NCBI GenBank assembly: GCA_029552745.1
Contig: JAKPDK010000167.1
Span: 199,973 to 263,972, forward strand
Origin: Candidatus Hydrogenedentota bacterium
GTDB taxonomy: Bacteria > Hydrogenedentota > Hydrogenedentia > Hydrogenedentales > SLHB01
Reading direction: 5' to 3'
DNA length: 64,000 nt
Shown: positions 1 to 64,000 of the stretch, one piece after another
How the letters are laid out: every line of letters starts with the position of its first letter
Position numbering within the stretch: the first letter of the stretch is position 1
Notes under the pieces: model-generated
The model's database searches: none
The model's input: the letters and a program-made list of their open reading frames with translations, nothing else
What the model was told of the DNA's origin: nothing
Made by a program: the position numbers and the translations under genes

Positions 1-1305
1 GTTGATCGGCTCGCGAGATTGATACACATTATTGCCAAAGTCGGTGAGCGGATTGTCCATGCGAAACTTGCGAGCAAACGTCAGAATATGTTCGAAAGAA
101 CGGCGTGCATCCTCATAGGCGCCGAGGCGGAAATATCCCAAAATCATGCGCGCCTCACAAGTCGACCAATGGCCACCGTTCACCCAATGACCATGCACCC
201 AGATGCTCTTGTCGGGGGTCTCGTACATATCATCGAGCGACGGTTCGTTTGCAATGATAACCGCATGCCGCCGCAGCCCGGGAATGGAAGCAATTTTGTT
301 GTAGATTTTCCGGGCTTGCTCGTCGTCCACGACGCGAAACGCGATAGCGTCGTGGTTCGGAGACGATTCAAAATAACCGTGTTTTTCTGCGCCATATACC
401 CCATGGCGGGTACCGTCGGGATCAAGCGATTTGATAAAGTAACCCTCGTCGGTCTGAAGTTGTGGCAATCCGCTTCTGACGGCATCCCGTATTTCTTGAT
501 ACGTTGCGGCTTGTTTGTCCTTGCCGGCAAGTTTCTCCAGTTCTATCAATCGATCAAGAGCGGCAATAAAGGTGACGGACAACCCTGTAAGATAAGCCTT
601 CTCGAAGGTACCGTCAGGTTGTCGCCAGCCCGCGTAGCTGGGAGCCAATAGATTGGCCGCTGGTCCAACAAGAAAGAGGTTGGTTTTAGGATCTCGGCGA
701 GAATCAATAAAAGCGGCACAGCGTTCCAACTTCGGCAGGTATTTTTCGATTGCCTCTTTGTCTCTACTGATGAGCAGCAGTTCGGCTTGCATTAGAAGCC
801 CTGCCGCTGTGAACTCGAATGCCCAGTCATGAATATCCACCCGACCATCCCCTTGTTTATAGTAGATAACTCCGGGTGCGGCTGCGTCGCAAAGACTGCC
901 ATTGGGCGCCACAATCCCGCGGTCACCAGCGCGCTGGCCGTCTCCCATCTGATCAAACCAAAGGTCATGGGAATTCTGCAGAAAAGTCAGGTAGGGCTCT
1001 CTTAGAAAAGGCAGAATACAGTAGGTCGTTCCATAAGAATTCTGGATCCACCAGGCATTCCAAGTAGGTCCCTCAACAAAACCGTTCCATTTCGGTGTGT
1101 ATAGCATCGGCAGATTTTGAAACTCCGGGTCCGGCTCAAACATTCGACGTGCGATGTCAAACAACTGCAAATAGGCGATATCCCCCGTTCCGCTGAAATG
1201 TCTACCCTGAAAACGTTCGCCCGCTTGGCTATCACCGATGCGTTCCAAAGGTTGCGGACCCTCGGCACATAAGTTTGTCAGGAGAAATAGAGTGCACACG
1301 AACAT
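1..1305 (-). CDS. Secreted six-hairpin glycosidase-like protein, C-terminus beyond the left edge
   Basis: An open frame of 435 codons runs from an ATG with an AGGAG box 6 nt upstream to the left edge without a stop, so the C-terminus is missing. The N-terminus (MFVCTLFLLTNLCAEG) looks like a short signal peptide. The body is rich in Trp, Tyr and His and has helical hairpins and motifs such as GPTWNAWWIQNSYG and DKSIWVHGHWVNGGHW. This suits an alpha/alpha-toroid (six-hairpin) glycosidase; the family cannot be fixed by eye. It lies 52 nt downstream of the SLC12-like transporter on the same strand and may be cotranscribed. Sugar hydrolysis outside the cytoplasm is inferred. Confidence 0.6.
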   Translation of the reverse strand, partial: MFVCTLFLLTNLCAEGPQPLERIGDSQAGERFQGRHFSGTGDIAYLQLFDIARRMFEPDPEFQNLPMLYTPKWNGFVEGPTWNAWWIQNSYGTTYCILPFLREPYLTFLQNSHDLWFDQMGDGQRAGDRGIVAPNGSLCDAAAPGVIYYKQGDGRVDIHDWAFEFTAAGLLMQAELLLISRDKEAIEKYLPKLERCAAFIDSRRDPKTNLFLVGPAANLLAPSYAGWRQPDGTFEKAYLTGLSVTFIAALDRLIELEKLAGKDKQAATYQEIRDAVRSGLPQLQTDEGYFIKSLDPDGTRHGVYGAEKHGYFESSPNHDAIAFRVVDDEQARKIYNKIASIPGLRRHAVIIANEPSLDDMYETPDKSIWVHGHWVNGGHWSTCEARMILGYFRLGAYEDARRSFEHILTFARKFRMDNPLTDFGNNVYQSREPIN

Positions 1306-1357
1306 GACGGACTCCTATGCTTTTCAAAGTTAATTTTAGTACTCAAGACCGACGGAA

Positions 1358-3715
1358 CTATTCCAAAACATTGTCCGGCGCTTCGGAATTGACGAGCACA
1401 GTAGGGGGCATCTCCCGCAGAAGGCGTTCGTGCGTCTCATACCAAGAAGCTTCTTCTTCCGGAGAAGGCACCTCAAAATCTAAGAAAATACAGTCGGCGT
1501 CCGCGGAGTACTTGTGAAATACGGTTGCAAAAGGTTCGTTAGGTGCCACAAGTACCTCGATTTCCGCAGGAATGCCGGCGTCCGCAATCGTTTTTTCCAA
1601 GTTCACGCGAGCGCTCTGTACGGCGCCGGGATTATCCACAGGCCGCAGAATACGAAGATTCATATGTGCCCATTCCCAGTTCTGTCGAAGTAAGTGGGCT
1701 AGGAGAAACATCAGCCGACCGTGCCGATCGTTGCGCCACCAGATATCAATTCGTTTACGATCATAGAAAAACGGGCGCTCATCGCCGTGCACCACAACCA
1801 CGCTCATGTCCATGGCTTTTGCAAGTCGATACTGTTCTGCAGCGACATGGATACGCCCGGAGTCCCCCGTCCAGCCGAAAACGGCCACATTGGGACGTAT
1901 CGGCCCTAGAGAGACGGTCTGAAGAATGCTGGAAACGCCCTGTAACAAGTCCTGCGCCACGACAACGATGGGAAATGCTTGGATGCGTTTCCATGCGCAG
2001 AACTCACGCAAGCGTTGCGCTACCGCGTCACGATGCGGCGCATATTGTTGAAGCGTTCCCACCAAAATGTTTGCCAGAAAGACCACGCCTCGTCCCGCGC
2101 TTAACCAGACCGCGTAACTGACAAGGGTTTCGCGGGTCTCGGGATTGCCAGAAAATACCAGACTGGTTGGCCGCCAGGATTGGGGTCTACCCTTGTAGGA
2201 AAGCTTCACCAAGTTGTTACGCGCTGCTTTATACAAAAAACCACGCTCGGCATCACCAAACGCTTCATCCAGCTCTCGTTTCTTGGTATACCACGTTAAT
2301 CCCGTGAGTAATATCACGACAACCACCGCCTCGACAGGGCGTAGCACAAGAACAATACCCAGACAGCCCACGGCGCCCACCAGCGCAGTCCACCAATGAA
2401 AAAGCGCAAATCGAGGCCGGAAGTTGGGTGTCTGCAAAAACGCCTCAAAAAACGCCGCCGTATTGACTATCCCTAACGTATACAAAACAAGCCGAGACAA
2501 CAACCGTGTCACCGTATCAAACTGAAGATGTGTCGGAGTCCGGTAAAGAAGCGCAACCACAAAAATCACACCCAATGACGCGATCCAAATCGTCTTTCGG
2601 GGCGCTCTCGCATCCGTTCGCGTCTTTCCGAATATTCGAACGATGGGCACCAGACCATCTCGTGCAACAGATTGCAGAACCGAGCCCGCACCCAGTAGAT
2701 TGCCTAATGCCCCTCCAAGAGCCGCCGCCGCCATCGCCACCAAGGCGAGAATCTTTCCACCGGGTACCGGTACAAGGAAGAACACACCAAACGGTTCATT
2801 CACCAAGTCCTGACGAGTATATGCACCCCCTAACAATAGAGCCCACGCTGCCGTTACCGCCAGCGATGCCGCAAAAAAGAGAAGTAGACCGACGGGAACA
2901 CTGCGCTCGGGTTTTTTGAGTGCATATCCCGAGTTAATTGGCACCAGAATGCCGGCAGCAACTGGCAAAAACAGAGCAAGCGCTCCCCAAAACGTGCCCG
3001 TGCCGCCGGAGGATATCGGCGTATATTGGGTGCCCCAGTTTTTCGCCAGACCCTCGGGTGTAAAATGCTGCACAGCCGCCACAAATGCCAAAACCAATAA
3101 TCCCACGACCAAGAGCAAGAATAAGACATTCGCGCGCGGAAGCCATGTAGACCGTATCGAAATCCCCAAAGACACGAGAACAAGCCCCAACAATACGATA
3201 TACAATCTGTAAACCGCCAGCACGGGATATGCGGCGACAAGAATATCGGCAAGACCAATCAGGCACATAGCCGCCGCGGTGGTATGCATGCAGAACAATG
3301 TCAAACCGGTGCTTGCCCCAAACTCCGGTCCAAGTACCCGTGACACCAAGTAGTACGCGCCGCCTCCTCGCACTTGGACATTTGTCGCAATGGCCGCAAA
3401 CGTCAAGAGGCTCAGCAGCATCAAAGAATGCATGAGGACAATTAACCCCAGCATGTTCAGAACACCCGCTTCCCCCAAGACCAGGTTGGCACGTAAAAAC
3501 AGGACGAGGGGAAGGGTTAACAGGAGGCTGGGAACAGCGACACCCAGGAAAATGCCCCACGAGACGCCCGGAAAACCACCTTCCGAAGAAACAGACGAAG
3601 TCGATGATGTTGAAGTCGTTCCGGACTGGGAGACAGCTCCCGCAGGTGACGAGGCTTCTCCGCCCGGCTGACCTGACTCTGCTTTGCCAGCATCCACTTT
3701 GATTTGCTCATCCAT
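1358..3715 (-). CDS. SLC12-type cation-chloride cotransporter (APC superfamily)
   Basis: The 785-aa protein has a Ser/Gly/Glu-rich, probably disordered N-terminus of about 45 residues, then about 12 hydrophobic segments to residue 480, then a soluble C-terminal domain of about 300 residues. The stretch GGAYYLVSRVLGPEFG in the membrane part is close to a hallmark of animal NKCC/KCC cotransporters. The C-terminal DIWWRNDRHGRLMFLLAHLL matches the SLC12 cytoplasmic domain. It should carry Cl- together with Na+ and/or K+ across the inner membrane, but the ion cannot be read from the sequence. It is upstream of the glycosidase-like gene. A promoter (TTGAAA-N18-CATAAT) lies directly upstream and borders repeat island A. 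Confidence 0.82.
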   Translation of the reverse strand: MDEQIKVDAGKAESGQPGGEASSPAGAVSQSGTTSTSSTSSVSSEGGFPGVSWGIFLGVAVPSLLLTLPLVLFLRANLVLGEAGVLNMLGLIVLMHSLMLLSLLTFAAIATNVQVRGGGAYYLVSRVLGPEFGASTGLTLFCMHTTAAAMCLIGLADILVAAYPVLAVYRLYIVLLGLVLVSLGISIRSTWLPRANVLFLLLVVGLLVLAFVAAVQHFTPEGLAKNWGTQYTPISSGGTGTFWGALALFLPVAAGILVPINSGYALKKPERSVPVGLLLFFAASLAVTAAWALLLGGAYTRQDLVNEPFGVFFLVPVPGGKILALVAMAAAALGGALGNLLGAGSVLQSVARDGLVPIVRIFGKTRTDARAPRKTIWIASLGVIFVVALLYRTPTHLQFDTVTRLLSRLVLYTLGIVNTAAFFEAFLQTPNFRPRFALFHWWTALVGAVGCLGIVLVLRPVEAVVVVILLTGLTWYTKKRELDEAFGDAERGFLYKAARNNLVKLSYKGRPQSWRPTSLVFSGNPETRETLVSYAVWLSAGRGVVFLANILVGTLQQYAPHRDAVAQRLREFCAWKRIQAFPIVVVAQDLLQGVSSILQTVSLGPIRPNVAVFGWTGDSGRIHVAAEQYRLAKAMDMSVVVVHGDERPFFYDRKRIDIWWRNDRHGRLMFLLAHLLRQNWEWAHMNLRILRPVDNPGAVQSARVNLEKTIADAGIPAEIEVLVAPNEPFATVFHKYSADADCIFLDFEVPSPEEEASWYETHERLLREMPPTVLVNSEAPDNVLE

Positions 3716-3737
3716 AGTGAAGCCCTCTGACTACTGC

Positions 3738-3767
3738 ATTATGAATGGATCCCAAGCCCTTTTTCAA
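3738..3767 (-). promoter_or_regulatory. Predicted sigma70-type promoter of the SLC12-like gene
   Basis: On the minus strand TTGAAA (3767-3762), an 18-nt spacer and CATAAT (3743-3738) match the -35 and -10 consensus at 5/6 each. The start codon is about 22 nt below the -10 box. The repeat terminus TGTATAAG begins at 3773, exactly 5 nt upstream of the -35 box. Confidence 0.55.
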
Positions 3768-3772
3768 TAGAC

Positions 3773-4445
3773 TGTATAAGACCAGTACCCTCGTCCCTGT
3801 CATTGTGAGGAGTGCCGCGGGGACGACGTGGCAATGACAACTAGAGGCAATAGACAAAAGGGGGATATTTTGAAAAATGTAGGGGCAACCCCCCGTGGTT
3901 GCCCAATGTTAGACCCCAGGCACGGCCGGGCAGCACAGATGCGAGACGGTGTGGAGCCTGTTCTAATCTCTCGTTCCCTCGCATACGACGGGATACGTAC
4001 CCCACCCCGCGAGTATCACGCAGCTGGATGTCGTTCCCCCTACGTGCGGGGGACACAGGGGGGCTTAACCCTGTGACGACAGCGTGGTAGGGGTGAGGCA
4101 CGCCTCGACCCTACAGGCAGAGCACGGGAAGGGCGAGCATGGGGGCTCGCCCCTACAGGGGATTGGAGGAAGGGTTTCAACCTATGCCGCTGGGTTTGGT
4201 ATCCCCCGCGGTGTCATTGCGACGAGCGAGTCCCCGACGCGACGAAGCAATCCCCTCAACCGCGTAGCGCAAGAGAACCCAAGGCATAGCCATCCCCGAA
4301 ATCCCGAGGGGATTGCCACGTCGTGCCTACCGGCACTCCTCGCAATGACAGCGTGTGTGACGGCGGCGTGGAGGGGGCGAGGCATGCCTCGCCCTTCCGT
4401 AGGCGACCGGGGGCAGGCGTATTTGTCCAACCTGTCTTGCCTCAT
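3773..4445. repeat. Repeat island A: mosaic of palindromic intergenic repeats
   Basis: This is the noncoding interval between the divergent SLC12-like and uvrC genes. It starts with TGTATAAGACCAGTACC and then has a 40-bp mini-element, GTCATTGTGAGG to GGCAATGAC (3799-3838). It next has a CCCCCTACGTGCGGGGG palindrome (about 4038-4054) and short palindromes of the TGAGGCACGCCTCGA and GGGCGAGC/GCTCGCCC types (about 4090-4160). A full unit of about 137 bp bounded by GTCATTGCGA and TCGCAATGAC lies at 4213-4349, followed by another GGCGAGGCATGCCTCGCC palindrome near 4376. Frames through it encode only repeat-derived peptides and were rejected. Confidence 0.85.
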
Positions 4446-4552
4446 AATCTAATAGACCCCTTGTAGCCTGTGGAAACTATCCCGGCAGTAACAAAGACCT
4501 CGCCCAGGCAGCCGCCACGACGAGGTTTGCCACGGCTGAAGGAGAAACCGCG

Positions 4553-6481
4553 GTGTGGTATCTTAAGAGTATGGTTACTTCGGAAGAACATTCTGATAAG
4601 GGATTCCCTGAACACGGGATCGCGCACGAGCTGCAGTCATTGGACTTGGCTACGGTACCAACCGAGCCCGGTTGCTATATTATGCGGGATGCCCAGGGTG
4701 TGCCGGTGTACGTAGGCAAAGCGGCAAATCTGCGCGCTCGTATCCGCACGTATTTGGCGAATCGCGACGAACGGGCTACCGTGGCGTTCCTGATGCAGCG
4801 TGCGGTCCACATCGAGTTTATTGTGACGCGGAACGAGAAGGAAGCGCTCCTACTGGAAGACAGTCTGATCAAACGCTACCGTCCGCGGTATAACATCCGG
4901 CTGCGTGACGATAAAACGTATGTCAGCGTTCGAGTGAATTTGTCTAATGAGTTTCCTCGTATCACGGTGACGCGAAAAATCGTGCGAGACGGTTCCAGAT
5001 ACTTTGGACCCTATGCGAGTGCGCTGGCAGTACGGGAAACCTTAAAACAGATGCAACGGGTGTTTCCGCTACGGACATGTTCTGACGCGGTATTACGTAA
5101 CCGAACGCGACCGTGTTTGTACTATGAAATCGGTCAATGTACGGCGCCGTGTGTGGGGAAAATCACGCCGGAAGCCTATCGCGAGATTGTGAACCAGGCG
5201 GTGATGGCGTTAGAAGGCAAACGTAACGACGTCGAAGCACTTTTGCTTGAGAAAATCCGTGCCCATGCCGAACGCCTGGAATTCGAGCAAGCCGCGGTCA
5301 TTCGGGATCGACTCCTCGCTCTGCGACAAACCTTCGAACAACAGTACGCCGTGCGCACCGACACCGCAGAGGATCGCGACGTGTTCGGCGTTCACCGTGA
5401 AGGCCGGTTCTGTGTAGTCCAGGTACTCTTTTTCAGGTCAGGGCGTATCATAGGAAGCCGTGCATTCCCGTTTTCGCGGTTGGACATGCCCCTCGATGAA
5501 ATGTTCAGTTCGTTCTTGCTTCAGTTCTACACGCAAGGGGTCCCCATCCCTGATGAAATCCTCCTTCCCATGACCCTGGAGGATACCGCAGTCCTTGAAG
5601 ATTTCCTTTCGGAACAACGGGGCAAACGGGTTGCCATCCGCCACCCGCAACGCGGAGAAAAACGGGCATTTTTGGATTTGGCAGAGCGAAATGCTAAGAG
5701 CAGCTTTGAAGAGATGAGACTTCGGGAACATGCCCAGCGAGATGTTTTGGAACAAGCCCGTCAATTACTGGAGTTGCCGCAGATACCGGAACGTATGGAG
5801 TGTTTTGACATATCCACGATACAAGGCGACAAACCCGTCGGCGCCATGTCGGTGTTTGTGGGGGGAGTGCCGGATAAGACGCGCTATCGGCATTACGCCA
5901 TCCGTGAAGTCAAAGGACAAGACGATTTTGCCATGTTACACGAGGTTGTACTGAGGCGTATGAAAAGGGCGATTGCCGAGGGCGACCTCCCTGATTTAGT
6001 CGTGATTGATGGGGGCAAGGGCCAATTGAACGCGGCTTTAGCCGCCTTGCGTGATTTGGGTATTGAAGATCTGCCCATCGTATCCATCGCGAAAGCACGT
6101 CCGGAAGAGAACCGCCCGGACGCCACTCAAGACCGCTTTTTCTTGCCCGGGAGAAAAAATCCCGTGGTGCCGCCACCCAACAGTCCTGTCTTACATTTGT
6201 TCATGCGTTTGCGCGACGAAGCCCATCGGTTTGCAATATCTTATCACCGTAAACGGCGTGGCAAAACCACCCTTAAGACGATTTTGGACGACATTCCCGG
6301 GCTAGGGAAAAAGCGTGTACAAGCGTTGCTGAATGCATTCGGCTCGGTGGAACGGATTCGCGCCGCGGATGTGTCCGAAGTGGCGGCATTACCCGGTTTT
6401 GGTGTAAGAACTGCCCAACAAATAAAGAATTTCCTTAACGAGCGAATCCAGGAGTCCACACAACCAGGAGATACGCGATGA
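4553..6481 (+). CDS. uvrC: UvrABC excinuclease subunit C
   Basis: UvrC makes both incisions beside DNA lesions after handover by UvrB in nucleotide excision repair. The 642-aa length is normal. In order: a GIY-YIG nuclease (about 35-110, GCYIMRDAQGVPVYVGKA), a Cys-containing linker, a UVR motif for UvrB contact (about 220-255, EFEQAAVIRDRLLAL), the RNase H-like second nuclease (ECFDIS, VIDGGKGQL), and C-terminal helix-hairpin-helix DNA-binding motifs (IPGLGKKRVQALL, LPGFGVRTAQQI). The GTG start at 4553 is preferred because AAGGAG lies 8 nt upstream; ATG 4571 is possible. Its stop overlaps the next start (ATGA). Confidence 0.97.
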   Translation: MWYLKSMVTSEEHSDKGFPEHGIAHELQSLDLATVPTEPGCYIMRDAQGVPVYVGKAANLRARIRTYLANRDERATVAFLMQRAVHIEFIVTRNEKEALLLEDSLIKRYRPRYNIRLRDDKTYVSVRVNLSNEFPRITVTRKIVRDGSRYFGPYASALAVRETLKQMQRVFPLRTCSDAVLRNRTRPCLYYEIGQCTAPCVGKITPEAYREIVNQAVMALEGKRNDVEALLLEKIRAHAERLEFEQAAVIRDRLLALRQTFEQQYAVRTDTAEDRDVFGVHREGRFCVVQVLFFRSGRIIGSRAFPFSRLDMPLDEMFSSFLLQFYTQGVPIPDEILLPMTLEDTAVLEDFLSEQRGKRVAIRHPQRGEKRAFLDLAERNAKSSFEEMRLREHAQRDVLEQARQLLELPQIPERMECFDISTIQGDKPVGAMSVFVGGVPDKTRYRHYAIREVKGQDDFAMLHEVVLRRMKRAIAEGDLPDLVVIDGGKGQLNAALAALRDLGIEDLPIVSIAKARPEENRPDATQDRFFLPGRKNPVVPPPNSPVLHLFMRLRDEAHRFAISYHRKRRGKTTLKTILDDIPGLGKKRVQALLNAFGSVERIRAADVSEVAALPGFGVRTAQQIKNFLNERIQESTQPGDTR

Positions 6482-8037
6482 AAAAGGTATGCTGCTTCTT
6501 GACGTTGATTACAAGTATAGCCGTTGCAGAATCCGACCTCATGGAACAAGCAACCAAGAATGCAGAGGTCAATCGAAAAGCCTTGTTAGCCTGTCGTCGG
6601 TACTTGGAAGCGTGGTTGCAATTTGCGGACCCTGCAACGCACCTTATTCCCCGAAATCTTTCTCGTGATTTCTATTGGAATGCAAAGGACGCTGCCGCCG
6701 ACAATTATCCTTTTATGGTCCTGTCAGCCTATTTCACCAGTAAACCGACGCTGGACGGAATCTTGACAGACATATTGAAGACAGAACAAAAGGTGTGCAA
6801 CCGGGTGGACCGATTGCCGGACGACTGGGATTTCCGTACACAAGCCTTCCGAACCCCGGAATACCGCATCGAAAATTTGATCTTTGGCGCAGCCGAGTAC
6901 GCAAAAGACGGCTTGGTGCCTATCACGGAAATGATAGGACCAAGCCCATGGTCGGATCGCATGCTCGCGCTTTTGGAAGATATCTGGAAACACGCAACCA
7001 TCCAGACAGAAGTCGGTTTGTTGCCCGACACCTCGCATGAGGTTGCTGGGGACCTGATGCAATCCTTGGCGCGTATGTACTGGATGACCAAGAATCCACG
7101 CTATAAAGAATGGGCATTTCAACTGGCGGCATATTTCCTGATGCACCATTTGCCAACGGACACAGACCGACTGCAAATTGACGACCACGGTTGTGAAGTA
7201 ATCGGCGGTCTGGCGGAAGTATATTGTATCGCAGCAAACGAAGACCCCGACCGACATGCAGCATGGCGGGCACCGATGCACAAAATGCTCGACCGAGTCC
7301 TAGAAATCGCACGTGACGAGCACGGATTGTTCCTAAGCCTTGTGAACCCGCGGACGGGAGAGTGGCTCACGGAGGACCGCACGGACAACTGGGGATATAC
7401 CTATAACGCTTATCTCTCTGTCGCCCAAGTAGATAAAGATAGAAAAGATTATGTCGACGCCGTTCTATTTGTCTTGAAAAACCTGCCACAAGTCGCCGAC
7501 TACCCCTGGGAAGGCGATAAATCGGATGGGATAGCCGATTCGTTGGAAGGCGGCTTGAACCTGATGAATCGGTTTCCAGTGCCTGAAGCCGTCTCCTGGG
7601 CTGACCACATGACGGGGCGCTTGCTTTCCAAACAACGGGATACTGGAATTATCGAGGGCTGGCACGGTGATGGAAACTTTGCCCGTACCGCGTTGATGGT
7701 TGCGTTTTGGAAGAGCCTGGGCGCCTATGTGGATCCATGGCGCGCCGACGTCGGCGTAGGGGCTGTCCCAACGGAAAAGGGTATCCAGGTTGTGGTGACA
7801 TCCCAATGGCCGTATCAAGGCAGGTTGTGCTTCGACAGACCCCGCCACAGCGAACTACTCCATATGCCACAGGACTATCCCCGTTTGAATCAGTTTCCGG
7901 AGTGGTTTACGGTATCGCCCGAAACTCAATTGATATCGGATACGGGGGACCTATATGATGGCAAAAGACTCAGAGAAGGTCTGGCGATTTCAACAGATCG
8001 AGACAAACCCTTTCAAATCCAACTGGGAAAACCTTGA
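6478..8037 (+). CDS. Secreted alpha/alpha-toroid glycosidase-like protein
   Basis: The 519-aa protein begins with a likely signal peptide (MKKVCCFLTLITSIAVAES). The body is a series of predicted helical hairpins with conserved aromatic and acidic residues (FYWNAKDAAADNYPFMVL, DDHGCEVIGGLAEVY, DNWGYTYNAYLSVAQ), typical of six-hairpin enzymes. I cannot assign a GH or PL family or a substrate. The start codon overlaps the uvrC stop as ATGA, so translation is probably coupled to a DNA-repair gene of unrelated function. The TIM-barrel isomerase gene follows 12 nt downstream, suggesting a small sugar-use operon with uvrC at its head. Confidence 0.55.
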   Translation: MKKVCCFLTLITSIAVAESDLMEQATKNAEVNRKALLACRRYLEAWLQFADPATHLIPRNLSRDFYWNAKDAAADNYPFMVLSAYFTSKPTLDGILTDILKTEQKVCNRVDRLPDDWDFRTQAFRTPEYRIENLIFGAAEYAKDGLVPITEMIGPSPWSDRMLALLEDIWKHATIQTEVGLLPDTSHEVAGDLMQSLARMYWMTKNPRYKEWAFQLAAYFLMHHLPTDTDRLQIDDHGCEVIGGLAEVYCIAANEDPDRHAAWRAPMHKMLDRVLEIARDEHGLFLSLVNPRTGEWLTEDRTDNWGYTYNAYLSVAQVDKDRKDYVDAVLFVLKNLPQVADYPWEGDKSDGIADSLEGGLNLMNRFPVPEAVSWADHMTGRLLSKQRDTGIIEGWHGDGNFARTALMVAFWKSLGAYVDPWRADVGVGAVPTEKGIQVVVTSQWPYQGRLCFDRPRHSELLHMPQDYPRLNQFPEWFTVSPETQLISDTGDLYDGKRLREGLAISTDRDKPFQIQLGKP

Positions 8038-8049
8038 GGTAGTTAAGGC

Positions 8050-8994
8050 ATGCCAAATGTTTCTAGACGAGATTTCTTGTTGAATACCGTAGCGGCTTCG
8101 ACGCTGATGACTATGGGTGCTTCCAGTTCGACGGCAGAGAATGCTGTGGAACCAAAACCTTCAGGAGACACAAAAATGTCGTCACCCTGTATCTGTGTTT
8201 TTTCAAAACATTTGCAATTCCTGGACTATGCCGAGCTCGCAAAACGGTGTAAAGACTTCGAGTTGGATGGCGTGGACCTTACCGTACGTTCGGGGGGACA
8301 TGTAGAACCAGAACGCTTGGACTCTGATTTACCACGAGCCGTTGAAGCATTCCGAGCGGATGGGCTGGAAGTCTGCATGATCACCTCCAACTTAAACAAT
8401 GGCGATGATCCGTGGGCTGTCCCCATCCTCCGTGCAGCTGGGAAATGGAATATTCCGTATGTGCGCTGCGGCGGCCTCAAATATAGTACAGACGAGCATC
8501 CCATGAAACAATTGCCGAGGTTTGTAGAGAGTCTGCGCAAACTGGCTTTGATCGCAGAAGATAACGGGGTGGTTTTGGGATATCATAACCATTCCGGCAA
8601 ACAAAACGTCGGCGCGCCGCTATGGGACCTGCACCATATCATCGAGCAGGTAGGACTAGATTCCCTGGGGAGCAATTTCGACATCGGCCATGCCTGTGTG
8701 GAAGGAGGGCTCGGCGCCTGGGAAATAAACGCGCATCTTCTTGCGCCATATGTTAAAATGATGGCAGTGAAAGATTTCATTTGGGAAAATAAGCAACTCC
8801 GGTGGGTACCCCTGGGTTCTGGTCAGGTCAAGTACGCCGAATGTCTAAAAATCATGCGTGATGCGGGTTTCGCAGGTCCCATCTCACTGCATTTCGAGTA
8901 TAAGTTCCCGACTCACGAGGCTTTGTTTGAGGATATTCGTAGCGCAACCCAAACCGTGCGGCAAGCGCTAAGCCAAGCCGGATTCGCTTCATGA
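8050..8994 (+). CDS. Tat-exported TIM-barrel sugar-phosphate isomerase/epimerase family protein
   Basis: The 314-aa protein starts with a twin-Arg motif (SRRDFLLNTVAAS) and a short hydrophobic stretch, so Tat export is likely. The rest is an AP-endonuclease-2/xylose-isomerase-like TIM barrel (PF01261 type): LDGVDLTVRSGGHV near strand 2, GYHNHSG near strand 5, NFDIGHA near strand 6, and SLHFEYK near strand 8, supplying His/Glu/Asp metal ligands. Substrate is unknown; such exported barrels are common in sugar-degrading Planctomycetota and relatives. It is 12 nt after the glycosidase-like gene and may act on its products. Confidence 0.85.
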   Translation: MPNVSRRDFLLNTVAASTLMTMGASSSTAENAVEPKPSGDTKMSSPCICVFSKHLQFLDYAELAKRCKDFELDGVDLTVRSGGHVEPERLDSDLPRAVEAFRADGLEVCMITSNLNNGDDPWAVPILRAAGKWNIPYVRCGGLKYSTDEHPMKQLPRFVESLRKLALIAEDNGVVLGYHNHSGKQNVGAPLWDLHHIIEQVGLDSLGSNFDIGHACVEGGLGAWEINAHLLAPYVKMMAVKDFIWENKQLRWVPLGSGQVKYAECLKIMRDAGFAGPISLHFEYKFPTHEALFEDIRSATQTVRQALSQAGFAS

Positions 8995-9163
8995 GGTCTG
9001 GCATATCAAGGAAACGGGCGCGTACGTTCGCGTTAATTGGCTGCAGGGTTCCAAGAACAAAGCATAATCTTACTAACCAAATGTCTACTCGCAAACGGGT
9101 GCGCCTCCCGTAGTATTGAGCCGCTGCTTGAAATGCGAGTGTGGACAGTAATGAGGCGCGACC

Positions 9164-11956
9164 GTGAGACTATTCATAAAATATCCCGCTGGATCCTACG
9201 TTTTCCTTGTTGCGGCAGTGATTTACGGGTTTCAGACAAGTTCAGCCAGTTACGGTGAGACCTCTCGTTTCCCTGTGACCACCATCGAAGTCCGAAACGA
9301 CACCGTGCTGACACCCGCAAAACGGCTCGGATTGAACGTGGGGTACCGCGATCCATTTGGCGCATCCCAAATCCTCAAGAACTTCATAGACAATCCGGGT
9401 TTTGAAGCGGGTCATTTTGCCACCGTGTTTCATACGGACACGGGCTCTTCGGGGGCGCGCATATACCAAGCTTTTTGGAACACGGCATGGAACAACAACG
9501 AACTGAATATAGGTCAGCCTGCGGGCTTTTGGAACGGCGCAGATTACGAATTTGTTTATGGTCCCGCGAAGGGCCGCGCTGGTACTGTGGTAACGTTTGA
9601 CCATGCCTCCGGGCGATATCGTTGGCAACTTGACACCACATCCCCCAATCCAAACGTTTGGGACGTAGTTTTTGCTCGGATGTCGTTGCCGGGATTAGCC
9701 CGGGGCAGTGCTATGAACACGGCTTTGGCAGACACGAGCACAACTCGCCCGGGTAGCCCGGGAAAGCAGTCGCTCCATTTACGCTACACCAATCCACCTG
9801 CTAATCCCGTTTTTGCCTACTATTTTGACAGTGCCTGGCGTGACGGAGATCCCACCGCAGGAAAGTTGTATATAGTGAAGGGTAACTATCGGTTATCGTT
9901 TTGGGCGAAAGGGTTGAATAGTTCGAGTCAATTGGAGGTTCAATTCCGACGAGAAGGGGAAGCCATCTTCTTAAACCAGGTAATCCTTTTAACTACAACC
10001 TGGCAAGAGTACGTGTTCGACTTTTATGTCCCTCCCGGTACAGACCCCATACGCTCATATAGCGTGAGTGAGTACCACCCCATTCTAGGGCTCGAGTTTT
10101 TTATTCCGCGCTCGAACGACCAGGTTTGGTTGGATGATCTGGCACTCTATTCACGGGATGACCAGAATCCTACCGTGTTTACGGATGCGTTTGTGAATCG
10201 GTTGAAAGAATTGAAGCCCGGAGTGTTACGGGATTGGGGCAACCAGTTGGGAGCCGACTTGGAAAGTCAGCTTGCCCCGCCGTTTGCTCGCACCACTCAG
10301 GGGTTTAAACCTTCGCAACGGGTCGCCGGCGAATTCAGTTACTCGCTGCACGAATTTCTGGAACTCTGCGAAGAAGTGGGCGCCGAACCGTGGTACGTTA
10401 TTCCGCCGACCTTCACATCGGATGAAATGTTAGGGCTGGCAGAGTACTTGGCGGGACCCGCAGATGGGGCACATCCCTATGCAGATAAACGTGCCGCTCT
10501 CGGCAAAACCGAACCGTGGACGTCCGTGTTTCCCGTCATTCATCTCGAATATGGGAACGAAATGTGGGGAGGCGCTTCCGGTAACGATCCTTTCTGGGGC
10601 GCTTCGGCTCTGGGCGGCGTGCGCCTTGGCAAAATCACTCATGACCGTTTTGGTATCTTTCGCAGTAGTCCGTTTTACAATCCGACACGGTTCAACTTGA
10701 TCATCGGCGGACAAGTGGGATTCCCGGCACGTCAAGACGAGATCGAACGGAACAGTTCCAATCACAACACGATAGCGTTGGCGCCGTATTTCGGCAGTTT
10801 GGCACAACACGCCAACGATGCTGAAATCTACTACCCCCTCTTTGCAGCCCCCTTTCATGAAGCTGCCGATGGATACGTCAAACAAGCAGTCGACTATGTC
10901 CGTAACGTCGGCCAAGGTACCGACATCGCCATCTACGAGATCAATTTCCACACCACAGACGGCGTCATTCCTTTAACCTTACGCAACGATTTTGTGACGG
11001 GAGCTGGCGGGGCTATCGCCTTGCCATTGAGCATGCTGGTCTATCAGCGAGAACTCGGCGCCCGTACCCAATGCGCCTTCACGGCATTGCAGTATTCTTG
11101 GCAAATGACCGATGGGGATTACGTTCGGCTATGGGGACTCTTGCGCGATTTGTACACCACGGCGAGAAAACGTCCCGGTTGGCTGGGGTTGGAACTCGTG
11201 AACCGGGTCATCCGCGGCAATATGCTCCAAACGGTACAGGCGGGCGCAAACCCCTCGTGGGTGCAACAGCCGATGAACGGCATCGACGCGCCCGTGCAAG
11301 TTTCTTACGTCCAGTCTTTCGCTTTTGGATCCCATCCGGACTATGGCTGTGTTCTATTTAACCTCAGCCTGACCGACACCCAAACGGTGCAACTTACCGC
11401 GCCGACGGCCGTTACACAGAATGCCGTCATGTACCGTATCACACCCGCCAACATTCATGATAACAACGAGACATCGGAGAATGTCGTGCTGGAAACCATC
11501 CCGATTTCTGACTTTTCAAACCCGTATACATTCGACATGCCTCCCCATGCGGTGTATGGCCTGGTGTGGGCGGCAGATTCCGGACCCCCTCCGCAATCCG
11601 ACCACGACGGAGATGGAGTGCCAGACGCCCAAGACGCTTTTCCCAACAACCCGCGCGAGTGGGCAGATGCGGACGCTGACGGACTTGGGGACAATTTTGA
11701 GCAACTGATTATAGATGCGGCGCAAAACGATAACGAGCCGACAAATGACTATATCAACAGCCTGGAAATGGTCTTACCACAAGATGATTTCGACAACGAC
11801 GGCTATACCAACTTGGACGAATTCATCTTGGGTTCCGATCCGACTCAAGTCACAGTACTGGCCGTCTCGTCCGGTCTGGTGCTCCTAAGCCTCGCCTTGT
11901 TTTATGTCATAGCGTATTCGCTAGACCGACGAAAACAATGCATACGTCCCCAATAA
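9164..11956 (+). CDS. Large secreted clan GH-A-like glycosidase with CBM, Ca-binding repeats and C-terminal membrane anchor
   Basis: The 930-aa protein has an N-terminal signal peptide, a beta-sandwich resembling a CBM4/9-type carbohydrate-binding module (about 70-340), and a TIM-barrel part. LEYGNEMW carries a candidate Asn-Glu acid/base and AIYEINFH a candidate nucleophile Glu, as in GH51/GH39-like clan GH-A enzymes. A beta-sandwich follows. The tail has thrombospondin-3/dockerin-like calcium loops (DHDGDGVPDAQDAFPNNP, DDFDNDGYTNLDEF), a hydrophobic helix and a basic end (LDRRKQ), suggesting membrane anchoring. Start is GTG with GAGG 8 nt upstream. The family and substrate (possibly arabino- or xylo-glycans) are inferred. 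Confidence 0.65.
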   Translation: MRLFIKYPAGSYVFLVAAVIYGFQTSSASYGETSRFPVTTIEVRNDTVLTPAKRLGLNVGYRDPFGASQILKNFIDNPGFEAGHFATVFHTDTGSSGARIYQAFWNTAWNNNELNIGQPAGFWNGADYEFVYGPAKGRAGTVVTFDHASGRYRWQLDTTSPNPNVWDVVFARMSLPGLARGSAMNTALADTSTTRPGSPGKQSLHLRYTNPPANPVFAYYFDSAWRDGDPTAGKLYIVKGNYRLSFWAKGLNSSSQLEVQFRREGEAIFLNQVILLTTTWQEYVFDFYVPPGTDPIRSYSVSEYHPILGLEFFIPRSNDQVWLDDLALYSRDDQNPTVFTDAFVNRLKELKPGVLRDWGNQLGADLESQLAPPFARTTQGFKPSQRVAGEFSYSLHEFLELCEEVGAEPWYVIPPTFTSDEMLGLAEYLAGPADGAHPYADKRAALGKTEPWTSVFPVIHLEYGNEMWGGASGNDPFWGASALGGVRLGKITHDRFGIFRSSPFYNPTRFNLIIGGQVGFPARQDEIERNSSNHNTIALAPYFGSLAQHANDAEIYYPLFAAPFHEAADGYVKQAVDYVRNVGQGTDIAIYEINFHTTDGVIPLTLRNDFVTGAGGAIALPLSMLVYQRELGARTQCAFTALQYSWQMTDGDYVRLWGLLRDLYTTARKRPGWLGLELVNRVIRGNMLQTVQAGANPSWVQQPMNGIDAPVQVSYVQSFAFGSHPDYGCVLFNLSLTDTQTVQLTAPTAVTQNAVMYRITPANIHDNNETSENVVLETIPISDFSNPYTFDMPPHAVYGLVWAADSGPPPQSDHDGDGVPDAQDAFPNNPREWADADADGLGDNFEQLIIDAAQNDNEPTNDYINSLEMVLPQDDFDNDGYTNLDEFILGSDPTQVTVLAVSSGLVLLSLALFYVIAYSLDRRKQCIRPQ

Positions 11957-11959
11957 TCA

Positions 11960-12844
11960 TCAGGTTTTGCCAGTCGCTTGTTCCCTGCGCACCTTGGTGG
12001 AGATCAAGCCAATTTGTCCAAGGGCAACACCCATATGGCGCGCAACCACTTCGCATTTTGCCCGCAAAATCAAGAACACTTCCCGAGGATAGGCATCCAA
12101 CGTCTCGTAATTCCCTTGTCCCTTTCCAATGAGCATGTCCGTTTGGTCCATCCTGCAGCGGAACTCTTCGGATAGCAAAGGGAGCGGAGAGCCTACATAA
12201 GCACCACCATTGTCGATGACTTCACAAATACGGGTTAAGCCAACCTGCTCCGCATCCTCCCAAATGGCATCGTTGATGATGGGAGCTCCTTTGACCACGG
12301 CCGTTACGGAAGCCGTGCGTTGTAACTCCTCGATTAACAATTTGTCGAACACGATCTCGCCTGCGTTGTCCAAGAAGTAAAGAATGGTTTTCGATCGCCT
12401 CAACGCCTCACGAAACGCATCTGTGTGGTCGACGGCGAATTTCTCCCGCATCGCCTGCTCAATAGCTGTGTGCAAATCGATGTGGTCTCTGTGCTGTGTT
12501 CCCAAGTCAATCACATTACCGGCGGCAGCCAGGTGCAACGCAGTGGCAAGCCTATCCGGGCTGCTATCCAGCATGTCTCGAAGTTCCGGCTCCAGACGCA
12601 ACACCTCTTCGTTTTGTAGTCTACGGTGTTCTCGGTACGGGTCAGAGTTTCCTGACAATGCCGCGGCCAATTGGTACACGCAAAGCGAAACCTCCGCAGG
12701 AGAACGTTCTATATCCATCGTCGGAATACGCTTTGCCGTTTCATCCAATATACGTCGCTGAATAACTGGGTCGGTGGAAGCGATACGCGCCGCGCGTAAA
12801 GCCTGTTTCATCACGCATTCAAGACATTCTAACGTCGCTTTCAT
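11960..12844 (-). CDS. DUF89/ARMT1-like metal-dependent phosphatase
   Basis: The 294-aa protein matches the DUF89 family, now described as damage-control phosphatases acting on phosphorylated metabolites. Visible marks are the N-terminal Cys motif (ECLECVMKQALRAAR), the hallmark FLDNAGEIVFDKLLIEEL with metal-binding Asp/Asn, and a downstream Lys in VVKGAPIINDAI. It is probably cytoplasmic and removes phosphate from abnormal or surplus sugar phosphates, which fits the sugar-rich setting; the substrate is not known. Its stop is 3 nt from the stop of the convergent 930-aa gene, with no room for a separate terminator. AAGGA lies 8 nt before the ATG. Confidence 0.85.
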   Translation of the reverse strand: MKATLECLECVMKQALRAARIASTDPVIQRRILDETAKRIPTMDIERSPAEVSLCVYQLAAALSGNSDPYREHRRLQNEEVLRLEPELRDMLDSSPDRLATALHLAAAGNVIDLGTQHRDHIDLHTAIEQAMREKFAVDHTDAFREALRRSKTILYFLDNAGEIVFDKLLIEELQRTASVTAVVKGAPIINDAIWEDAEQVGLTRICEVIDNGGAYVGSPLPLLSEEFRCRMDQTDMLIGKGQGNYETLDAYPREVFLILRAKCEVVARHMGVALGQIGLISTKVRREQATGKT

Positions 12845-12885
12845 TTCCGAATTCCTTTTTGCTTAGAAGAAAATGCCGGTTGATA

Positions 12886-12894
12886 TGGTATACT
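12886..12894 (+). promoter_or_regulatory. Extended -10 promoter element for the DUF456 gene
   Basis: TGG-TATACT at 12886-12894 is an extended -10 box in the 89-nt divergent gap; no convincing -35 box is seen 17 nt upstream. Transcription would start near 12901, giving a leader of about 33 nt before ATG 12934, which is preceded by GGGAAG. Confidence 0.45.
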
Positions 12895-12933
12895 CTCGCC
12901 TCTTAACAAGTTCCGTTTTAGGGAAGTTCTTTT

Positions 12934-13449
12934 ATGATGGCACAGATTCTCGGTATTCTGGGTTGGACTGTTTTTGGGATTAGCTTGATAATCGGTTTAC
13001 TGCTCAATACGGTCGGACTATTCGGTAACTGGGTGATTCTGGGCGCTATTGTACTTGCCTGGGCAGCCACCGGTTTACAACATTTCAGCCTGATAGGTAT
13101 CCTCATCATGTTCCTCTTGGCTTGCCTAGGCGAAGTCATCGAAGCCGCCACAGCCGCCTACGGCGCCCGCCGTTTTGGTGGAAGTCGTGGGGCATCCCTT
13201 TCTGCATTCTTTGGAGGACTCTTCGGTGCCATACTGGGCACGCCGTTGATGCCCATCATCGGCACGCTCATCGGCGCCTGTCTCGGCTCGTTTGCCGCAG
13301 CGGCGCTTTATGAATACGCTCAAGCAGAAAAATCCGCAGGCGCCGCTTCGTGGACGGGTCTGGGCGCCGCGTTAGGACGCGTTGCCGGCCTTGTAGGAAA
13401 ATTCGCCGTAGGGCTTCTCATGCTGGCGACAGCCGCAGCGACATTCTGA
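12934..13449 (+). CDS. DUF456 integral membrane protein
   Basis: The 171-aa protein is almost wholly hydrophobic, with about four to five membrane segments. Glycine-rich repeats (FGGSRGASLSAFFGGLFGAILG and LIGACLGSFAAAALYEY, here shown in part) are typical of DUF456, a family of unknown function with glycine-zipper-like helices. The ATG is preceded by GGGAAG. It is transcribed divergently from the DUF89 phosphatase and ends 3 nt from the stop of the convergent SDR gene. Nothing in the context reveals its role. Confidence 0.85.
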   Translation: MMAQILGILGWTVFGISLIIGLLLNTVGLFGNWVILGAIVLAWAATGLQHFSLIGILIMFLLACLGEVIEAATAAYGARRFGGSRGASLSAFFGGLFGAILGTPLMPIIGTLIGACLGSFAAAALYEYAQAEKSAGAASWTGLGAALGRVAGLVGKFAVGLLMLATAAATF

Positions 13450-13452
13450 AAC

Positions 13453-14244
13453 CTAGTGCATCTCCTGCCCACCGGTAACGTTAATCGCCTGTCCGGTCAT
13501 GTAACTCGATTCCTCGGATGCAAGAAATACGACCACGTTCGTCACGTCTTGGTACTCGCATGGCCGTTTCATCGGCACTTGTTCGATATACTTCCTTCTG
13601 ACCTCTTCCTCAGAGATCCCCTGATTCGCTGCATATTGTTTGAACAGGCTGTTCACCCACAGCGGCGAATTCAGCAAATTACCGGGACAAATTGCATTGA
13701 CACGCACGTTCCGCTCAGCGAATTCGAGGGCAAGACTCTGCGTAACGCCAATGCCGCCGAATTTGGAGGCTGCATAGGCGGAATTGCGAAAACTTCCTTT
13801 CTTACCGCTTTTGGAATTGATCTGGATGATGGAGCCTCCCCCGTGTTTCAACATAACGCGTGCCGCCTCGCGCGCACAAATGAAATAGCCCACCAAATTC
13901 ACATCGATCACTTTGCGCCACTTGGCAATATCGAATTCGATCGAGTCGCCTGAAATGAGAATGCCCGCGTTACACACGCAGATGTCCAAGCCGCCTAGTG
14001 CTTCCGCCGACGTATCCATTAATACCCGCACTTGGTCCGCATCTGTTACGTCCACGCCGTAGCCGAACACCCGCTGTCCCGTACTCGCCGCAACGCGCCG
14101 CGCCGTCTCTTCCATCGTAGTGGCGTTTAGGTCCCATCCGACGACGTCACACCCCTCGCGAGCGAGACGTTCCACAATAGCTTCGCCTAGTCCCTGGGCA
14201 GCGCCCGTCACCACCGCTTTCTTGCCTTCCAAACGTCGCATCAT
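13453..14244 (-). CDS. SDR oxidoreductase, sorbitol-6-phosphate 2-dehydrogenase-like (SrlD type)
   Basis: The 263-aa classical short-chain dehydrogenase has the cofactor motif TGAAQGLGEAI, NAG at NAGILI, catalytic Ser (INSKSG region) and YAASK, and ends with the family tail MTGQAINVTGGQEMH. Acidic residues after strand 2 (VVGWDLN) suggest NAD+ rather than NADP+. The C-terminus is close to sorbitol-6-phosphate dehydrogenases (polyol phosphate to ketose phosphate). The ATG at 14244 is preferred because it overlaps the upstream stop as ATGA; a longer frame would run 43 nt into the neighbouring gene. It is the last gene of the three-gene minus-strand operon. Confidence 0.8.
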   Translation of the reverse strand: MMRRLEGKKAVVTGAAQGLGEAIVERLAREGCDVVGWDLNATTMEETARRVAASTGQRVFGYGVDVTDADQVRVLMDTSAEALGGLDICVCNAGILISGDSIEFDIAKWRKVIDVNLVGYFICAREAARVMLKHGGGSIIQINSKSGKKGSFRNSAYAASKFGGIGVTQSLALEFAERNVRVNAICPGNLLNSPLWVNSLFKQYAANQGISEEEVRRKYIEQVPMKRPCEYQDVTNVVVFLASEESSYMTGQAINVTGGQEMH

Positions 14245-15845
14245 AGATACAACTCCAACAACGCTTCTTCCGCCTTTTTCGTCCATTCACCATCGGGTCC
14301 AAGTTTAGCAGCAACTTGAGGTATCCGCTTCGGGATTTCTTCAAGTGGCATGAGCGGCAACTCGGGAAATTGCGGATAGATCACAATTTTGCCGGGGAAT
14401 CTGCCGCTCTTCACGGCTTCGAGCCCCTCACGCGCACTGTTCAGGCCCCCGATTGCCGCCACGCTCAAGTCGGTGTTCAAGTGTCCCGCTTCAACCATAG
14501 AAAGAATTTTCTGGAGGTCGCGTATTCGCGAACCGCTCGAACCTATAATTTTTATCCCTCGGCAAATGTCTTGGATAGGTATGGGCGCGGGGTTGCCTAT
14601 GGGAATCCCTGCAAACACATTCACGAGCGCATTGTCCGCAGCCCATTCCATCGCTTGGGTCACCAACGCGGGGACCGGGGCTAGAACACAAATGTCGTTG
14701 TAACCGTTTGGAGCCAATTCACGGATTTTCTCGTTCATGGCTTGCGTCGACGCGAAATCTTTTGGACACAACAAGTGGAGATCCACTCCTTTCACGCGGG
14801 CAAGTCCACCGAACCGTTTTTGGATGTGTTCTAAGCGCGACGGATCCAGGTCGGTCACGACAACACGGCGTGCCCCACAGGGGATTTCTATCGCCCGTTG
14901 CACGTGCATTTGTCCCATCGGACCCCCGGCACCAATGAACAAGGCAACGCCCTGGGGCAACAAATCGTGACGAGCATTGGCTTTATGCACCGATTCCGGG
15001 TCGTCACCGCCACCTAAAAATCGGATGTTCTCGTAATGGATCCGTCCGATATCCAAGGATGCCGCGCCGGTCTCTGCCGGAGCCCCCAGAAGATACATGA
15101 TCCCGTTTTTGTTCAAGCGATTCGCCAGTTGTTCCACAACTTTTGGTTTCGGCCGGCAGAGAACAATGATGTCAAAATTGCCTTCCGGCAACCTGGCGAG
15201 GTCCTCTGACACGACTTCCGCCTCGGGGTATTTCTCCAACCATTGCGGCGGCGCATTCGTGACGACCAGCGTCCTGCCGGGAACAAACGGAATTTCTAAG
15301 TTATACGACATTTCAACACAAGCCCATGGCTCGCTCAGTGCCGACTGACTATAGCCGGTGTCCGGTTGCACGGGCAGCAAATAGCAACCTTCATCACCAT
15401 CGAGTACCCGCTCGTCTAAATAGCAATACTGCTCCAACCCGCCGGGGATCAGATACCCGAAGGCATAGCCCAACCCTTTGAAATAGATATCCGCTTGAAC
15501 AATAAACCGGTCACCTCGCGAGAACTTGTCTTTCCAACGCGCCCCCGCCTTCACAACCGTGACACAACACTCATGCCCCAACACCGTCGGGTCCTTCTGG
15601 AGGTCGCGGCCACGCAGCCGCGGATGGCTGCTTCCCTGATTGATGATCTTTATGTCCGACAGACACAAACCCACGGCATCCACCCGACACAGGATTTCGT
15701 TCTCCGTGGGTTCACGCAATGGGCACCACACCGGTTTGCCATCCTTGCCTACGTTCTCAAAGCCGGCGCCATACACCAACCAAGCCAGTTGCTTTTCCGG
15801 CAAGGGCATCTCGCCCCGCTTGTATTTTTCGAGTTTCTCAGACAC
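14241..15845 (-). CDS. Zinc-dependent MDR dehydrogenase, SorE-like
   Basis: The 534-aa protein begins with a GroES-like catalytic domain of medium-chain dehydrogenases: CRVDAVGLCLSDIKI with a zinc-ligand Cys, and a GHECCV motif. A coenzyme-binding Rossmann fold is visible at LFIGAGGPMGQMHVQRA followed by VVVTDLDPSRLEHIQ. It is longer than the usual 340-410 residues: an extra segment (about 210-290, IIVLCRPKPKVVEQLANRL) looks like part of a second nucleotide-fold insert. L-sorbose-1-phosphate reductase (SorE) is the nearest match I recognise; exact activity is inferred. It is the middle gene of the operon and overlaps the SDR start. Confidence 0.65.
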   Translation of the reverse strand: MSEKLEKYKRGEMPLPEKQLAWLVYGAGFENVGKDGKPVWCPLREPTENEILCRVDAVGLCLSDIKIINQGSSHPRLRGRDLQKDPTVLGHECCVTVVKAGARWKDKFSRGDRFIVQADIYFKGLGYAFGYLIPGGLEQYCYLDERVLDGDEGCYLLPVQPDTGYSQSALSEPWACVEMSYNLEIPFVPGRTLVVTNAPPQWLEKYPEAEVVSEDLARLPEGNFDIIVLCRPKPKVVEQLANRLNKNGIMYLLGAPAETGAASLDIGRIHYENIRFLGGGDDPESVHKANARHDLLPQGVALFIGAGGPMGQMHVQRAIEIPCGARRVVVTDLDPSRLEHIQKRFGGLARVKGVDLHLLCPKDFASTQAMNEKIRELAPNGYNDICVLAPVPALVTQAMEWAADNALVNVFAGIPIGNPAPIPIQDICRGIKIIGSSGSRIRDLQKILSMVEAGHLNTDLSVAAIGGLNSAREGLEAVKSGRFPGKIVIYPQFPELPLMPLEEIPKRIPQVAAKLGPDGEWTKKAEEALLELYL

Positions 15846-15871
15846 AGGTGTCTCCTTTTCTTACGCTATCT

Positions 15872-16630
15872 TCAGGACCCTGCAATACTCTGCAGACGAT
15901 ATTTTTCGTCAGGCCGTGTAAAAATCCGGTTCACATGCGCCTCGGATAAGAAATGGGGTCCGCCTAATGCATAGGTGCCCACAAGTATCCGCGATGCCTT
16001 TTCGGTCATTTCTAAACAGCTGAGCACCGCCTTAGGAGATTCCCCCATAGCGATGGCGCCGTGATTCTGCATCAGAATCACCCGCGGCAACATCCCTTCC
16101 TGCTCCACAAACGTCATCAAGCGCTGACGCACTTCACGCGCCAAAGGGAGACCGGGATCCACGTAGGGAACGTAAACGGATTTGTGTCCCATGGAGACAA
16201 TCTGATCAGGAAAAATCCTGCCGGATACCGCCTCTTCCGCACGGTTAGAACAAAGCAGCATATTGGTGTAAACGGGATGCGCATGGGCCACAAACCGATA
16301 TTCCGGAAAACGCAACAACAAGGCATGAAGCATCGTTTCTACCGAGGGACGCCGCTTTTCGCCCTCGTCCAAAAGCGACGCGTGAAGCACCCAAGAAACA
16401 TCCGCGTCGCTGGCATCGGGCTTGTCCAAAATCGGCAATACCTTACTCATACTCACGCGCACAAAACCGCGCTCGTCGATGTTCTGCAGCGTCGTGCCAG
16501 AGGCTTTGACATAAAAGGCGTCATCGTCAATCCGTGCAGACGTATTGCCTTCTCCGAGAATCGCAAAATCACTACCAGGCTCACCCAATCGCCGAGACAA
16601 ATCGATCAATTGTTTAAAGATTTCACTCAT
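15872..16630 (-). CDS. Class II aldolase/adducin family protein
   Basis: The 252-aa protein matches class II aldolases (RhaD/FucA/AraD family), zinc lyases that cleave ketose-1-phosphates to DHAP and an aldehyde. Visible are GEGNTSARI (phosphate-binding loop), KASGTTL, two zinc His in AHAHPVYTN, and a third in MQNHGAIA. I start it at ATG 16630 because AGGAAG sits about 9 nt upstream; a frame extending 79 codons further is made of repeat sequence and was rejected. It heads the operon, 26 nt before the SorE-like gene. Together the three enzymes could oxidise a polyol phosphate and split the product, but order and substrate are inferred. Confidence 0.82.
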   Translation of the reverse strand: MSEIFKQLIDLSRRLGEPGSDFAILGEGNTSARIDDDAFYVKASGTTLQNIDERGFVRVSMSKVLPILDKPDASDADVSWVLHASLLDEGEKRRPSVETMLHALLLRFPEYRFVAHAHPVYTNMLLCSNRAEEAVSGRIFPDQIVSMGHKSVYVPYVDPGLPLAREVRQRLMTFVEQEGMLPRVILMQNHGAIAMGESPKAVLSCLEMTEKASRILVGTYALGGPHFLSEAHVNRIFTRPDEKYRLQSIAGS

Positions 16631-16671
16631 AGATGTATCTTCCTGCAAAAACTCCTGCGGCAAGCCATGAT

Positions 16672-16701
16672 AGTATAACCTATCTCTTCTGCCCTCGTCA
16701 C
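16672..16701 (-). promoter_or_regulatory. Predicted promoter of the aldolase-dehydrogenase operon
   Basis: On the minus strand GTGACG (16701-16696), an 18-nt spacer and TATACT (16677-16672) resemble a sigma70 promoter, with a weak -35. Repeat island B begins at 16707 (TGTATGAG), again exactly 5 nt upstream of the -35 box. Confidence 0.45.
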
Positions 16702-16706
16702 CTTCG

Positions 16707-17117
16707 TGTATGAGTCCGGTACCTTCGGCACTCTTTGTTATGTTGGATGAGCAGTTGCACAGAGGACTTTGCCTAAAGGTTATTGTGAGGAAAGCATTTA
16801 CGCGTAGTGTCATAGGTAGGTTTGATCTATCTATGCCCCCTGTGTCCCCCCGCATGCGGGGGGACACAAGGGGCTGAACCGTGTGACGGGGGTGTAGGGG
16901 CGAAGCATTCTTCGCCCCTACTCGGGACGGAAAAGATGTGTTTTACTTGATCCCGTTGGGTCTTGTGCCCCCCGCTGTCATTGCGAGGAGCCCCGAAGGG
17001 GCGACGTGGCAATCCCCTTAGGTATCCGGGGATCACCTCGTCTTTCCACAAAGCCCTGTTGCCCTAGGCGGGTGGGGGATTGCTTCGTCGCTTCTAAGAC
17101 TGGCCCTTCTTAATGAC
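16707..17117. repeat. Repeat island B: long composite repeat shared with island H
   Basis: It begins TGTATGAGTCCGGTACC and continues through a region of about 110 bp that is also present at 55174 (ATGTTGGATGAG, AGAGGACTTT, GTAGGTTTGATCTATC). A CCCCCCGCATGCGGGGGG palindrome near 16848 and a GGGGCGAAGCATTCTTCGCCCC palindrome near 16900 follow. The end is a GTCATTGCGAGGAG unit of about 141 bp (16977-17117), whose right end is degenerate (TTAATGAC). The interval lies between divergent genes and contains no credible gene. Confidence 0.85.
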
Positions 17118-17138
17118 AGTTCTTCTGCGCGGTAACTC

Positions 17139-17166
17139 TTGCGAAGCGAAAAAAGGTGTGTATAAT
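17139..17166 (+). promoter_or_regulatory. Sigma70-type promoter of the secreted Gfo/Idh gene
   Basis: TTGCGA (17139-17144), a 16-nt spacer and a perfect TATAAT (17161-17166) precede the gene. Transcription would start near 17173, leaving a leader of about 60 nt with GGAGGA before ATG 17236. Confidence 0.6.
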
Positions 17167-17235
17167 AAAACCTAGGTCTGCGATCTGAACGGAACGATCC
17201 GTGTTGGAGTTGCAAAAAGCGTGGAGGAACACACC

Positions 17236-18270
17236 ATGAGGAAGACGTTGGGATTTGCGGGTTTGCTGTTCTTGATGGTCTGGGTCATAGCGGGCGCATG
17301 CATGGCGGCGCCGCTAAATGAGATTCGGCTAGGCGTAATTTTGATCACCAACGACGAGAGCCACTGTTTTATGTTTGGGGGACTGGGATTATCTCCTGAA
17401 AAAACAAAAGAGACTGGTTTTCTGACAGGCGTGGGATACGATGCGGCATTTTCCCCCGATTATAAGCCGGCTTGGCCCACCTGGGAAGGCGTGACCATCA
17501 CGGCCGTCTATGGGCATGCGGGAGTAGAAGCAGCGGAGAAGTTTCGCGCGAGCATGAAAGAGCCGGAGCAAGTGACGGTCTGTAAAACGCTCGAGGAGTT
17601 ATTCGAGCACTCCAACTGCCTGTTCATGGTGAGTACTGCGGCAAACGGGGAACAAAAAGACGAGCTTGTCCCGAAGTGCCTCGAAAGCGGCAAACCCCTG
17701 TTTGTTGATAAGTTTGTGGCGTCGGACAGCGCCCATGCCAAAAAATTCGCGGAAATGGCAGCCCAACGGAAGGTTCTTCTCATGTCCTCCTCCTTGCTGC
17801 ACAAAAGCCAGCCTATGCTGGAAATGAAAAGTCAGCTTTCGGGTAGAAAACCCACGCGAATCATCAGCGCCGGCTGGAGCGGGGAAAACATTTCCGGCGA
17901 TATTCACCCGATCGCACATCTGCTTTCGGCAGCGGAGAACCGTAGGCCGGTGCGGGTCTTCTACGATGCCGCCGCAAAACCAAAGACTGTGGTCACGTTT
18001 GACGATGGTCTTACCGGCGAATTAGTCGCGCCGGAACCGGATGCTCCGTTCGTGGTTCACATCGAAACCGAGGACGATGTGTTCACGGCGGTGTTCCGTA
18101 ATGAAGACCTCCGCGCGGCGGCTATCAACCAACTTGGAACGTTTTTCGACGCCGTTCGAGGGAAAAACGTCGACATGTCCCCAAATATCATGATCGATTA
18201 TCTGGCAGTGTGGGATGGAGCGCAAAAATCGAAAACGTCCGGGGAACCCGTCTCTGTGGTTGCAGAGTAA
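17236..18270 (+). CDS. Secreted Gfo/Idh/MocA-like oxidoreductase family protein
   Basis: The 344-aa protein has a clear signal peptide (about 1-26, ending ACMAAP). The mature part keeps the Gfo/Idh/MocA layout: an N-terminal dinucleotide-fold-like half (AVYGHAGVEAAEKF, CLESGKPLFVDKF, equivalent to the EKP region) and a C-terminal alpha/beta half. In place of the usual EKP it reads VDKF, keeping the Lys, and the glycine-rich loop is poor, so cofactor binding may be altered. Export and substrate are inferred. ATG 17236 has GGAGGA 7 nt upstream; the GTG at 17221 lies before that box and was not used. Confidence 0.7.
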   Translation: MRKTLGFAGLLFLMVWVIAGACMAAPLNEIRLGVILITNDESHCFMFGGLGLSPEKTKETGFLTGVGYDAAFSPDYKPAWPTWEGVTITAVYGHAGVEAAEKFRASMKEPEQVTVCKTLEELFEHSNCLFMVSTAANGEQKDELVPKCLESGKPLFVDKFVASDSAHAKKFAEMAAQRKVLLMSSSLLHKSQPMLEMKSQLSGRKPTRIISAGWSGENISGDIHPIAHLLSAAENRRPVRVFYDAAAKPKTVVTFDDGLTGELVAPEPDAPFVVHIETEDDVFTAVFRNEDLRAAAINQLGTFFDAVRGKNVDMSPNIMIDYLAVWDGAQKSKTSGEPVSVVAE

Positions 18271-18309
18271 ACACGCGTCTCGAGAGTGTCCGACACCCAC
18301 TACGCGGCG

Positions 18310-19896
18310 TTACGCCTTGAATCCCCGAGACTTGAGCAGCTTATACTCAATACTGTCCAGAAGAGCCAGATAAGACGCGTCGATAATGTTGTCCGACACG
18401 CCGACGGTGTCCCACGTGTCGGAGTTGTCGCTGGACTCGATCAGCACGCGGGTCTTTGCGGCTGTCGCAGCTTGGGCATCGAGAATACGCACCTTATAGT
18501 CATCAAGTTTTACTTCAATCAATTCAGGATAGGTGTTCTCCAACGCCTTGCGCAGCGCGGCGTTCAACGCATCAACAGGACCATGCCCTTCGGCGACGGT
18601 ATGCATTAACGAGCCATCGGGCAATTGCAGCTTGACGGTGGCTTCGGAGAGCGGTTCCCCATTTCGCCCAGACTCCACTGTAACCCGATATCCCAGCAAG
18701 GTAAAAAATGGGCGATATTCGCCTCGCGCTTTTCGCATCAATAACTCAAGCGAGGCATCCGCCGCTTCGAACTCGTATCCCTGACTCTCAAGTTCTTTTA
18801 CGCGCTCCAGAACAATTCGCGTTTCGGGCGCATCCCGGTCAAGCTCAATACCAAATTCCGCCGCTTTTTGCAGCACGCTCGATCGCCCTGACATTTCGCT
18901 CACGGAAATATGCGTACGATTTCCCACAAGCGCGGGATCAATATGTTCATAAGTGGCTTTGTGTTTTTTGACTGCATCCGCATGCATGCCGCCTTTGTGG
19001 GTGAACGCATCGCGCCCCACGTAGGGATCGGATTCTCGCGGCGTCATATTGGCAAGCTCTGCTACCAAGTGAGAGAGGTGCGTTAGACGAGTTAGTTGCT
19101 CGGGTGTCACCACGTCAACACCCATTTTCAACTGAAGATCGGGCACAATAGTAACCAGATTTGCATTTCCGGTGCGCTCGCCATAACCGTTGATGGTACC
19201 TTGGACATGTACCGCCCCGGCTTGTACTGCGGCCAGCGAGTTCGCAACGGCACAGCCGGAATCATTATGTGCGTGAATCCCAATCGGCGCATCCGGAAAA
19301 CGCTGCACCACGTGCAGCGTCATGTCGTGAATCTCAAACGGCAGACAGCCACCATTGGTATCGCATAGAATCAAGACTTCCGCCCCTGCTCCCCACGCCG
19401 CCTCGAGAGTCGCTAACGCATACGTGCTGTCTTCTTTGTAGGCATCAAAAAAATGCTCCGCGTCAACAAACACGCGCCGACCCTGCGCTTTCAAATAAGC
19501 CACGGATTCTTCGATAATCCGCAAGTTTTCATCGCGACTGACCCGCAGAACCTTGGAAACGTGCAAGAGAGATGTCTTCGCAAAAATGGTCACGACAGGG
19601 GTTTGGGCTTCCAACAATGCCTTGATATTGGGATCGTCTTCAGCAGTAAAATTCGGATGTCTCGTGCTTCCAAAAGCCGCCATTACGGCGTGTTTCAAGT
19701 TCATGTCACGCACGCGGGCGAACAGATCTGCTGCCTTCGGATTCGACCCCGGCTGCCCACCCTCAATATAATGCACGCCGAAATCATCTAAGGCACGCAC
19801 CACGCGAACCTGATCTTCTGCGGAAAACTTCACCCGGGGACCCTGCGCCCCATCGCGAAGGGTCACATCATACAATTCCACTCGTTTGGGTACCAT
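18310..19896 (-). CDS. cimA: (R)-citramalate synthase
   Basis: The enzyme condenses pyruvate and acetyl-CoA to citramalate, the first step of the threonine-independent route to isoleucine. The 528 residues show the DRE-TIM metallolyase marks YDVTLRDGAQG and GIHAHND (metal His) and the CimA-type YIEGGQPGSNPK. The C-terminal third resembles the LeuA allosteric dimer domain (about 400-525), so feedback control by isoleucine is likely. The YIEGGxPGSNPK motif favours CimA over LeuA. It follows the apgM-like gene by 54 nt on the same strand, probably in one operon. Confidence 0.92.
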   Translation of the reverse strand: MVPKRVELYDVTLRDGAQGPRVKFSAEDQVRVVRALDDFGVHYIEGGQPGSNPKAADLFARVRDMNLKHAVMAAFGSTRHPNFTAEDDPNIKALLEAQTPVVTIFAKTSLLHVSKVLRVSRDENLRIIEESVAYLKAQGRRVFVDAEHFFDAYKEDSTYALATLEAAWGAGAEVLILCDTNGGCLPFEIHDMTLHVVQRFPDAPIGIHAHNDSGCAVANSLAAVQAGAVHVQGTINGYGERTGNANLVTIVPDLQLKMGVDVVTPEQLTRLTHLSHLVAELANMTPRESDPYVGRDAFTHKGGMHADAVKKHKATYEHIDPALVGNRTHISVSEMSGRSSVLQKAAEFGIELDRDAPETRIVLERVKELESQGYEFEAADASLELLMRKARGEYRPFFTLLGYRVTVESGRNGEPLSEATVKLQLPDGSLMHTVAEGHGPVDALNAALRKALENTYPELIEVKLDDYKVRILDAQAATAAKTRVLIESSDNSDTWDTVGVSDNIIDASYLALLDSIEYKLLKSRGFKA

Positions 19897-19950
19897 ACGT
19901 ATTGCCTTTCTGGCGGTCCGTGTTAGGCGCTGCTAACCTCTTACAGTTTA

Positions 19951-21228
19951 TCAAGATGATGCGCATAGATTCACGGCCGACGCATAGGAATCATCCAAGA
20001 AACGGAGACTGTCTACCGTAACATGCGCCGTAGTGAGCAAGTGAGGCACAAGTCGATGCCCCTGACGCACTAAAATACCTGAGGCTCGCCCTGCACTTTC
20101 GGAATAGACGCAGGAACAACCGAGGTCGACGCCAGGTCCCCACGCCACAAAAGGAACGGGACCATGGGCATGGGTCTTTGTGGAAATCGCCGTAATATGG
20201 TCGGGCGCAATAAATATGCGACAGTCACCACGCCGTCGGGCATACTCAAGACACGGCGTCACCACGTGCCGGTCAAACTGTTCGATGGCCTTGATCTTGA
20301 GGTCAATTCGTCCTTCGTGGGCAGTTTCGTCAGGCGCTTCCACGTGAAGGTACACAAAATCCTGCGTTTCGAGAGCAGCAAGGGCTGCTTCGACTTTGCC
20401 CGCATAATTTGTGTCCAAGTATCCTGTGGCGCCCGGCACGTCCACGATGTTCAGTCCCGCACACACGCCTATTCCCTTTACTAAATCGACTGCAGAAATG
20501 ACCGTACCCGTGAGCCCAAAACGCTGCTGGTAGGATTCCATTTCCGCAGACTTCCCTTGTCCCCATAACCAGATCGATGTCGCTGGCGGCAATCCTGCGC
20601 GCCGACGCTCCTCGTTTACCGGATGGGTAGAAAGAACGCCCCGTGATTTTTCCATCAGTCGCTGCAAACCAGCGCCGGCTGGACCCTGAGGCAGATGGGG
20701 AGCATACGGTTTGTCCGAGATGTCGTGAGGGGGAGTGCACTTCGTATTTAAAAACGCGTCTATAGTACAATCTCGTGCCGAGACGACGGCAAGATGGCGA
20801 TAACTGACACCACAGTGGAACTGCACACCGTCGGATGCAAACGCTTCGTTCAATGCGTTTATGAGGACGCGCGCTTGTTCGGTGGAAATGTGTCCTGACG
20901 TGAAACTCGCCATGACGCCGTCCTGCAACGTGACTAGGTTGCATCGAAAAACAACTTGATCGGAGCGCAACGATATACCTTGGCGCGCCGCCTCCAAGGG
21001 AGCGCGCCCAGGATACGTGGTGTGTGGGTCATATCCGAACAGGGATAGGTTGCCGATGTCGCTCCCTGGAGAAAGATCCTCAGGTATGGGACAGAACAAA
21101 CCGACAATGCCCGTCTGGGCAACCGCATCCATGGCGGGGGTGTTCGACATTTCCAAGGGCGTCTTGCCGCCTAGCTCTGCAAGGGGGAAATCCGCCATTC
21201 CATCACCACAAAGAACAAGGAATTTCAA
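19951..21228 (-). CDS. apgM: Cofactor-independent phosphoglycerate mutase-like enzyme (ApgM / proposed homoserine kinase family)
   Basis: The 425-aa protein belongs to the alkaline-phosphatase-superfamily mutases of the archaeal ApgM type. It has GDGMADFP at the N-terminus, the catalytic-Ser segment SPGSDIGNLSLFGYDP, LHVEAPDETAHEG, and APDHITAIST with metal Asp/His. Members interconvert 3- and 2-phosphoglycerate, but one subgroup has been proposed as an alternative homoserine kinase; the neighbour cimA makes an amino-acid role worth considering. No ATG fits; the TTG at 21228, with AGGAG 7-8 nt upstream, puts KFLVLCGDG at the N-terminus as usual. A frame 15 codons longer has no such support. 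Confidence 0.85.
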   Translation of the reverse strand: MKFLVLCGDGMADFPLAELGGKTPLEMSNTPAMDAVAQTGIVGLFCPIPEDLSPGSDIGNLSLFGYDPHTTYPGRAPLEAARQGISLRSDQVVFRCNLVTLQDGVMASFTSGHISTEQARVLINALNEAFASDGVQFHCGVSYRHLAVVSARDCTIDAFLNTKCTPPHDISDKPYAPHLPQGPAGAGLQRLMEKSRGVLSTHPVNEERRRAGLPPATSIWLWGQGKSAEMESYQQRFGLTGTVISAVDLVKGIGVCAGLNIVDVPGATGYLDTNYAGKVEAALAALETQDFVYLHVEAPDETAHEGRIDLKIKAIEQFDRHVVTPCLEYARRRGDCRIFIAPDHITAISTKTHAHGPVPFVAWGPGVDLGCSCVYSESAGRASGILVRQGHRLVPHLLTTAHVTVDSLRFLDDSYASAVNLCASS

Positions 21229-21263
21229 AGGAGTTCTCCTGACAACGAAAAATATGAACGAAA

Positions 21264-21292
21264 AGATTATCACAAACGGGGAAATAAGTCAA
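21264..21292 (-). promoter_or_regulatory. Candidate promoter of the apgM-cimA operon
   Basis: On the minus strand TTGACT (21292-21287) is followed after 17 nt by TAATCT (21269-21264); a GATAAT alternative lies 2 nt closer. The AT-rich 102-nt divergent gap also has to serve rsmG. Confidence 0.4.
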
Positions 21293-21330
21293 GATACTAA
21301 ATTACTTAAAAAACGAACAATACGAAATAT

Positions 21331-21966
21331 ATGAAAGAGGAAATAAATTTTCAAATTTTTACCCTTTTAGAAAAAGAAGGCTATTCCGTAAGCCCGTCAG
21401 TTCAAGAACAACTTCAAGCCTTCTTAACATTGGTGCGACGCTGGAATGCTGTCTTTGGTCTGGTCTCTCAGAACGACCTGGAGCAGCTGGAAGTTAATCA
21501 TCTTGCAGACTCCTTAAGTTTAATGGGCACCATTCGAAGGTATGTTACGACAGATGCAGCAATCTACCTCGACATAGGCTCCGGGGCTGGCTTTCCGGCG
21601 ATTCCCCTAAAGATTCTATGTCCGAAACTGGAAACCGTTCTCGTGGAAAGGTCCTCAAAACGCGCGGGCTTTCTTCGAAAAGTGATCGCTGCCCTCGACT
21701 TGAAAGGGATTTCTTTGATGGTGGGCGAGTTTCCCACTGTTGTGAAGGGTCTTCATCCATCCGTGATAACCGCCCGTGCTGTGGAGAAACCTTTACGACT
21801 TGTTCCGGGCTTGAAACCTCTGATACAGGCGGGCAGTGTTTTTTTGTGTCAATGCGACAAACTCGCGGAGCAATTATCAGGGATGTTTCACGTGGAACAT
21901 TGGGAAGACGATTGGACCCGTGCCGGAATCCGCCGAGGTAGGCTTTATCTTGTCATGAAGAGCTAA
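21331..21966 (+). CDS. rsmG: 16S rRNA (guanine-527-N7)-methyltransferase
   Basis: RsmG (GidB) uses SAM to methylate G527 of 16S rRNA. The 211-aa protein has the normal length and the SAM-binding motif LDIGSGAGFPAIPLKI, preceded by the family segment NHLADSLSL and followed by VERSSKRAGFLRKV and ITARAVEKP. No ribosome-binding site is visible before the ATG. Near the C-terminus, codons 185-190 (MFHVEH) coincide with a parS site, a coding solution seen in rsmG genes near replication origins. The usual partners mnmG, parA and parB are not adjacent here. Confidence 0.95.
   Translation: MKEEINFQIFTLLEKEGYSVSPSVQEQLQAFLTLVRRWNAVFGLVSQNDLEQLEVNHLADSLSLMGTIRRYVTTDAAIYLDIGSGAGFPAIPLKILCPKLETVLVERSSKRAGFLRKVIAALDLKGISLMVGEFPTVVKGLHPSVITARAVEKPLRLVPGLKPLIQAGSVFLCQCDKLAEQLSGMFHVEHWEDDWTRAGIRRGRLYLVMKS
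21884..21899 (-). other. parS: parS centromere-like site inside rsmG
   Basis: Read on the minus strand the 16 bp are TGTTCCACGTGAAACA, an exact match to the known ParB-binding consensus TGTTNCACGTGAAACA. The site is in frame and encodes MFHVEH of RsmG. Confidence 0.88.
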
Positions 21967-22034
21967 CGTCCATGCTGCAGTGAAAAACCATCGGCTTGTC
22001 TTTTCACCGATCCTATACTGTCTGTCCTCTATCA

Positions 22035-22050
22035 TGTTCCACGTGAAACA
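22035..22050 (+). other. parS: Second parS site downstream of rsmG
   Basis: The 16 bp TGTTCCACGTGAAACA on the plus strand are identical to the first site but inverted, with 135 bp between them. It lies in the intergenic region between rsmG and the convergent gene at 22073, so coding constraint cannot explain it. Confidence 0.9.
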
Positions 22051-22072
22051 TTCCCCCATCCCTTTGAATAAA

Positions 22073-23062
22073 TCACTTCCCTGAAGCAGTCCCTTTCCCC
22101 GTGCCTGCCGTCGCGTCCCCTTTTCCCTGAAACTCTACATAAAACCGGTCTTCCGACAACCTCTTTTCGATCGCCTCCCGGGACTTCTTTGCCACATCGC
22201 CGCTCAAATATTTCCCCAACAGTTCTCGCGCCTTCCCCTCTTCACCCACATAATACAGTTCTACCGCCAACCGTACTAACGGAGCAAATTGTCCCAAAAA
22301 CGTCTTCCCATCGCCCACACTCACCGTTATTTTCCCCTCAACAGGGCGTACCGCCTCAAATGCAGCCGAAAAGCGCGCGATACTTTCGTCAAGCTCCCCA
22401 CGGAACTCCTTGTTTCTGCATACAAAGGCTTTCTTCTCAGCGTCATAAGACAAAACCACGGTCGGCATGGGACTTTCTCCGTCGGGTAAGTCCAAAACAC
22501 CCAAGCAAGATCGACTCAACCCCAATACCTCCGGGTCCCCATCTTCATCCAAATCTTCTACCCTCTGAAAATTAAACTTTTCCCCACTCTCGAACACAAC
22601 CCGGTAGTTGTCCCTTACGTCCACAATGTCCAAATACTCCTCCCCGTTCACTCCTCCCCCATAGCGCAGCACGAATAACAAATCGGCATTCGGGATCCCC
22701 ACGGTACCCGGCGCCGGAATCGGCCATAACAAAAACCTCACCCAACTCTCAGACTCCTCACCTTTACCGAATTCCCGGATGGGTACCCCATTAACTTCCA
22801 ACCTTGCTTTCCATAACCCTTTATCATCTTGAAACTTACGCAAAACCCATTCTTTTCCACGAATTACCCGTTGCTCGTGGATAAACCCTCTGACATCAAC
22901 GGATGTTCGGCGCGCTTCTGTTTTTTTCGCCTGGCGCTGTGCAACTCCCTGCGCTGACCACATCAACCCCAGCACGAGCACCGCACACCCCATGGCACCC
23001 AAGTGCCCTCCACCGACGCGCAGTTCCCGCCAGCTAAACATATCTCGTACTATTTTTGTCAT
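22073..23062 (-). CDS. Secreted or anchored protein of unknown function with an FG-GAP-like calcium segment
   Basis: I do not recognise this 329-aa protein. ATG 23062 is chosen because AGGA lies 6 nt upstream; the frame is open 7 codons further. After a basic start there is one hydrophobic segment (about 25-40, AMGCAVLVLGLMWSAQG), a signal peptide or anchor. The mature part includes VEDLDEDGDPEVLGLS, a calcium-loop pattern typical of FG-GAP propeller repeats, and ends with a Lys/Gly/Thr-rich tail. It lies 191 nt after the anchored protein of the ABC operon on the same strand and could belong to that envelope system. Confidence 0.5.
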   Translation of the reverse strand: MTKIVRDMFSWRELRVGGGHLGAMGCAVLVLGLMWSAQGVAQRQAKKTEARRTSVDVRGFIHEQRVIRGKEWVLRKFQDDKGLWKARLEVNGVPIREFGKGEESESWVRFLLWPIPAPGTVGIPNADLLFVLRYGGGVNGEEYLDIVDVRDNYRVVFESGEKFNFQRVEDLDEDGDPEVLGLSRSCLGVLDLPDGESPMPTVVLSYDAEKKAFVCRNKEFRGELDESIARFSAAFEAVRPVEGKITVSVGDGKTFLGQFAPLVRLAVELYYVGEEGKARELLGKYLSGDVAKKSREAIEKRLSEDRFYVEFQGKGDATAGTGKGTASGK

Positions 23063-23253
23063 CGACTTTCCTTTCAAAAGCAATTACTACTTTGTAAACG
23101 AAACCCGCGCCTATCCAGCAAACGGCACACCGCAGCCATCTTACCCTCGCGATCTCGCCTCCTCCCGACCTTTCTAAACATCCCTACAGGAACTTCGGCT
23201 CGACAATACATGAATCAGTACTATGCAGAATGTCTCATGAAGGTTCCCGGCAG

Positions 23254-24327
23254 CTACTCCACGCTACCCTGAATCGGATCGTACCGCCATGCACGCCCGG
23301 GATACGGGTGGGAGGGCAAGCGCGTCATCTCCCCGCTCTCGACAAGTTCCTCCAGTCTTTCGGGATAACGCCCTTTCTCATTCTTGAACCGATTGATCGC
23401 TGCACGAATCACTCGCAGCCTGTCCGCAACGTCTTCATCCAGAACGCTCGTATTATATACCTTTCCATCATCAGCAACAAAAAACATTCCCCCCAACGGG
23501 TCACTCGGGATGGTATCTACCACACCCTTCTCCGAGAGTTCCTCCAGCCTGCCAGGTCTCCGTCCATATTTCTGCACAAACCGTTCCACGGCCAGGTTCA
23601 GTCCCGCACACTTCTCCCGCACATCGAGCAAAGCAATCTTCCGCTCGGCCAGTTCCCGCATAAAGGGGTCCTTCGTTGTTTCCCGAATATTCACCCATAT
23701 CTGTCGTCCCGTGCCCGACAGATCATGCATCCGTTGGATATTGTACGCCCACCGAGTAAAAAACTCGCGGTCAGCGCCCTCCAACAGGTCCGCCGTCCAT
23801 AAAAGGTAGTACGAAGCGATCGCGGCAGCTCCCGGTTCCTCCCTTCGATTAAGTATAAACGTCTTCGCCACCTCAAACGGGAGCTCCCATCGGTCAGGCC
23901 GGCGCACCATACCCCTTTTCACCAACTCAATCGCTGCCGTATCATTCCCTATCGCGGCAAGCAGTGTTCCACCCCATTGGTACGCGCCCGTAAAATAGGG
24001 GTCCAGACGCACGATGGTATTACACATGTGTTCCAGCCATGTAAATTTTCGTTCTTGACTGTGAAACTCTTGCACGGTGTATTGAACACATTTTAGCCAT
24101 AACAAATCCGCCACAACACTATGCAGCCCAGCGGTGAAATGGTTCAGTAATTTTTCGTTCGGAAGATACAGTAGTTCCTCGTCCCGTTTTGTCTTCCCAA
24201 TCGCATCCAGCTGCATTTGGACCGCGGAAGTAATCCCCAGCGCTGCGACGACGCCCAAAATAATCACGATGGCACGCCACGCCCTTCTTCTCGTCCGTGC
24301 AACACCCTGATTGACTTCGCTCTTCAT
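23254..24327 (-). CDS. Membrane-anchored TPR-like protein with two GspG-like C-terminal modules
   Basis: The 357-aa protein has one N-terminal membrane helix (about 18-38), a helical repeat region suggestive of TPRs (about 60-240), and then two similar modules of about 45 residues. The first has YGRRPGRLEELSEKGVV then IPSDPLGG; the second has KGRYPERLEELVESGEM then LPSHPYPG. The pattern resembles the end of type II secretion pseudopilin GspG, where such loops lie next to DPWG. Its start overlaps the permease stop (ATGA), so it is the third gene of the ABC operon. Function is unknown; an envelope partner of the transporter is inferred. Confidence 0.6.
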   Translation of the reverse strand: MKSEVNQGVARTRRRAWRAIVIILGVVAALGITSAVQMQLDAIGKTKRDEELLYLPNEKLLNHFTAGLHSVVADLLWLKCVQYTVQEFHSQERKFTWLEHMCNTIVRLDPYFTGAYQWGGTLLAAIGNDTAAIELVKRGMVRRPDRWELPFEVAKTFILNRREEPGAAAIASYYLLWTADLLEGADREFFTRWAYNIQRMHDLSGTGRQIWVNIRETTKDPFMRELAERKIALLDVREKCAGLNLAVERFVQKYGRRPGRLEELSEKGVVDTIPSDPLGGMFFVADDGKVYNTSVLDEDVADRLRVIRAAINRFKNEKGRYPERLEELVESGEMTRLPSHPYPGRAWRYDPIQGSVE

Positions 24328-25085
24328 ACGTCTTTGTCCTCAAACGCCGCCGCGGCAACCCCTAACAACATTCCCGCATACACCGTCCCGTACACGATTG
24401 CCCAGCCCACGTATGCCATCGAAACTGGCACCCCATTTGCGGCCTCAGGACGGATATTAAAGTTCGACAGGTTCGGGATGATGTAATAGAGCACATGCAT
24501 TATTGTTTCCGTCCACGTGTTCTCGAAATGGGGCGGCAAATCCACCAAAATCCCACTCGCATGTCCCGCAACGTACAGCGAAAACACAATAATCGCTCCA
24601 AGAATTGGCGACGTGACGGTACTCATCAGAACCGCGAGCGCTGTCACAACGAGTAGTTCCCAAAAGATTAGCACCACCGCAGTTACAAACACGACATCAA
24701 TCGTTCCCCCGAGCAAGAGGACATAAGCACCAGCCACTAACCCCATGACCAGCGTCACCAAGGCAATCAGCCCCATCAGTCCCAGATATTTTCCCACCAC
24801 AAACTCAAACCGGTGCATGGGGCGACTAATAATCGTGTAAATGGTGCGTTTATCTATCTCTTTGTATACGAGACTTGCCCCCACAAAAATCGCGATCAGC
24901 GCCCCAAACACGGAAATAGCTGCTAGGCTTATGTCCTTCACTATTTTGATGTCTTGGCCAACGCTGATCCACCCCAGCGCCTTCGAACCAAACACCGTGA
25001 CCCCAGCAAAAAACAACAGAACGTACAACACTTTGTCCCGCACCGTTTCCCGAAATGTGTTATGCGCCACGGCAAAGATTCTCAT
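24324..25085 (-). CDS. ABC-2 type transporter permease
   Basis: The 253-aa integral membrane protein has six predicted helices and the ABC-2 permease layout: a cytoplasmic start (FAVAHNTFRETVRDKVLY), then a segment VYKEIDKRTIYTIISRPMHR typical of these exporters, then paired helices. It should dimerise and export a substrate using the ATPase encoded directly upstream, whose stop it overlaps (ATGA). AGGAGGTG precedes the start. Substrate is not predictable; NatB-like ion export, drug export and gliding-type complexes all use this fold. Confidence 0.85.
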   Translation of the reverse strand: MRIFAVAHNTFRETVRDKVLYVLLFFAGVTVFGSKALGWISVGQDIKIVKDISLAAISVFGALIAIFVGASLVYKEIDKRTIYTIISRPMHRFEFVVGKYLGLMGLIALVTLVMGLVAGAYVLLLGGTIDVVFVTAVVLIFWELLVVTALAVLMSTVTSPILGAIIVFSLYVAGHASGILVDLPPHFENTWTETIMHVLYYIIPNLSNFNIRPEAANGVPVSMAYVGWAIVYGTVYAGMLLGVAAAAFEDKDV

Positions 25086-26026
25086 GAAGCGGCACCTCCT
25101 GTACGATGCTGTTCCCGCATGAAGTAATCTTCCAAAGACTCTCGGATCGTAGAAAACTCGACCAACCTCCCCCCGAAGGCATGAATTTTCTTGACGAGCC
25201 CATCCGCGGCGGCTACGTCCGACATCACAAAATGGTGTCCGGCTTCCGAAACACGGGTTTTTATAGCATCCGCCGACAATTCCCCCACTTTTTCTGGTGG
25301 AATACCTTGGGCGATCACTTCCACCGATTGAATCCGCCGCTCTACCAACTCATCGATTCTTCCTTGGCTTGTCAGTTTCCCCCGCACCAAGATACCGACG
25401 CGGTCACAAATCTGTTCCACATCGCTCAGTACGTGCGAAGAAAAGAAAATGGTCTTCCCTGCGTCTCGCAGCTGTAAAATGAGTTCCCGGGTATGACGTC
25501 TGCCTAAGGGATCCAGGCCACTCATGGGCTCATCCAAGATCAACAACGGGGGATCGCCTACAAGTGCCGCAGCGAACGCCAACCGTTGCCGCATCCCCTT
25601 CGAAAACTCCCGCACCCGCATATCCCCGATTCGGCGCAGGTCTAGCAACTCCGAAAGACGTTCCCATTCTCTGGCTCGTCCCCGCGCATCTAACCCGTGA
25701 AGTTTCCCATAAAAATCAAGGGTCTCCCGAGGTGTCAAGTATTCATAAAAATACGGATTTTCAGGTAAGTACCCTAAAAAGGCACGGGCACGACGTCCAC
25801 AACTATTCTCGCCGAATACACATGCTGTCCCCGCAGTGGGACGCAGCAAACTACATAACAATTTAATGGTCGTGGTCTTACCAGCGCCGTTTTGCCCCAG
25901 AAAACCAAAAACCTCTCCCTCGTGAACACACAAATCGAGATGATCGAGTGCTGTTCTCCCCCTGCTGCCCCAAGTCGAACGATAGATCTTCGTCAGTTGC
26001 TCCGTCCGAATTGCTTCCACGCTCAT
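25082..26026 (-). CDS. ABC transporter ATP-binding protein
   Basis: The 314-aa ATPase has Walker A GQNGAGKTTTIK, a Q-loop region (LGYLPENPYFYEYLT), the signature FSKGMRQRLAF (variant of LSGGQ), Walker B LLILDEPMSGLDP and a switch His in FFSSHVL. The C-terminal 80 residues resemble the extra domain of CcmA/NatA-type exporters. It starts the operon with the permease and the anchored TPR-like protein. An AAGGGGG box lies about 11 nt before the ATG. It is a cytoplasmic peripheral protein at the inner membrane. Confidence 0.93.
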   Translation of the reverse strand: MSVEAIRTEQLTKIYRSTWGSRGRTALDHLDLCVHEGEVFGFLGQNGAGKTTTIKLLCSLLRPTAGTACVFGENSCGRRARAFLGYLPENPYFYEYLTPRETLDFYGKLHGLDARGRAREWERLSELLDLRRIGDMRVREFSKGMRQRLAFAAALVGDPPLLILDEPMSGLDPLGRRHTRELILQLRDAGKTIFFSSHVLSDVEQICDRVGILVRGKLTSQGRIDELVERRIQSVEVIAQGIPPEKVGELSADAIKTRVSEAGHHFVMSDVAAADGLVKKIHAFGGRLVEFSTIRESLEDYFMREQHRTGGAAS

Positions 26027-26192
26027 ACCAATTTTGCCCCCTTCTCACAAGCGCTCCATCTCGTAAGCCACAGAAAACCCATCGAAAGAGCAACGCCCCT
26101 ACCCGCCGCCCCTTATGTCCCCACTCCGTGTAGCATGATTTCTAAATTCCACTGCTAGCAAAAGCGGTACCAAGCTCCACAGTGTTTCAAAG

Positions 26193-28463
26193 TCATCTCT
26201 TCTCTTTGGCTTTGATAAGATTTAGGGCGCAGCCGGCTTTGAACCACTCAATTTGGGTCTCATTGTAACTGTGATTCGCCGGGAAAGAATCCTCCGTTCC
26301 ATCCGCATGATGCAGGACAATAGTGAGCGGCACACCGGGCTTGAATTCGGTCAGGCCGATTACGTCAACCAGGTCATCTTCTCGGACTTTTTCGTAATCA
26401 TTTGGATTGGCAAAGGTCAACGCCAGCATGCCTTGCTTTTTCAGATTGGTTTCGTGAATTCGAGCAAACGACTTCGCCAGGATTACCCGAACGCCCAGGT
26501 ATCTCGGCTCCATAGCAGCATGTTCCCTCGAGGAACCTTCTCCGTAGTTTTCATCCCCGACAACAATGCTACCCAAACCCCGTGCTTTGATTTCTCTCTG
26601 GACATTCGGTACTTTATCATAATTTCCTGTAAACGGATTTTTTACCTTATTCGTTTCGTTGTTAAATGCATTTACAGCGCCGATAAAACAGTTGTTGGAA
26701 ATGTTGTCCAAATGCCCCCGGTAGCGCAACCACGGTCCCGCCGGGGAGATGTGGTCGGTTGTGCATTTTCCCTTGACCTTTAGCAGCAACCGCAGTCCAA
26801 AGAGGTCAGTACCTTCCCAGGCAGGGAATTCGGGCAACAATTGGAGCCGGTCCGAATCGGGTTTTACAATCACTTCCACCTGGCTGCCGTCGGCTGCGGG
26901 TGGAACGTACCCCGGGTCATCCACCGTGAACCCATTGCGAGGCAACTCCTCACCTTGGGGCGGGTCAAGACGCACGGGTTTACCTTCTTCGTTGATAAGC
27001 GTGTCCGACAGCGGGTTAAACCGCAGGTCTCCAGACAAAACCAACGCCGTGACCATCTCAGGTGACGTTACGAAGGCATGCGTTCGCGGATTGCCATCGT
27101 TGCGCTTGGCAAAATTACGGTTATACGAGGTCACGATAGAGTTCTCCGGTTGGTCCCCCGTGCGGTGACGGTCCCACTGACCGATGCAGGGGCCGCAGGC
27201 GTTGGCAAGGACGATACCGCCGATCGCCTCAAAGTCTCGGAGTATGCCATCGCGCTCCAACGTACACCGGATCTGTTCGGACCCTGGCGTAATGACAAAC
27301 TGGGTCTTGGCGCGAAGATTTTTTTCTTTTGCTTGACGAGCAATCGATGCTGCCCGCGTCATATCTTCATACGACGAATTCGTACACGACCCGATCAGCC
27401 CGACCTCAAATTGGGCAGGCCAGTTGTTTTGTTCGACGGCCTTCTTAAACTCCTCAATAGGCCAAGCCAAATCCGGGGAAAACGGACCGTTGATGTGCGG
27501 GGTAAGTTTTGACAGATCAATCGTTATCACTTGGTCATAATAGCCTTTCGGATTTTCGTAGACTTCCGGATCAGGACGCAAATACTCACGAATTGCCGCT
27601 GCGGCAGCCGCCACTTCGGCGCGCCCCGTCGCCTCCAAATAGCGCTCCATGGAATCATCAAATGCGAACAGGGAGCTCGTAGCCCCCACTTCCGCGCCCA
27701 TATTGCATATCGTCCCTTTTCCCGTGCATGAGATTTTTTCCGCACCCGGACCGAAATATTCAATGATATAACCCGTGCCGCCTTTCACAGAAAGAATCCC
27801 GGCAACTTTTAAGATCACGTCTTTCGGGGACGTCCATCCCTGCAACTCGCCGACGAGCTGGATACCTATTATTTTGGGAAACTTCAGCTCCCAACCCATA
27901 CCCGCCATCACATCCACGGCATCCGCACCGCCTACGCCAACGGCGAGCATCCCCAATCCCCCTGCGTTGGGCGTGTGGGAATCCGTTCCGATCATCATAC
28001 CGCCCGGAAATGCATAGTTTTCTAACACCACCTGATGGATGATTCCCGCGCCGGGCTTCCAAAAACCTATGCCATATTTCTGCGACACACTCGACAAAAA
28101 ATCATACACTTCGCGATTCGTATCGAGCGCCGCCGCAAGGTCTTCTTTTGCGCCCGTTTTCGCCAAAATAAGATGATCACAATGCACGGTACTCGGTACG
28201 GCGGTCTTCGTTTTGCCCGCTTGCATGAATTGCAACAAAGCCATCTGCGCCGTCGCATCCTGCATGGCAACCCGGTCCGGCGCAAACTCCACATAGTCCA
28301 CACCGCGCGCATACGGCAACGGAGGAACAGCCGATTCATACAAATGAGCGTACAGTATCTTCTCCGTCAACGTCAGCGCGCGCTTAAAATTAGAGCGTGC
28401 TTTGTCAACACGACTCGGCAATTCCGCATAGACCCGCTGAATCAAATCAAGATCAAACAACAT
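26193..28463 (-). CDS. acn: Aconitate hydratase
   Basis: Aconitase isomerises citrate to isocitrate in the TCA cycle with a 4Fe-4S cluster. The 756-aa protein carries the three cluster cysteines in GSCTNSS and NACGPCIG, the substrate-binding [11 protein letters not shown], and the C-terminal swivel domain with [15 protein letters not shown]. The layout follows the mitochondrial-type aconitases rather than AcnB. ATG 28463 is chosen because AGGTGG lies a short distance upstream and it gives the family N-terminus; the frame is open 16 codons further. No operon partner is seen. Confidence 0.95.
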
Positions 28464-28639
28464 GGCACTACCCACCTTTCTTGAAAAGGCAAAATCCTCA
28501 GAAAACGCCATCCACCTATGTCGCCACTCTTTATTCTATACCCATACGATCTTAGGCAACAACTACTCCCAAAACTAACCGCACACCACCCCCAAATCAT
28601 TCCTAAAACACCACACAAGACAAATACCTCTTGCACACG

Positions 28640-28870
28640 CTTCAGCCCCCCTGTATCCCCCCAGCACGCTGGGGGACTAAGGGGACATAGTTTTTTCGCA
28701 TAAGCCCACAAACGTTTGGCACTCTCACCGTACCCCCTGGCTGTCAGTGCGAGGAGCGACTCTTCGACGCGACGAAGCAATCCCCTCAACCGCGCAGCGC
28801 AAGAGGACAAAGGTCAGAGTTCTCCCCGAACCCACTAGGAGATTGCCACGTTGCCCCTTGCAGTTTGTTT
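28640..28870. repeat. Repeat island C
   Basis: It lies between the divergent aconitase gene and the small-protein locus. It holds a CCCCCAGCACGCTGGGGG palindrome (about 28657-28674) and then CATAAGCCC and TTTGGCACT, weakly like the edge of islands B and H. A GTCAGTGCGAGGAG unit from 28743 follows, truncated on its right near 28860. The rest of the interval from 28464 to 29004 shows no gene that I can support. Confidence 0.75.
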
Positions 28871-29004
28871 TTTCGACGACCTCGCCTATAGATAGAAACA
28901 GGAGAAAAAGATTGCAGAAACCCGAACAAAGGAGTATGCTTCCCACAGATAATGTAGAATATTTCGAAAACCGCCCTTCGTGCGGCAAACCAGGAGTCAT
29001 CACT

Positions 29005-29130
29005 ATGGAAAAAATCAATCCCCAGCCGGAACCCCCAATATATTTCGACCTCGGCGCGTGGATCAGGTTCATTTTCGATTGGATCATCTGGTTCCTCCAA
29101 AGCCTCTTTAACTTCCCCACGCGCGGGTAG
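29005..29130 (+). CDS. Small 41-aa protein with PQPEPP motif and one hydrophobic helix
   Basis: An ATG with CAGGAG 8 nt upstream opens a 41-codon frame. The protein starts MEKINPQPEPPIYFDLGAW and continues with an aromatic, amphipathic-to-membrane helix ending LQSLFNFPTRG. The Pro-rich start and Trp/Phe-rich helix suggest a peptide sitting at the inner membrane. It is 208 nt upstream of another small membrane protein. I cannot assign a function; the clean ribosome-binding site and non-repeat composition are the reasons for calling it a gene. Confidence 0.5.
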   Translation: MEKINPQPEPPIYFDLGAWIRFIFDWIIWFLQSLFNFPTRG

Positions 29131-29300
29131 TCGACAAAGAGCATACAACTCCAATACATCCTGACCTTTGAGGGTGGGAGCGCGGATTTTGTTTCCTGCC
29201 AGATGCGGAGACATTGTCAGCGGCAAGCCCTCCAGGCATAAACCGGTATTCCCCTTTTCGACTCCGCGTTCAAAATAATCAGCTGTGCTGACACCAGGGG

Positions 29301-29329
29301 TTGTCGAACCGACGGTCCTTTGCTAGAAT
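29301..29329 (+). promoter_or_regulatory. Sigma70-type promoter with extended -10, giving a nearly leaderless mRNA
   Basis: TTGTCG (29301-29306), a 17-nt spacer and TGC-TAGAAT (the -10 hexamer at 29324-29329) form a strong promoter. The start codon at 29339 is only 9 nt below the -10 box, so transcription would begin within about 3 nt of the ATG. Confidence 0.6.
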
Positions 29330-29338
29330 GGTGTTGCT

Positions 29339-29548
29339 ATGTCATACACCTACACTTCACCGGGCACGCGAAACTCTTTCTGCTGTATACCTTCTCCGGC
29401 GTACATTGACCCGGGTGCCGGCAGCATGATTTTCCAAATGCTCATCGTCGGAGCATTAGGCTCGTTATACTTCCTAAAAACTTTCTGGGGACGTCTACTT
29501 GCTTTTTTCACACGCCCTCGCAAAAAGGGCCGCACCGACGATGAATGA
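29339..29548 (+). CDS. Small membrane protein with YIDPGAGS motif
   Basis: The 69-aa protein has the core AYIDPGAGSMIFQMLIVGAL followed by a basic tail (FFTRPRKKGRTDDE). I recognise the pattern YIDPGxGS plus one or two helices from small proteins found beside methyltransferase and membrane sulfatase genes, as here. It should be an inner-membrane protein with its basic tail in the cytoplasm. No ribosome-binding site is visible, which agrees with the promoter placed just upstream. Its stop lies 8 nt inside the methyltransferase gene, so translation is probably coupled. Molecular function is unknown. Confidence 0.75.
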   Translation: MSYTYTSPGTRNSFCCIPSPAYIDPGAGSMIFQMLIVGALGSLYFLKTFWGRLLAFFTRPRKKGRTDDE

Positions 29549-30953
29549 GTCGAATCGAGGGGGAATCGTCGAGGGGGCGTCTTTTCGGGATCCGAGCGGC
29601 TTTGTTTTTCGTAACGCGGACGGACGACTGTTGCGCCAGGTGAATCGCTGTTACGAGCCGCACTACCGGGCGTTGATAGAAAGTGGACTCTACGACGAGC
29701 TTGTGTCGGAAGGCTTTCTTGTGCCACATGAAGAAGTAGATCTGGCGTTGCGTCAAACGGATGATGCAGCCACCGTATTAGCCCCTGCAGAAATTCCCTT
29801 CATCTCGTATCCCTATGAATGGGGCTTCGAACAGTTCAGGGCGGCGGCAGTGTTGACGTTAGAAATACAACGACGGGCGTTATCTCGTGGAATGACATTG
29901 AAAGACGCCAGCGCGTACAACGTCCAGTTTGAGGGGACGAAACCGCGATTTATCGATACCTTGTCTTTTGAGATTCACACTCCGGGGCAGCCCTGGAAAG
30001 CATATTACCAGTTTTGCAAACATTTCCTTGCGCCGCTCTCTATGATGGCTTATGTGGACCCACGCCTGAACGATTTGCTGCGCACGAACATTGACGGTAT
30101 TCCCCTGGATTTGGCGGTGCATTTGTTACCGAGTTGGACAAGGTTCAAACCGGGTTTACTGCTTCACCTCTTCGCTCACGCCCGCGCACAATATCGTTAC
30201 GAAAAACGTCTTGTTTCGGATCACGATTTGTCAACTCAAACCGTCAACCGCCAGGTTCGTCCAACAGGCTTGATAGGGCTTGTGGAGAGCCTGCTCAACA
30301 CCATTCGAAGACTACCCGCACCGGTATCTTCCAGCCATTGGCTCTCTTACTACGAAACCGATGCGTATGAAGAGTCAGCACGCCAAGAAAAAGAGCGCTT
30401 TATTCGGGACGTTTTGCATACGGTTTCCCCAAAAATGGTCTGGGATCTCGGCGCGAACACAGGTGTTTACAGTCGTATTGCGGCAGATTACGGCGCTTAT
30501 GTGGTCTCAATGGATGCCGATTGGGCGTGTGTGGAACAAAATTATCAAACTTGCCGCGCGCAACAGCGTGACAATGTCCTGCCGTTACGCATGGACTTGA
30601 CAAACCCCAGCCCAGCGTTGGGTTGGGAGGCAAAGGAACGGGCGTCGCTGATGGCAAGAGGGCCTGCGGATATGGCGCTCGCATTAGCCTTGCTTCACCA
30701 TCTTGTGATCGGCAACAACCTGCAGTTGGAACAGGTTGCCTCGTTTCTGAAGTCGATCGCCCGCGACGTCATAGTGGAATTTGTTTCCGACGAGGACCCG
30801 CAGGTAAGACGATTATTAACAAAACGATTAGAGACACGTCCTGACTATACACGAGAGAACTTCGAAACTGCGTTTCACCGACATTTTGAGTTCAGCCGCG
30901 TGCAGCACCTTCCCACCCATACCCGCATGTTGTACTGGATGCGAGGAAAATGA
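29541..30953 (+). CDS. Class I SAM-dependent methyltransferase with N-terminal NoeA-like region
   Basis: The 470-aa protein starts at ATG 29541, overlapping the previous stop; a longer frame would bury the small gene. Residues 1-260 carry conserved patches such as LKDASAYNVQF and RFIDTLSFE, found in proteins related to nodulation protein NoeA. Residues 290-470 form a Rossmann methyltransferase with motif I WDLGANTGVYSRIA, acidic VSMDAD after strand 2, and LALALLHHL near strand 4. The acceptor is unknown; linkage to a sulfatase-fold enzyme suggests a cell-surface glycan or lipid head group. The next gene begins 3 nt after its stop. Confidence 0.78.
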   Translation: MNESNRGGIVEGASFRDPSGFVFRNADGRLLRQVNRCYEPHYRALIESGLYDELVSEGFLVPHEEVDLALRQTDDAATVLAPAEIPFISYPYEWGFEQFRAAAVLTLEIQRRALSRGMTLKDASAYNVQFEGTKPRFIDTLSFEIHTPGQPWKAYYQFCKHFLAPLSMMAYVDPRLNDLLRTNIDGIPLDLAVHLLPSWTRFKPGLLLHLFAHARAQYRYEKRLVSDHDLSTQTVNRQVRPTGLIGLVESLLNTIRRLPAPVSSSHWLSYYETDAYEESARQEKERFIRDVLHTVSPKMVWDLGANTGVYSRIAADYGAYVVSMDADWACVEQNYQTCRAQQRDNVLPLRMDLTNPSPALGWEAKERASLMARGPADMALALALLHHLVIGNNLQLEQVASFLKSIARDVIVEFVSDEDPQVRRLLTKRLETRPDYTRENFETAFHRHFEFSRVQHLPTHTRMLYWMRGK

Positions 30954-30956
30954 ACG

Positions 30957-32474
30957 ATGTGGTCCGGGTTTTTCCAAAAAATCGCACGCATTCCGTTACA
31001 TCCCTTTTTGTTTGCCGCCTACCCCATCCTAGCCCTCTACGCACAAAACGTAGCCGATGTCAGCACTCTCGAACTGCTCCGCCCGCTGCCAGCCGCTTTT
31101 TTGTTGACAGGTATTCTATGGTTTTTCTTGTATTTGATTTTTCGAAGTTGGGATAGAGCGGCAACCGCGACTTCGCTGTTAGTCCTTGCCTTTTTCCCTC
31201 TGTGGGGAACCGTCGTCAAGAACGCGTTGGTTTGGTTGAGCGACACAACCACGTTGAAAATCCGCTATCTCTTCCTTCTTTATTGCGGGATAGTCACTCT
31301 TTTCTTGTACATGACTGCTTGGCGTTCGACAAAGTCGGAACGATTAACGCGGTTAGGCAACGGCGTGTCGTTTCTGTTGATTTTTCTGGCACTCACACAG
31401 ACCGGCGTCAACCTGGTGCGCTGCGGGTATTTGCGCTCCCCCAAAAAAACCGAAACACCTGTCTTTGTTCAGCCCACGAACATTACCCCTAATAAAGACT
31501 ATCCCGATATCTATTTCATTGTCTTGGATGCCTATGCACGTGCCGACATGCTGGAACAGTATTACGGGATTAACAACGAGCCTTTCTTAAATGCCCTGCG
31601 GGAAAGAGGTTTCTTTATTGCAAACCAATCCCATACCATTTACACCGATACAATTCTCTCGCTGCCTGCCTGTTTGAACATGGATTACATCGAGAACATC
31701 TTTCAAGACAACCAAATCAAACGCAACGAGATAGAAGCCCTGTGCCAAGTGGGAAAAGTCCATCATCTGTTAAAAGAACAGGGATACCTCTTGGCCGGAT
31801 TCGACAGCGAGTTCCGATTCTCGCAGCCTGGTGAGGTGTTTGACCGAGTGATGAGGTTTCAGAAACCGTGGTGGGTCCCCACTGAGTTCGAGAATCTCCT
31901 GTTGGATTTCACGCCACTCTTGCGTGTCTTACGTTATGCCGGCGTGGATTTCAGCCACGAAATGTGGCGGCGTCATATCCTCTACATGTTGGAACATCTC
32001 CACGTGCCCGCATCCGAATCGCCGGAACGTCCCGTGTTTGTTCAAGCACACATTGTGGCTCCCCACGCGCCCTTTGTCTTTCGTTCCGACGGGACAGCAA
32101 GGGAACCGTCCGGAACTTTCACGCTGAATCCCAGCGCCGACCCGGGACAATCCCTGGAACTGTACGTGAGACTCTATGCAGAACAAGTCCTTGGCTTGAA
32201 CAGCCATGTTCTTCCCGCCATCGATCGCATTCTTGCCTTACCCAACCGTCGTGCGATCATTGCGTTGGTATCCGATCACGGCGGACCGAAGATGGATCAT
32301 CTGTACCCTCCCGGCGCTTTTTATAACTTCATCGCGTTACGCTTGCCGGGCGTGCCGCACGAGGAACTCCCTGACGACATGAACCTAGTGGATTTGTTTC
32401 CGATCGTGTTTCAAAAAGCACTTGGAATCACGGTGCCCTTGCCGAAAATACCCGCCACACGCCTGCAGAACTAA
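30957..32474 (+). CDS. Membrane-embedded sulfatase/phosphoethanolamine-transferase-like protein
   Basis: The 505-aa protein has about four N-terminal membrane helices (to residue 155) and then a soluble alkaline-phosphatase-superfamily domain outside the membrane. Metal-site marks are IYFIVLDAYARADM near the start of the domain, a candidate nucleophile Thr in YTDTILSLPACLN, and ALVSDHGG near the end. Such proteins either hydrolyse sulfate esters or transfer phospho-head groups to lipids and glycans; the choice cannot be made here. It is the last gene of the small-protein operon and its stop overlaps by 4 nt the convergent metallophosphoesterase gene. Confidence 0.78.
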   Translation: MWSGFFQKIARIPLHPFLFAAYPILALYAQNVADVSTLELLRPLPAAFLLTGILWFFLYLIFRSWDRAATATSLLVLAFFPLWGTVVKNALVWLSDTTTLKIRYLFLLYCGIVTLFLYMTAWRSTKSERLTRLGNGVSFLLIFLALTQTGVNLVRCGYLRSPKKTETPVFVQPTNITPNKDYPDIYFIVLDAYARADMLEQYYGINNEPFLNALRERGFFIANQSHTIYTDTILSLPACLNMDYIENIFQDNQIKRNEIEALCQVGKVHHLLKEQGYLLAGFDSEFRFSQPGEVFDRVMRFQKPWWVPTEFENLLLDFTPLLRVLRYAGVDFSHEMWRRHILYMLEHLHVPASESPERPVFVQAHIVAPHAPFVFRSDGTAREPSGTFTLNPSADPGQSLELYVRLYAEQVLGLNSHVLPAIDRILALPNRRAIIALVSDHGGPKMDHLYPPGAFYNFIALRLPGVPHEELPDDMNLVDLFPIVFQKALGITVPLPKIPATRLQN

Positions 32475-33424
32475 GCGGTGCGTTGGAGGGTAAGGACCGC
32501 TGCTTCCGGCGGACAGTTATACCGAACAGGCAGTTCCGTCGTGCCTAGGCCTGCTGTCGTATATCCCATCATGTCTCCGACACACCAAAGGCCTCGACAA
32601 ATGGCACGTGGCGCACGACAGTTGTAATGAAAGGCGCCTATATACGGAAAACAAATCTGACCAGCGTGGGTATGGCCGCACAGGTAGAGCTTCACGCCAT
32701 AGGCTGCGGCTTCTTTTGCCATATCGGGCGAATGAGCGAGCAAAATTGCCACTTCCTCATCAGGGACGCCATGCAATGCTGCGGCAATATCGGCCGTCTT
32801 GAAGAACGCCGGGTCATCAATGCCTGCGAGCCAGATACGGTCGCCATTTCGGACAATCGGCACGCGGTTGTTCAAAAGCACCTGTATTCCACAGCGTTCT
32901 AACGGTTCGATGAAAAAACTCCGGTCATGGTTGCCCAACACAGCGAAAATCCCGTCCTGAGCCCGAATATGACGTACAAGACGTTCGGCATTCCGGAACA
33001 CAGGTTCACAGGGACCCGTCTTGCCCCATAAAAAATCCCCCGTGATAACACAGACATCACATGGCACCGAAGCCAATAAACGCGCCGCAGCATCTGACAA
33101 CCCCAACGTAGTCGAAAAATGCAGGTCAGAAATATGCAGTAATTTGTACCCCTCAAAAGAAACCGGAAGATCCGCTATCGGTACTGCCAACTCCCGTAAC
33201 ACCGGATGCGCCGCATTCTCGCGTCCCCGTTGGAGTAACCCCGCCGCCCATAACACGCCCCTTAACACCCGAGCAAAAAACGTCTCCTCTTCAAAAGTGC
33301 CCCCCGCCTTCTTCCGCGCATAAATCGCATCCCGTTTCTGTTCCTGAACGACCCGACGTCGGCGCAGTTCCTCGCGTCGCTTCTCAAGAAGGCTGTCCGT
33401 ATCTTTTTCTGTCTTTGGACTCAT
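32471..33424 (-). CDS. Metallophosphoesterase, YkuE/LpxG-like
   Basis: The 317-aa protein opens with a charged coiled-coil-like stretch (EKRREELRRRRVVQEQKR), a short hydrophobic segment (about 55-65), and a calcineurin-type phosphoesterase domain. Metal ligands are visible in ISDLHFS, TGDFLWG, LGNHDRS and LCGHTHAGQ. Relatives include YkuE-type membrane phosphoesterases and the lipid A enzyme LpxG; whether it acts on UDP-diacylglucosamine or another ester is open. It converges on the sulfatase gene with a 4-nt overlap. The 223-nt gap upstream shows no gene I can support. Confidence 0.82.
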   Translation of the reverse strand: MSPKTEKDTDSLLEKRREELRRRRVVQEQKRDAIYARKKAGGTFEEETFFARVLRGVLWAAGLLQRGRENAAHPVLRELAVPIADLPVSFEGYKLLHISDLHFSTTLGLSDAAARLLASVPCDVCVITGDFLWGKTGPCEPVFRNAERLVRHIRAQDGIFAVLGNHDRSFFIEPLERCGIQVLLNNRVPIVRNGDRIWLAGIDDPAFFKTADIAAALHGVPDEEVAILLAHSPDMAKEAAAYGVKLYLCGHTHAGQICFPYIGAFHYNCRAPRAICRGLWCVGDMMGYTTAGLGTTELPVRYNCPPEAAVLTLQRTA

Positions 33425-33647
33425 GCGGACAACGATAGTAAGCCGTAACTAGTCTGAGTTCAACAGACAAGCCCTTTTCAGCTAGTCTGTTCTGAATGTC
33501 TCCCAAGCGTCCGTATCGCGTAGAGCAGGATTGGCACGACGGAAAAGCCCCCCGGAAAACCGGAAAAGATCGTATCCTCATCCTACGCTTCATTCTTCAT
33601 ACTGCACAGCTCAAAGGATCGTTTTGTTGTGTCGCCGTTCTGTCCCA

Positions 33648-35114
33648 TTACCATAGATCGGACGGGCTTTTTGCACCGGGACGATAAGGAACCCGCTCGG
33701 GTTTCTGAAAATCCTTGTCCATGATGTACGGTAAACGGAATACACGACGCCCTGTCTTGTCGCAAAAATACAAACGGGACTCGCTGGGCCTACGCGCATG
33801 GCCATCCGCCCAAAACGCGTAAAACTCCGTGTGGGCGCTCACGGGGCGTCGGCAATAGGTGTGATTGAAAATACTACCGCGCGTGACTTGGCGACGTTTT
33901 CGCCACGTCATGCCTTCATCTCGACTAATCCACACGGCAACCTCACCCCCGGGATTATAAGGTTGCGGTCCTGGTTCGGTCGGCCCAATCACGCGCCAAG
34001 TACCGTCCTTCTCTATGTACAAACTGCCCATATCGTAATTGCTATCGGAGGTTGTTACTTTCGAAAACACCCAACGCGCGCCTGTCCAATGGGCAACCCA
34101 CCACTCTCGCGGTCCGTGCTCAGGTCCAGGTTCCCAACTCGTAGAGACGACGTAGAGAATAACGGGGGCGTGGTGATCATCAAAGTTGATGTCGCATAGA
34201 TACACCAATTTGCCTTCGGCTTCGTAGTTGCGCACAAGCGCAGGATGTTGGGGTTGGGTGACAGGCAGTTCGGCGGGCGTACCATCCGCAAGCCGCCACG
34301 TACGTCCCATGTCGTTTGACTCGATGTAATAGATGTTGGTCCGCCAGTTCAAGCCATGTCGCGCTGGATCCCCTTGAAAGGCTTTGGGGTGATAATTAAA
34401 TGCGGTGGCGATTTTTTCTCCTACCGTGTTGCTCACCTGATAATGTCCTTCATCAATCGCCGCGAGGAGAGTCCGCTCCGACCATACGACACCGTCAGCG
34501 CTCGTTTGAGAATAAAGGAACCGACCGGGATCATACGATGTGTGCAGAAAAACGAAACCTTGATCCTTGATAAACCATGGCTGCGGATAGGAAAAGTTCG
34601 TCGTGGATATCAGGTCAAACTCGTCCACTTCATACGGAGTCTTACCGCGCAAAATATAAGAAGGACGCGACTTACCATGGGAACTGACAAACACCCAAAC
34701 ATACCCCGCATCGTCCAACGAAATAACCGGGTTGTCATGAGCATCGTCTGTGTCTTTGTCTAGCAAGACGGTAGGGCGCGGTACGGTCTTTGTCCGATGG
34801 TCATAATACGAAACCATGGCAAGTAACCCACGTTCCGTGGGCTTTGTGCCGCCGTACACAAAAAACGTCTTGTTCACTTCAGGGGCATAGATAGCGAAAG
34901 GGATGTGGTTGGCACAATAGGTGCCGAGTCCCCCGCTGTATTTATATGCGTACTCGTCGCCCGTGGGCTGGTTAGAATACCAAATGCCCCGGTAGCCCGT
35001 GTCTTTCTTACAAATCAAAGGCGAACCATGCGGCTCTTCGGCACCAGCGACACGCACGCTCCACACCATGATTGCCACAACAATTCCCACCGCTATATAG
35101 ACATATACGGACAT
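33648..35114 (-). CDS. Secreted BNR_4-type beta-propeller protein
   Basis: The protein of about 488 residues has an N-terminal membrane or signal segment (VYIAVGIVVAIMVWSVRVAG) and then blades typical of PF15892 (BNR_4). Examples are the pattern HDNPVISLDDAGYVWVFVSSHG and Asp-box-like turns (SADGVVWSERT, SNDMGRTWRL, SRDEGMTWRK). This family includes polysaccharide lyases such as ulvan lyases of PL24/PL25 type and proteins with no proven activity. I start it at ATG 35114, with GGAG 9 nt upstream; GTG 35132 and ATG 35129 are in frame. A role in degrading acidic glycans is inferred. Confidence 0.7.
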   Translation of the reverse strand: MSVYVYIAVGIVVAIMVWSVRVAGAEEPHGSPLICKKDTGYRGIWYSNQPTGDEYAYKYSGGLGTYCANHIPFAIYAPEVNKTFFVYGGTKPTERGLLAMVSYYDHRTKTVPRPTVLLDKDTDDAHDNPVISLDDAGYVWVFVSSHGKSRPSYILRGKTPYEVDEFDLISTTNFSYPQPWFIKDQGFVFLHTSYDPGRFLYSQTSADGVVWSERTLLAAIDEGHYQVSNTVGEKIATAFNYHPKAFQGDPARHGLNWRTNIYYIESNDMGRTWRLADGTPAELPVTQPQHPALVRNYEAEGKLVYLCDINFDDHHAPVILYVVSTSWEPGPEHGPREWWVAHWTGARWVFSKVTTSDSNYDMGSLYIEKDGTWRVIGPTEPGPQPYNPGGEVAVWISRDEGMTWRKRRQVTRGSIFNHTYCRRPVSAHTEFYAFWADGHARRPSESRLYFCDKTGRRVFRLPYIMDKDFQKPERVPYRPGAKSPSDLW

Positions 35115-35311
35115 CGTGTAACACTCCATCACTAAGAAAACAATATTCGTGTGACACTGGATTTGAAATGTTCTTTGTTCTTGGCAATTTTAGGCGAAAA
35201 GAGGGCCTATCACAAACAAAAAAGGAGAAAATATGCCGAAAACGCCTCGTCGGCAACTCCAACCCACCGATTATGCCCTGACGAAAACGTCTAAAATCCC
35301 CTCACGTCGCC

Positions 35312-35839
35312 CTATGAAAAGAACGTTCGTGCCCCGGCTTGACTTAGAACGATATGAAACTGTCCCCACAAATTAGATTGGAGCTGAAATAGGACGGCTT
35401 GTCCTGCTACTGTACGAAATGCAGTTTTTACAGTGGGACTTTGCAACAACTGCTCGATCTGTGCCTTGTCGGGGTGGTCATTGGCAACCGCAATGTTGCC
35501 GGACGGATCAAGCGTGAGATCAATTTCCCGCGATAAGTCAATGCCATTCTCCGAGAAGATTTTTCCTACTTGTGCTACAAGAGCAGCAACATTGGCTTGC
35601 ACCTGCGGTCTGGTGTAGACATGCGAAACGGGGGTGTTTTTTGATATATTTGTAAGGGCTGCAGCGCCAGATCCCTGACCTACCCTTTCTGGGTCACGTT
35701 GCAACGAAGAGACGGAACTCCTTGGCAAAGCATGACTTACGCTTCCTCTCCCGAGCGTCTGCGGCAATGAGAGGATTTGCCGTGCCACCCGATCGGCCAA
35801 GGATAATAGACCCACACCGGTTACACCCAAGACGTTCAT
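35312..35839 (-). CDS. Orphan protein of unknown function
   Basis: I do not recognise this 175-aa protein. ATG 35839 is preferred (AGGGAG about 10 nt upstream); the frame is open 12 codons further. The N-terminal 75 residues are Ser/Arg/Gln-rich and low in structure. The second half is amphipathic and helical, with IDLTLDPSGNIAVANDHPDK followed by a helix (AQIEQLLQSPTVKTAFRTVA), a pattern that looks like a compact conserved domain. No signal peptide is certain. It stands alone, 197 nt from the BNR gene and divergent from the DUF4038-like gene. Confidence 0.5.
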   Translation of the reverse strand: MNVLGVTGVGLLSLADRVARQILSLPQTLGRGSVSHALPRSSVSSLQRDPERVGQGSGAAALTNISKNTPVSHVYTRPQVQANVAALVAQVGKIFSENGIDLSREIDLTLDPSGNIAVANDHPDKAQIEQLLQSPTVKTAFRTVAGQAVLFQLQSNLWGQFHIVLSQAGARTFFS

Positions 35840-35997
35840 TCTTTGTTTCTCCCTTTGGAGATTTTGGTTGAACACAGCGCCACATCTAAAAAGGGAGCAA
35901 TCTTCATGCCCGACAATGGTGAACTGTCAGGTGAAATGCCTGTGACTTACAACTTCGGTATTCCACGAATACAATTCTTACATGCCACACCCCCGTT

Positions 35998-36041
35998 GTC
36001 ATTGCGAGGAGTGCCGCCAGGCACGACGTGGCAATCCCCTC
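35998..36041. repeat. Repeat island D: half unit of the 140-bp palindromic repeat
   Basis: GTCATTGCGAGGAGTGCCGCC to ACGACGTGGCAATCCCCT is the left arm of the dispersed unit, without its right arm. The remaining divergent interval 35840-36205 has no supportable gene, only the promoter at 36170-36199. Confidence 0.8.
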
Positions 36042-36169
36042 CCGACCTCGGACATAACAACGTCCCATCTCTCTGAGGCTTCACTCTTGTGTTCTGGCCA
36101 TGCGGTATCCTGTAGATTCTCTTGCATAAACAACAAACAGCACCAAACCAACGGAATTCACGCCTTTCT

Positions 36170-36199
36170 TTGAAAAAAATGGCAGAAAAACCTTAGTAT
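36170..36199 (+). promoter_or_regulatory. Promoter placing transcription start at the start codon
   Basis: TTGAAA (36170-36175), an 18-nt spacer and TAGTAT (36194-36199) lie 6 nt before ATG 36206. The mRNA would begin at or within 1-2 nt of the ATG, consistent with the absence of a ribosome-binding site. Confidence 0.55.
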
Positions 36200-36205
36200 T
36201 CATGC

Positions 36206-37729
36206 ATGATTGGAGCGTACGCACTTCGTCACATCTTTTGCAGTTTACTGCGCCCTGCTTCGAGCGTATTGAGCCAAGATATTTGTGTGCCTTTGTTACT
36301 GTTTTTTGCTTTCCTTTCCCCTCTGACGAATGCACAAACGGCATTGAGCACAAGCCCCAGCGGACATTTTGTAACCTACAAAGACAAACCCTTACTTCTC
36401 ATAGGAGACAGCGGTACCCATTGCGTCCTGCAAGACGCCAACCTGGATTATGCCCGATGGGTTGCAGACTGTGCCGCGGCTGGTTTGAACGCGGTGCACG
36501 TTTGGGCGTTTGTAGCCCCTCGTCAACAACTGGACGGGTCGGTCGTGGAACGTCGATATGGGTATGTGTACCCCGGATTAACTCCGTGGGCACGAAAGAC
36601 TTCTGGGCCTCGGGCAGCAGATGGCGGGTATTGTTGGGATTTACACCGGTGGGACGAGGGGAATACACCTGACCACTATTGGTATCGTTTAAGGGACCTG
36701 TGTCGGCTGACGCAAGAAAGCGGTCTGGTATTAGGTATCACCGTATTTTGGGGTTGGCCCAAACATCCCGACGACTGGAAATATCACCCCTTTAACGTGC
36801 TCAATGGGGGACCCATAGAAGACCAACCTGCGCCCCATGCAACCCAAGTACAACGCATCGCCTCGCCCGGAACCGAGGTGTTGGACGAAACTTGGTCAGA
36901 CTCGTGGGAGACGGCGAAGAAAAACCAGTGGTTATGGGAACGGTTTTGTGAAAAACTAATCGAGGAGACCGCTGCTTTTGACCATGTCTTCTTTGTTTTC
37001 ATGGACGAGCATTCGTACGATGAAGGCAACGGAGGAGACCATTTTCGCCGATTCTTTCAACGCCGAGGATGTCGTTGGGCGGACTGGGAAAAACGACGAG
37101 CCGACGTTGATTACGTTTTTGACCCCATTTCACATGATAAGACCTGGGGACGCAACAAGGGCGCTGTAGAGCGATTCCACCGAACACCGTGTCGCCCGTT
37201 CCTAATCCTCGAAGGGGGGCCGTACCAAGGGGATGTCGTACGTCATTCATTATGGACGGCCATAATGGGGGGCGCTAGCTACTTTTTCCACAACGATGAG
37301 GGTCAAGGTTCCGACTACGCCGGCGTGATGCAATATGATCCGAACGTACCTCGTGTCACCCTCGATACCCGTCGGATGGCTTGGATGGGACATGCCGCTC
37401 GGTTCTTCGGAACTTATGTCTCCGACCTAGATGCCCTACAACCGATGAATGAATTGACTAGTCCCCCGATGTTCTATTGTTTGGCGAACCCCGGTAGTGA
37501 ATATATTGTATACGCCATGCCAGACCATCCCGAGCCGGTGGTACTTAACCTGAGCGACGTGCACGGAACGTTCTCGGCGCGATTTCATGATCCGCGTAAC
37601 GGGGCGTTTTTAGCCGAACAACGCATCGAGGGCGGTGTACGGCTTGAACTACCGAGACCCTCCGACGAGGATTGGGTGGTTTTGGTGCAGTCTCTGAGCA
37701 CGAAACCGGTTTGCAAAGACAGGGAATAG
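36206..37729 (+). CDS. Secreted DUF4038-like TIM-barrel glycoside hydrolase
   Basis: The 507-aa protein has a long N-region with a signal peptide (VPLLLFFAFLSPLTNAQ) and a TIM barrel recalling DUF4038/apiosidase-type (GH140-like) hydrolases. Family-like traits are the opening GDSGTHCVLQDANLDYARWV, AAGLNAVHVWAFVAP, a candidate catalytic acid in FVFMDEHSYDE and a second in LILEGGPYQ, and FHNDEGQGS. A small C-terminal beta domain follows. It probably cleaves a glycan outside the inner membrane; the substrate is inferred only from the family. No ribosome-binding site is visible. The Rieske gene follows 41 nt downstream. Confidence 0.7.
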   Translation: MIGAYALRHIFCSLLRPASSVLSQDICVPLLLFFAFLSPLTNAQTALSTSPSGHFVTYKDKPLLLIGDSGTHCVLQDANLDYARWVADCAAAGLNAVHVWAFVAPRQQLDGSVVERRYGYVYPGLTPWARKTSGPRAADGGYCWDLHRWDEGNTPDHYWYRLRDLCRLTQESGLVLGITVFWGWPKHPDDWKYHPFNVLNGGPIEDQPAPHATQVQRIASPGTEVLDETWSDSWETAKKNQWLWERFCEKLIEETAAFDHVFFVFMDEHSYDEGNGGDHFRRFFQRRGCRWADWEKRRADVDYVFDPISHDKTWGRNKGAVERFHRTPCRPFLILEGGPYQGDVVRHSLWTAIMGGASYFFHNDEGQGSDYAGVMQYDPNVPRVTLDTRRMAWMGHAARFFGTYVSDLDALQPMNELTSPPMFYCLANPGSEYIVYAMPDHPEPVVLNLSDVHGTFSARFHDPRNGAFLAEQRIEGGVRLELPRPSDEDWVVLVQSLSTKPVCKDRE

Positions 37730-37770
37730 GCAGAAACCAAACGGTAAAAAGATGCAGATTGAGGTAGACT

Positions 37771-38073
37771 ATGGGAAAGTTTGTCGCAGTGGCAAAGGTG
37801 CAAGACATACCTGACGATGAGTCCATCTGTGTGCGAGTCGAAGGGGAACATATCGCCATTTTCAATGTGCATGGAAAATACTATGCCATATCAGACATGT
37901 GCGCCCACGCGGGCGGTCCAATCTCTCAAGGTTGGGTGAGTGATATGCGCGTGACGTGTCCGTGGCACGGCTGGCAGTTTGAACTAGACCCAGAACATGA
38001 CCCTGAAGACGGCATGCGGCGATATCCTGTAAAAGTGGAAGGCGATGATATACTAATTGAAGTGGATGGATAA
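37771..38073 (+). CDS. Rieske [2Fe-2S] ferredoxin, NirD-like
   Basis: The 100-aa protein is a single Rieske domain. Cluster ligands are plain in CAHAGG and CPWHGW (C-x-H and C-x-x-H, 17 residues between them). It lacks a signal peptide, so it is a cytoplasmic electron carrier, similar in size to NirD and to ferredoxin subunits of dioxygenases; it has no oxygenase partner here. GAGGT lies before the ATG. It is 41 nt upstream of a radical SAM enzyme, for which it could be an electron donor; that is inference. Confidence 0.92.
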   Translation: MGKFVAVAKVQDIPDDESICVRVEGEHIAIFNVHGKYYAISDMCAHAGGPISQGWVSDMRVTCPWHGWQFELDPEHDPEDGMRRYPVKVEGDDILIEVDG

Positions 38074-38114
38074 CTGGAAAAGCTAGTGCTTTCCGTTTGC
38101 GGGAGGTATAACCG

Positions 38115-39221
38115 ATGAGCAGCAAACGGATCCAAGATTTTTTGCATAACCACACCATGCCAGCGGCGCCGGAACTGGTGGTTCGCGTAGATGACGACAC
38201 GGTGCGATGTTTAGCGTGTGGCAACCGCTGCTTTATTCCAAACGGAGAGAGCGGCATTTGCCGCATGCGGTTTAACCACAACGGCGAACTCCGCGTGCCT
38301 GGCGGGTATGTTGCCGGTCTTCAAATCGACCCGATAGAAAAGAAGCCGTTTTTCCATGCGTTTCCTGGGCGCGAGGCGCTTTCCTTCGGCATGGTAGGAT
38401 GCAACCTCCATTGTAGTTTCTGCCAAAATTGGGTCTCTAGCCAGACCCTAAAAGATGATTTTGCTGGCGTGATGCCACACCCAGTTACAGCGGACGACCT
38501 GATAGCCGCGGCGTTGTCGGAAAAAGCACCGGTCATCGTGAGCACCTACAACGAGCCATTAATTACTTCCGATTGGGCAGTGGAGATCTTCAAGCGTGCA
38601 AAACCGAAAGGACTCGTGTGTGGCTATGTGAGCAACGGCAATGCCACGCCCGAGGTTTTGAAGTTCTTGCGTCCTTACGTCGATTTGTTCAAAGTGGATT
38701 TGAAATGCTTTGACGAGGCGAAATACCGCGAACTTGGCGCTAATCTACATAACATCTTAAAAAGCATCGAGCTATTGAAAGACCTTGGATTCTGGGTGGA
38801 AATCGTGACGCTCGTCGTGCCGGAGTTTAACAACAGCCCGGAGGAATTGGCGGCTATCGCAAAGTTCATTGCCAGTATTTCACCGGACATTCCGTGGCAT
38901 GTGACTGCGTTTCATCCCGATTACAAAATGAACAACGTGCGACGCACATCGCGCGAAGACCTCGACCGGGCTTACGATGCGGGCAAAACGGCAGGGCTCC
39001 ATTTCGTGTATGAAGGAAACTTGGCTGCTGGAGACCGAGAGAATACCTATTGTCCCTCTTGCGGGAGTTTGCTGATTCGTCGTCGCGGGTTTTATGTGCT
39101 AGAGAATCGCATGCGGGGAAAACATTGCCCCGAATGCAACGCACTCATTGCAGGCATGTGGGAAGAAAACCCGCCCAAACAAAGCGGCGGAATCGGCATT
39201 CCGCGCGTCTTGGGAATCTAG
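38115..39221 (+). CDS. amrS: Radical SAM enzyme of the AmmeMemoRadiSam type
   Basis: The 368-aa protein has the radical SAM cluster motif CNLHCSFC inside GMVGCNLHCSFCQNWV, typical of AmrS/PflA-like enzymes. It has an N-terminal pair CLACGNRC and an extra C-terminal CPSCG and CPEC, a probable zinc ribbon. AmrS normally belongs with AMMECR1 and Memo proteins in a conserved set of unknown chemistry; those two are not in this window. GGGAGG lies 9 nt before the ATG. The Rieske gene just upstream suggests a shared transcript. Confidence 0.88.
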   Translation: MSSKRIQDFLHNHTMPAAPELVVRVDDDTVRCLACGNRCFIPNGESGICRMRFNHNGELRVPGGYVAGLQIDPIEKKPFFHAFPGREALSFGMVGCNLHCSFCQNWVSSQTLKDDFAGVMPHPVTADDLIAAALSEKAPVIVSTYNEPLITSDWAVEIFKRAKPKGLVCGYVSNGNATPEVLKFLRPYVDLFKVDLKCFDEAKYRELGANLHNILKSIELLKDLGFWVEIVTLVVPEFNNSPEELAAIAKFIASISPDIPWHVTAFHPDYKMNNVRRTSREDLDRAYDAGKTAGLHFVYEGNLAAGDRENTYCPSCGSLLIRRRGFYVLENRMRGKHCPECNALIAGMWEENPPKQSGGIGIPRVLGI

Positions 39222-39299
39222 ATTTCAGACCGCTAAGATTTCTTCTCAATTCTTAGAACCGGCATCGACGGACAAGACGATACCCGTCCAAAAGCTTCT

Positions 39300-40589
39300 T
39301 CAACATGTAGGGGTGCGGCAAACCGTATTCTTGCCAGCTGCCTTCGCCTGATAAAGTGCCTCGTCAGCGGCTTTCACTAAACTCTTGGCGTCCATGCCGT
39401 TGCGATGTTCCGCTACACCAAGGCTCAACGACGTGCCATACCGTTCCAACGAATCAAACCCTTCGCGAATACGCTGTGCGGCGCGTAGTGCGGCCTCGGC
39501 ATTTCCATGAACAATGACAGCAAATTCATCGCCGCCATACCGGAAAGCGCGATCTTGCGAACGCACCGACCGTCGGATCGTCTCGCCGATGCTTCTCAAA
39601 AGGCTGTCGCCCGTTTGATGCCCAAACGTATCATTGCACTTCTTGAAATTATCCACATCGACAAACACGAGCGAAAGGGCAGTTCGGTTGGAAACAGCAG
39701 ATTCGATCTCGCCTTCGAGCCACGCGTAAAAGGTCCGCTGATTGAGCAAGCCGGTGAGACCATCGGTGGTTGCCATCTGAGCCAGTCGGTCTGTCGTCAG
39801 ACGTTTCTCTGTCACATCTGTAAAGACTAAAAGAATCCACGCCTCTTCTACGGTATCGATATAGGACACGCTGACGTCAACCCAGACTTGTTTGCCGGAA
39901 CTTTGGCGGATCTGAATGTCCGCCAGCGCGCCTCGCTTGTTACCTGCTATCGCCTTCATCCCATACTGAAAGCGTTCTACATCCGATTTCAGAAACCATT
40001 GCGTGATCGGCGTGCCAAGCAATTCTTCGCGCGTATGCCCCCAAAGTTCACATACCGCCGCATTGGCATCCACAATAACGTGCGTTGACGGCTCGAGCAC
40101 GATCATTCCATTCATATTGCGCTCAAAAAGCAATCCGTACTTACGGTCACTCGCACCCTGCATGTTAGAAGAAAGGTCCGTCGCATCCGGATTGCGTCGC
40201 GCAGCCCGTTCCCGAAACATCCGCAACAGACGCGCCCCCATCTCCTCCGCCGGGTAAGGTTTGGTCATAAAATCGGATGCGCCCGCACGCACCGCCTCGA
40301 GAAATGGAAACTCGTTGGGGTAGGCCGTCATCACGAGGATGTCGCAGTCCGGGGCAACACGTTTTGCTTCGCGAATCAATTCGATACCATGCCGCCCCGG
40401 CATCAGCATATCGGTGACTAATACGTCGTAAGGTTGTTCAGCAAGTTTGTTCAGTACGGTGTCCCCGTCCCCGCAGGTCTCCACGTTGCATGGGAATACC
40501 TGACCGATCACGCTGAGTAACGCCGTTGTAACCTGCGGGTCATCATCCGCAATCAAAATACGCGCAATTTTACCGTTTTTCACGACCAC
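39300..40589 (-). CDS. Response regulator with receiver, PAS and GGDEF domains (diguanylate cyclase)
   Basis: The 429-aa cytoplasmic protein has a receiver domain (about 10-125; DDD pocket, phospho-acceptor Asp in VLVTDMLMPG, Thr in VMTAYP, Lys in MTKPYP), a PAS domain (about 148-265) and a GGDEF cyclase (about 270-425) with intact YGGDEFAVI. An RxxD inhibition site (RSQD) sits five residues before GGDEF, so c-di-GMP product inhibition is expected. It makes c-di-GMP in response to an unknown histidine kinase, which is not nearby. A PilZ protein lies 0.9 kb away on the other strand. Confidence 0.95.
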   Translation of the reverse strand: MVVKNGKIARILIADDDPQVTTALLSVIGQVFPCNVETCGDGDTVLNKLAEQPYDVLVTDMLMPGRHGIELIREAKRVAPDCDILVMTAYPNEFPFLEAVRAGASDFMTKPYPAEEMGARLLRMFRERAARRNPDATDLSSNMQGASDRKYGLLFERNMNGMIVLEPSTHVIVDANAAVCELWGHTREELLGTPITQWFLKSDVERFQYGMKAIAGNKRGALADIQIRQSSGKQVWVDVSVSYIDTVEEAWILLVFTDVTEKRLTTDRLAQMATTDGLTGLLNQRTFYAWLEGEIESAVSNRTALSLVFVDVDNFKKCNDTFGHQTGDSLLRSIGETIRRSVRSQDRAFRYGGDEFAVIVHGNAEAALRAAQRIREGFDSLERYGTSLSLGVAEHRNGMDAKSLVKAADEALYQAKAAGKNTVCRTPTC

Positions 40590-40735
40590 CTTCCCTCACA
40601 AGTGTCCACTTGCTAAATTATAACAATAGAATTATACGTAAGTCAAAGAAAAGGATTTTTCCTTTCGCGCTGCAAACAAATCCCTTTCCAGTGAATGAAT
40701 CTATTAATAGTAGACCATAGTCTCTAAAAATACGT

Positions 40736-40772
40736 TATAATGTGGATTCGAGAATGCAAATAACTATATATT
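40736..40772 (+). promoter_or_regulatory. Candidate -10 boxes before the M23 peptidase gene
   Basis: A perfect TATAAT lies at 40736-40741, with a weak TAGACC 19 nt upstream. A second box, TATATT, lies at 40767-40772, 6 nt before ATG 40779, with no good -35. The two would give a leader of about 30 nt or none; no ribosome-binding site is seen. Confidence 0.4.
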
Positions 40773-40778
40773 GTGCTT

Positions 40779-41309
40779 ATGATTGGCAACACCCAAAACA
40801 GACCTCATACAAAGTGGCTCGGGAGCAAACCTGTCGTAACACATTTGCTGGCACCGGTTCTTATAATGATAAGCACCGGTTGTGCCACATCCCGTATTGC
40901 GCGCGAAAGTACGACTCCTAATCTTTGGCCTGTGCGGTGTTCCGAGCATAAAATCAATTCTGGATTTGGCGATCCGCGCGTACACCAGGGTGGCTTGGCT
41001 AAGAAACATGCGGGAGTCGATATTAAGGCGCCGCACGGGGCTGATGTTCTTGCCGCCGCACCCGGCGTTGTGACTCAAGTCGGTTGGGATCGAGACGGTT
41101 ACGGCAACTTCATCCGAATAACCCATGACCGCATTTTTGAGACGCTCTATGCCCATTTATCTAAGGTACTTACCCGAGAAGGCAAACGGGTGCGACGCGG
41201 CGCGGTGATTGGAAAAGTGGGGCAAACGGGTAATGCCACAGGACCCCATCTGCATTATGAAGTACGCAAGAACGGACATCCGGTAGACCCATTGCCTTAT
41301 TTGCCCTAG
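40779..41309 (+). CDS. M23 family metallopeptidase, probable lipoprotein
   Basis: The 176-aa protein has a hydrophobic N-terminus ending LIMISTGC, a possible but imperfect lipobox, and a compact LytM/peptidase M23 domain. Zinc ligands are visible: the first His and Asp in KKHAGVDIKAP, and the HxH of GPHLHYEVRKNG. The pattern GNFIRITH and LYAHLSK is typical of the family. All ligands are present, so it may be an active peptidoglycan endopeptidase at the envelope rather than a degenerate NlpD-like activator. GTG 40773 is an alternative start. Confidence 0.88.
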   Translation: MIGNTQNRPHTKWLGSKPVVTHLLAPVLIMISTGCATSRIARESTTPNLWPVRCSEHKINSGFGDPRVHQGGLAKKHAGVDIKAPHGADVLAAAPGVVTQVGWDRDGYGNFIRITHDRIFETLYAHLSKVLTREGKRVRRGAVIGKVGQTGNATGPHLHYEVRKNGHPVDPLPYLP

Positions 41310-41470
41310 CACAACCTTCTCCAGCTTTTCCCGTAATTATGCAATTCTCTATTTCTCACTGTTCTTTCTTGCCAAAGAAAGACGGGGATAGAGGGAACCT
41401 TTTGGGCGGTGGTGTTATTAATAAGTGTACTCTCTGGGGCAACCCATCGAAAGGAAGGTACGAAAACAAC

Positions 41471-41830
41471 ATGATGACGCAAGGTGTAGATGATAGAAGA
41501 AGGCATCTCCGCCGCGACGTAACGCTCTGTGCCTGGTTACGCTTTCGCGGAGAGAAAAGCCCTCGCTGCACCCGCTCGTGCGACCTGACTCGCGAAGGCG
41601 CACGCTTCGTCACGCTCCGTCCTGTTGCGGTGGGCGAGCCGGTTCTGATTACCCTAGCGCTTAGCGGTACCCAATCGCTGGAGTGCAAGGGTGTTGTCCG
41701 CTGGTGCCGTATGCTGCCAAATCGAATGTACGAGTTCGGGGTTCGTTTCCTCGATTTGCATGACGAGGAATATGAGCGACTGGACGAAGTCATGGCGGTT
41801 TCGGAAGCAGCAGAAGCGGCTCTCGTCTGA
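41471..41830 (+). CDS. PilZ domain c-di-GMP-binding protein
   Basis: The 119-aa protein is a single PilZ domain. The N-terminal RHLRRDV supplies the RxxxR ligand and CDLTREGARF is a variant of the D/NxSxxG motif with Thr for Ser. ATG 41471 is chosen because AAGGAAGG precedes it; the frame is open 44 codons upstream without support. It should bind c-di-GMP made by the nearby GGDEF protein and change conformation to act on an unknown partner. It follows the M23 peptidase gene by 161 nt on the same strand. Confidence 0.85.
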   Translation: MMTQGVDDRRRHLRRDVTLCAWLRFRGEKSPRCTRSCDLTREGARFVTLRPVAVGEPVLITLALSGTQSLECKGVVRWCRMLPNRMYEFGVRFLDLHDEEYERLDEVMAVSEAAEAALV

Positions 41831-41877
41831 AGATCTCTTCTTTAACTCCCGTAGAAACCCCCTGGGATATTTGGTGA

Positions 41878-43290
41878 TTAGATGTATTGCGCCACAATCG
41901 CGAGTCCCGCCGCGACACTCGTGAACGTGTCGCGATGCAGGAGCTTTTCGTCGCCGTAGCGCGAAACCAGCATGTGGCGTACTGCGGGAACAAGACAGGT
42001 ACCGCCGGTGGTGAGCACCAGATCAATACCTTCGGGCGTAATGCCCGCGTTCGCTTCCGCTTCTTTGATGCATTCCAGCATATCGTCCAGCACCGGCTCG
42101 ATAATGTGTGTAAACTCGGAGCGTGTTACAGGCATCTGTAGATGGATTGATTCCGTGCGGAACTCCACGTGCGTCTCCCATTCCTCGCTAAGGGTCTTCT
42201 TGGCTTGCTCAATTTTCCGCACAAGGGGATACCCATAATTCCGCTGGATGAACGTTCGCAACATGCGAATGGCTTCGGGGTGCGTGGAGCTGCTCTCCAC
42301 GGCGATTAGCCAATTCAGTGTTTCTTCTGTGTTGAGCTTGTACAGATTCTGCCAGTCCAAAAGGCTATTGTAGATATTTTGCGGCATGGGTAGTTTCGAA
42401 GGTCCGTATCTCGAACGACTGCCCAGCAAGGGGAATACTTTTGCGCGGATCAACTCGCGGTCAAGAACATCCCCCGCAATCGGCACTCCGGCAACACCCA
42501 AGATACGACTCTCAGCAAGACGTTCTGCCGCGCCAGCGCCTCCTCCAAACTCCATCACGCAAACGTCACACGTTCCTCCGCCAATATCAACCACCATAAG
42601 ACGTTGCCGCATGTCGGTACGTACTGCATATTCCACGCACGCCGCCACCGGCTCATAAAAGAACACCACCTCCCGGAAACCCGCCAGTTCCGCAGCACGA
42701 CGCAATCGTCTCTCAGCCACCTCATCTTCTTCCGGACGTTTTGCAAAGCACACAGGCCTGCCCAGCACCACCGTGTCGATTTCTTCTCCCGATTCCAGAC
42801 AAACCTTATTACGGATCTCCTTAAGAATCAGGGACACCAACTCTTCGATTTGGTAGTGGGTGCCGAATACCTCCGTTCCCTTAAAATCCGGGAAACGCAA
42901 CATACTCTTGATTGACTGAAACAGTCGCCCCGGAGAATTGACTTCCAGCGTCACATGGGCAAACATCGCCTCGCGTCCCTCATACATTTCATCGCGCGGC
43001 TTGTACCCTTCTGATTTGTCCGGCTCTGATCCCACATAGGCTTCGACCGCCGTTTCTAACTTCACTTGACGGAGCAACACTTCGCGGTCGACGTTACGTT
43101 CGATAAACGTCTGCGCTGCCCTTCGTCCGATGATTTCCTCCCCCGACCGCGAAATATACACCAACGAGGGTAACGAATAAGGGTTATCGTTCAGGTCGTC
43201 CAGTTGCAGCACGCGCACCTGCCCGTTGGAACACAACGCCGCACTGGAATTGGTTGTACCAAAATCTATTCCGCAAGCTCGAAAAGCCAC
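41878..43290 (-). CDS. Hsp70-family protein without a substrate-binding domain (YegD-like)
   Basis: The 470-aa protein has the actin/Hsp70 ATPase fold: phosphate 1 motif CGIDFGTTNSSAA, phosphate 2 MVVDIGGGTCDVCV, and adenosine motif LVLTTGGTCLVPAVRHML. At 470 residues it ends after the nucleotide domain with a short helical tail, so it lacks the peptide-binding domain of DnaK. This matches YegD-type proteins, whose role is poorly known. No DnaJ or GrpE gene is near. A hairpin at 43381-43405 lies about 90 nt upstream of its start. Confidence 0.88.
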   Translation of the reverse strand: MAFRACGIDFGTTNSSAALCSNGQVRVLQLDDLNDNPYSLPSLVYISRSGEEIIGRRAAQTFIERNVDREVLLRQVKLETAVEAYVGSEPDKSEGYKPRDEMYEGREAMFAHVTLEVNSPGRLFQSIKSMLRFPDFKGTEVFGTHYQIEELVSLILKEIRNKVCLESGEEIDTVVLGRPVCFAKRPEEDEVAERRLRRAAELAGFREVVFFYEPVAACVEYAVRTDMRQRLMVVDIGGGTCDVCVMEFGGGAGAAERLAESRILGVAGVPIAGDVLDRELIRAKVFPLLGSRSRYGPSKLPMPQNIYNSLLDWQNLYKLNTEETLNWLIAVESSSTHPEAIRMLRTFIQRNYGYPLVRKIEQAKKTLSEEWETHVEFRTESIHLQMPVTRSEFTHIIEPVLDDMLECIKEAEANAGITPEGIDLVLTTGGTCLVPAVRHMLVSRYGDEKLLHRDTFTSVAAGLAIVAQYI

Positions 43291-43380
43291 CGTTCACCAC
43301 CTAAGGCGCCCTTGTTCAAAGCCCAAATACTGTTGCAGTCTGCGCCTTTCACGATAATTCATATGTAGAAAAACACAACG

Positions 43381-43405
43381 CCGCGCCTGGTCATTTCCGG
43401 CGCGG
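43381..43405 (-). terminator. GC hairpin followed by T-rich tract, possible terminator
   Basis: CCGCGCC and GGCGCGG (7 bp) enclose an 11-nt loop. On the minus strand the stem is followed by CGTTGTGTTTTTC. It could end readthrough from rhaA and the repeat island before the Hsp70-like gene, or be part of that gene's leader. Confidence 0.4.
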
Positions 43406-43473
43406 AGGTTGCCAAAACTGTTCCTTTTACACCAAACCAGAGAAAATTGCAAATCTTCTCTTATCAACACTTG

Positions 43474-43800
43474 CTTGTGCGAGGAGCCCTAATGGTGCGA
43501 CGCGGCAATCCCCTCGGGATTTCGGGGATAACCCTGCCTTAGGTTCTCTTGCGCTACGCGGTTGAGGGGATTGCTTCGTCGCTTCGAAGACTCCGCTCCT
43601 CGCAATGACAACCAGGGGGACACCAAACGCAACCGGCTCGGGCAAAACCTACCCAGGTCATCCCCTGTAGGGGGCGAGCCCCCGTGCTCGCCCTCCCGTG
43701 TCCTTACCACCGACCAACTCCTGCGCAAATTCCTTGCCTCTCCTGCAGGGGTGAGGCATGCCTCGTCCCTACAGGAGATGCAAGGAGACAGGTGTCCCTC
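43474..43800. repeat. Repeat island E
   Basis: A unit of about 136 bp with a worn left end (TTGTGCGAGGAG) and an intact right end (CTCCTCGCAATGAC, to 43609) is followed by GGGCGAGCCCCCGTGCTCGCCC (about 43674-43695) and TGAGGCATGCCTCGTCCCTAC (about 43750). It lies between two same-strand genes. No gene in 43291-43945 is supported. Confidence 0.85.
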
Positions 43801-43847
43801 CGGACGCTTGGTTCACTCACGAAGAGAACCTTATAAGCCTCATGGTG

Positions 43848-43889
43848 AAAAAAGAAAGGCATAAGACGGGATGAAGCCCGTCCTATGCC
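43848..43889 (-). terminator. Rho-independent terminator of rhaA
   Basis: Read on the minus strand, GGCATAGGACGGG and CCCGTCTTATGCC pair as a 13-bp stem with one mismatch and a 6-nt loop, followed by TTTCTTTTTT. It lies 57 nt after the rhaA stop. Confidence 0.85.
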
Positions 43890-43945
43890 ATGAAAGAAAC
43901 CTCTCTAACATAGAGGGCGCGAGAACGACGCGCTCAAATCGCGCT

Positions 43946-45226
43946 CTATTTTCTCATCGCGAGGACGTCGCGCTCGTAACGGCGCACATCTTCTAACCAC
44001 GCAGCACCGTGTGGCACTCCTTGCTTCACACAATAGTAATCCCATACAGCGCCAAAAGGTAACGATTTGATCTCCTCCAGCATCGCGAGTCTTGCGGTGT
44101 AGTTCCCCTCCGTTTCCAGCGAACGTAGCCGGTCGGTGGGTTCCAGCAACGCGATTAATAACGCTTTGAGCATGGCACGTGTGCCCGTCACCCATGCGGC
44201 GATGCGATTGATGCTGGCGTCAAAGAAGTCCAGTCCAATGTGGACGCGTTGCACAAAACCATGCCGAATAATCTCTTCCGCCGTCGCTCGCAAATCGTCA
44301 GAAAGGATGACGACATGGTCGCTGTCCCACCGTATACCACGGCTCACATGCAACAGGATCTCGTCCACGAACAGGAGTATAGAGGAAATCTTGTCGGCAA
44401 TGGTTTCGGTGGGATGGAAGTGCCCCGCGTCGAGACAAAGCAAAACATTCTTTTCGACAGCATAGCCCAGATAAAACTCATGGGACCCGACGACGTAACT
44501 TTCAGAACCGATCCCAAACAATTTCGACTCGACGGAATCCAGATTGAATTTGGGATCCAACTTTTCCCCTAAAATACGATCCAGAGATTCTCTCAAACGC
44601 GCTCTGGGCGCCCAACGGTCGATCGGGGTATCTTTCATGCCATCGGGAATCCAGATGTTGGTCACGCAAGGCGTCCCGAGCGTTTGTCCAAAAAACGCAC
44701 CGATCTTTCGGCACGCGATCGCATGATTCACCCAAAAGTCCCGGATGGATTTATCTGGATGAGACAAGGTCAACCCATCGTCCGCTTTGGGATGTGCAAA
44801 AAAAGTGGGATTGAAGTCGATGCCCAGTCCTTTCGCCTTTGCCCAATCAGCCCATCGCGCAAAGTGTTCCGGACCTAGTGCGTCACGGTCTACTTTTTTC
44901 CCGCCGGTTTCTGCATACATGGCGTGGAGATTCAGGCGGTGTTTCCCCGGAATAAGTCGGTAAGCCTGTTCCATGTCCTGCCGCAATTCGTCCGCCGTAC
45001 GCGCTTTGCCTGGATAATTACCGGTCGCTTGGATCCCACCGCCAGATGCGCTCTCGGTGTGCTCAAAGCCGCCGACATCGTCGCCTTGCCAACAATGCAG
45101 GGAAATCGATACCCCGGCGAGACGTTCTAAGGCTGTGTCCGTGTCGACACCATATGCCGCGTAGATCTCACGCGCACATTCGTACGCCTTTTCCACATTT
45201 GGGGATTTTGGAAATGGGGATGACAT
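43946..45226 (-). CDS. rhaA: L-rhamnose isomerase
   Basis: RhaA converts L-rhamnose to L-rhamnulose in the cytoplasm with Mn/Zn cofactors. The 426 residues cover the full family length, with [16 protein letters not shown] near the N-terminus, [21 protein letters not shown] and [11 protein letters not shown] carrying metal-binding Glu, Asp and His residues. ATG 45226 has AGGAG 9 nt upstream; the TTG 9 nt before it is not needed. Kinase and aldolase partners are not adjacent, though a class II aldolase is at 15.9 kb. The ZIP transporter gene lies 50 nt upstream on the same strand. A strong terminator follows. Confidence 0.95.
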
Positions 45227-45276
45227 TCTGTGCAACTCCTTTATGTTGTTTCCTGTTACAATCAGAAACTTTTTTA

Positions 45277-46086
45277 TTAACCCAGCGCCACATCCAGCAA
45301 CATCATGATAGCAAAACCCACCATCACGCCAATGGTTGGAATATCACTGTTCGATTTACGCCTCGCCTCAGGGATCAATTCTTCCGCAACCACGTAGATC
45401 ATCGCGCCCGCTGCAAAAGCCAACGCATAGGGCAGCATGGGTCGAAGATATACCACAGCCGCCGCACCCAAAACCCCAGCTATGGGCTCCACCACTGCAG
45501 AGATCTGTCCATACTGAAAGCTGCGCCATCGCGACAGGCCCTCTCGGCGCAACGGCATCGAAACCGCCGCTCCTTCGGGAAAGTTCTGAAGGCCGATACC
45601 AATCGCCAAAGCCCACGCCCCCGTCAACGTGGCGCCCGCGATACCACTCGCCGCCGCCCCAAATGCTACTCCCACCGCGAGTCCTTCTGGGATATTGTGG
45701 ATGGTGATAGCCAACACCAACAGAGTCGCCCGCTGCCAAGAGCTTTTCAATCCCTCCGCGTTTTCGGTCGCCAAGCCCGGATGCAAATGCGGCAGAAGTT
45801 TATCCGTCGCCAGAAGAAAAACGCCCCCGGCAAGAAACCCAACTACCGCCGGAACCCATGCTGACCCTCCCATTTCTTCACTCATTGCGATGGCAGGCGC
45901 CAACAAAGACCAAAAACTCGCTGCAATCATGACCCCTGCCGCCATTCCTAGCATACCGTCCATAACGCGCTGGTCAATCTGCTTCGTAAAAAACACTAGA
46001 CCCGCGCCCAAAGCCGTCACGCCCCACGTAAACAAGGTGGCAAGCAGCGCCTGAAGCACGGGATGTAACGAGGCAAATCCTTGCAT
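45277..46086 (-). CDS. ZIP family divalent metal transporter (GufA/ZupT-like)
   Basis: The 269-aa inner-membrane protein has eight predicted helices and the ZIP metal-site motifs [14 protein letters not shown] in helix IV and [16 protein letters not shown] in helix V, with a His-containing loop (LLPHLHPG). ZIP proteins bring Zn, Mn, Fe or Co into the cytoplasm; GufA-type members are the closest in layout. Being 50 nt upstream of rhaA, which needs Mn or Zn, it may be cotranscribed; no separate promoter stands out. Confidence 0.9.
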
Positions 46087-46198
46087 CGAGCAAATGTCTC
46101 CTTAGTGACTTACCCTACCAGTGTAGCAAGGCGTACCGGCAAGCTTCCAACATGACACAATGCGCTCTCGCATTGGATTGGGGCAAGCCCTTCGACCC

Positions 46199-46303
46199 AG
46201 CAATCACCTCAGGATTTCGGGGGATGACCATGTCCTGGGTTCTCTTGCGCTACGCGGTTGAGGGGATTGCTTCGTCGCTTCGAAGACTCGCTCCTCGCAA
46301 TGA
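46199..46303. repeat. Repeat island F: right-hand part of the 140-bp unit
   Basis: The copy keeps GGATTTCGGGGG, TTCTCTTGCGCTACGCGGTTGAG and the right end CTCCTCGCAATGAC, but the left terminus is lost (CAGCAATCACCTCAGG). The divergent interval 46087-46511 otherwise shows no gene. Confidence 0.8.
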
Positions 46304-46511
46304 CAACTGGGGGACACGGGGCGAAACCGCGGCAAAGGACCTATCAACCTGGATTTACTCCCGTTTTTTGATCCAGCATTCCCCCAATTCGTATACTAAC
46401 GTTGTGCGGAACTGCTTTCTAAGCGGCGATACTCTTTCCGTGCTGTGACAAACATCTGTGTACCTTCGAACCCACGGGCGAAATAGCCCTCAAAAAAAGG
46501 AGTGGCGTGTT

Positions 46512-47963
46512 ATGCGAGAAATGGATATGGGGCTGATTGGTCTGGCAGTTATGGGTGAGAACCTTGCGCTGAACATGGAGAGCAAGGGCTTCGGTGTTGC
46601 TGTCTATAACCGCACGGTTGCCAAAGTGGACGCGTTTGTCAAGGGGCGCGCCGCGGGCAAAAACATCGTAGGGTGTCACAGCATCGATGAGCTCTGCGCC
46701 AGCCTGAAAAAACCACGCAAGGTCATGCTCATGGTAAAAGCCGGACAAGCAGTGGATGATTTTATTGAACTGCTGATCCCGCACCTCGAGAAGGGCGACA
46801 TCATCATCGACGGAGGCAACTCGCATTTTCCGGACACGATTCGCCGCACACAATATCTCGAGAGCAAAGGTTTGCTTTACATCGGCACGGGCGTATCGGG
46901 TGGTGAAGAAGGCGCCTTACGGGGACCGTCGATCATGCCGGGCGGCTCTCCGGCGGCATGGGAACACGTTAAACCCATTTTCCAGGCTATTGCAGCGAAA
47001 ACGGATGACGGAACGCCCTGCTGCGACTGGGTAGGGGAGAACGGCGCCGGGCATTTTGTCAAGATGGTGCACAACGGCATCGAGTACGGGGACATGCAGA
47101 TGATTTGCGAGACCTACCACCTTATGAAACAAGGGCTGGGTATGTCCAACGAAGAGATGCATGCCACCTTCTCGGAGTGGTATCAGGGGGAACTGAACTC
47201 CTACCTCATCGAAATCACGCGCGATATCCTCGCCTACAAAGACGAAGAGGGCAATTATGTCGTCGATCTGATTCTGGATACGGCAGGACAAAAAGGAACG
47301 GGCAAATGGACCGTCATCGCCGCGCTGGATGAGGGTCAACCCTTAACGCTGATCGCCGAAGCCGTATTCGCCCGTTGTATTTCCGCTCTGAAAGAAGAAC
47401 GCCTCGTCGCTGCAAAAGAGTTCCCCATGTCCACTGCTCCCTTGAACGTAGACCGTGCCGAGTTCATAAACGACCTGCGCCACGCGTTATACGCGGCAAA
47501 AATCGTCAGTTATGCACAAGGGTACCAACTGATGCGGGCGGCTGCCAAAACGTATAACTGGAATCTGAACTACGGTGGCATCGCCCTGATGTGGCGTGGC
47601 GGCTGCATTATCCGTTCGGTTTTCTTAGGCAAGATCAAAGAGGCATTCGATAGAGATCCGAATCTGGTCAACCTACTGCTGGATCCGTTTTTCAAAGATG
47701 CCATCCAGAAGGCGCTTCCTTCGTGGCGGCGTGTGGTAACTGCGGCTGTAACCGTGGGCATTCCAGTGCCCGCATTGAGCAGCGCTTTGGCGTATTTTGA
47801 CGCGTACCGTACCGAACGGCTACCTGCCAACCTGTTGCAAGCCCAGCGCGACTACTTCGGGGCACACACGTATGAACGGGTAGACAAACCCCGTGGTGAG
47901 TTTTTCCATACCAATTGGACAGGCCGGGGCGGGAGTACAAGTGCTTCTACATACACGGTTTGA
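46512..47963 (+). CDS. gnd: 6-phosphogluconate dehydrogenase, decarboxylating
   Basis: Gnd oxidises 6-phosphogluconate to ribulose-5-phosphate in the pentose phosphate pathway, making NADPH. The 483-aa protein has the Rossmann motif GLIGLAVMGENLAL, an Arg after strand 2 (YNRTVAKVD) that fits NADP+, substrate-site GVSGGEEGALRGPS, catalytic Lys in HFVKMVHNGIEYGD, and the family signature LDTAGQKGTGKWT. ATG 46512 has AAGGAG 9 nt upstream. It opens a plus-strand run of metabolic genes. Confidence 0.96.
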   Translation: MREMDMGLIGLAVMGENLALNMESKGFGVAVYNRTVAKVDAFVKGRAAGKNIVGCHSIDELCASLKKPRKVMLMVKAGQAVDDFIELLIPHLEKGDIIIDGGNSHFPDTIRRTQYLESKGLLYIGTGVSGGEEGALRGPSIMPGGSPAAWEHVKPIFQAIAAKTDDGTPCCDWVGENGAGHFVKMVHNGIEYGDMQMICETYHLMKQGLGMSNEEMHATFSEWYQGELNSYLIEITRDILAYKDEEGNYVVDLILDTAGQKGTGKWTVIAALDEGQPLTLIAEAVFARCISALKEERLVAAKEFPMSTAPLNVDRAEFINDLRHALYAAKIVSYAQGYQLMRAAAKTYNWNLNYGGIALMWRGGCIIRSVFLGKIKEAFDRDPNLVNLLLDPFFKDAIQKALPSWRRVVTAAVTVGIPVPALSSALAYFDAYRTERLPANLLQAQRDYFGAHTYERVDKPRGEFFHTNWTGRGGSTSASTYTV

Positions 47964-48017
47964 GGAAAGACCTGCGCAGATATCGGTCTGCACCAGAGCA
48001 GATAGGAGGAGCAATTG

Positions 48018-48926
48018 ATGCAAGGCTCATTTCAAGATTACATGCGCACAGGTATTATCCACTTCATGGCGTACCCGAAATGTGCCAGTGGGGAAGGTCC
48101 CATATTGGACACCTTGTCAGAATTGCTTTGCGATGACTTCTTCGAAGTCGTTGAAGTGACCCATATGAAAGACGCCGACACCCGACGTCAGGCACGCTCC
48201 CTTGCCGAGCAAGCCCGGGTAGAATTGTGTTTTGGGGCACAGCAGATACTGCTCGCGGGAAAACTCGACTTAAATCACCCCGACGAGGAAGAACGGCAGA
48301 GGGCGGTAAATGCTGTGCTGGATGCTATCCCACATGCAGAAGAGTTAGGTTGTCGTGCCGTTGCCGTTCTGAGTGGCAAAGTGTCGGAAGATCGGGAAGC
48401 CGCAAAAGCCCGTCTCATCGATTCCCTCCAGCAGTTGGCGCGTTGTGCCCGTCCCAAAGAGATTTCCATTGTACTCGAACAGTTTGACCAGGTGGACTTC
48501 GGTAAAAACTGCCTCATCGGTCCTACGGCGGAAGCTGTGGAGATTTCTCAAGAGATGCGACGAGACTTCCCGAACTTCGGGCTCTTGCTCGATTTAAGTC
48601 ATCTACCGCTGCTACATGAGACACCAGAAACAGCCATCCGCACTGCTGGGGAACACCTTGTCCACGCGCACATCGGCAACTGTGCGATGGATGACCCAAC
48701 CCACGAGGCGTATGGAGACAATCATCCCCGTTTCGGTGCTCCTGGCACGCGCAATGATGTGCCCGAACTCGTGCGCTATCTAAAAGCCCTCATGGATATC
48801 GGTTTCATTTCAGAAAAGTCACGCGGGATTGTCAGTTTCGAGGTAAAGCCGATGAGTCGCGAATCCAGCGAAGCGGTCATTGCCGGATCGAAACGAACCT
48901 TGTTGGCGGCTTGGCGGCGTCTCTAA
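48018..48926 (+). CDS. TIM-barrel sugar-phosphate isomerase/epimerase family protein
   Basis: The 302-aa protein fits the xylose-isomerase-like TIM-barrel family (PF01261): metal-ligand segments are IVLEQFDQVDFG near strand 5, LLLDLSHLPLL near strand 6, VHAHIGN near strand 7 and FEVKPM near strand 8. Unlike the Tat-type relative at 8 kb it has no export signal, so it is cytoplasmic. ATG 48018 has AGGAG a few bases upstream. It follows gnd by 54 nt and precedes a hydroxyacid dehydrogenase gene. The substrate is unknown. Confidence 0.82.
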   Translation: MQGSFQDYMRTGIIHFMAYPKCASGEGPILDTLSELLCDDFFEVVEVTHMKDADTRRQARSLAEQARVELCFGAQQILLAGKLDLNHPDEEERQRAVNAVLDAIPHAEELGCRAVAVLSGKVSEDREAAKARLIDSLQQLARCARPKEISIVLEQFDQVDFGKNCLIGPTAEAVEISQEMRRDFPNFGLLLDLSHLPLLHETPETAIRTAGEHLVHAHIGNCAMDDPTHEAYGDNHPRFGAPGTRNDVPELVRYLKALMDIGFISEKSRGIVSFEVKPMSRESSEAVIAGSKRTLLAAWRRL

Positions 48927-49005
48927 CAACACACAAAAATAACAACGGGCAAAACGCCTGTCACGTTATATAACATGGTTTCATAAATTATTGAGGAGTT
49001 TCACC

Positions 49006-49986
49006 ATGCCGAAGATCTTTGTCACCCGCCGTATCCCCGATGAAGGACTCGACTTGCTTCGTCGCGAATTTGGCGAAGCCCACGTTATTGTGTCGCCCCA
49101 TGACCGCGTCATACGCCGAGATGAATTGTTGGCCGGAGTTCGCGGTGTCGACGCGCTGCTTTCCATCCTGACAGACACCATAGATGATGCGGTCATGGAA
49201 GCAGCAGGTCCTCAATTAAAAATCATCGCAAATTACGCTGTCGGGTATAATAACATTGATGTGGGCGCCGCAACGGCTAGGAGAATTCCTGTGACCAATA
49301 CTCCGGGCGTTCTAACGGAAACCACAGCCGATCTGACGTGGGCGATTTTGCTGGCAACGGCTCGACGGCTTGGGGAAGGGGAGCGCCTTGTCCGCGCTAG
49401 CAAATGGGCAGGTTGGGGACCTATGTTGCTGTTGGGTGTGGATGTTTACGGCAAGACCTTGGGTATCTTTGGCATGGGGCGTATCGGACAAGCCGTGGCA
49501 CGACGTGCCAAGGGGTTTGATATGCGCGTCATTTATACCGATGTCGCGCCGCTCCCGGCAGAAACCGAAAAAGCCCTCGGCGCGACTTACGTAGATAAAG
49601 CCACGCTATTGGCGGAATCCGACTTTATCAGCATCCATTGTCCGCTCATTCCGGAAACCATTCATGCGTTTGGCGCCGCAGAATTCAAAGCCATGAAAAA
49701 ATCCGCCATCATCGTCAACACCGCGCGAGGTCCCGTTATCGACGAGGAAGCCCTCGCCGAAGCCCTTCAGCGTGGCGAAATCCGTGCGGCAGGTTTGGAT
49801 GTATTCGAAGAGGAACCGGATGTACATCCGAAACTACTCGAATGTGAGAATGCCCTGCTGATTCCTCACTTGGGCAGCGCCACCAAAGAGACCCGCGGCA
49901 AGATGGCAGAGATCGCCGCACGAAACATCATCGCGCGTTTGAACGGGCAACGCCCACCGAACTGTGTCAACCCGGAGGTTTTGTAG
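49006..49986 (+). CDS. D-2-hydroxyacid dehydrogenase, glyoxylate/hydroxypyruvate reductase-like
   Basis: The 326-aa protein has the D-isomer 2-hydroxyacid dehydrogenase layout: substrate-domain NYAVGYNNID, NAD-binding GIFGMGRIGQAVARRA followed by an Asp (IYTDVAP, favouring NAD+), catalytic Arg in VNTARGPVIDEE, Glu in DVFEEEPDVHP, and His in PHLGSATKETR. This fits glyoxylate/hydroxypyruvate reductases (GyaR-like), although phosphoglycerate dehydrogenase-related activities share the fold. ATG 49006 has GAGGAG 7 nt upstream. Confidence 0.9.
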   Translation: MPKIFVTRRIPDEGLDLLRREFGEAHVIVSPHDRVIRRDELLAGVRGVDALLSILTDTIDDAVMEAAGPQLKIIANYAVGYNNIDVGAATARRIPVTNTPGVLTETTADLTWAILLATARRLGEGERLVRASKWAGWGPMLLLGVDVYGKTLGIFGMGRIGQAVARRAKGFDMRVIYTDVAPLPAETEKALGATYVDKATLLAESDFISIHCPLIPETIHAFGAAEFKAMKKSAIIVNTARGPVIDEEALAEALQRGEIRAAGLDVFEEEPDVHPKLLECENALLIPHLGSATKETRGKMAEIAARNIIARLNGQRPPNCVNPEVL

Positions 49987-50022
49987 AAACCGTTTCCAAC
50001 GCATGCGGAAAGGAGAGCCGTC

Positions 50023-50667
50023 GTGTATATCGGACGCATTGTTATGATTGCCAAGACCCGCGAGGGCAAAATGTGTGTAGGTTACCGCGTGTCGAGTAGA
50101 TCATTCCCAAATCGTACAGCATCCCTATTTCCTGACCGCATACAAATCTTGCCGCGTCCGGGCTACGAGTCCGACGTTTTGAAAAATCCGTACATTACGT
50201 ACAACTGTCTGCGCACGGCATGCCAAGGTTCCGTTGTCGTCGCCAGCAATGGGAGCCACACCGATCCCATTGCTGAAAAAATCGACGCCGGCGCCAACGT
50301 CCGCGACGCAATTGCCTACAGTCTGCTCGCCTTGGATTATGAAAAAGATCAATACAACACCCCGCGCATTTGCGCTGTCGTTGACACCCGCGGAGAAGAA
50401 GCGGGCTGGCTGGGCATTGTCCGAGACAACGGCATTGAGGTACGTCGCATCTTCTTGGAGCCGGAACGCTTCTGGTACGTCGCTACATACGAAGAGGTAC
50501 ACATTTGCGAACAACCTCGAGGCGAGTTTCCGGTAGTCACCCCTGAAGAGGCATGTGATTTCCTCTTGTCAGGAGGTATTTTTGCAGAGAGAACCCATCC
50601 GATTACCGCGGTCGCGGCGGTCGCGGCCGAAAAAGGGTTCGATTATGCTGTAAAAGACGTTTCCTGA
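50023..50667 (+). CDS. purO: Archaeal-type IMP cyclohydrolase PurO
   Basis: The 214-aa protein matches PurO (PF07826), which closes FAICAR to IMP in the last step of purine synthesis. Family marks are MYIGRIVMIAKTREGK at the N-terminus, YRVSSRSFPNR, NPYITYNCLR and VASNGSHTDPI. Most bacteria use the cyclohydrolase domain of PurH instead. The purB gene, 42 nt downstream, supports a purine role. Start is GTG with AAGGAG upstream. Whether a separate formyltransferase (PurH-N or PurP) exists cannot be seen here. Confidence 0.9.
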   Translation: MYIGRIVMIAKTREGKMCVGYRVSSRSFPNRTASLFPDRIQILPRPGYESDVLKNPYITYNCLRTACQGSVVVASNGSHTDPIAEKIDAGANVRDAIAYSLLALDYEKDQYNTPRICAVVDTRGEEAGWLGIVRDNGIEVRRIFLEPERFWYVATYEEVHICEQPRGEFPVVTPEEACDFLLSGGIFAERTHPITAVAAVAAEKGFDYAVKDVS

Positions 50668-50709
50668 GACAACGCCACACATTATCGTCGACAAAACTGG
50701 AGAGCTCTC

Positions 50710-52143
50710 GTGTCATACACAGAATATGCCAGCCCCCTTGTGGAACGCGTCGCCTCACGCGAAATGATCGAACTGTGGAGCCCCCAAAAAAAGTTCTCCA
50801 CATGGCGGCGTTGCTGGGTCGCGCTTGCCGAGGCGGAACACGAGCTCGGGTTGCCCATTACCCTAGAGCAAATTGAGGAAATGCGCGCCCACATCGACGA
50901 CATTGATTTCGAAGCGGCTGCGCGGATCGAACGAGAAACGTGTCACGATGTCATGGCGCATATCCACACGTACGGTCTCGTTGCCCCGAAAGCCAAAGGG
51001 ATCATCCATCTTGGCGCGACTAGCTGTTTCGTCACGGACAACACGGATCTCATCCTCATGCGGGAAGGCCTGCAGTTGTTGCTGGCACGCGCGGTAAATG
51101 TGCTTGCGCGGCTTACGGATTTCGCCATGACCTGGAAAGACTTGCCCGTACTCGGTTTTACCCATTTCCAACCGGCACAACCCGTCACGCTTGGGAAACG
51201 GGTCTGTCTGTGGGCGCAAGACTTGCTGATGGACATTGAAGACATCGAGGTTCTTCTCTTGCGCCTGAAGTGCCGCGGCGCGAAAGGGACCACCGGCACA
51301 CAAGCCTCTTTTCTCGAACTGTTCCAAGGCGACTCCGAAAAAGTCAAAGAGCTAGACCGACGCGTTGCCCAAAAACTTGGGTTTGAGTCGTCTTTTCCTA
51401 TCACAAGCCAGACGTATCCGCGCAAAGTCGACACCCACGTGCTACAAACGTTGGCGCGAATTGGCGAAAGTGTGCACAAATTTGGCACCGACATGCGGCT
51501 TCTACAAAACAGAAAAGAAGTAGAAGAACCGTTCGGAGAAAAACAAGTCGGCAGTTCTGCCATGGCGTATAAGCGCAACCCGATGCGCTGCGAACGCCTT
51601 TGCGCCCTTGGCCGTTTTCTGATGGTGGCGCCGCTACACGCGCAATTCACGGCAGCAACACAATGGCTCGAGCGCACCCTCGATGATTCCGCGATTCGTC
51701 GCATCAGTATCCCAGAAACCTTTCTGGCGTGTGACGGCGCGCTCATTCTTTACCAAAGCATTGTGGAAAATCCGGCGGTCTACCCTAAAGTCATCGAAAA
51801 ACACCTTGCGGAAGAGTTGCCTTTTATGGCGACAGAGACCGTATTGATGGAGTGCGTGCGCCGAGGAAAAGATCGGCAACAAATCCACGAACGGATTCGG
51901 CAACATGCCCAAGCCGCCGCCCATCGCGTCAAAGTAGACGGCGCACCCAATGATCTGATCGAACGACTCGCAAATGATTCAGAAATCGGCATGAGCCGCG
52001 AAGAACTGGAATCCATTCTCGATCCGTGTCGCTTTACGGGTAGAGCGGCGGAACAAGTGCAAGAGTTCATCGAAGACCACGTGCGCCCCGTACTCCAGCG
52101 CCATACCTCCTCGTTAGGAATGACCGCCGAGGTGCGCGTGTAA
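50710..52143 (+). CDS. purB: Adenylosuccinate lyase
   Basis: PurB cleaves SAICAR to AICAR and adenylosuccinate to AMP. The 477-aa protein belongs to the fumarase/aspartase superfamily: THFQPAQPVTLGKR with the active-site His, GAKGTTGTQASFLELF, and the flexible signature loop GSSAMAYKRNPMRCE holding the catalytic Ser. The length and start (YASPLVERVASREM) resemble the longer eukaryote-like branch of PurB. GTG is the start codon. It is 42 nt after purO, almost certainly cotranscribed. Confidence 0.95.
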   Translation: MSYTEYASPLVERVASREMIELWSPQKKFSTWRRCWVALAEAEHELGLPITLEQIEEMRAHIDDIDFEAAARIERETCHDVMAHIHTYGLVAPKAKGIIHLGATSCFVTDNTDLILMREGLQLLLARAVNVLARLTDFAMTWKDLPVLGFTHFQPAQPVTLGKRVCLWAQDLLMDIEDIEVLLLRLKCRGAKGTTGTQASFLELFQGDSEKVKELDRRVAQKLGFESSFPITSQTYPRKVDTHVLQTLARIGESVHKFGTDMRLLQNRKEVEEPFGEKQVGSSAMAYKRNPMRCERLCALGRFLMVAPLHAQFTAATQWLERTLDDSAIRRISIPETFLACDGALILYQSIVENPAVYPKVIEKHLAEELPFMATETVLMECVRRGKDRQQIHERIRQHAQAAAHRVKVDGAPNDLIERLANDSEIGMSREELESILDPCRFTGRAAEQVQEFIEDHVRPVLQRHTSSLGMTAEVRV

Positions 52144-52277
52144 ACACAAAAAACAAAAACTTCCGGCTCAGAACAACGAACAGAACGACACGATGCATCG
52201 GTTTGCCAAAGGGTGGGCACATTCGGTTATGCTACGTAGGTCAAATCGACAAACATTACCAATAAGGAGCATTCATC

Positions 52278-53261
52278 ATGAAAAACACCATCCGCTGGGG
52301 CATTTTGAGTACAGGAAGTATTGCACATACGTTCGCCCGAGGGCTGTCTGCTGCCCCAGGTGCCGAGCTGGTTGCGGTTGGTTCGCGCACACAGGAAGCA
52401 GCAAACGCCTTTGGCGAAGAGTTTAACGTGCCGCATCGCCATGGCTCGTATGAAGCTCTGGCAAACGACCCGGATGTCGACGTGATTTACGTCGCCACGC
52501 CGCACAACTTGCATAAAGAGAACACAATTTTGTGTCTGGAATCCGGTAAAGCCGTGCTGTGCGAAAAACCGTTCGCCATCAATGCGACCGAAGCACGCGC
52601 CATGGTCGAGACGGCACGAAGAAAGAAATTATTTCTGATGGAAGCCATGTGGTCTCGGTTTATTCCGGCTATCGTGCGGGTACGTGAATTGGTAAAGGAA
52701 GGGGCAATTGGGGAACCACGCATGGTGGTCTCAGATTTCGGTTTTCGCGCCGGCTGGAACGAGGAAGGACGTTTGCTCAATCCCAAATTCGGCGGCGGTG
52801 GACTACTCGATGTCGGCGTGTACACCGTCTCCTTCGCGTCTATGATATTCGGTACCCCCAACGCCATTGCCTCTATGGCACACATCGGAAGGACCGGCGT
52901 CGATGAACAAGCCGCCATGATCTATGGATATCCCGAAGGACGCTTGGCGGTGCTCTATACTGCCGTGCGCACCAACACGCCTCAACAGGCGTTTGTCCTC
53001 GGCACGGACGGAAGAATCCAAGTCCATGCCCCTTGGTGGAAACCTTGTCGCCTCACCCTTACCGTCTACGGAAAAGAAGAACAGACACTGGATATCCCCT
53101 TTGCGGGCAACGGATATAACTACGAAGCAGAAGAAACCATGCGGTGCATGCAAAACGGTAAACTTGAGAGCGACGTGATGCCACTCGATGAAACCATCGC
53201 CATCATGGAAACCATGGACAAGACGCGTGCCCAGTGGGGACTTCGTTATCCGATGGAATAG
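52278..53261 (+). CDS. Gfo/Idh/MocA family NAD(P)-dependent oxidoreductase
   Basis: The 327-aa cytoplasmic protein has the N-terminal Rossmann motif GILSTGSIAHTFARGL, followed by VGSRTQEAANAF, the lysine motif CEKPFAIN, and the C-terminal catalytic half with GGGLLDVGVYTVSF. This is the dihydrodiol-dehydrogenase-like branch of Gfo/Idh/MocA; sugar or inositol oxidation is usual, but the substrate is not determined. A 134-nt gap after purB and its own ribosome-binding site (AAGGAG) suggest a separate transcript. Confidence 0.9.
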   Translation: MKNTIRWGILSTGSIAHTFARGLSAAPGAELVAVGSRTQEAANAFGEEFNVPHRHGSYEALANDPDVDVIYVATPHNLHKENTILCLESGKAVLCEKPFAINATEARAMVETARRKKLFLMEAMWSRFIPAIVRVRELVKEGAIGEPRMVVSDFGFRAGWNEEGRLLNPKFGGGGLLDVGVYTVSFASMIFGTPNAIASMAHIGRTGVDEQAAMIYGYPEGRLAVLYTAVRTNTPQQAFVLGTDGRIQVHAPWWKPCRLTLTVYGKEEQTLDIPFAGNGYNYEAEETMRCMQNGKLESDVMPLDETIAIMETMDKTRAQWGLRYPME

Positions 53262-53286
53262 AACCTGTTGAGCCGTGGGTCAAACG

Positions 53287-54078
53287 TTACGCCTGCTGCT
53301 CTTCTTCTTGATCGTCCTTTTCATCCTCTTCGCCCGCGCTCAGGTCGGATAACAACGTCCCGGGAAGAGGACGAGATTCGTCTTCGTCTTGGGTGGATGT
53401 TTCTTCGGCGTCCTCGGAATGCGTGATATCCGATACGGTTGAGGTTGGATAAGGCATTTCATAGGCCTGGTCCTCCGCAGGTGCGGGCGTTTGGACCACC
53501 TCGCCATGCTCCGATAATTGGGGTTCCAACGCCAAATCCCGTTCCACAACGATGTCCAACACTTCCAGTTCTACACCGGCAACTTCGTCTGTACCCAAAA
53601 GTTCCCGCGCCTGCAACAAAAGGAAATTCTTCAGCCGATTACGCACTTCGCTGCTGCGAACTTGCGGCGCCTTCCGAAGAACAACCTCTGCCCGGACATG
53701 AACACCTCGACGGTCCGCCGTCGGCGTCAAAAACACCTCGGCGCGCTTTACCTCGGACTGCGCCGAGACTTCTTTCGTCAACGTGCGCTCTAAGGGAGCG
53801 AGCCGAACCGTGTCCGTGCCCAGGTTATCTGAAAACGCAATGCTCTTGTCCTGAAAAAGGCTCTTCGGAATAGGCGCCAGGGCAAGAAGCCCCAACAACG
53901 CCGTCACAATCCCTACTATCACACGCACAACAGAAGAGTCCGGCATCGGCAATACCAACACCTCATAAAGGCGACTAGGTGAATACATCACCAGCGCAAT
54001 TCCCGCCACCGCAACCCCAAAAAAAACTAACGTGCGCAGAATAACCTGCAATTTCGGAATCCACCGCGATACGTCCAT
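53287..54078 (-). CDS. AmaP-like membrane protein with Asp23-related domain
   Basis: The 263-aa protein has two membrane helices (about 12-34 and 48-70), a soluble region (about 85-175) with alternating strands resembling the Asp23/AmaP fold (SEVKRAEVFLTPTADRRGVH then VRAEVVLRK), and an acidic tail rich in Glu, Asp and Ser to the end. In Firmicutes AmaP anchors the alkaline-shock protein Asp23 at the membrane. No Asp23 gene is adjacent, so a stand-alone envelope-stress role is only inferred. Confidence 0.6.
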   Translation of the reverse strand: MDVSRWIPKLQVILRTLVFFGVAVAGIALVMYSPSRLYEVLVLPMPDSSVVRVIVGIVTALLGLLALAPIPKSLFQDKSIAFSDNLGTDTVRLAPLERTLTKEVSAQSEVKRAEVFLTPTADRRGVHVRAEVVLRKAPQVRSSEVRNRLKNFLLLQARELLGTDEVAGVELEVLDIVVERDLALEPQLSEHGEVVQTPAPAEDQAYEMPYPTSTVSDITHSEDAEETSTQDEDESRPLPGTLLSDLSAGEEDEKDDQEEEQQA

Positions 54079-54188
54079 ATTGAGTCCCCTTCCGTAACAA
54101 AAGACAGTAAATAATACCTCAGTACTCTTACAACCCTATGATACCAAAAACATCGCAAAAGTTCGCGAGTTTTTTGTCGCTACCCACC

Positions 54189-54386
54189 GTCATTGCGAAG
54201 AGTACACCCAGCACGACGCCCCACTGCGCTACACCCCCACTCTGTCATTGCGAGGAGTGCCGTCAGGCACGACGTGGCAATCCCCTCGGCAGTCGGGAGA
54301 TAACCAGAATCCTGCACATAGCCCCCTTGCGCTACGCGGGTGCGGGGATTGCTTCGTCGCTTCGAAGACTCGCTCCTCGCAATGAC
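54189..54386. repeat. Repeat island G: one partial and one complete 140-bp unit
   Basis: A fragment with GTCATTGCGAAGAG starts at 54189. A complete unit of 143 bp follows at 54244-54386, bounded by GTCATTGCGAGGAG and CTCCTCGCAATGAC. The island lies between two same-strand genes, 77 nt from the lexA stop. No gene in 54079-54462 is supported. Confidence 0.88.
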
Positions 54387-54462
54387 AACCTGCCCCGCCC
54401 CTACAGAGCAAACGGACAGTTCCGACGCTTTCCTGCAAATTTCCTCATTTATCTCTGCAGTC

Positions 54463-55080
54463 TCAGCGGATAGTACGTTGCAATGCGATGACAACGCCTT
54501 GGATTTGGATCGTCTCAGCGGGGAAAAACAAAGATTTGAAACCCGGATTGGCGGGTCGAAGTTCAACGAGGTCTCCATGCCGATAGTAGCGTTTTACGGT
54601 CGCTTCGTCATCGACCAAGGCAACCACGATGTCCCCCTGATTGGGTGATACGTTAGGATCAACGATGATGATGTCTCCCGCAAGGATGCCGGCCTCTATC
54701 ATGCTGTCACCTTGCACCCGCAAGCCAAACACTCCCTCACGAGCGGCAGACGCTGCCACCGAGACATACGACTCAATGTTTTCTTCCGCCAGCACGGGCG
54801 AGCCCGCAGCAATCCGTCCAACCAAAGGGACAACGCCGACCTGGGTAGTATACAACCCCGCCGAGACCTTATCCGTCAGACGAATGGACCGCGCTTTCGA
54901 AGAGCGCTGGATAAATCCTTTCCGTTCCAAAGCGCGCAGGTGATCACTGACCGCATTGGTAGAGGCTATATGAAAACGGCGTCCGATTTCGGAAATTGTG
55001 GGCGGCATACCGTTTTTCTTGCTGAACATGATGATGAAATCTAGGATTTCACGTTGCCTTTTGGTCAATGTTTTGGCCAT
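54463..55080 (-). CDS. lexA: SOS repressor LexA
   Basis: LexA represses DNA-damage genes until RecA filaments trigger self-cleavage. The 205-aa protein has a winged helix (about 1-65; LTKRQREILDFI, then PPTISEIGRRF and the recognition helix TNAVSDHLRALE), a cleavage site Ala92-Gly93 (RIAAGSPVLAEE), catalytic Ser126 in QGDSM and Lys163 in EATVKRY. All key residues are present, so it should be autocleavable. It has a strong promoter with a candidate operator directly below the -10 box, implying autoregulation. Confidence 0.96.
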   Translation of the reverse strand: MAKTLTKRQREILDFIIMFSKKNGMPPTISEIGRRFHIASTNAVSDHLRALERKGFIQRSSKARSIRLTDKVSAGLYTTQVGVVPLVGRIAAGSPVLAEENIESYVSVAASAAREGVFGLRVQGDSMIEAGILAGDIIIVDPNVSPNQGDIVVALVDDEATVKRYYRHGDLVELRPANPGFKSLFFPAETIQIQGVVIALQRTIR

Positions 55081-55119
55081 GGTATCAATACACCATTCGC
55101 ATACCTGGAGACCGTAATG

Positions 55120-55135
55120 CTGAATGCTTTTTCAG
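55120..55135 (-). promoter_or_regulatory. Candidate LexA operator (CTG-N10-CAG)
   Basis: CTGAAAAAGCATTCAG on the minus strand matches the CTG-N10-CAG pattern of E. coli SOS boxes. It begins 4 nt below the -10 box of lexA and covers the expected transcription start, an ideal position for autorepression. ATACCTG and CAGGTAT arms (55101-55107, 55133-55139) form a wider inverted repeat. Confidence 0.55.
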
Positions 55136-55139
55136 GTAT

Positions 55140-55168
55140 ATTATGGATTCCGGAAAACGTTTTGTCAA
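55140..55168 (-). promoter_or_regulatory. lexA promoter
   Basis: A perfect TTGACA (55168-55163), a 17-nt spacer and CATAAT (55145-55140) give a near-consensus sigma70 promoter. Repeat island H begins at 55174 (TGTATAAG), exactly 5 nt upstream of the -35 box. Confidence 0.7.
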
Positions 55169-55173
55169 CTCTA

Positions 55174-55538
55174 TGTATAAGTCCAGTACCTTTGGCACTT
55201 TTGTAATGTTGGATGAGGAAGTGAAGAGAGGACTTTCCAGGAAAGTTGCTAAAAGAAAGGCACTGATGCGTAACGTCATAAGTAGGTTTGATCTATCTAT
55301 GCCCCCCTTAATCCCCCCGCATGCCGGGGGACACAAGGGGCTGAACCCTGCGCAGGGGATAGAAAGCCGTCCCCCGCTGTCATTGCGAGGAGCCCCGAAG
55401 GGGCGACGTGGCAATCCCCTTAGGTATCCGGAGATTACCCCGACCTATGCCCCATGTCATCTGGCGCTACGCGATTGAGGGGAAGGGCGAGGCATGCCTC
55501 ACCCCTACAAGGGAGATAGACTTTCTCCTCGCAATGAC
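55174..55538. repeat. Repeat island H: composite repeat related to island B, with a rearranged 140-bp unit
   Basis: It starts TGTATAAGTCCAGTACC and follows island B for about 260 bp (ATGTTGGATGAG, AGAGGACTTTCC, GTAGGTTTGATCTATC, CCCCCCGCATGCCGGGGG, then GTCATTGCGAGGAG from 55379). In the right half of the unit the usual ATTGCTTCGTCGCTTCGAAGA is replaced by GGGCGAGGCATGCCTCACCC and flanking bases, before the normal end CTCCTCGCAATGAC (to 55538). The remaining sequence to 55785 has no supportable gene. Confidence 0.88.
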
Positions 55539-55785
55539 AACCGGGCGTACAAGCCTAGTCTACGTCCTCGATGCAGTGCCAAAGGTTTGTGAACTTATCC
55601 ACTCTAAGTAAAAACTATTTATTTCATTGCGATGTTGTTAAGTCCGCACGACAAGATGCGGAGACTTGTTACGGATACGAGGAGGTTCCCTGCCTTCCCG
55701 GTGCCCTAAGTTCTCTCTCTCTTTTCCAGAAAACAGCTATGTCCGCATTGCTGCAGTCCTTGCAACGACAACATCATGGCAGGGT

Positions 55786-55827
55786 CAAAAAAACGCGCGG
55801 GCCACGTCATGCAAGACTGACCCGCGC
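55786..55827 (-). terminator. Rho-independent terminator of the hydrolase-like gene
   Basis: On the minus strand GCGCGGG and CCCGCGC (7 bp, 19-nt loop that can pair further) are followed by GTTTTTTTG. It begins 21 nt after the gene's stop codon. Confidence 0.8.
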
Positions 55828-55847
55828 TGGCACGGAAACAGGAACGT

Positions 55848-57248
55848 TTAGTAAACGGCTTTGATGGTCACGACAAATGTCGCCGAGTAATTGCTGTTGC
55901 TAAGGGTGAACGTTGAGGTAGCCCCTGTAAGAGTAGCCGATGTCAACCCCATATCCCGTGTCGAACCAATCTCGTACATGTCATAGAACTTGTTGAAGAA
56001 ATCCAACTCATAGGCATTGAACTGGAAGTTCAGTTGCGACTCCCCGGGCGGAACGATCATGTCAAACACGGTCCAATTCGGGTACTGGGTCTGTCCTTTT
56101 TTCATCTTGAGCAAAATGGACACGCCATCGCTCATATTGATATCACACATCGGTGCGGTCACGCCCCAAAGCGTGGCTGCCCGCGGAGCATAGGTGCGCG
56201 CCGAAAACGCCCACTCGCTATTCCCCAAGAGATCGCCGTTCACCTTGGCATAGAACTGCGTGAGCGTAATCGTCACGCGGATATTGTTTTCCGCCGCTGA
56301 CACTACACCTGCCCACATCCCCATGTGATCAACGATTCCCGTATGCACCGTCGGATAATAGGCAAGCCCCGGCATCTGAAGCACACCATCCGTCGTCGGA
56401 TGAAGAGCTGCGGCGGTGGTGTAACCGCTAAACTTCTCATCGCTGACGTTACACGTACCGTCATTGGGCTGGTTACAAAGCGCCGTGATGTAGCCATCAC
56501 CGTCCGCCGTGGCAACAAACTGATTAATGATGATGGGACCATAGTACGGTGAGTTCATCGTCGCATGCGCCGAAATATTGGCATCCACCCAACTGTATTG
56601 CATATGGTCAATGTCAGGCGACGGGTTTTCACCAAAAATGGGTCCCAGAAGATCGTAATTGATCGAACTAGCAGCCCAGTTGCCTTGAACAACACCGACG
56701 ATCGGCATCCAGCGCGAAATAAGTTGGTCGCTGGCTAAATTGCAAAGATTGTGCTCGATAAGGTACCGCGTGATCTCACAGCCGAAACTGCCAGACAAGA
56801 TAATCGCCGAAGTTGCGCCAGAACGATCGATTACGTGTTTGATATACTTCGCCATGCGAAGCGCGTACCGCGGCACGCCCGCCGGCATCGCATTGTCAGC
56901 AGCCACGTCTTCCGGGGTATACCACGACGGCGGCACACTGCCGTAATACGTGGCTCCACAAACCTGGTTTGGCGCCGTCGGATTTTGGAAATTCGTAGGA
57001 CGCCCCGTAAACGCCGCAATTTGATTGACCGGTTCCGCAATATCGTCAATCATCGAATCATCGCCGTACACATTTGTGTATGTCCATCCATCGTTATCAA
57101 AACCATGAATGTAAACCATAATCGCCGTGCTTGGGTTATAATTTACCGCGTGAGCCGGCAATGCCACGGCGGCAAAAACCATCACCAAACCCGCACAGAC
57201 ACTCCACATCCCTTTGACTCCTACCCTACTAGAAATCACCTTCTTCAT
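55848..57248 (-). CDS. Secreted alpha/beta-hydrolase-like protein with C-terminal beta domain
   Basis: The 466-aa protein has a signal peptide (about 1-34, ending LPAHAV). The N-terminal half looks like an alpha/beta-hydrolase: an oxyanion-region IMVYIHGFDNDGW and a nucleophile elbow LSGSFGCE, in which Ser replaces the first Gly of GxSxG, as in some lipases. Candidate acid and His partners lie in the region 280-320 (HTGIVDHMGMW). The C-terminal 130 residues are Thr/Ser/Asn-rich beta strands. Lipase, esterase or acyltransferase activity is possible; the substrate is unknown. It stands alone, with its own terminator. Confidence 0.6.
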   Translation of the reverse strand: MKKVISSRVGVKGMWSVCAGLVMVFAAVALPAHAVNYNPSTAIMVYIHGFDNDGWTYTNVYGDDSMIDDIAEPVNQIAAFTGRPTNFQNPTAPNQVCGATYYGSVPPSWYTPEDVAADNAMPAGVPRYALRMAKYIKHVIDRSGATSAIILSGSFGCEITRYLIEHNLCNLASDQLISRWMPIVGVVQGNWAASSINYDLLGPIFGENPSPDIDHMQYSWVDANISAHATMNSPYYGPIIINQFVATADGDGYITALCNQPNDGTCNVSDEKFSGYTTAAALHPTTDGVLQMPGLAYYPTVHTGIVDHMGMWAGVVSAAENNIRVTITLTQFYAKVNGDLLGNSEWAFSARTYAPRAATLWGVTAPMCDINMSDGVSILLKMKKGQTQYPNWTVFDMIVPPGESQLNFQFNAYELDFFNKFYDMYEIGSTRDMGLTSATLTGATSTFTLSNSNYSATFVVTIKAVY

Positions 57249-57650
57249 CTCTAGCGCCCTTTCTACTCTACCTAGAGTTTCTAAACCGGCTGGACCCCAT
57301 ATCCAGCACCCTTCACGCTTTTAGCATAATGCAAAATTGAAATTTCGTCAACAAAAATTTTTCGTTACTGCCACCGATTACTAACCATGGTTTTGAAACA
57401 TTTGGGGCAAAATAACTTAAAAACCGTTCAATATTTGACAATTTTTGTCCTTATAAGACAAGACAGTTCAAGAATGCTGAGACGTTTATGCATTTCGTAA
57501 AGACATCGGTGGCGCTACGAATACGACTAATAATACAAGATCACAGCAGGTGCATCTGCGTCAACCCGAAAACACATCCGCACCGACGTATTGAGAACAA
57601 GTTACCCGCTAAAGTAATGGGCTGTTTGCGGCGCCCCTTGACATTTACCA

Positions 57651-58110
57651 ATGTGATTGCGAGGAGCCAGTCCCCGAGCGACGAAGCCAATCGTTCCCCG
57701 TTTGTAAGGGCGCAACGCGTTCCGCCGTATCCAGCCCCTACCAAAAGCAATCCCTTCCCCGACAGCCCTTGGTTGTCATTGCGAGGAGCCCCGAAGGGGC
57801 GACGTGGCAATCCCCTTGGGATTTCGGGGATGACCGTGCTCTGGGTTCTCTTGCGCTACGCGGTTAAGGGGATTGCTTCGTCGCTTCGAAGACTCGCTCC
57901 TCGCAATGACACCGCTGGGGACGTCAAACCCAACGGGATAGGTTGAAACCCCTCCCTGTTATTCCTTGTAGGGGCGAGCACGGAGGCTCGCCCTCCCCTG
58001 TCCCTTCTGCACACACCCCTTGCCCTGCCCGTAGGGGCGAGGCATGCCTCGCCCTACCACGCCACCGTCACACGGTTCAGCCCCCCTGTATCCCCCCCGC
58101 ATGCGGGGGA
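57651..58110. repeat. Repeat island I
   Basis: In order: a partial unit (ATTGCGAGGAGCC, 57656 onward); a complete 136-bp unit at 57775-57910; GGGCGAGCACGGAGGCTCGCCC (about 57974); GGGCGAGGCATGCCTCGCCC (about 58035); and a CCCCCCGCATGCGGGGG palindrome (about 58096). The whole divergent interval 57249-58396 has no gene; 57260-57500 is AT-rich and probably holds the promoter of the hydrolase-like gene. Confidence 0.87.
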
Positions 58111-58281
58111 AACGGATGTACTGTTCTTACATATTGTTATGCACAAAACTATTTTTCCTTCTTTAACAGAACCGAACCTTGATATCCGGACTCTGAGTTA
58201 CATGCCCTACAATTTTGTTTTGGCTGTCATACATGGTAAAATATACCTTTTGCTCCGGGTATGTTTTGTGACCGGAACACT

Positions 58282-58372
58282 GCCTGAACACTCAGGCGGT
58301 TGCGACGCCCCGAGGAAGATGGGGCAAAACGAATAGAGGAGGACGTTCGGTGCGCTGCAAAGCGAACCGAAC
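58282..58372 (+). ncRNA. Structured leader of three tandem hairpins
   Basis: Three hairpins precede the 81-aa gene: GCCTGA-ACAC-TCAGGC (58282-58297), GCCCC with a 9-nt loop and GGGGC (58307-58325), and a 10-bp stem with one mismatch, GTTCGGTgCGC pairing with GCGaACCGAAC (58345-58372). A candidate -10 (TAAAAT, about 58237) lies upstream. The stems end 12 nt before AGGAG. It may be a regulatory leader; I recognise no known riboswitch. Confidence 0.45.
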
Positions 58373-58396
58373 CTAGCAGGATTTAGGAGTTCCGCC

Positions 58397-58642
58397 GTGA
58401 ACAAGACGAAACTCCATGAGGGTATTGCTTTAATTGAGGTCTCGGACCCGCTTTTGTTGACGGAAATCGAAAACGATCCCGTCATTCGACCGTATCTCGG
58501 CGACCGTATCTCGGATTGCTGTGTACCCGTCATGCCGCACGCCGTGGCGGAAGTGCAACGCCGACTGCAAGCAATGGGGCATCTACCCACACGGCTCCAT
58601 TGTGCAACGGCGGAAGTTCCAAAGGGGGATCAGGCGGTATGA
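58397..58642 (+). CDS. Small 81-aa protein resembling the C-terminal domain of XPB-N-type proteins
   Basis: GTG start with AGGAG 7 nt upstream; 81 residues. The sequence (ALIEVSDPLLLTEIENDPV, then a strand and the helix AVAEVQRRLQAMGHLP) follows a beta-alpha-beta-beta-alpha pattern. The next protein has a similar element (TLVRFEDPETADAVMELAGS then LSELKRILKAHG). In several bacterial helicase-associated proteins such a module sits at the C-terminus, so this may be a separated copy. Its stop overlaps the next start (ATGA), so the two are probably translated together and may interact. Confidence 0.6.
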   Translation: MNKTKLHEGIALIEVSDPLLLTEIENDPVIRPYLGDRISDCCVPVMPHAVAEVQRRLQAMGHLPTRLHCATAEVPKGDQAV

Positions 58643-61200
58643 ACGTTCCCTATACGGTGCGAGAATGTCTGCAAGGGTACAACGCCGACACGCTGGGGGC
58701 GCTTTGCGCTTCTTGGGGATTGCCTGCCCGTTCCAAAGAACTTAACATACGCTCCCTGGAACAGATTTTGGAGAGCTCCACCCAGGTCGCGCGATTACTA
58801 GCTAACGCGCCCGGGGATACCCTGCGATTACTCCATCTCGTGTCCTGTCACCCACTCATCTCATTAGCCGACATACTCTCGGTAAGGGGGTTATATACGG
58901 GGAACTGTAGTGTTGAACCTTTGCGCATCGCTCTTCAGCACGGCTGGATTCTTGTGGCTCCTCGAGGCAGCAGTGGCGCATTTGCCCTGTCGGATTTGAC
59001 CCGAGAATACCGGCCAAACGACCCGAGTCCCTCTCTATTCGTGCCGACTTCGGTGCAAACGGTCCTCCCCCCGGCACCTGACGAGACACTGGAGGTTCCT
59101 CGTGTCCCAGAGGGTACGGTCATACCGGACCCATCTCCTACCGATTGGACGACTAACGCATCTTTGGAATTCTTGCGTCTCGTGGATATCGTTCAACCGC
59201 GGGTAACCGCCGGTAAAACCTTACATCGCGCCGACTGGCAACAGGTGCTCGAAGAAGCTCGGAATGTCGGTATCCCCTCTGAAAGCCTCACCCTGTTGTA
59301 CGGCATCTTGCAAACCCTGCAATGCGTAGCCGAACAGAATGGGCGTCTCGTCGTGACCCCCAGAGCCGAACAATGGGTTAGGCTATCCCAATCCCAACGG
59401 GCATGCGACCTTTTTCAAGTCTTTTTAGAATCGGAAGACCTTTACGAGATAACAATTTTCTTCCCCGAATCTTTTTCCTCCATAGACGCCTATGCCCCTG
59501 CCGGCACGTTGCGTAGAACCTACTTCAAAAAACTGGCAGCATATCTCTTAAGCACATTGGACACCTCCACATGGTACGAGGTCCAAACGTTTGTGGACCT
59601 AATCAAGACTCGAGATAGAAATGTCCTTTTCTTGGAAGAACCATGGCGTGCTATTCAGGCACATGCCCGAGGGGATATCGCCGTATGGCGCGAGAATGCG
59701 TGGCGCACCCACGAAGAACGGCTATATCAATGGATGTTACGCGCCGTTTTCGCCGGAATGGGAATCATCCAACTTGGCAATCAAGGGAGCGTATTTCGGC
59801 TAACACCTCAAGGGGTGTTCACGTGTAAAGGGGCGCCGATTCCCGAAACCCAGAGTGACGAACTACCCCAGACGCAAGGTGCCGGTGACGCCATTGTCGT
59901 TCAGCCGGACTTCGAAGTCATCGCCTTTCTTGACCGCTGCACCCCTGAACTGCGCCGGCGACTTGATGCCTTCTGTGACCGCATTCGACCCGGGCAGGCA
60001 ACAACGTACCGCATCACCGAAGAAAGCATTCGACGTGGCATCAATTCCGGTTTTCCACTCGAAGGGTTTCTCCGCGTGCTCGAAGAAGCCTCCGCCCGAC
60101 CTCTGCCGGCAAACGTGCGTGACCAGTTCTCTACTTGGATCCGCAAAAGGAACGCCATCGTCATACGTACAAACTGTAAATTGGTGGAATGTCTCTCCGA
60201 AAAAGACGCCCGCACGTTGGCAAAAAACAATGACCAGCTGAGGCTAATAGGAACCCGTTTTCTGCTCTGTGAAGACACACAGTTGCCGCACGTCGACACC
60301 GTGGTCTCGTATTCTCAAGAAAACTCCCCTTTTCTTGAGCCCGCGGAAGGCCTTCAATTGAAATGCCCGTGGGAAAAATGGAATCTTTTTCACACTCGCC
60401 GACTAGAGTCTCTAGGCACGTTATCCCGAGCATCAAATGGCGACCTTCTCTTCACTCCGACTATCGACAAAAAACTTCTCCAGGATGACTGGCAAACCTT
60501 GCTTGACGAATTACAGAGCCTCACTGTTGTACCCCTACCCCCTCGTTATCGAACCTCCCTCCGTGCTTACGCCGAAGGCAATGTCGTCGGTAAAGCACGT
60601 ACCGTCACCCTCGTACGTTTTGAGGACCCAGAAACCGCCGACGCCGTCATGGAGCTCGCAGGTAGTTCCGGTGCAATTGAAGGACGCCTAGGAAACTACA
60701 CCCTGGTTGTCCGAAAAGCCAGACTTTCGGAACTCAAACGCATCCTGAAAGCCCACGGTATCCGAGTCATCACCTCAGCGGAATGTTGGGACGACACCCC
60801 CGTTATCAATGGCGAGTCCGCAGAACAGATTTCACAACCCGCCGAGTTGACCACAATTCCTGCTAGCGCTTCTAAGAAAAAGACGCGCGCACGCTCCAAA
60901 CGCAAGAAAAACGTTTCCACCTCCGAAAGCGCCCCCGCACCGCAAGAATTGCCCAGCTACTCTACAAAAATCATGCAAGAAATCCTCGAAGACGCCATCC
61001 AGCGCCGACGGTTGGTCCTCATCGCCTACGAATCCAGCCTGAGCGCCCGCGCGGACACGCGGGTCATAAAACCCGTTATGCTGGACCTCCATAACACGCC
61101 CCCCGTCCTCAACGCCTTCTGTTGCAAACAGAACGTCGCGCGTCAATTCAAATTGTCCCAAATCCGAGGCATCCGCGTCCTCGAAAACGAGACGTTTTGA
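58639..61200 (+). CDS. Helicase XPB/Ssl2 N-terminal-domain-like protein with C-terminal WYL domain
   Basis: The 853-aa protein starts at ATG 58639, overlapping the preceding stop. An N-terminal region (about 1-85) has helices like YNADTLGALCASWGLP. The middle has the PF13625-type mark AIVVQPDFEVIAFLDRCTPE followed by YRITEESIRRGINSG. A beta-alpha module (about 660-715), a Lys/Arg-rich linker (KKKTRARSKRKK) and a C-terminal WYL domain (about 775-853: LVLIAYESSLSARADTRVIK, then RQFKLSQIRGIRVLE) follow. No helicase motor is present. WYL domains often sense nucleic acids or nucleotides. A DNA-repair or defence regulator is inferred; XPB itself is not in the window. Confidence 0.75.
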   Translation: MNVPYTVRECLQGYNADTLGALCASWGLPARSKELNIRSLEQILESSTQVARLLANAPGDTLRLLHLVSCHPLISLADILSVRGLYTGNCSVEPLRIALQHGWILVAPRGSSGAFALSDLTREYRPNDPSPSLFVPTSVQTVLPPAPDETLEVPRVPEGTVIPDPSPTDWTTNASLEFLRLVDIVQPRVTAGKTLHRADWQQVLEEARNVGIPSESLTLLYGILQTLQCVAEQNGRLVVTPRAEQWVRLSQSQRACDLFQVFLESEDLYEITIFFPESFSSIDAYAPAGTLRRTYFKKLAAYLLSTLDTSTWYEVQTFVDLIKTRDRNVLFLEEPWRAIQAHARGDIAVWRENAWRTHEERLYQWMLRAVFAGMGIIQLGNQGSVFRLTPQGVFTCKGAPIPETQSDELPQTQGAGDAIVVQPDFEVIAFLDRCTPELRRRLDAFCDRIRPGQATTYRITEESIRRGINSGFPLEGFLRVLEEASARPLPANVRDQFSTWIRKRNAIVIRTNCKLVECLSEKDARTLAKNNDQLRLIGTRFLLCEDTQLPHVDTVVSYSQENSPFLEPAEGLQLKCPWEKWNLFHTRRLESLGTLSRASNGDLLFTPTIDKKLLQDDWQTLLDELQSLTVVPLPPRYRTSLRAYAEGNVVGKARTVTLVRFEDPETADAVMELAGSSGAIEGRLGNYTLVVRKARLSELKRILKAHGIRVITSAECWDDTPVINGESAEQISQPAELTTIPASASKKKTRARSKRKKNVSTSESAPAPQELPSYSTKIMQEILEDAIQRRRLVLIAYESSLSARADTRVIKPVMLDLHNTPPVLNAFCCKQNVARQFKLSQIRGIRVLENETF

Positions 61201-61231
61201 CCTTTGCCCCTTACCCTACGTCTTCTAGACT

Positions 61232-61500
61232 GTCATTGCGAGGAGTGCCGCTAGGCACGACATGGCAATCCCCGCGGGAATTCGGAGAAGACTTTCACTT
61301 TGCCCTGCGCCCTCTTGCGCTGCGCGGTTGAGGGGATTGCTTCGTTGCTTCGAAGACTCGCTCCTCGCAATGACAACGAGGGGGACGAAGAGGGCGAGCA
61401 CAGGGGCTCGCCCCTACAGGGGAAAGACCGAGGCGATGTACGCAAGGGGGGCAGTTTTAGGCAAAGATAAAGCAGGGCGAGTCATGACTCGCCCCTACAG
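61232..61500. repeat. Repeat island J
   Basis: A complete 142-bp unit at 61232-61373 (GTCATTGCGAGGAG to CTCCTCGCAATGAC) is followed by GGGCGAGCACAGGGGCTCGCCC (about 61391) and GGGCGAGTCATGACTCGCCC (about 61475). It lies between two plus-strand genes. In 61501-61722 a perfect hairpin GCACTTG-CAATAA-CAAGTGC (61577-61596) is the only other structure; no gene is supported. Confidence 0.87.
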
Positions 61501-61722
61501 AGAAGACAGAACATAGTCACGGTATGGATATTTCGTCGGGTCACGCCACGCTCCTACGGGGTGGCGAGGAAATAGCGCACTTGCAATAACAAGTGCTGTT
61601 AGCAAGGCTTTCCCTTAAGGGGCACGACAAGAAAGTGCTGCTCGCAGGATTCTAGCGAACATGCCCGCGTTGGGAAAAGATAGGCTGGAGTTTGTCGTGG
61701 AACATGCTACATAAAATATCTG

Positions 61723-61751
61723 TTGACAAAAACTGACCATATCGTTATTAT
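61723..61751 (+). promoter_or_regulatory. Strong sigma70-type promoter of the outer-membrane protein gene
   Basis: A perfect TTGACA (61723-61728), a 17-nt spacer and TATTAT (61746-61751) precede the gene. Transcription would start near 61758, leaving a leader of about 50 nt. Confidence 0.7.
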
Positions 61752-61809
61752 TCTTACTATTGCTTGCGTGTGCCTCTGATGTACGTTTGATGGTACGGAG
61801 ATAAGCTCC

Positions 61810-62415
61810 ATGTTGAAAAGAACTTACAAGTTTTTGTGTCTCACGGGGTTTCTGGTATTTTTCCCTGTTGTTTTGTCAAATAATACCTATGCCGAGGGTG
61901 TTTTCTCCAGAGGTGAGTGGCGCTTGGAGCTTACGGGCGTGGCGGACATCCACTCGGGTAAGGCTGACCGTGATGGTGACTTTTACTTCACAGGCTCGAT
62001 TGAATATGGCTGGCCAATTTTCTCGCGCGCGGTACTCGGTTTGAAAGCCTATCCCTTATTCTTGTATCGCGAGAAAAACGACGGATGCGGCGATTCGGAC
62101 TTGATCTATGGTGCCGGCGCAGGGATCTGTGCGCGTATTTACGCCAAGCGTGATGCGCGGACGGGGCTCTTTGCGGAAGTAAGTATATCGCCCATATGGC
62201 ATAGTGACTACTTAGAAGGTAACGGTTCCCGGGTCAATTTTTTGAGTGAAGTGGGGCTGGGGTACGACTTCGACAACGAATGGCATGTGGCGTTGAAATG
62301 GGAACATTTTTCCAACGCCCGTCTGAACGGGGATAATGCGGGGGTAAATGGGATTGCTTTGGCAGTCGGTTATCGATTCCGACGAAATCAAGAAACGGTT
62401 GCCTTCTCGAAATAA
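61810..62415 (+). CDS. PagL-like outer-membrane beta-barrel (lipid A deacylase family)
   Basis: The 201-aa protein has a signal peptide (about 1-29) and alternating amphipathic strands ending in Phe (VGYRF), as outer-membrane barrels do. The C-terminal segment ALKWEHFSNARLNGDNAGVN matches the acyloxyacyl hydrolase/PagL family, with catalytic His and Ser in HFSN. The acidic residue of PagL (Glu in its GIES) aligns with Asn here, so activity may be altered or the fold may serve another role. A diderm envelope follows from this gene. It is monocistronic, with its own strong promoter. Confidence 0.7.
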   Translation: MLKRTYKFLCLTGFLVFFPVVLSNNTYAEGVFSRGEWRLELTGVADIHSGKADRDGDFYFTGSIEYGWPIFSRAVLGLKAYPLFLYREKNDGCGDSDLIYGAGAGICARIYAKRDARTGLFAEVSISPIWHSDYLEGNGSRVNFLSEVGLGYDFDNEWHVALKWEHFSNARLNGDNAGVNGIALAVGYRFRRNQETVAFSK

Positions 62416-62417
62416 AT

Positions 62418-63248
62418 CTAGGGCGTCTGAGTCGGCGGATTTAGCCGATTCTTGATGGCTTCTATAGCACCCTCAGCGGCTCCTCGAATATCTTCTGGCG
62501 TGTCAGGGGTTGCGGCGATGCGCTGCAGTAATTCGAGTTCCGGTTTCGTGCCAATGTGGCCCAGCGTGACAGCAGCCAGGGCGCGCAACGCCGGTGGCAA
62601 CGAGTTGTCGAACAATGCCTCCGCAAAAATGGGGATATCGGACGATAAGGGTCTTCTGGCGAGTTCTAACAGAATACGGTTTCGCTGGGTCTCCGTGGGT
62701 TTTGTATTGCGGTACAGGTTTACCAGTTCGTCGTGTGCTGTCTGGTCACCAAAACGCGCCAGCGCGCACAACGCGGCAAGCCGAACACGGGGCTCTTCAT
62801 CAGAGGCATAAGGTCGAATAAGCTCCGCCAACGAGGTGTTTTCGGTAAGGGCAAGCAACTCAATAGCGCAGGCGCGCACCATGGGATCATGGCCGGGTTC
62901 CACTAGCGGTTTAAGAGCCGGCACGATGACCTCACCGTCCTTGTCGGTTACCACGACGGCTTTGAGAGACTCATGCGCCATTAAGCGCACCTTGGGTGGC
63001 GTATCTGGGTTGGAAAACAGGTCGAGTATCGGAATGAACGCGTCGGGACGGATGGATATCATTTCAGCGACGAGTTGCAGAGGGCGGGAACTCTGAAGGC
63101 TCTCATCGGGATTCTGGGCAAGGGCAAGCCATTCGTCCAGCCGTGCACGAACTGCGGCTTCTTGCTGTCGTTCCGGGGACGGCTTCCAGCAACCGCCCAG
63201 GATGAAGCCACTCAAGATGCCCAAACAAAGTACCCATGAAAGCCGCAT
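62418..63248 (-). CDS. HEAT-repeat lipoprotein
   Basis: The protein of about 276 residues has a lipoprotein signal (WVLCLGILSGFILGGC, lipobox LGGC) and then six or so HEAT-like helical pairs with the usual Asp/Val/Arg pattern (VRACAIELLAL, VRLAALCALARFG, LRALAAVTLGHIG). HEAT proteins of this kind scaffold envelope complexes; no enzyme motif is seen. ATG 63248 is preferred (AGGA 10 nt upstream) over ATG 63257, where the box is too close. It converges on the PagL-like gene with a 2-nt gap, and lies 76 nt after the FecCD permease gene. Confidence 0.8.
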   Translation of the reverse strand: MRLSWVLCLGILSGFILGGCWKPSPERQQEAAVRARLDEWLALAQNPDESLQSSRPLQLVAEMISIRPDAFIPILDLFSNPDTPPKVRLMAHESLKAVVVTDKDGEVIVPALKPLVEPGHDPMVRACAIELLALTENTSLAELIRPYASDEEPRVRLAALCALARFGDQTAHDELVNLYRNTKPTETQRNRILLELARRPLSSDIPIFAEALFDNSLPPALRALAAVTLGHIGTKPELELLQRIAATPDTPEDIRGAAEGAIEAIKNRLNPPTQTP

Positions 63249-63324
63249 GCGTGTCATTTCCTAATGATGGTATATGGCGCAAATCGGAAGCATCATACCA
63301 GGAAGAATCAAGAAGGTAAAACCT

Positions 63325-64000
63325 TCAGCCCTCCCAATCTACAAAGCGCCGTTTCGTCAATAGGTATAAGAAGAAGGGCCCGCCGAAAAGCGCCGTGATA
63401 ATGCCAATGGGAGTCTCGCCAACAAATGTCTTGCGTGCAATGATATCGCACATACAGAGAAACACACCGCCGGCAAACAGGCTGATAGGCATGAGCAACC
63501 GGTGCCGAGACCCTGTCAAGGCACGCACGGAGTGAGGCACAATCAAGCCGACAAATCCAATCGGTCCCACCGTAGACACAACAATGGCGGTCGCTAAAGA
63601 GCCCACGATGAACGTGACGGCCTGTAAGCGGCGCACATTGATTCCCCGTCCTGCAGCGAGTTCCACGTCAAACCCAATTTGATCCAATTTGGCGGCTTGC
63701 AGAAGTAAAACCAAGGCACATGGAATCGTGCCTACAGCCAACGTCTTGATATCGCGGTATCCAATAACGTCTACCCCACCCATAAGCCAACGGTCCATCA
63801 CCACCAGCATGTTGGGTTTTGCGAGGTATCGGAGAAATAGAATGCCGGCGTTCGCCAACATGCCCAGCGTCACTCCTGTAAGAAGCAACACCGCGGGTGA
63901 CATACGCGGATGACGTGCCGCCATCGCATAAATCGCCGCCATATCCAACAGGGCACATAGAAATGCTGCAAGCTGCACTCCCGAAATACCTACAATCCCG
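63325..64000 (-). CDS. FecCD/BtuC-family ABC transporter permease, N-terminus beyond the right edge
   Basis: The frame is open to the right edge (GIVGISGVQLAAFL and onward), so the N-terminal third is missing; about 225 codons are visible. The rest has the FecCD layout, including LLLTGVTLGMLANAG, RWLMGGVDVIGYRD, the conserved VGPIGFVGLIVPH loop that contacts the ATPase, and ETPIGIITALFGGPFFLYLL near the end. Such permeases import Fe(III)-siderophores, haem or cobalamin. The ATPase and binding protein should lie to the right of the window. Confidence 0.9.
   Translation of the reverse strand, partial: GIVGISGVQLAAFLCALLDMAAIYAMAARHPRMSPAVLLLTGVTLGMLANAGILFLRYLAKPNMLVVMDRWLMGGVDVIGYRDIKTLAVGTIPCALVLLLQAAKLDQIGFDVELAAGRGINVRRLQAVTFIVGSLATAIVVSTVGPIGFVGLIVPHSVRALTGSRHRLLMPISLFAGGVFLCMCDIIARKTFVGETPIGIITALFGGPFFLYLLTKRRFVDWEG

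Follow-up and report, generated by a model that had tools for sequence, protein, structure and literature searches.

What might two overlapping genes do when the larger encodes an XPB-N and WYL protein and the smaller a protein of only 81 residues? The question is raised by a locus of an uncultured Hydrogenedentota bacterium, within the 64,000-nucleotide stretch of DNA analyzed here (the window). The small gene (58397..58642, + strand; GTG start, TGA stop) encodes an 81-aa p8/XPB-DRD-like module and the large gene (58639..61200, + strand; ATG start, TGA stop) an 853-aa p52/Tfb2-like protein with a C-terminal WYL domain; both frames and their ATGA overlap are present where a preliminary description had placed them. 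This stop/start overlap (58639..58642, + strand; read from the sequence) probably couples translation of the two genes, and AGGAG lies about 8 bases 5' of the GTG start of the small gene. In most orthologs a -10-like element of the TATACT/TAGACT type occurs about 25-50 bases before the small-gene start codon, suggesting that the two genes are transcribed as a unit of their own; the closest such element in the window copy lies about 160 bases before the small gene.

Both genes are carried by 17 of the 25 genomes of one Hydrogenedentota family, and in a search of 100 relatives the large-protein orthologs, whole or partial, were confined to that family. Every one of the 16 relatives of the small frame directly precedes a large-frame relative or, in one genome, shares a contig with its start (there the large gene is split across two contigs, and the small frame sits beside the start); the pairing is therefore not a matter of chance. 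The exact 4-base overlap (ATGA, GTGA, or TTGA) is found in 12 of 15 intact pairs, the genes of the remaining three being 4, 28, and 253 bases apart. Identity to the window copy is 44-62% for the small protein (full alignment of relatives, 68-81 aa in length) and 35-40% for the large protein (36-41% for the orthologs from the search of 100 relatives); across pair-bearing relatives the small protein is the better conserved. The small gene is under purifying selection, with dN/dS of about 0.08-0.2 for close pairs and differences of 0.32/0.17/0.60 by codon position. The preliminary description had proposed a two-subunit system and had named beforehand a small frame lacking conservation as the outcome that would speak against it; the relatives carry a conserved frame, always coupled to the large one. 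Outside the family, a search of 386 genomes at E <= 0.01 returned as small-protein relatives only the XPB DRD of one genome (G045) and three marginal matches (E about 0.005-0.008).

The surroundings of the pair are less constant. No neighboring gene is conserved beyond close relatives; the helicase, nuclease, or defense genes that the preliminary description had proposed to look for in related genomes form no conserved neighborhood. Assignment to a defense system was rejected, as PADLOC reported WYL-type models only, over the WYL domain. In the window, a LexA-like repressor gene (54463-55080, - strand) lies 3.3 kb upstream of the pair, with no shared operator found. A LexA-type box, GAAC-N7-GAAC, located 122 bases before the small gene was discarded as a candidate operator; the window holds two such boxes against 3.1 expected, and neither the upstream sequence of any of the 15 orthologs nor that of lexA contains the box. 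Other features of the window are an intergenic element, TCATTGCGAGGAG...GGCAATCCCC, repeated in several copies around the pair (about 55378-55418, 57755-57815, and 61232-61275), which looks like a dispersed palindromic repeat, and a gene (55848-57248, - strand) for a 466-aa secreted-looking protein with a hydrophobic N-terminus and an HGFDNDGW motif, possibly an alpha/beta hydrolase.

The large protein resembles the p52 subunit of TFIIH in its predicted fold, where the p52-type order of winged helices, clutch, and p8-like module can be recognized. When its AlphaFold2 (AF2) model (15 sequences, pLDDT 80) was compared with 350,542 PDB chains by Foldseek, the best 20 matches were without exception TFIIH p52/Tfb2 chains, which came from several different structures and species (E 2.5e-9 to 4e-4, 369-580 columns); these were followed by the WYL proteins BrxR, CapW, PafBC, and DriD. 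TM-scores to p52 are low (0.28-0.39 by target), indicating that the domains match in order and not as one rigid arrangement. Residues 1-400 (58639..59838, + strand) form a winged-helix-type/helical N-terminal region in the AF2 secondary structure, mostly at pLDDT 85-93, and match the p52 winged helices by position in a Foldseek alignment of 565 columns. The following clutch 1 (residues 417-503; 59887..60147, + strand) is of the Helicase_C_3/XPB NTD/p52 HubA type according to Pfam, hhalign, and profile comparison with the PDB. A charged linker of low confidence (residues 715-767; 60781..60939, + strand), which has pLDDT below 50 and the lowest conservation of the protein, precedes the WYL domain (residues 776-849; 60964..61185, + strand).

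Sequence comparisons agree with this anatomy. Pfam places Helicase_C_3 (XPB-N) at residues 420-527 (E 3e-13) and WYL at residues 782-847 (E 1.6e-7; 31.7 bits, cut-off 21.8), and domain searches of both proteins of the pair found no RecA-like helicase motor, as the preliminary description had read the large protein. The WYL domain is present in every large-protein ortholog and its profile matches PafBC, BrxR, and CapW chains in the PDB. By hhalign, clutch 1 scores 99.3% against the clutch of a 617-aa paralog and 96.6% against the XPB NTD of its own phylum; a profile of the clutch plus the following module, made from the large protein and the paralog, matches 11 PDB sequences (E 2.7e-4 to 1.5e-3), all of them p52 or XPB, and the end of the human p52 clutch, LPPTITDQIRLW, aligns opposite LPANVRDQFSTW of the window protein. 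Five of 15 orthologs match Pfam Tfb2 (PF03849), the best at E 2.9e-4, below the curated cut-off (the ortholog of locus L036 reaches 19.1 bits; cut-off 34.5); by curated cut-offs the pair are not members of Tfb2 or Tfb5.

The region between clutch 1 and the linker appears to complete two tandem clutch-module units, since residues 562-716 align with the clutch and C-terminal module of the paralog (136 columns, 57%) and the predicted elements of this second unit in the AF2 model repeat those of residues 417-557. The second clutch-like unit (residues 566-645; 60334..60573, + strand), assigned from the alignment with the paralog and AF2 element order, is divergent and is the weakest part of the anatomy. 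The module of the first unit, D1 (residues 506-557; 60154..60309, + strand), is p8/DRD-like by hhalign, module alignment, and AF2; it retains the first strand, the helix, and the following strands but is missing the last helix (helix 2), and it scores 44% against the cis modules of other phyla, over its first part only, and just 7% against the small protein. The second module, D2 (residues 655-710; 60601..60768, + strand), is complete by hhalign, scoring 97.1% against the cis modules of other phyla and 64% against XPB DRD. Its score against the small protein is 51%, where controls reach at most 7%, which upholds the likeness first noticed between the small protein and a module near the end of the large one. 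The other outcome named beforehand as speaking against the idea, unrelated predicted structures of the two modules, did not arise either.

The small protein itself appears from its sequence to be a free-standing copy of the p8/XPB-DRD type of module found in the large protein. It has a conserved core (residues 5-66), a lineage-specific tail (residues 67-81), and a predicted beta-alpha-beta-alpha-beta fold (AF2 model, pLDDT 72). When its profile was run against 6,592 frames, nearly all matches beyond its own family were XPB DRDs or p52-like C-terminal modules; hhalign gives 97.6% to the cis modules of other phyla, 94% to XPB DRD, and 89% to the module of the 617-aa paralog, with control segments at most 7%. 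The resemblance to modules of XPB-associated proteins noted at the outset is thus borne out. Foldseek comparison of the small model with the PDB gave no match below E 1e-3; the 50 best matches repeatedly include TFB5, p8, and XPB chains, and one of these, 3dom_B, has a probability of 0.99 and a TM-score of 0.65 by target, but an E of 0.1, at which unrelated folds also appear. A Pfam search of the small protein found no match, and PDB sequence searches with it, alone or as a profile, gave chance matches only. Membership of Pfam Tfb5 (PF06331) was rejected: one of 16 members matches, partially, at E 0.094 and 13.2 bits against a cut-off of 23.5, and an unrelated MshEN match is stronger. The protein belongs to the p8/DRD type of module, a type within which its sequence does not separate p8 from DRD and places it at least as close to XPB DRD as to p8.

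The known partner of such parts, an XPB helicase, was said to be missing from the window, and no XPB gene is found within it; the genome does encode one, unlinked to the pair, on another contig (C102). This XPB is 575 aa long and has a clutch-type NTD and a DRD, to which clutch 1 and the small protein, respectively, are homologous. Across the order, 51 of 68 genomes have an XPB that scores over the cut-off. Of the 17 genomes with the pair, 15 encode a whole XPB and one a partial XPB, and none was found in the remaining genome, which is 80% complete. None of the Hydrogenedentota loci read shows linkage of the pair to XPB, and the pair is restricted to one family, whereas XPB occurs order-wide without it. 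The 617-aa p52-like paralog (L002 97-1950, + strand; genome G000, contig C106) is likewise found across nearly the whole order; it has a clutch and a p8-like module in cis and no WYL domain, and matches Pfam Tfb2 at E 2.7e-4.

In other phyla, an XPB gene is adjacent to or overlaps a p52-like gene in at least 12 of 20 loci read, a fraction that is biased because nine of the 20 were picked for two matches close together; among the other 11, three are XPB-adjacent. The bacterial XPB/p52-like operon looks general. Loci in which p52-like (Helicase_C_3) genes adjoin or overlap XPB helicase genes are L153-L161, L168, L171, and L172; at L172 an 818-aa XPB (4263-6716, + strand), whose clutch is preceded by about 270 additional N-terminal residues, is encoded directly downstream of a 919-aa p52-like gene (1503-4259, + strand). 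Some of these relatives may also carry a WYL domain: the 693-aa p52-like protein of L164 has one by profile, below the Pfam cut-off, and the C-terminal stretch of those of L112 and L114 is WYL-like by eye.

No small partner gene was seen in the 20 p52-like loci of other phyla, and most matches to the p52-like profile of those phyla run through clutch and module, whereas the matches of the 853-aa orthologs end at or soon after the clutch. The family with the small subunit is therefore the family with a decayed clutch-adjacent module, a pattern which suggests that an intact module in trans compensates for, or complements, the degenerate copy in cis. The preliminary idea that a regulator or sensor had taken on separate subunits accordingly stands as far as the two genes go, with the amendment that a module located in cis in other phyla comes here from a separate gene, in trans.

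In humans and yeast, p52 and p8 are the TFIIH subunits that hold and govern XPB, the DNA-opening motor, and mutations in p8 and XPB cause trichothiodystrophy in people. The clutch of p52 dimerizes pseudo-symmetrically with the XPB NTD (PMC6422496); p8 has the same fold as the C-terminal domain of p52 and pairs with it (PMC7708078), and p52/p8 set the speed of XPB, both stimulating and limiting its ATPase (PMC7708078; PMC9557730). The homology of the bacterial clutches and modules to p52, p8, and XPB parts is well supported; what makes the pair p52/p8-like is the order of its domains, the homology of its clutch, and, in the large protein only, the fold. Like p52 (TFB2, GTF2H4), its top structural match, the large protein has a winged-helix region, a clutch homologous to the XPB NTD, and a p8-like module; unlike p52, it is bacterial, has two clutch-module units and a WYL domain, and its gene is unlinked to those of other TFIIH-type subunits. 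The small protein resembles p8 (TFB5, TTDA, GTF2H5) in its size (p8 has about 70 aa), in its similar order of secondary structure, and in being the small partner of a protein with a like-folded module, but its sequence similarity to p8 is not significant alone. From XPB itself (NTD and DRD; Helicase_C_3, NF045503) the pair differs in having no RecA motor. Bacterial motorless Helicase_C_3 proteins, including the 617-aa paralog, share the clutch and p8-like module, some with a WYL or WYL-like end; their module, however, is in cis and intact.

As the same set of parts as in TFIIH is present, the likeliest reading, in which we place somewhat better than even confidence, is that the pair is a bacterial p52-p8 (TFB2-TFB5)-like hub: it would dock on XPB and tune it, and its WYL domain would sense nucleic acid. 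The large protein would be a p52-like scaffold of winged helices, clutch 1 with D1, divergent clutch with D2, linker, and WYL domain; the small protein would be a p8-like subunit, its synthesis matched to that of the scaffold by the ATGA overlap, and may pair with D2 (or complete D1) in the way that p8 associates with the C-terminal domain of p52, whose fold it shares. Clutch 1 would dock on the clutch-type NTD of the genome's unlinked XPB translocase and tune its ATPase. The WYL domain may sense ssDNA or another nucleic acid, as the WYL domains of PafBC (PMC11804915) and DriD (PMC12340889) bind ssDNA, and such sensing might be coupled to DNA damage or transcription. In sum, we infer a heterodimer that binds XPB, senses ssDNA, and has a role in repair or transcription. 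Several observations weaken the hub reading: neither protein reaches its Pfam cut-off for Tfb2 or Tfb5, Foldseek matches of the small model (E 0.07-0.4) include unrelated alpha/beta folds, the small protein is at least as near to DRD as to p8, the large model has low TM-scores against p52, the pair is apart from an XPB that exists order-wide without it, the order-wide 617-aa paralog is a simpler candidate for p52, and two clutches in one chain could pair mutually, leaving no site for XPB.

This last arrangement underlies the main rival, which we regard as unlikely: a WYL transcription regulator no longer tied to XPB, in which the clutches would pair within the chain, the small protein would complete the fold, the winged helices would bind DNA, and the WYL domain would bind a nucleic-acid signal. 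The constant WYL domain, the tandem clutch-DRD units, the absence of linkage to XPB, and the restriction of the pair to one family beside an order-wide XPB and paralog all fit such a regulator, and most WYL proteins are transcription factors. The large protein shares a WYL domain with the regulators PafBC, DriD, BrxR, and CapW; in those families it is joined to winged-helix DNA-binding domains, not to clutch units. What speaks against such a regulator is that clutch 1 has kept its character and is similar to the type that binds XPB, that p52-like proteins of other phyla, some with a WYL or WYL-like end, are encoded next to XPB, and that no neighboring target gene is conserved. The preliminary term of XPB-N/WYL protein holds, and a p52/p8-like hub describes it better than a generic regulator does.

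It is more doubtful still that the small protein is a free-standing, XPB-DRD-like damage-recognition module that hands distorted DNA to the large protein or XPB, and not a p8-like structural subunit. Its closest relatives include the XPB DRD (hhalign 94%, and the profile match to the G045 XPB), but the p52-like cis modules score higher (97.6%), the one-to-one pairing of its gene with the large gene fits a structural role, and the invariant residues are mixed, with no obvious basic patch. That the 81-aa frame is no gene, or a leader peptide only, as its shortness, GTG start, and want of a Pfam match might suggest, is contradicted by its presence in 17 genomes, conservation above that of the large protein, dN/dS of about 0.1, and homology to known modules, and can be dismissed.

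The bacterial function of XPB was still called elusive in a 2026 review (PMC13024598), and p52 relatives have earlier been stated to be absent from bacteria. The literature searched, which covered few subscription papers, describes no bacterial p52 or p8 and no system like this one, in keeping with the preliminary view that it may be undescribed. Whether bacteria in general have a TFIIH-like XPB hub, with p52-like proteins accompanying XPB in many phyla and a p8-like module split off, as it is in eukaryotes, in one Hydrogenedentota family by parallel evolution or as a relic of an arrangement in a common ancestor, seems to us evenly balanced. The p52-like family, with its linkage to XPB in several phyla, and the p8-like subunit would together supply the missing bacterial partners of XPB. 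The pair would be a minimal model of the XPB-p52-p8 hub, and one that can be expressed, and it bears on the origin of TFIIH; for the Hydrogenedentota family that carries it, it may offer a route by which a WYL sensor controls a DNA translocase.
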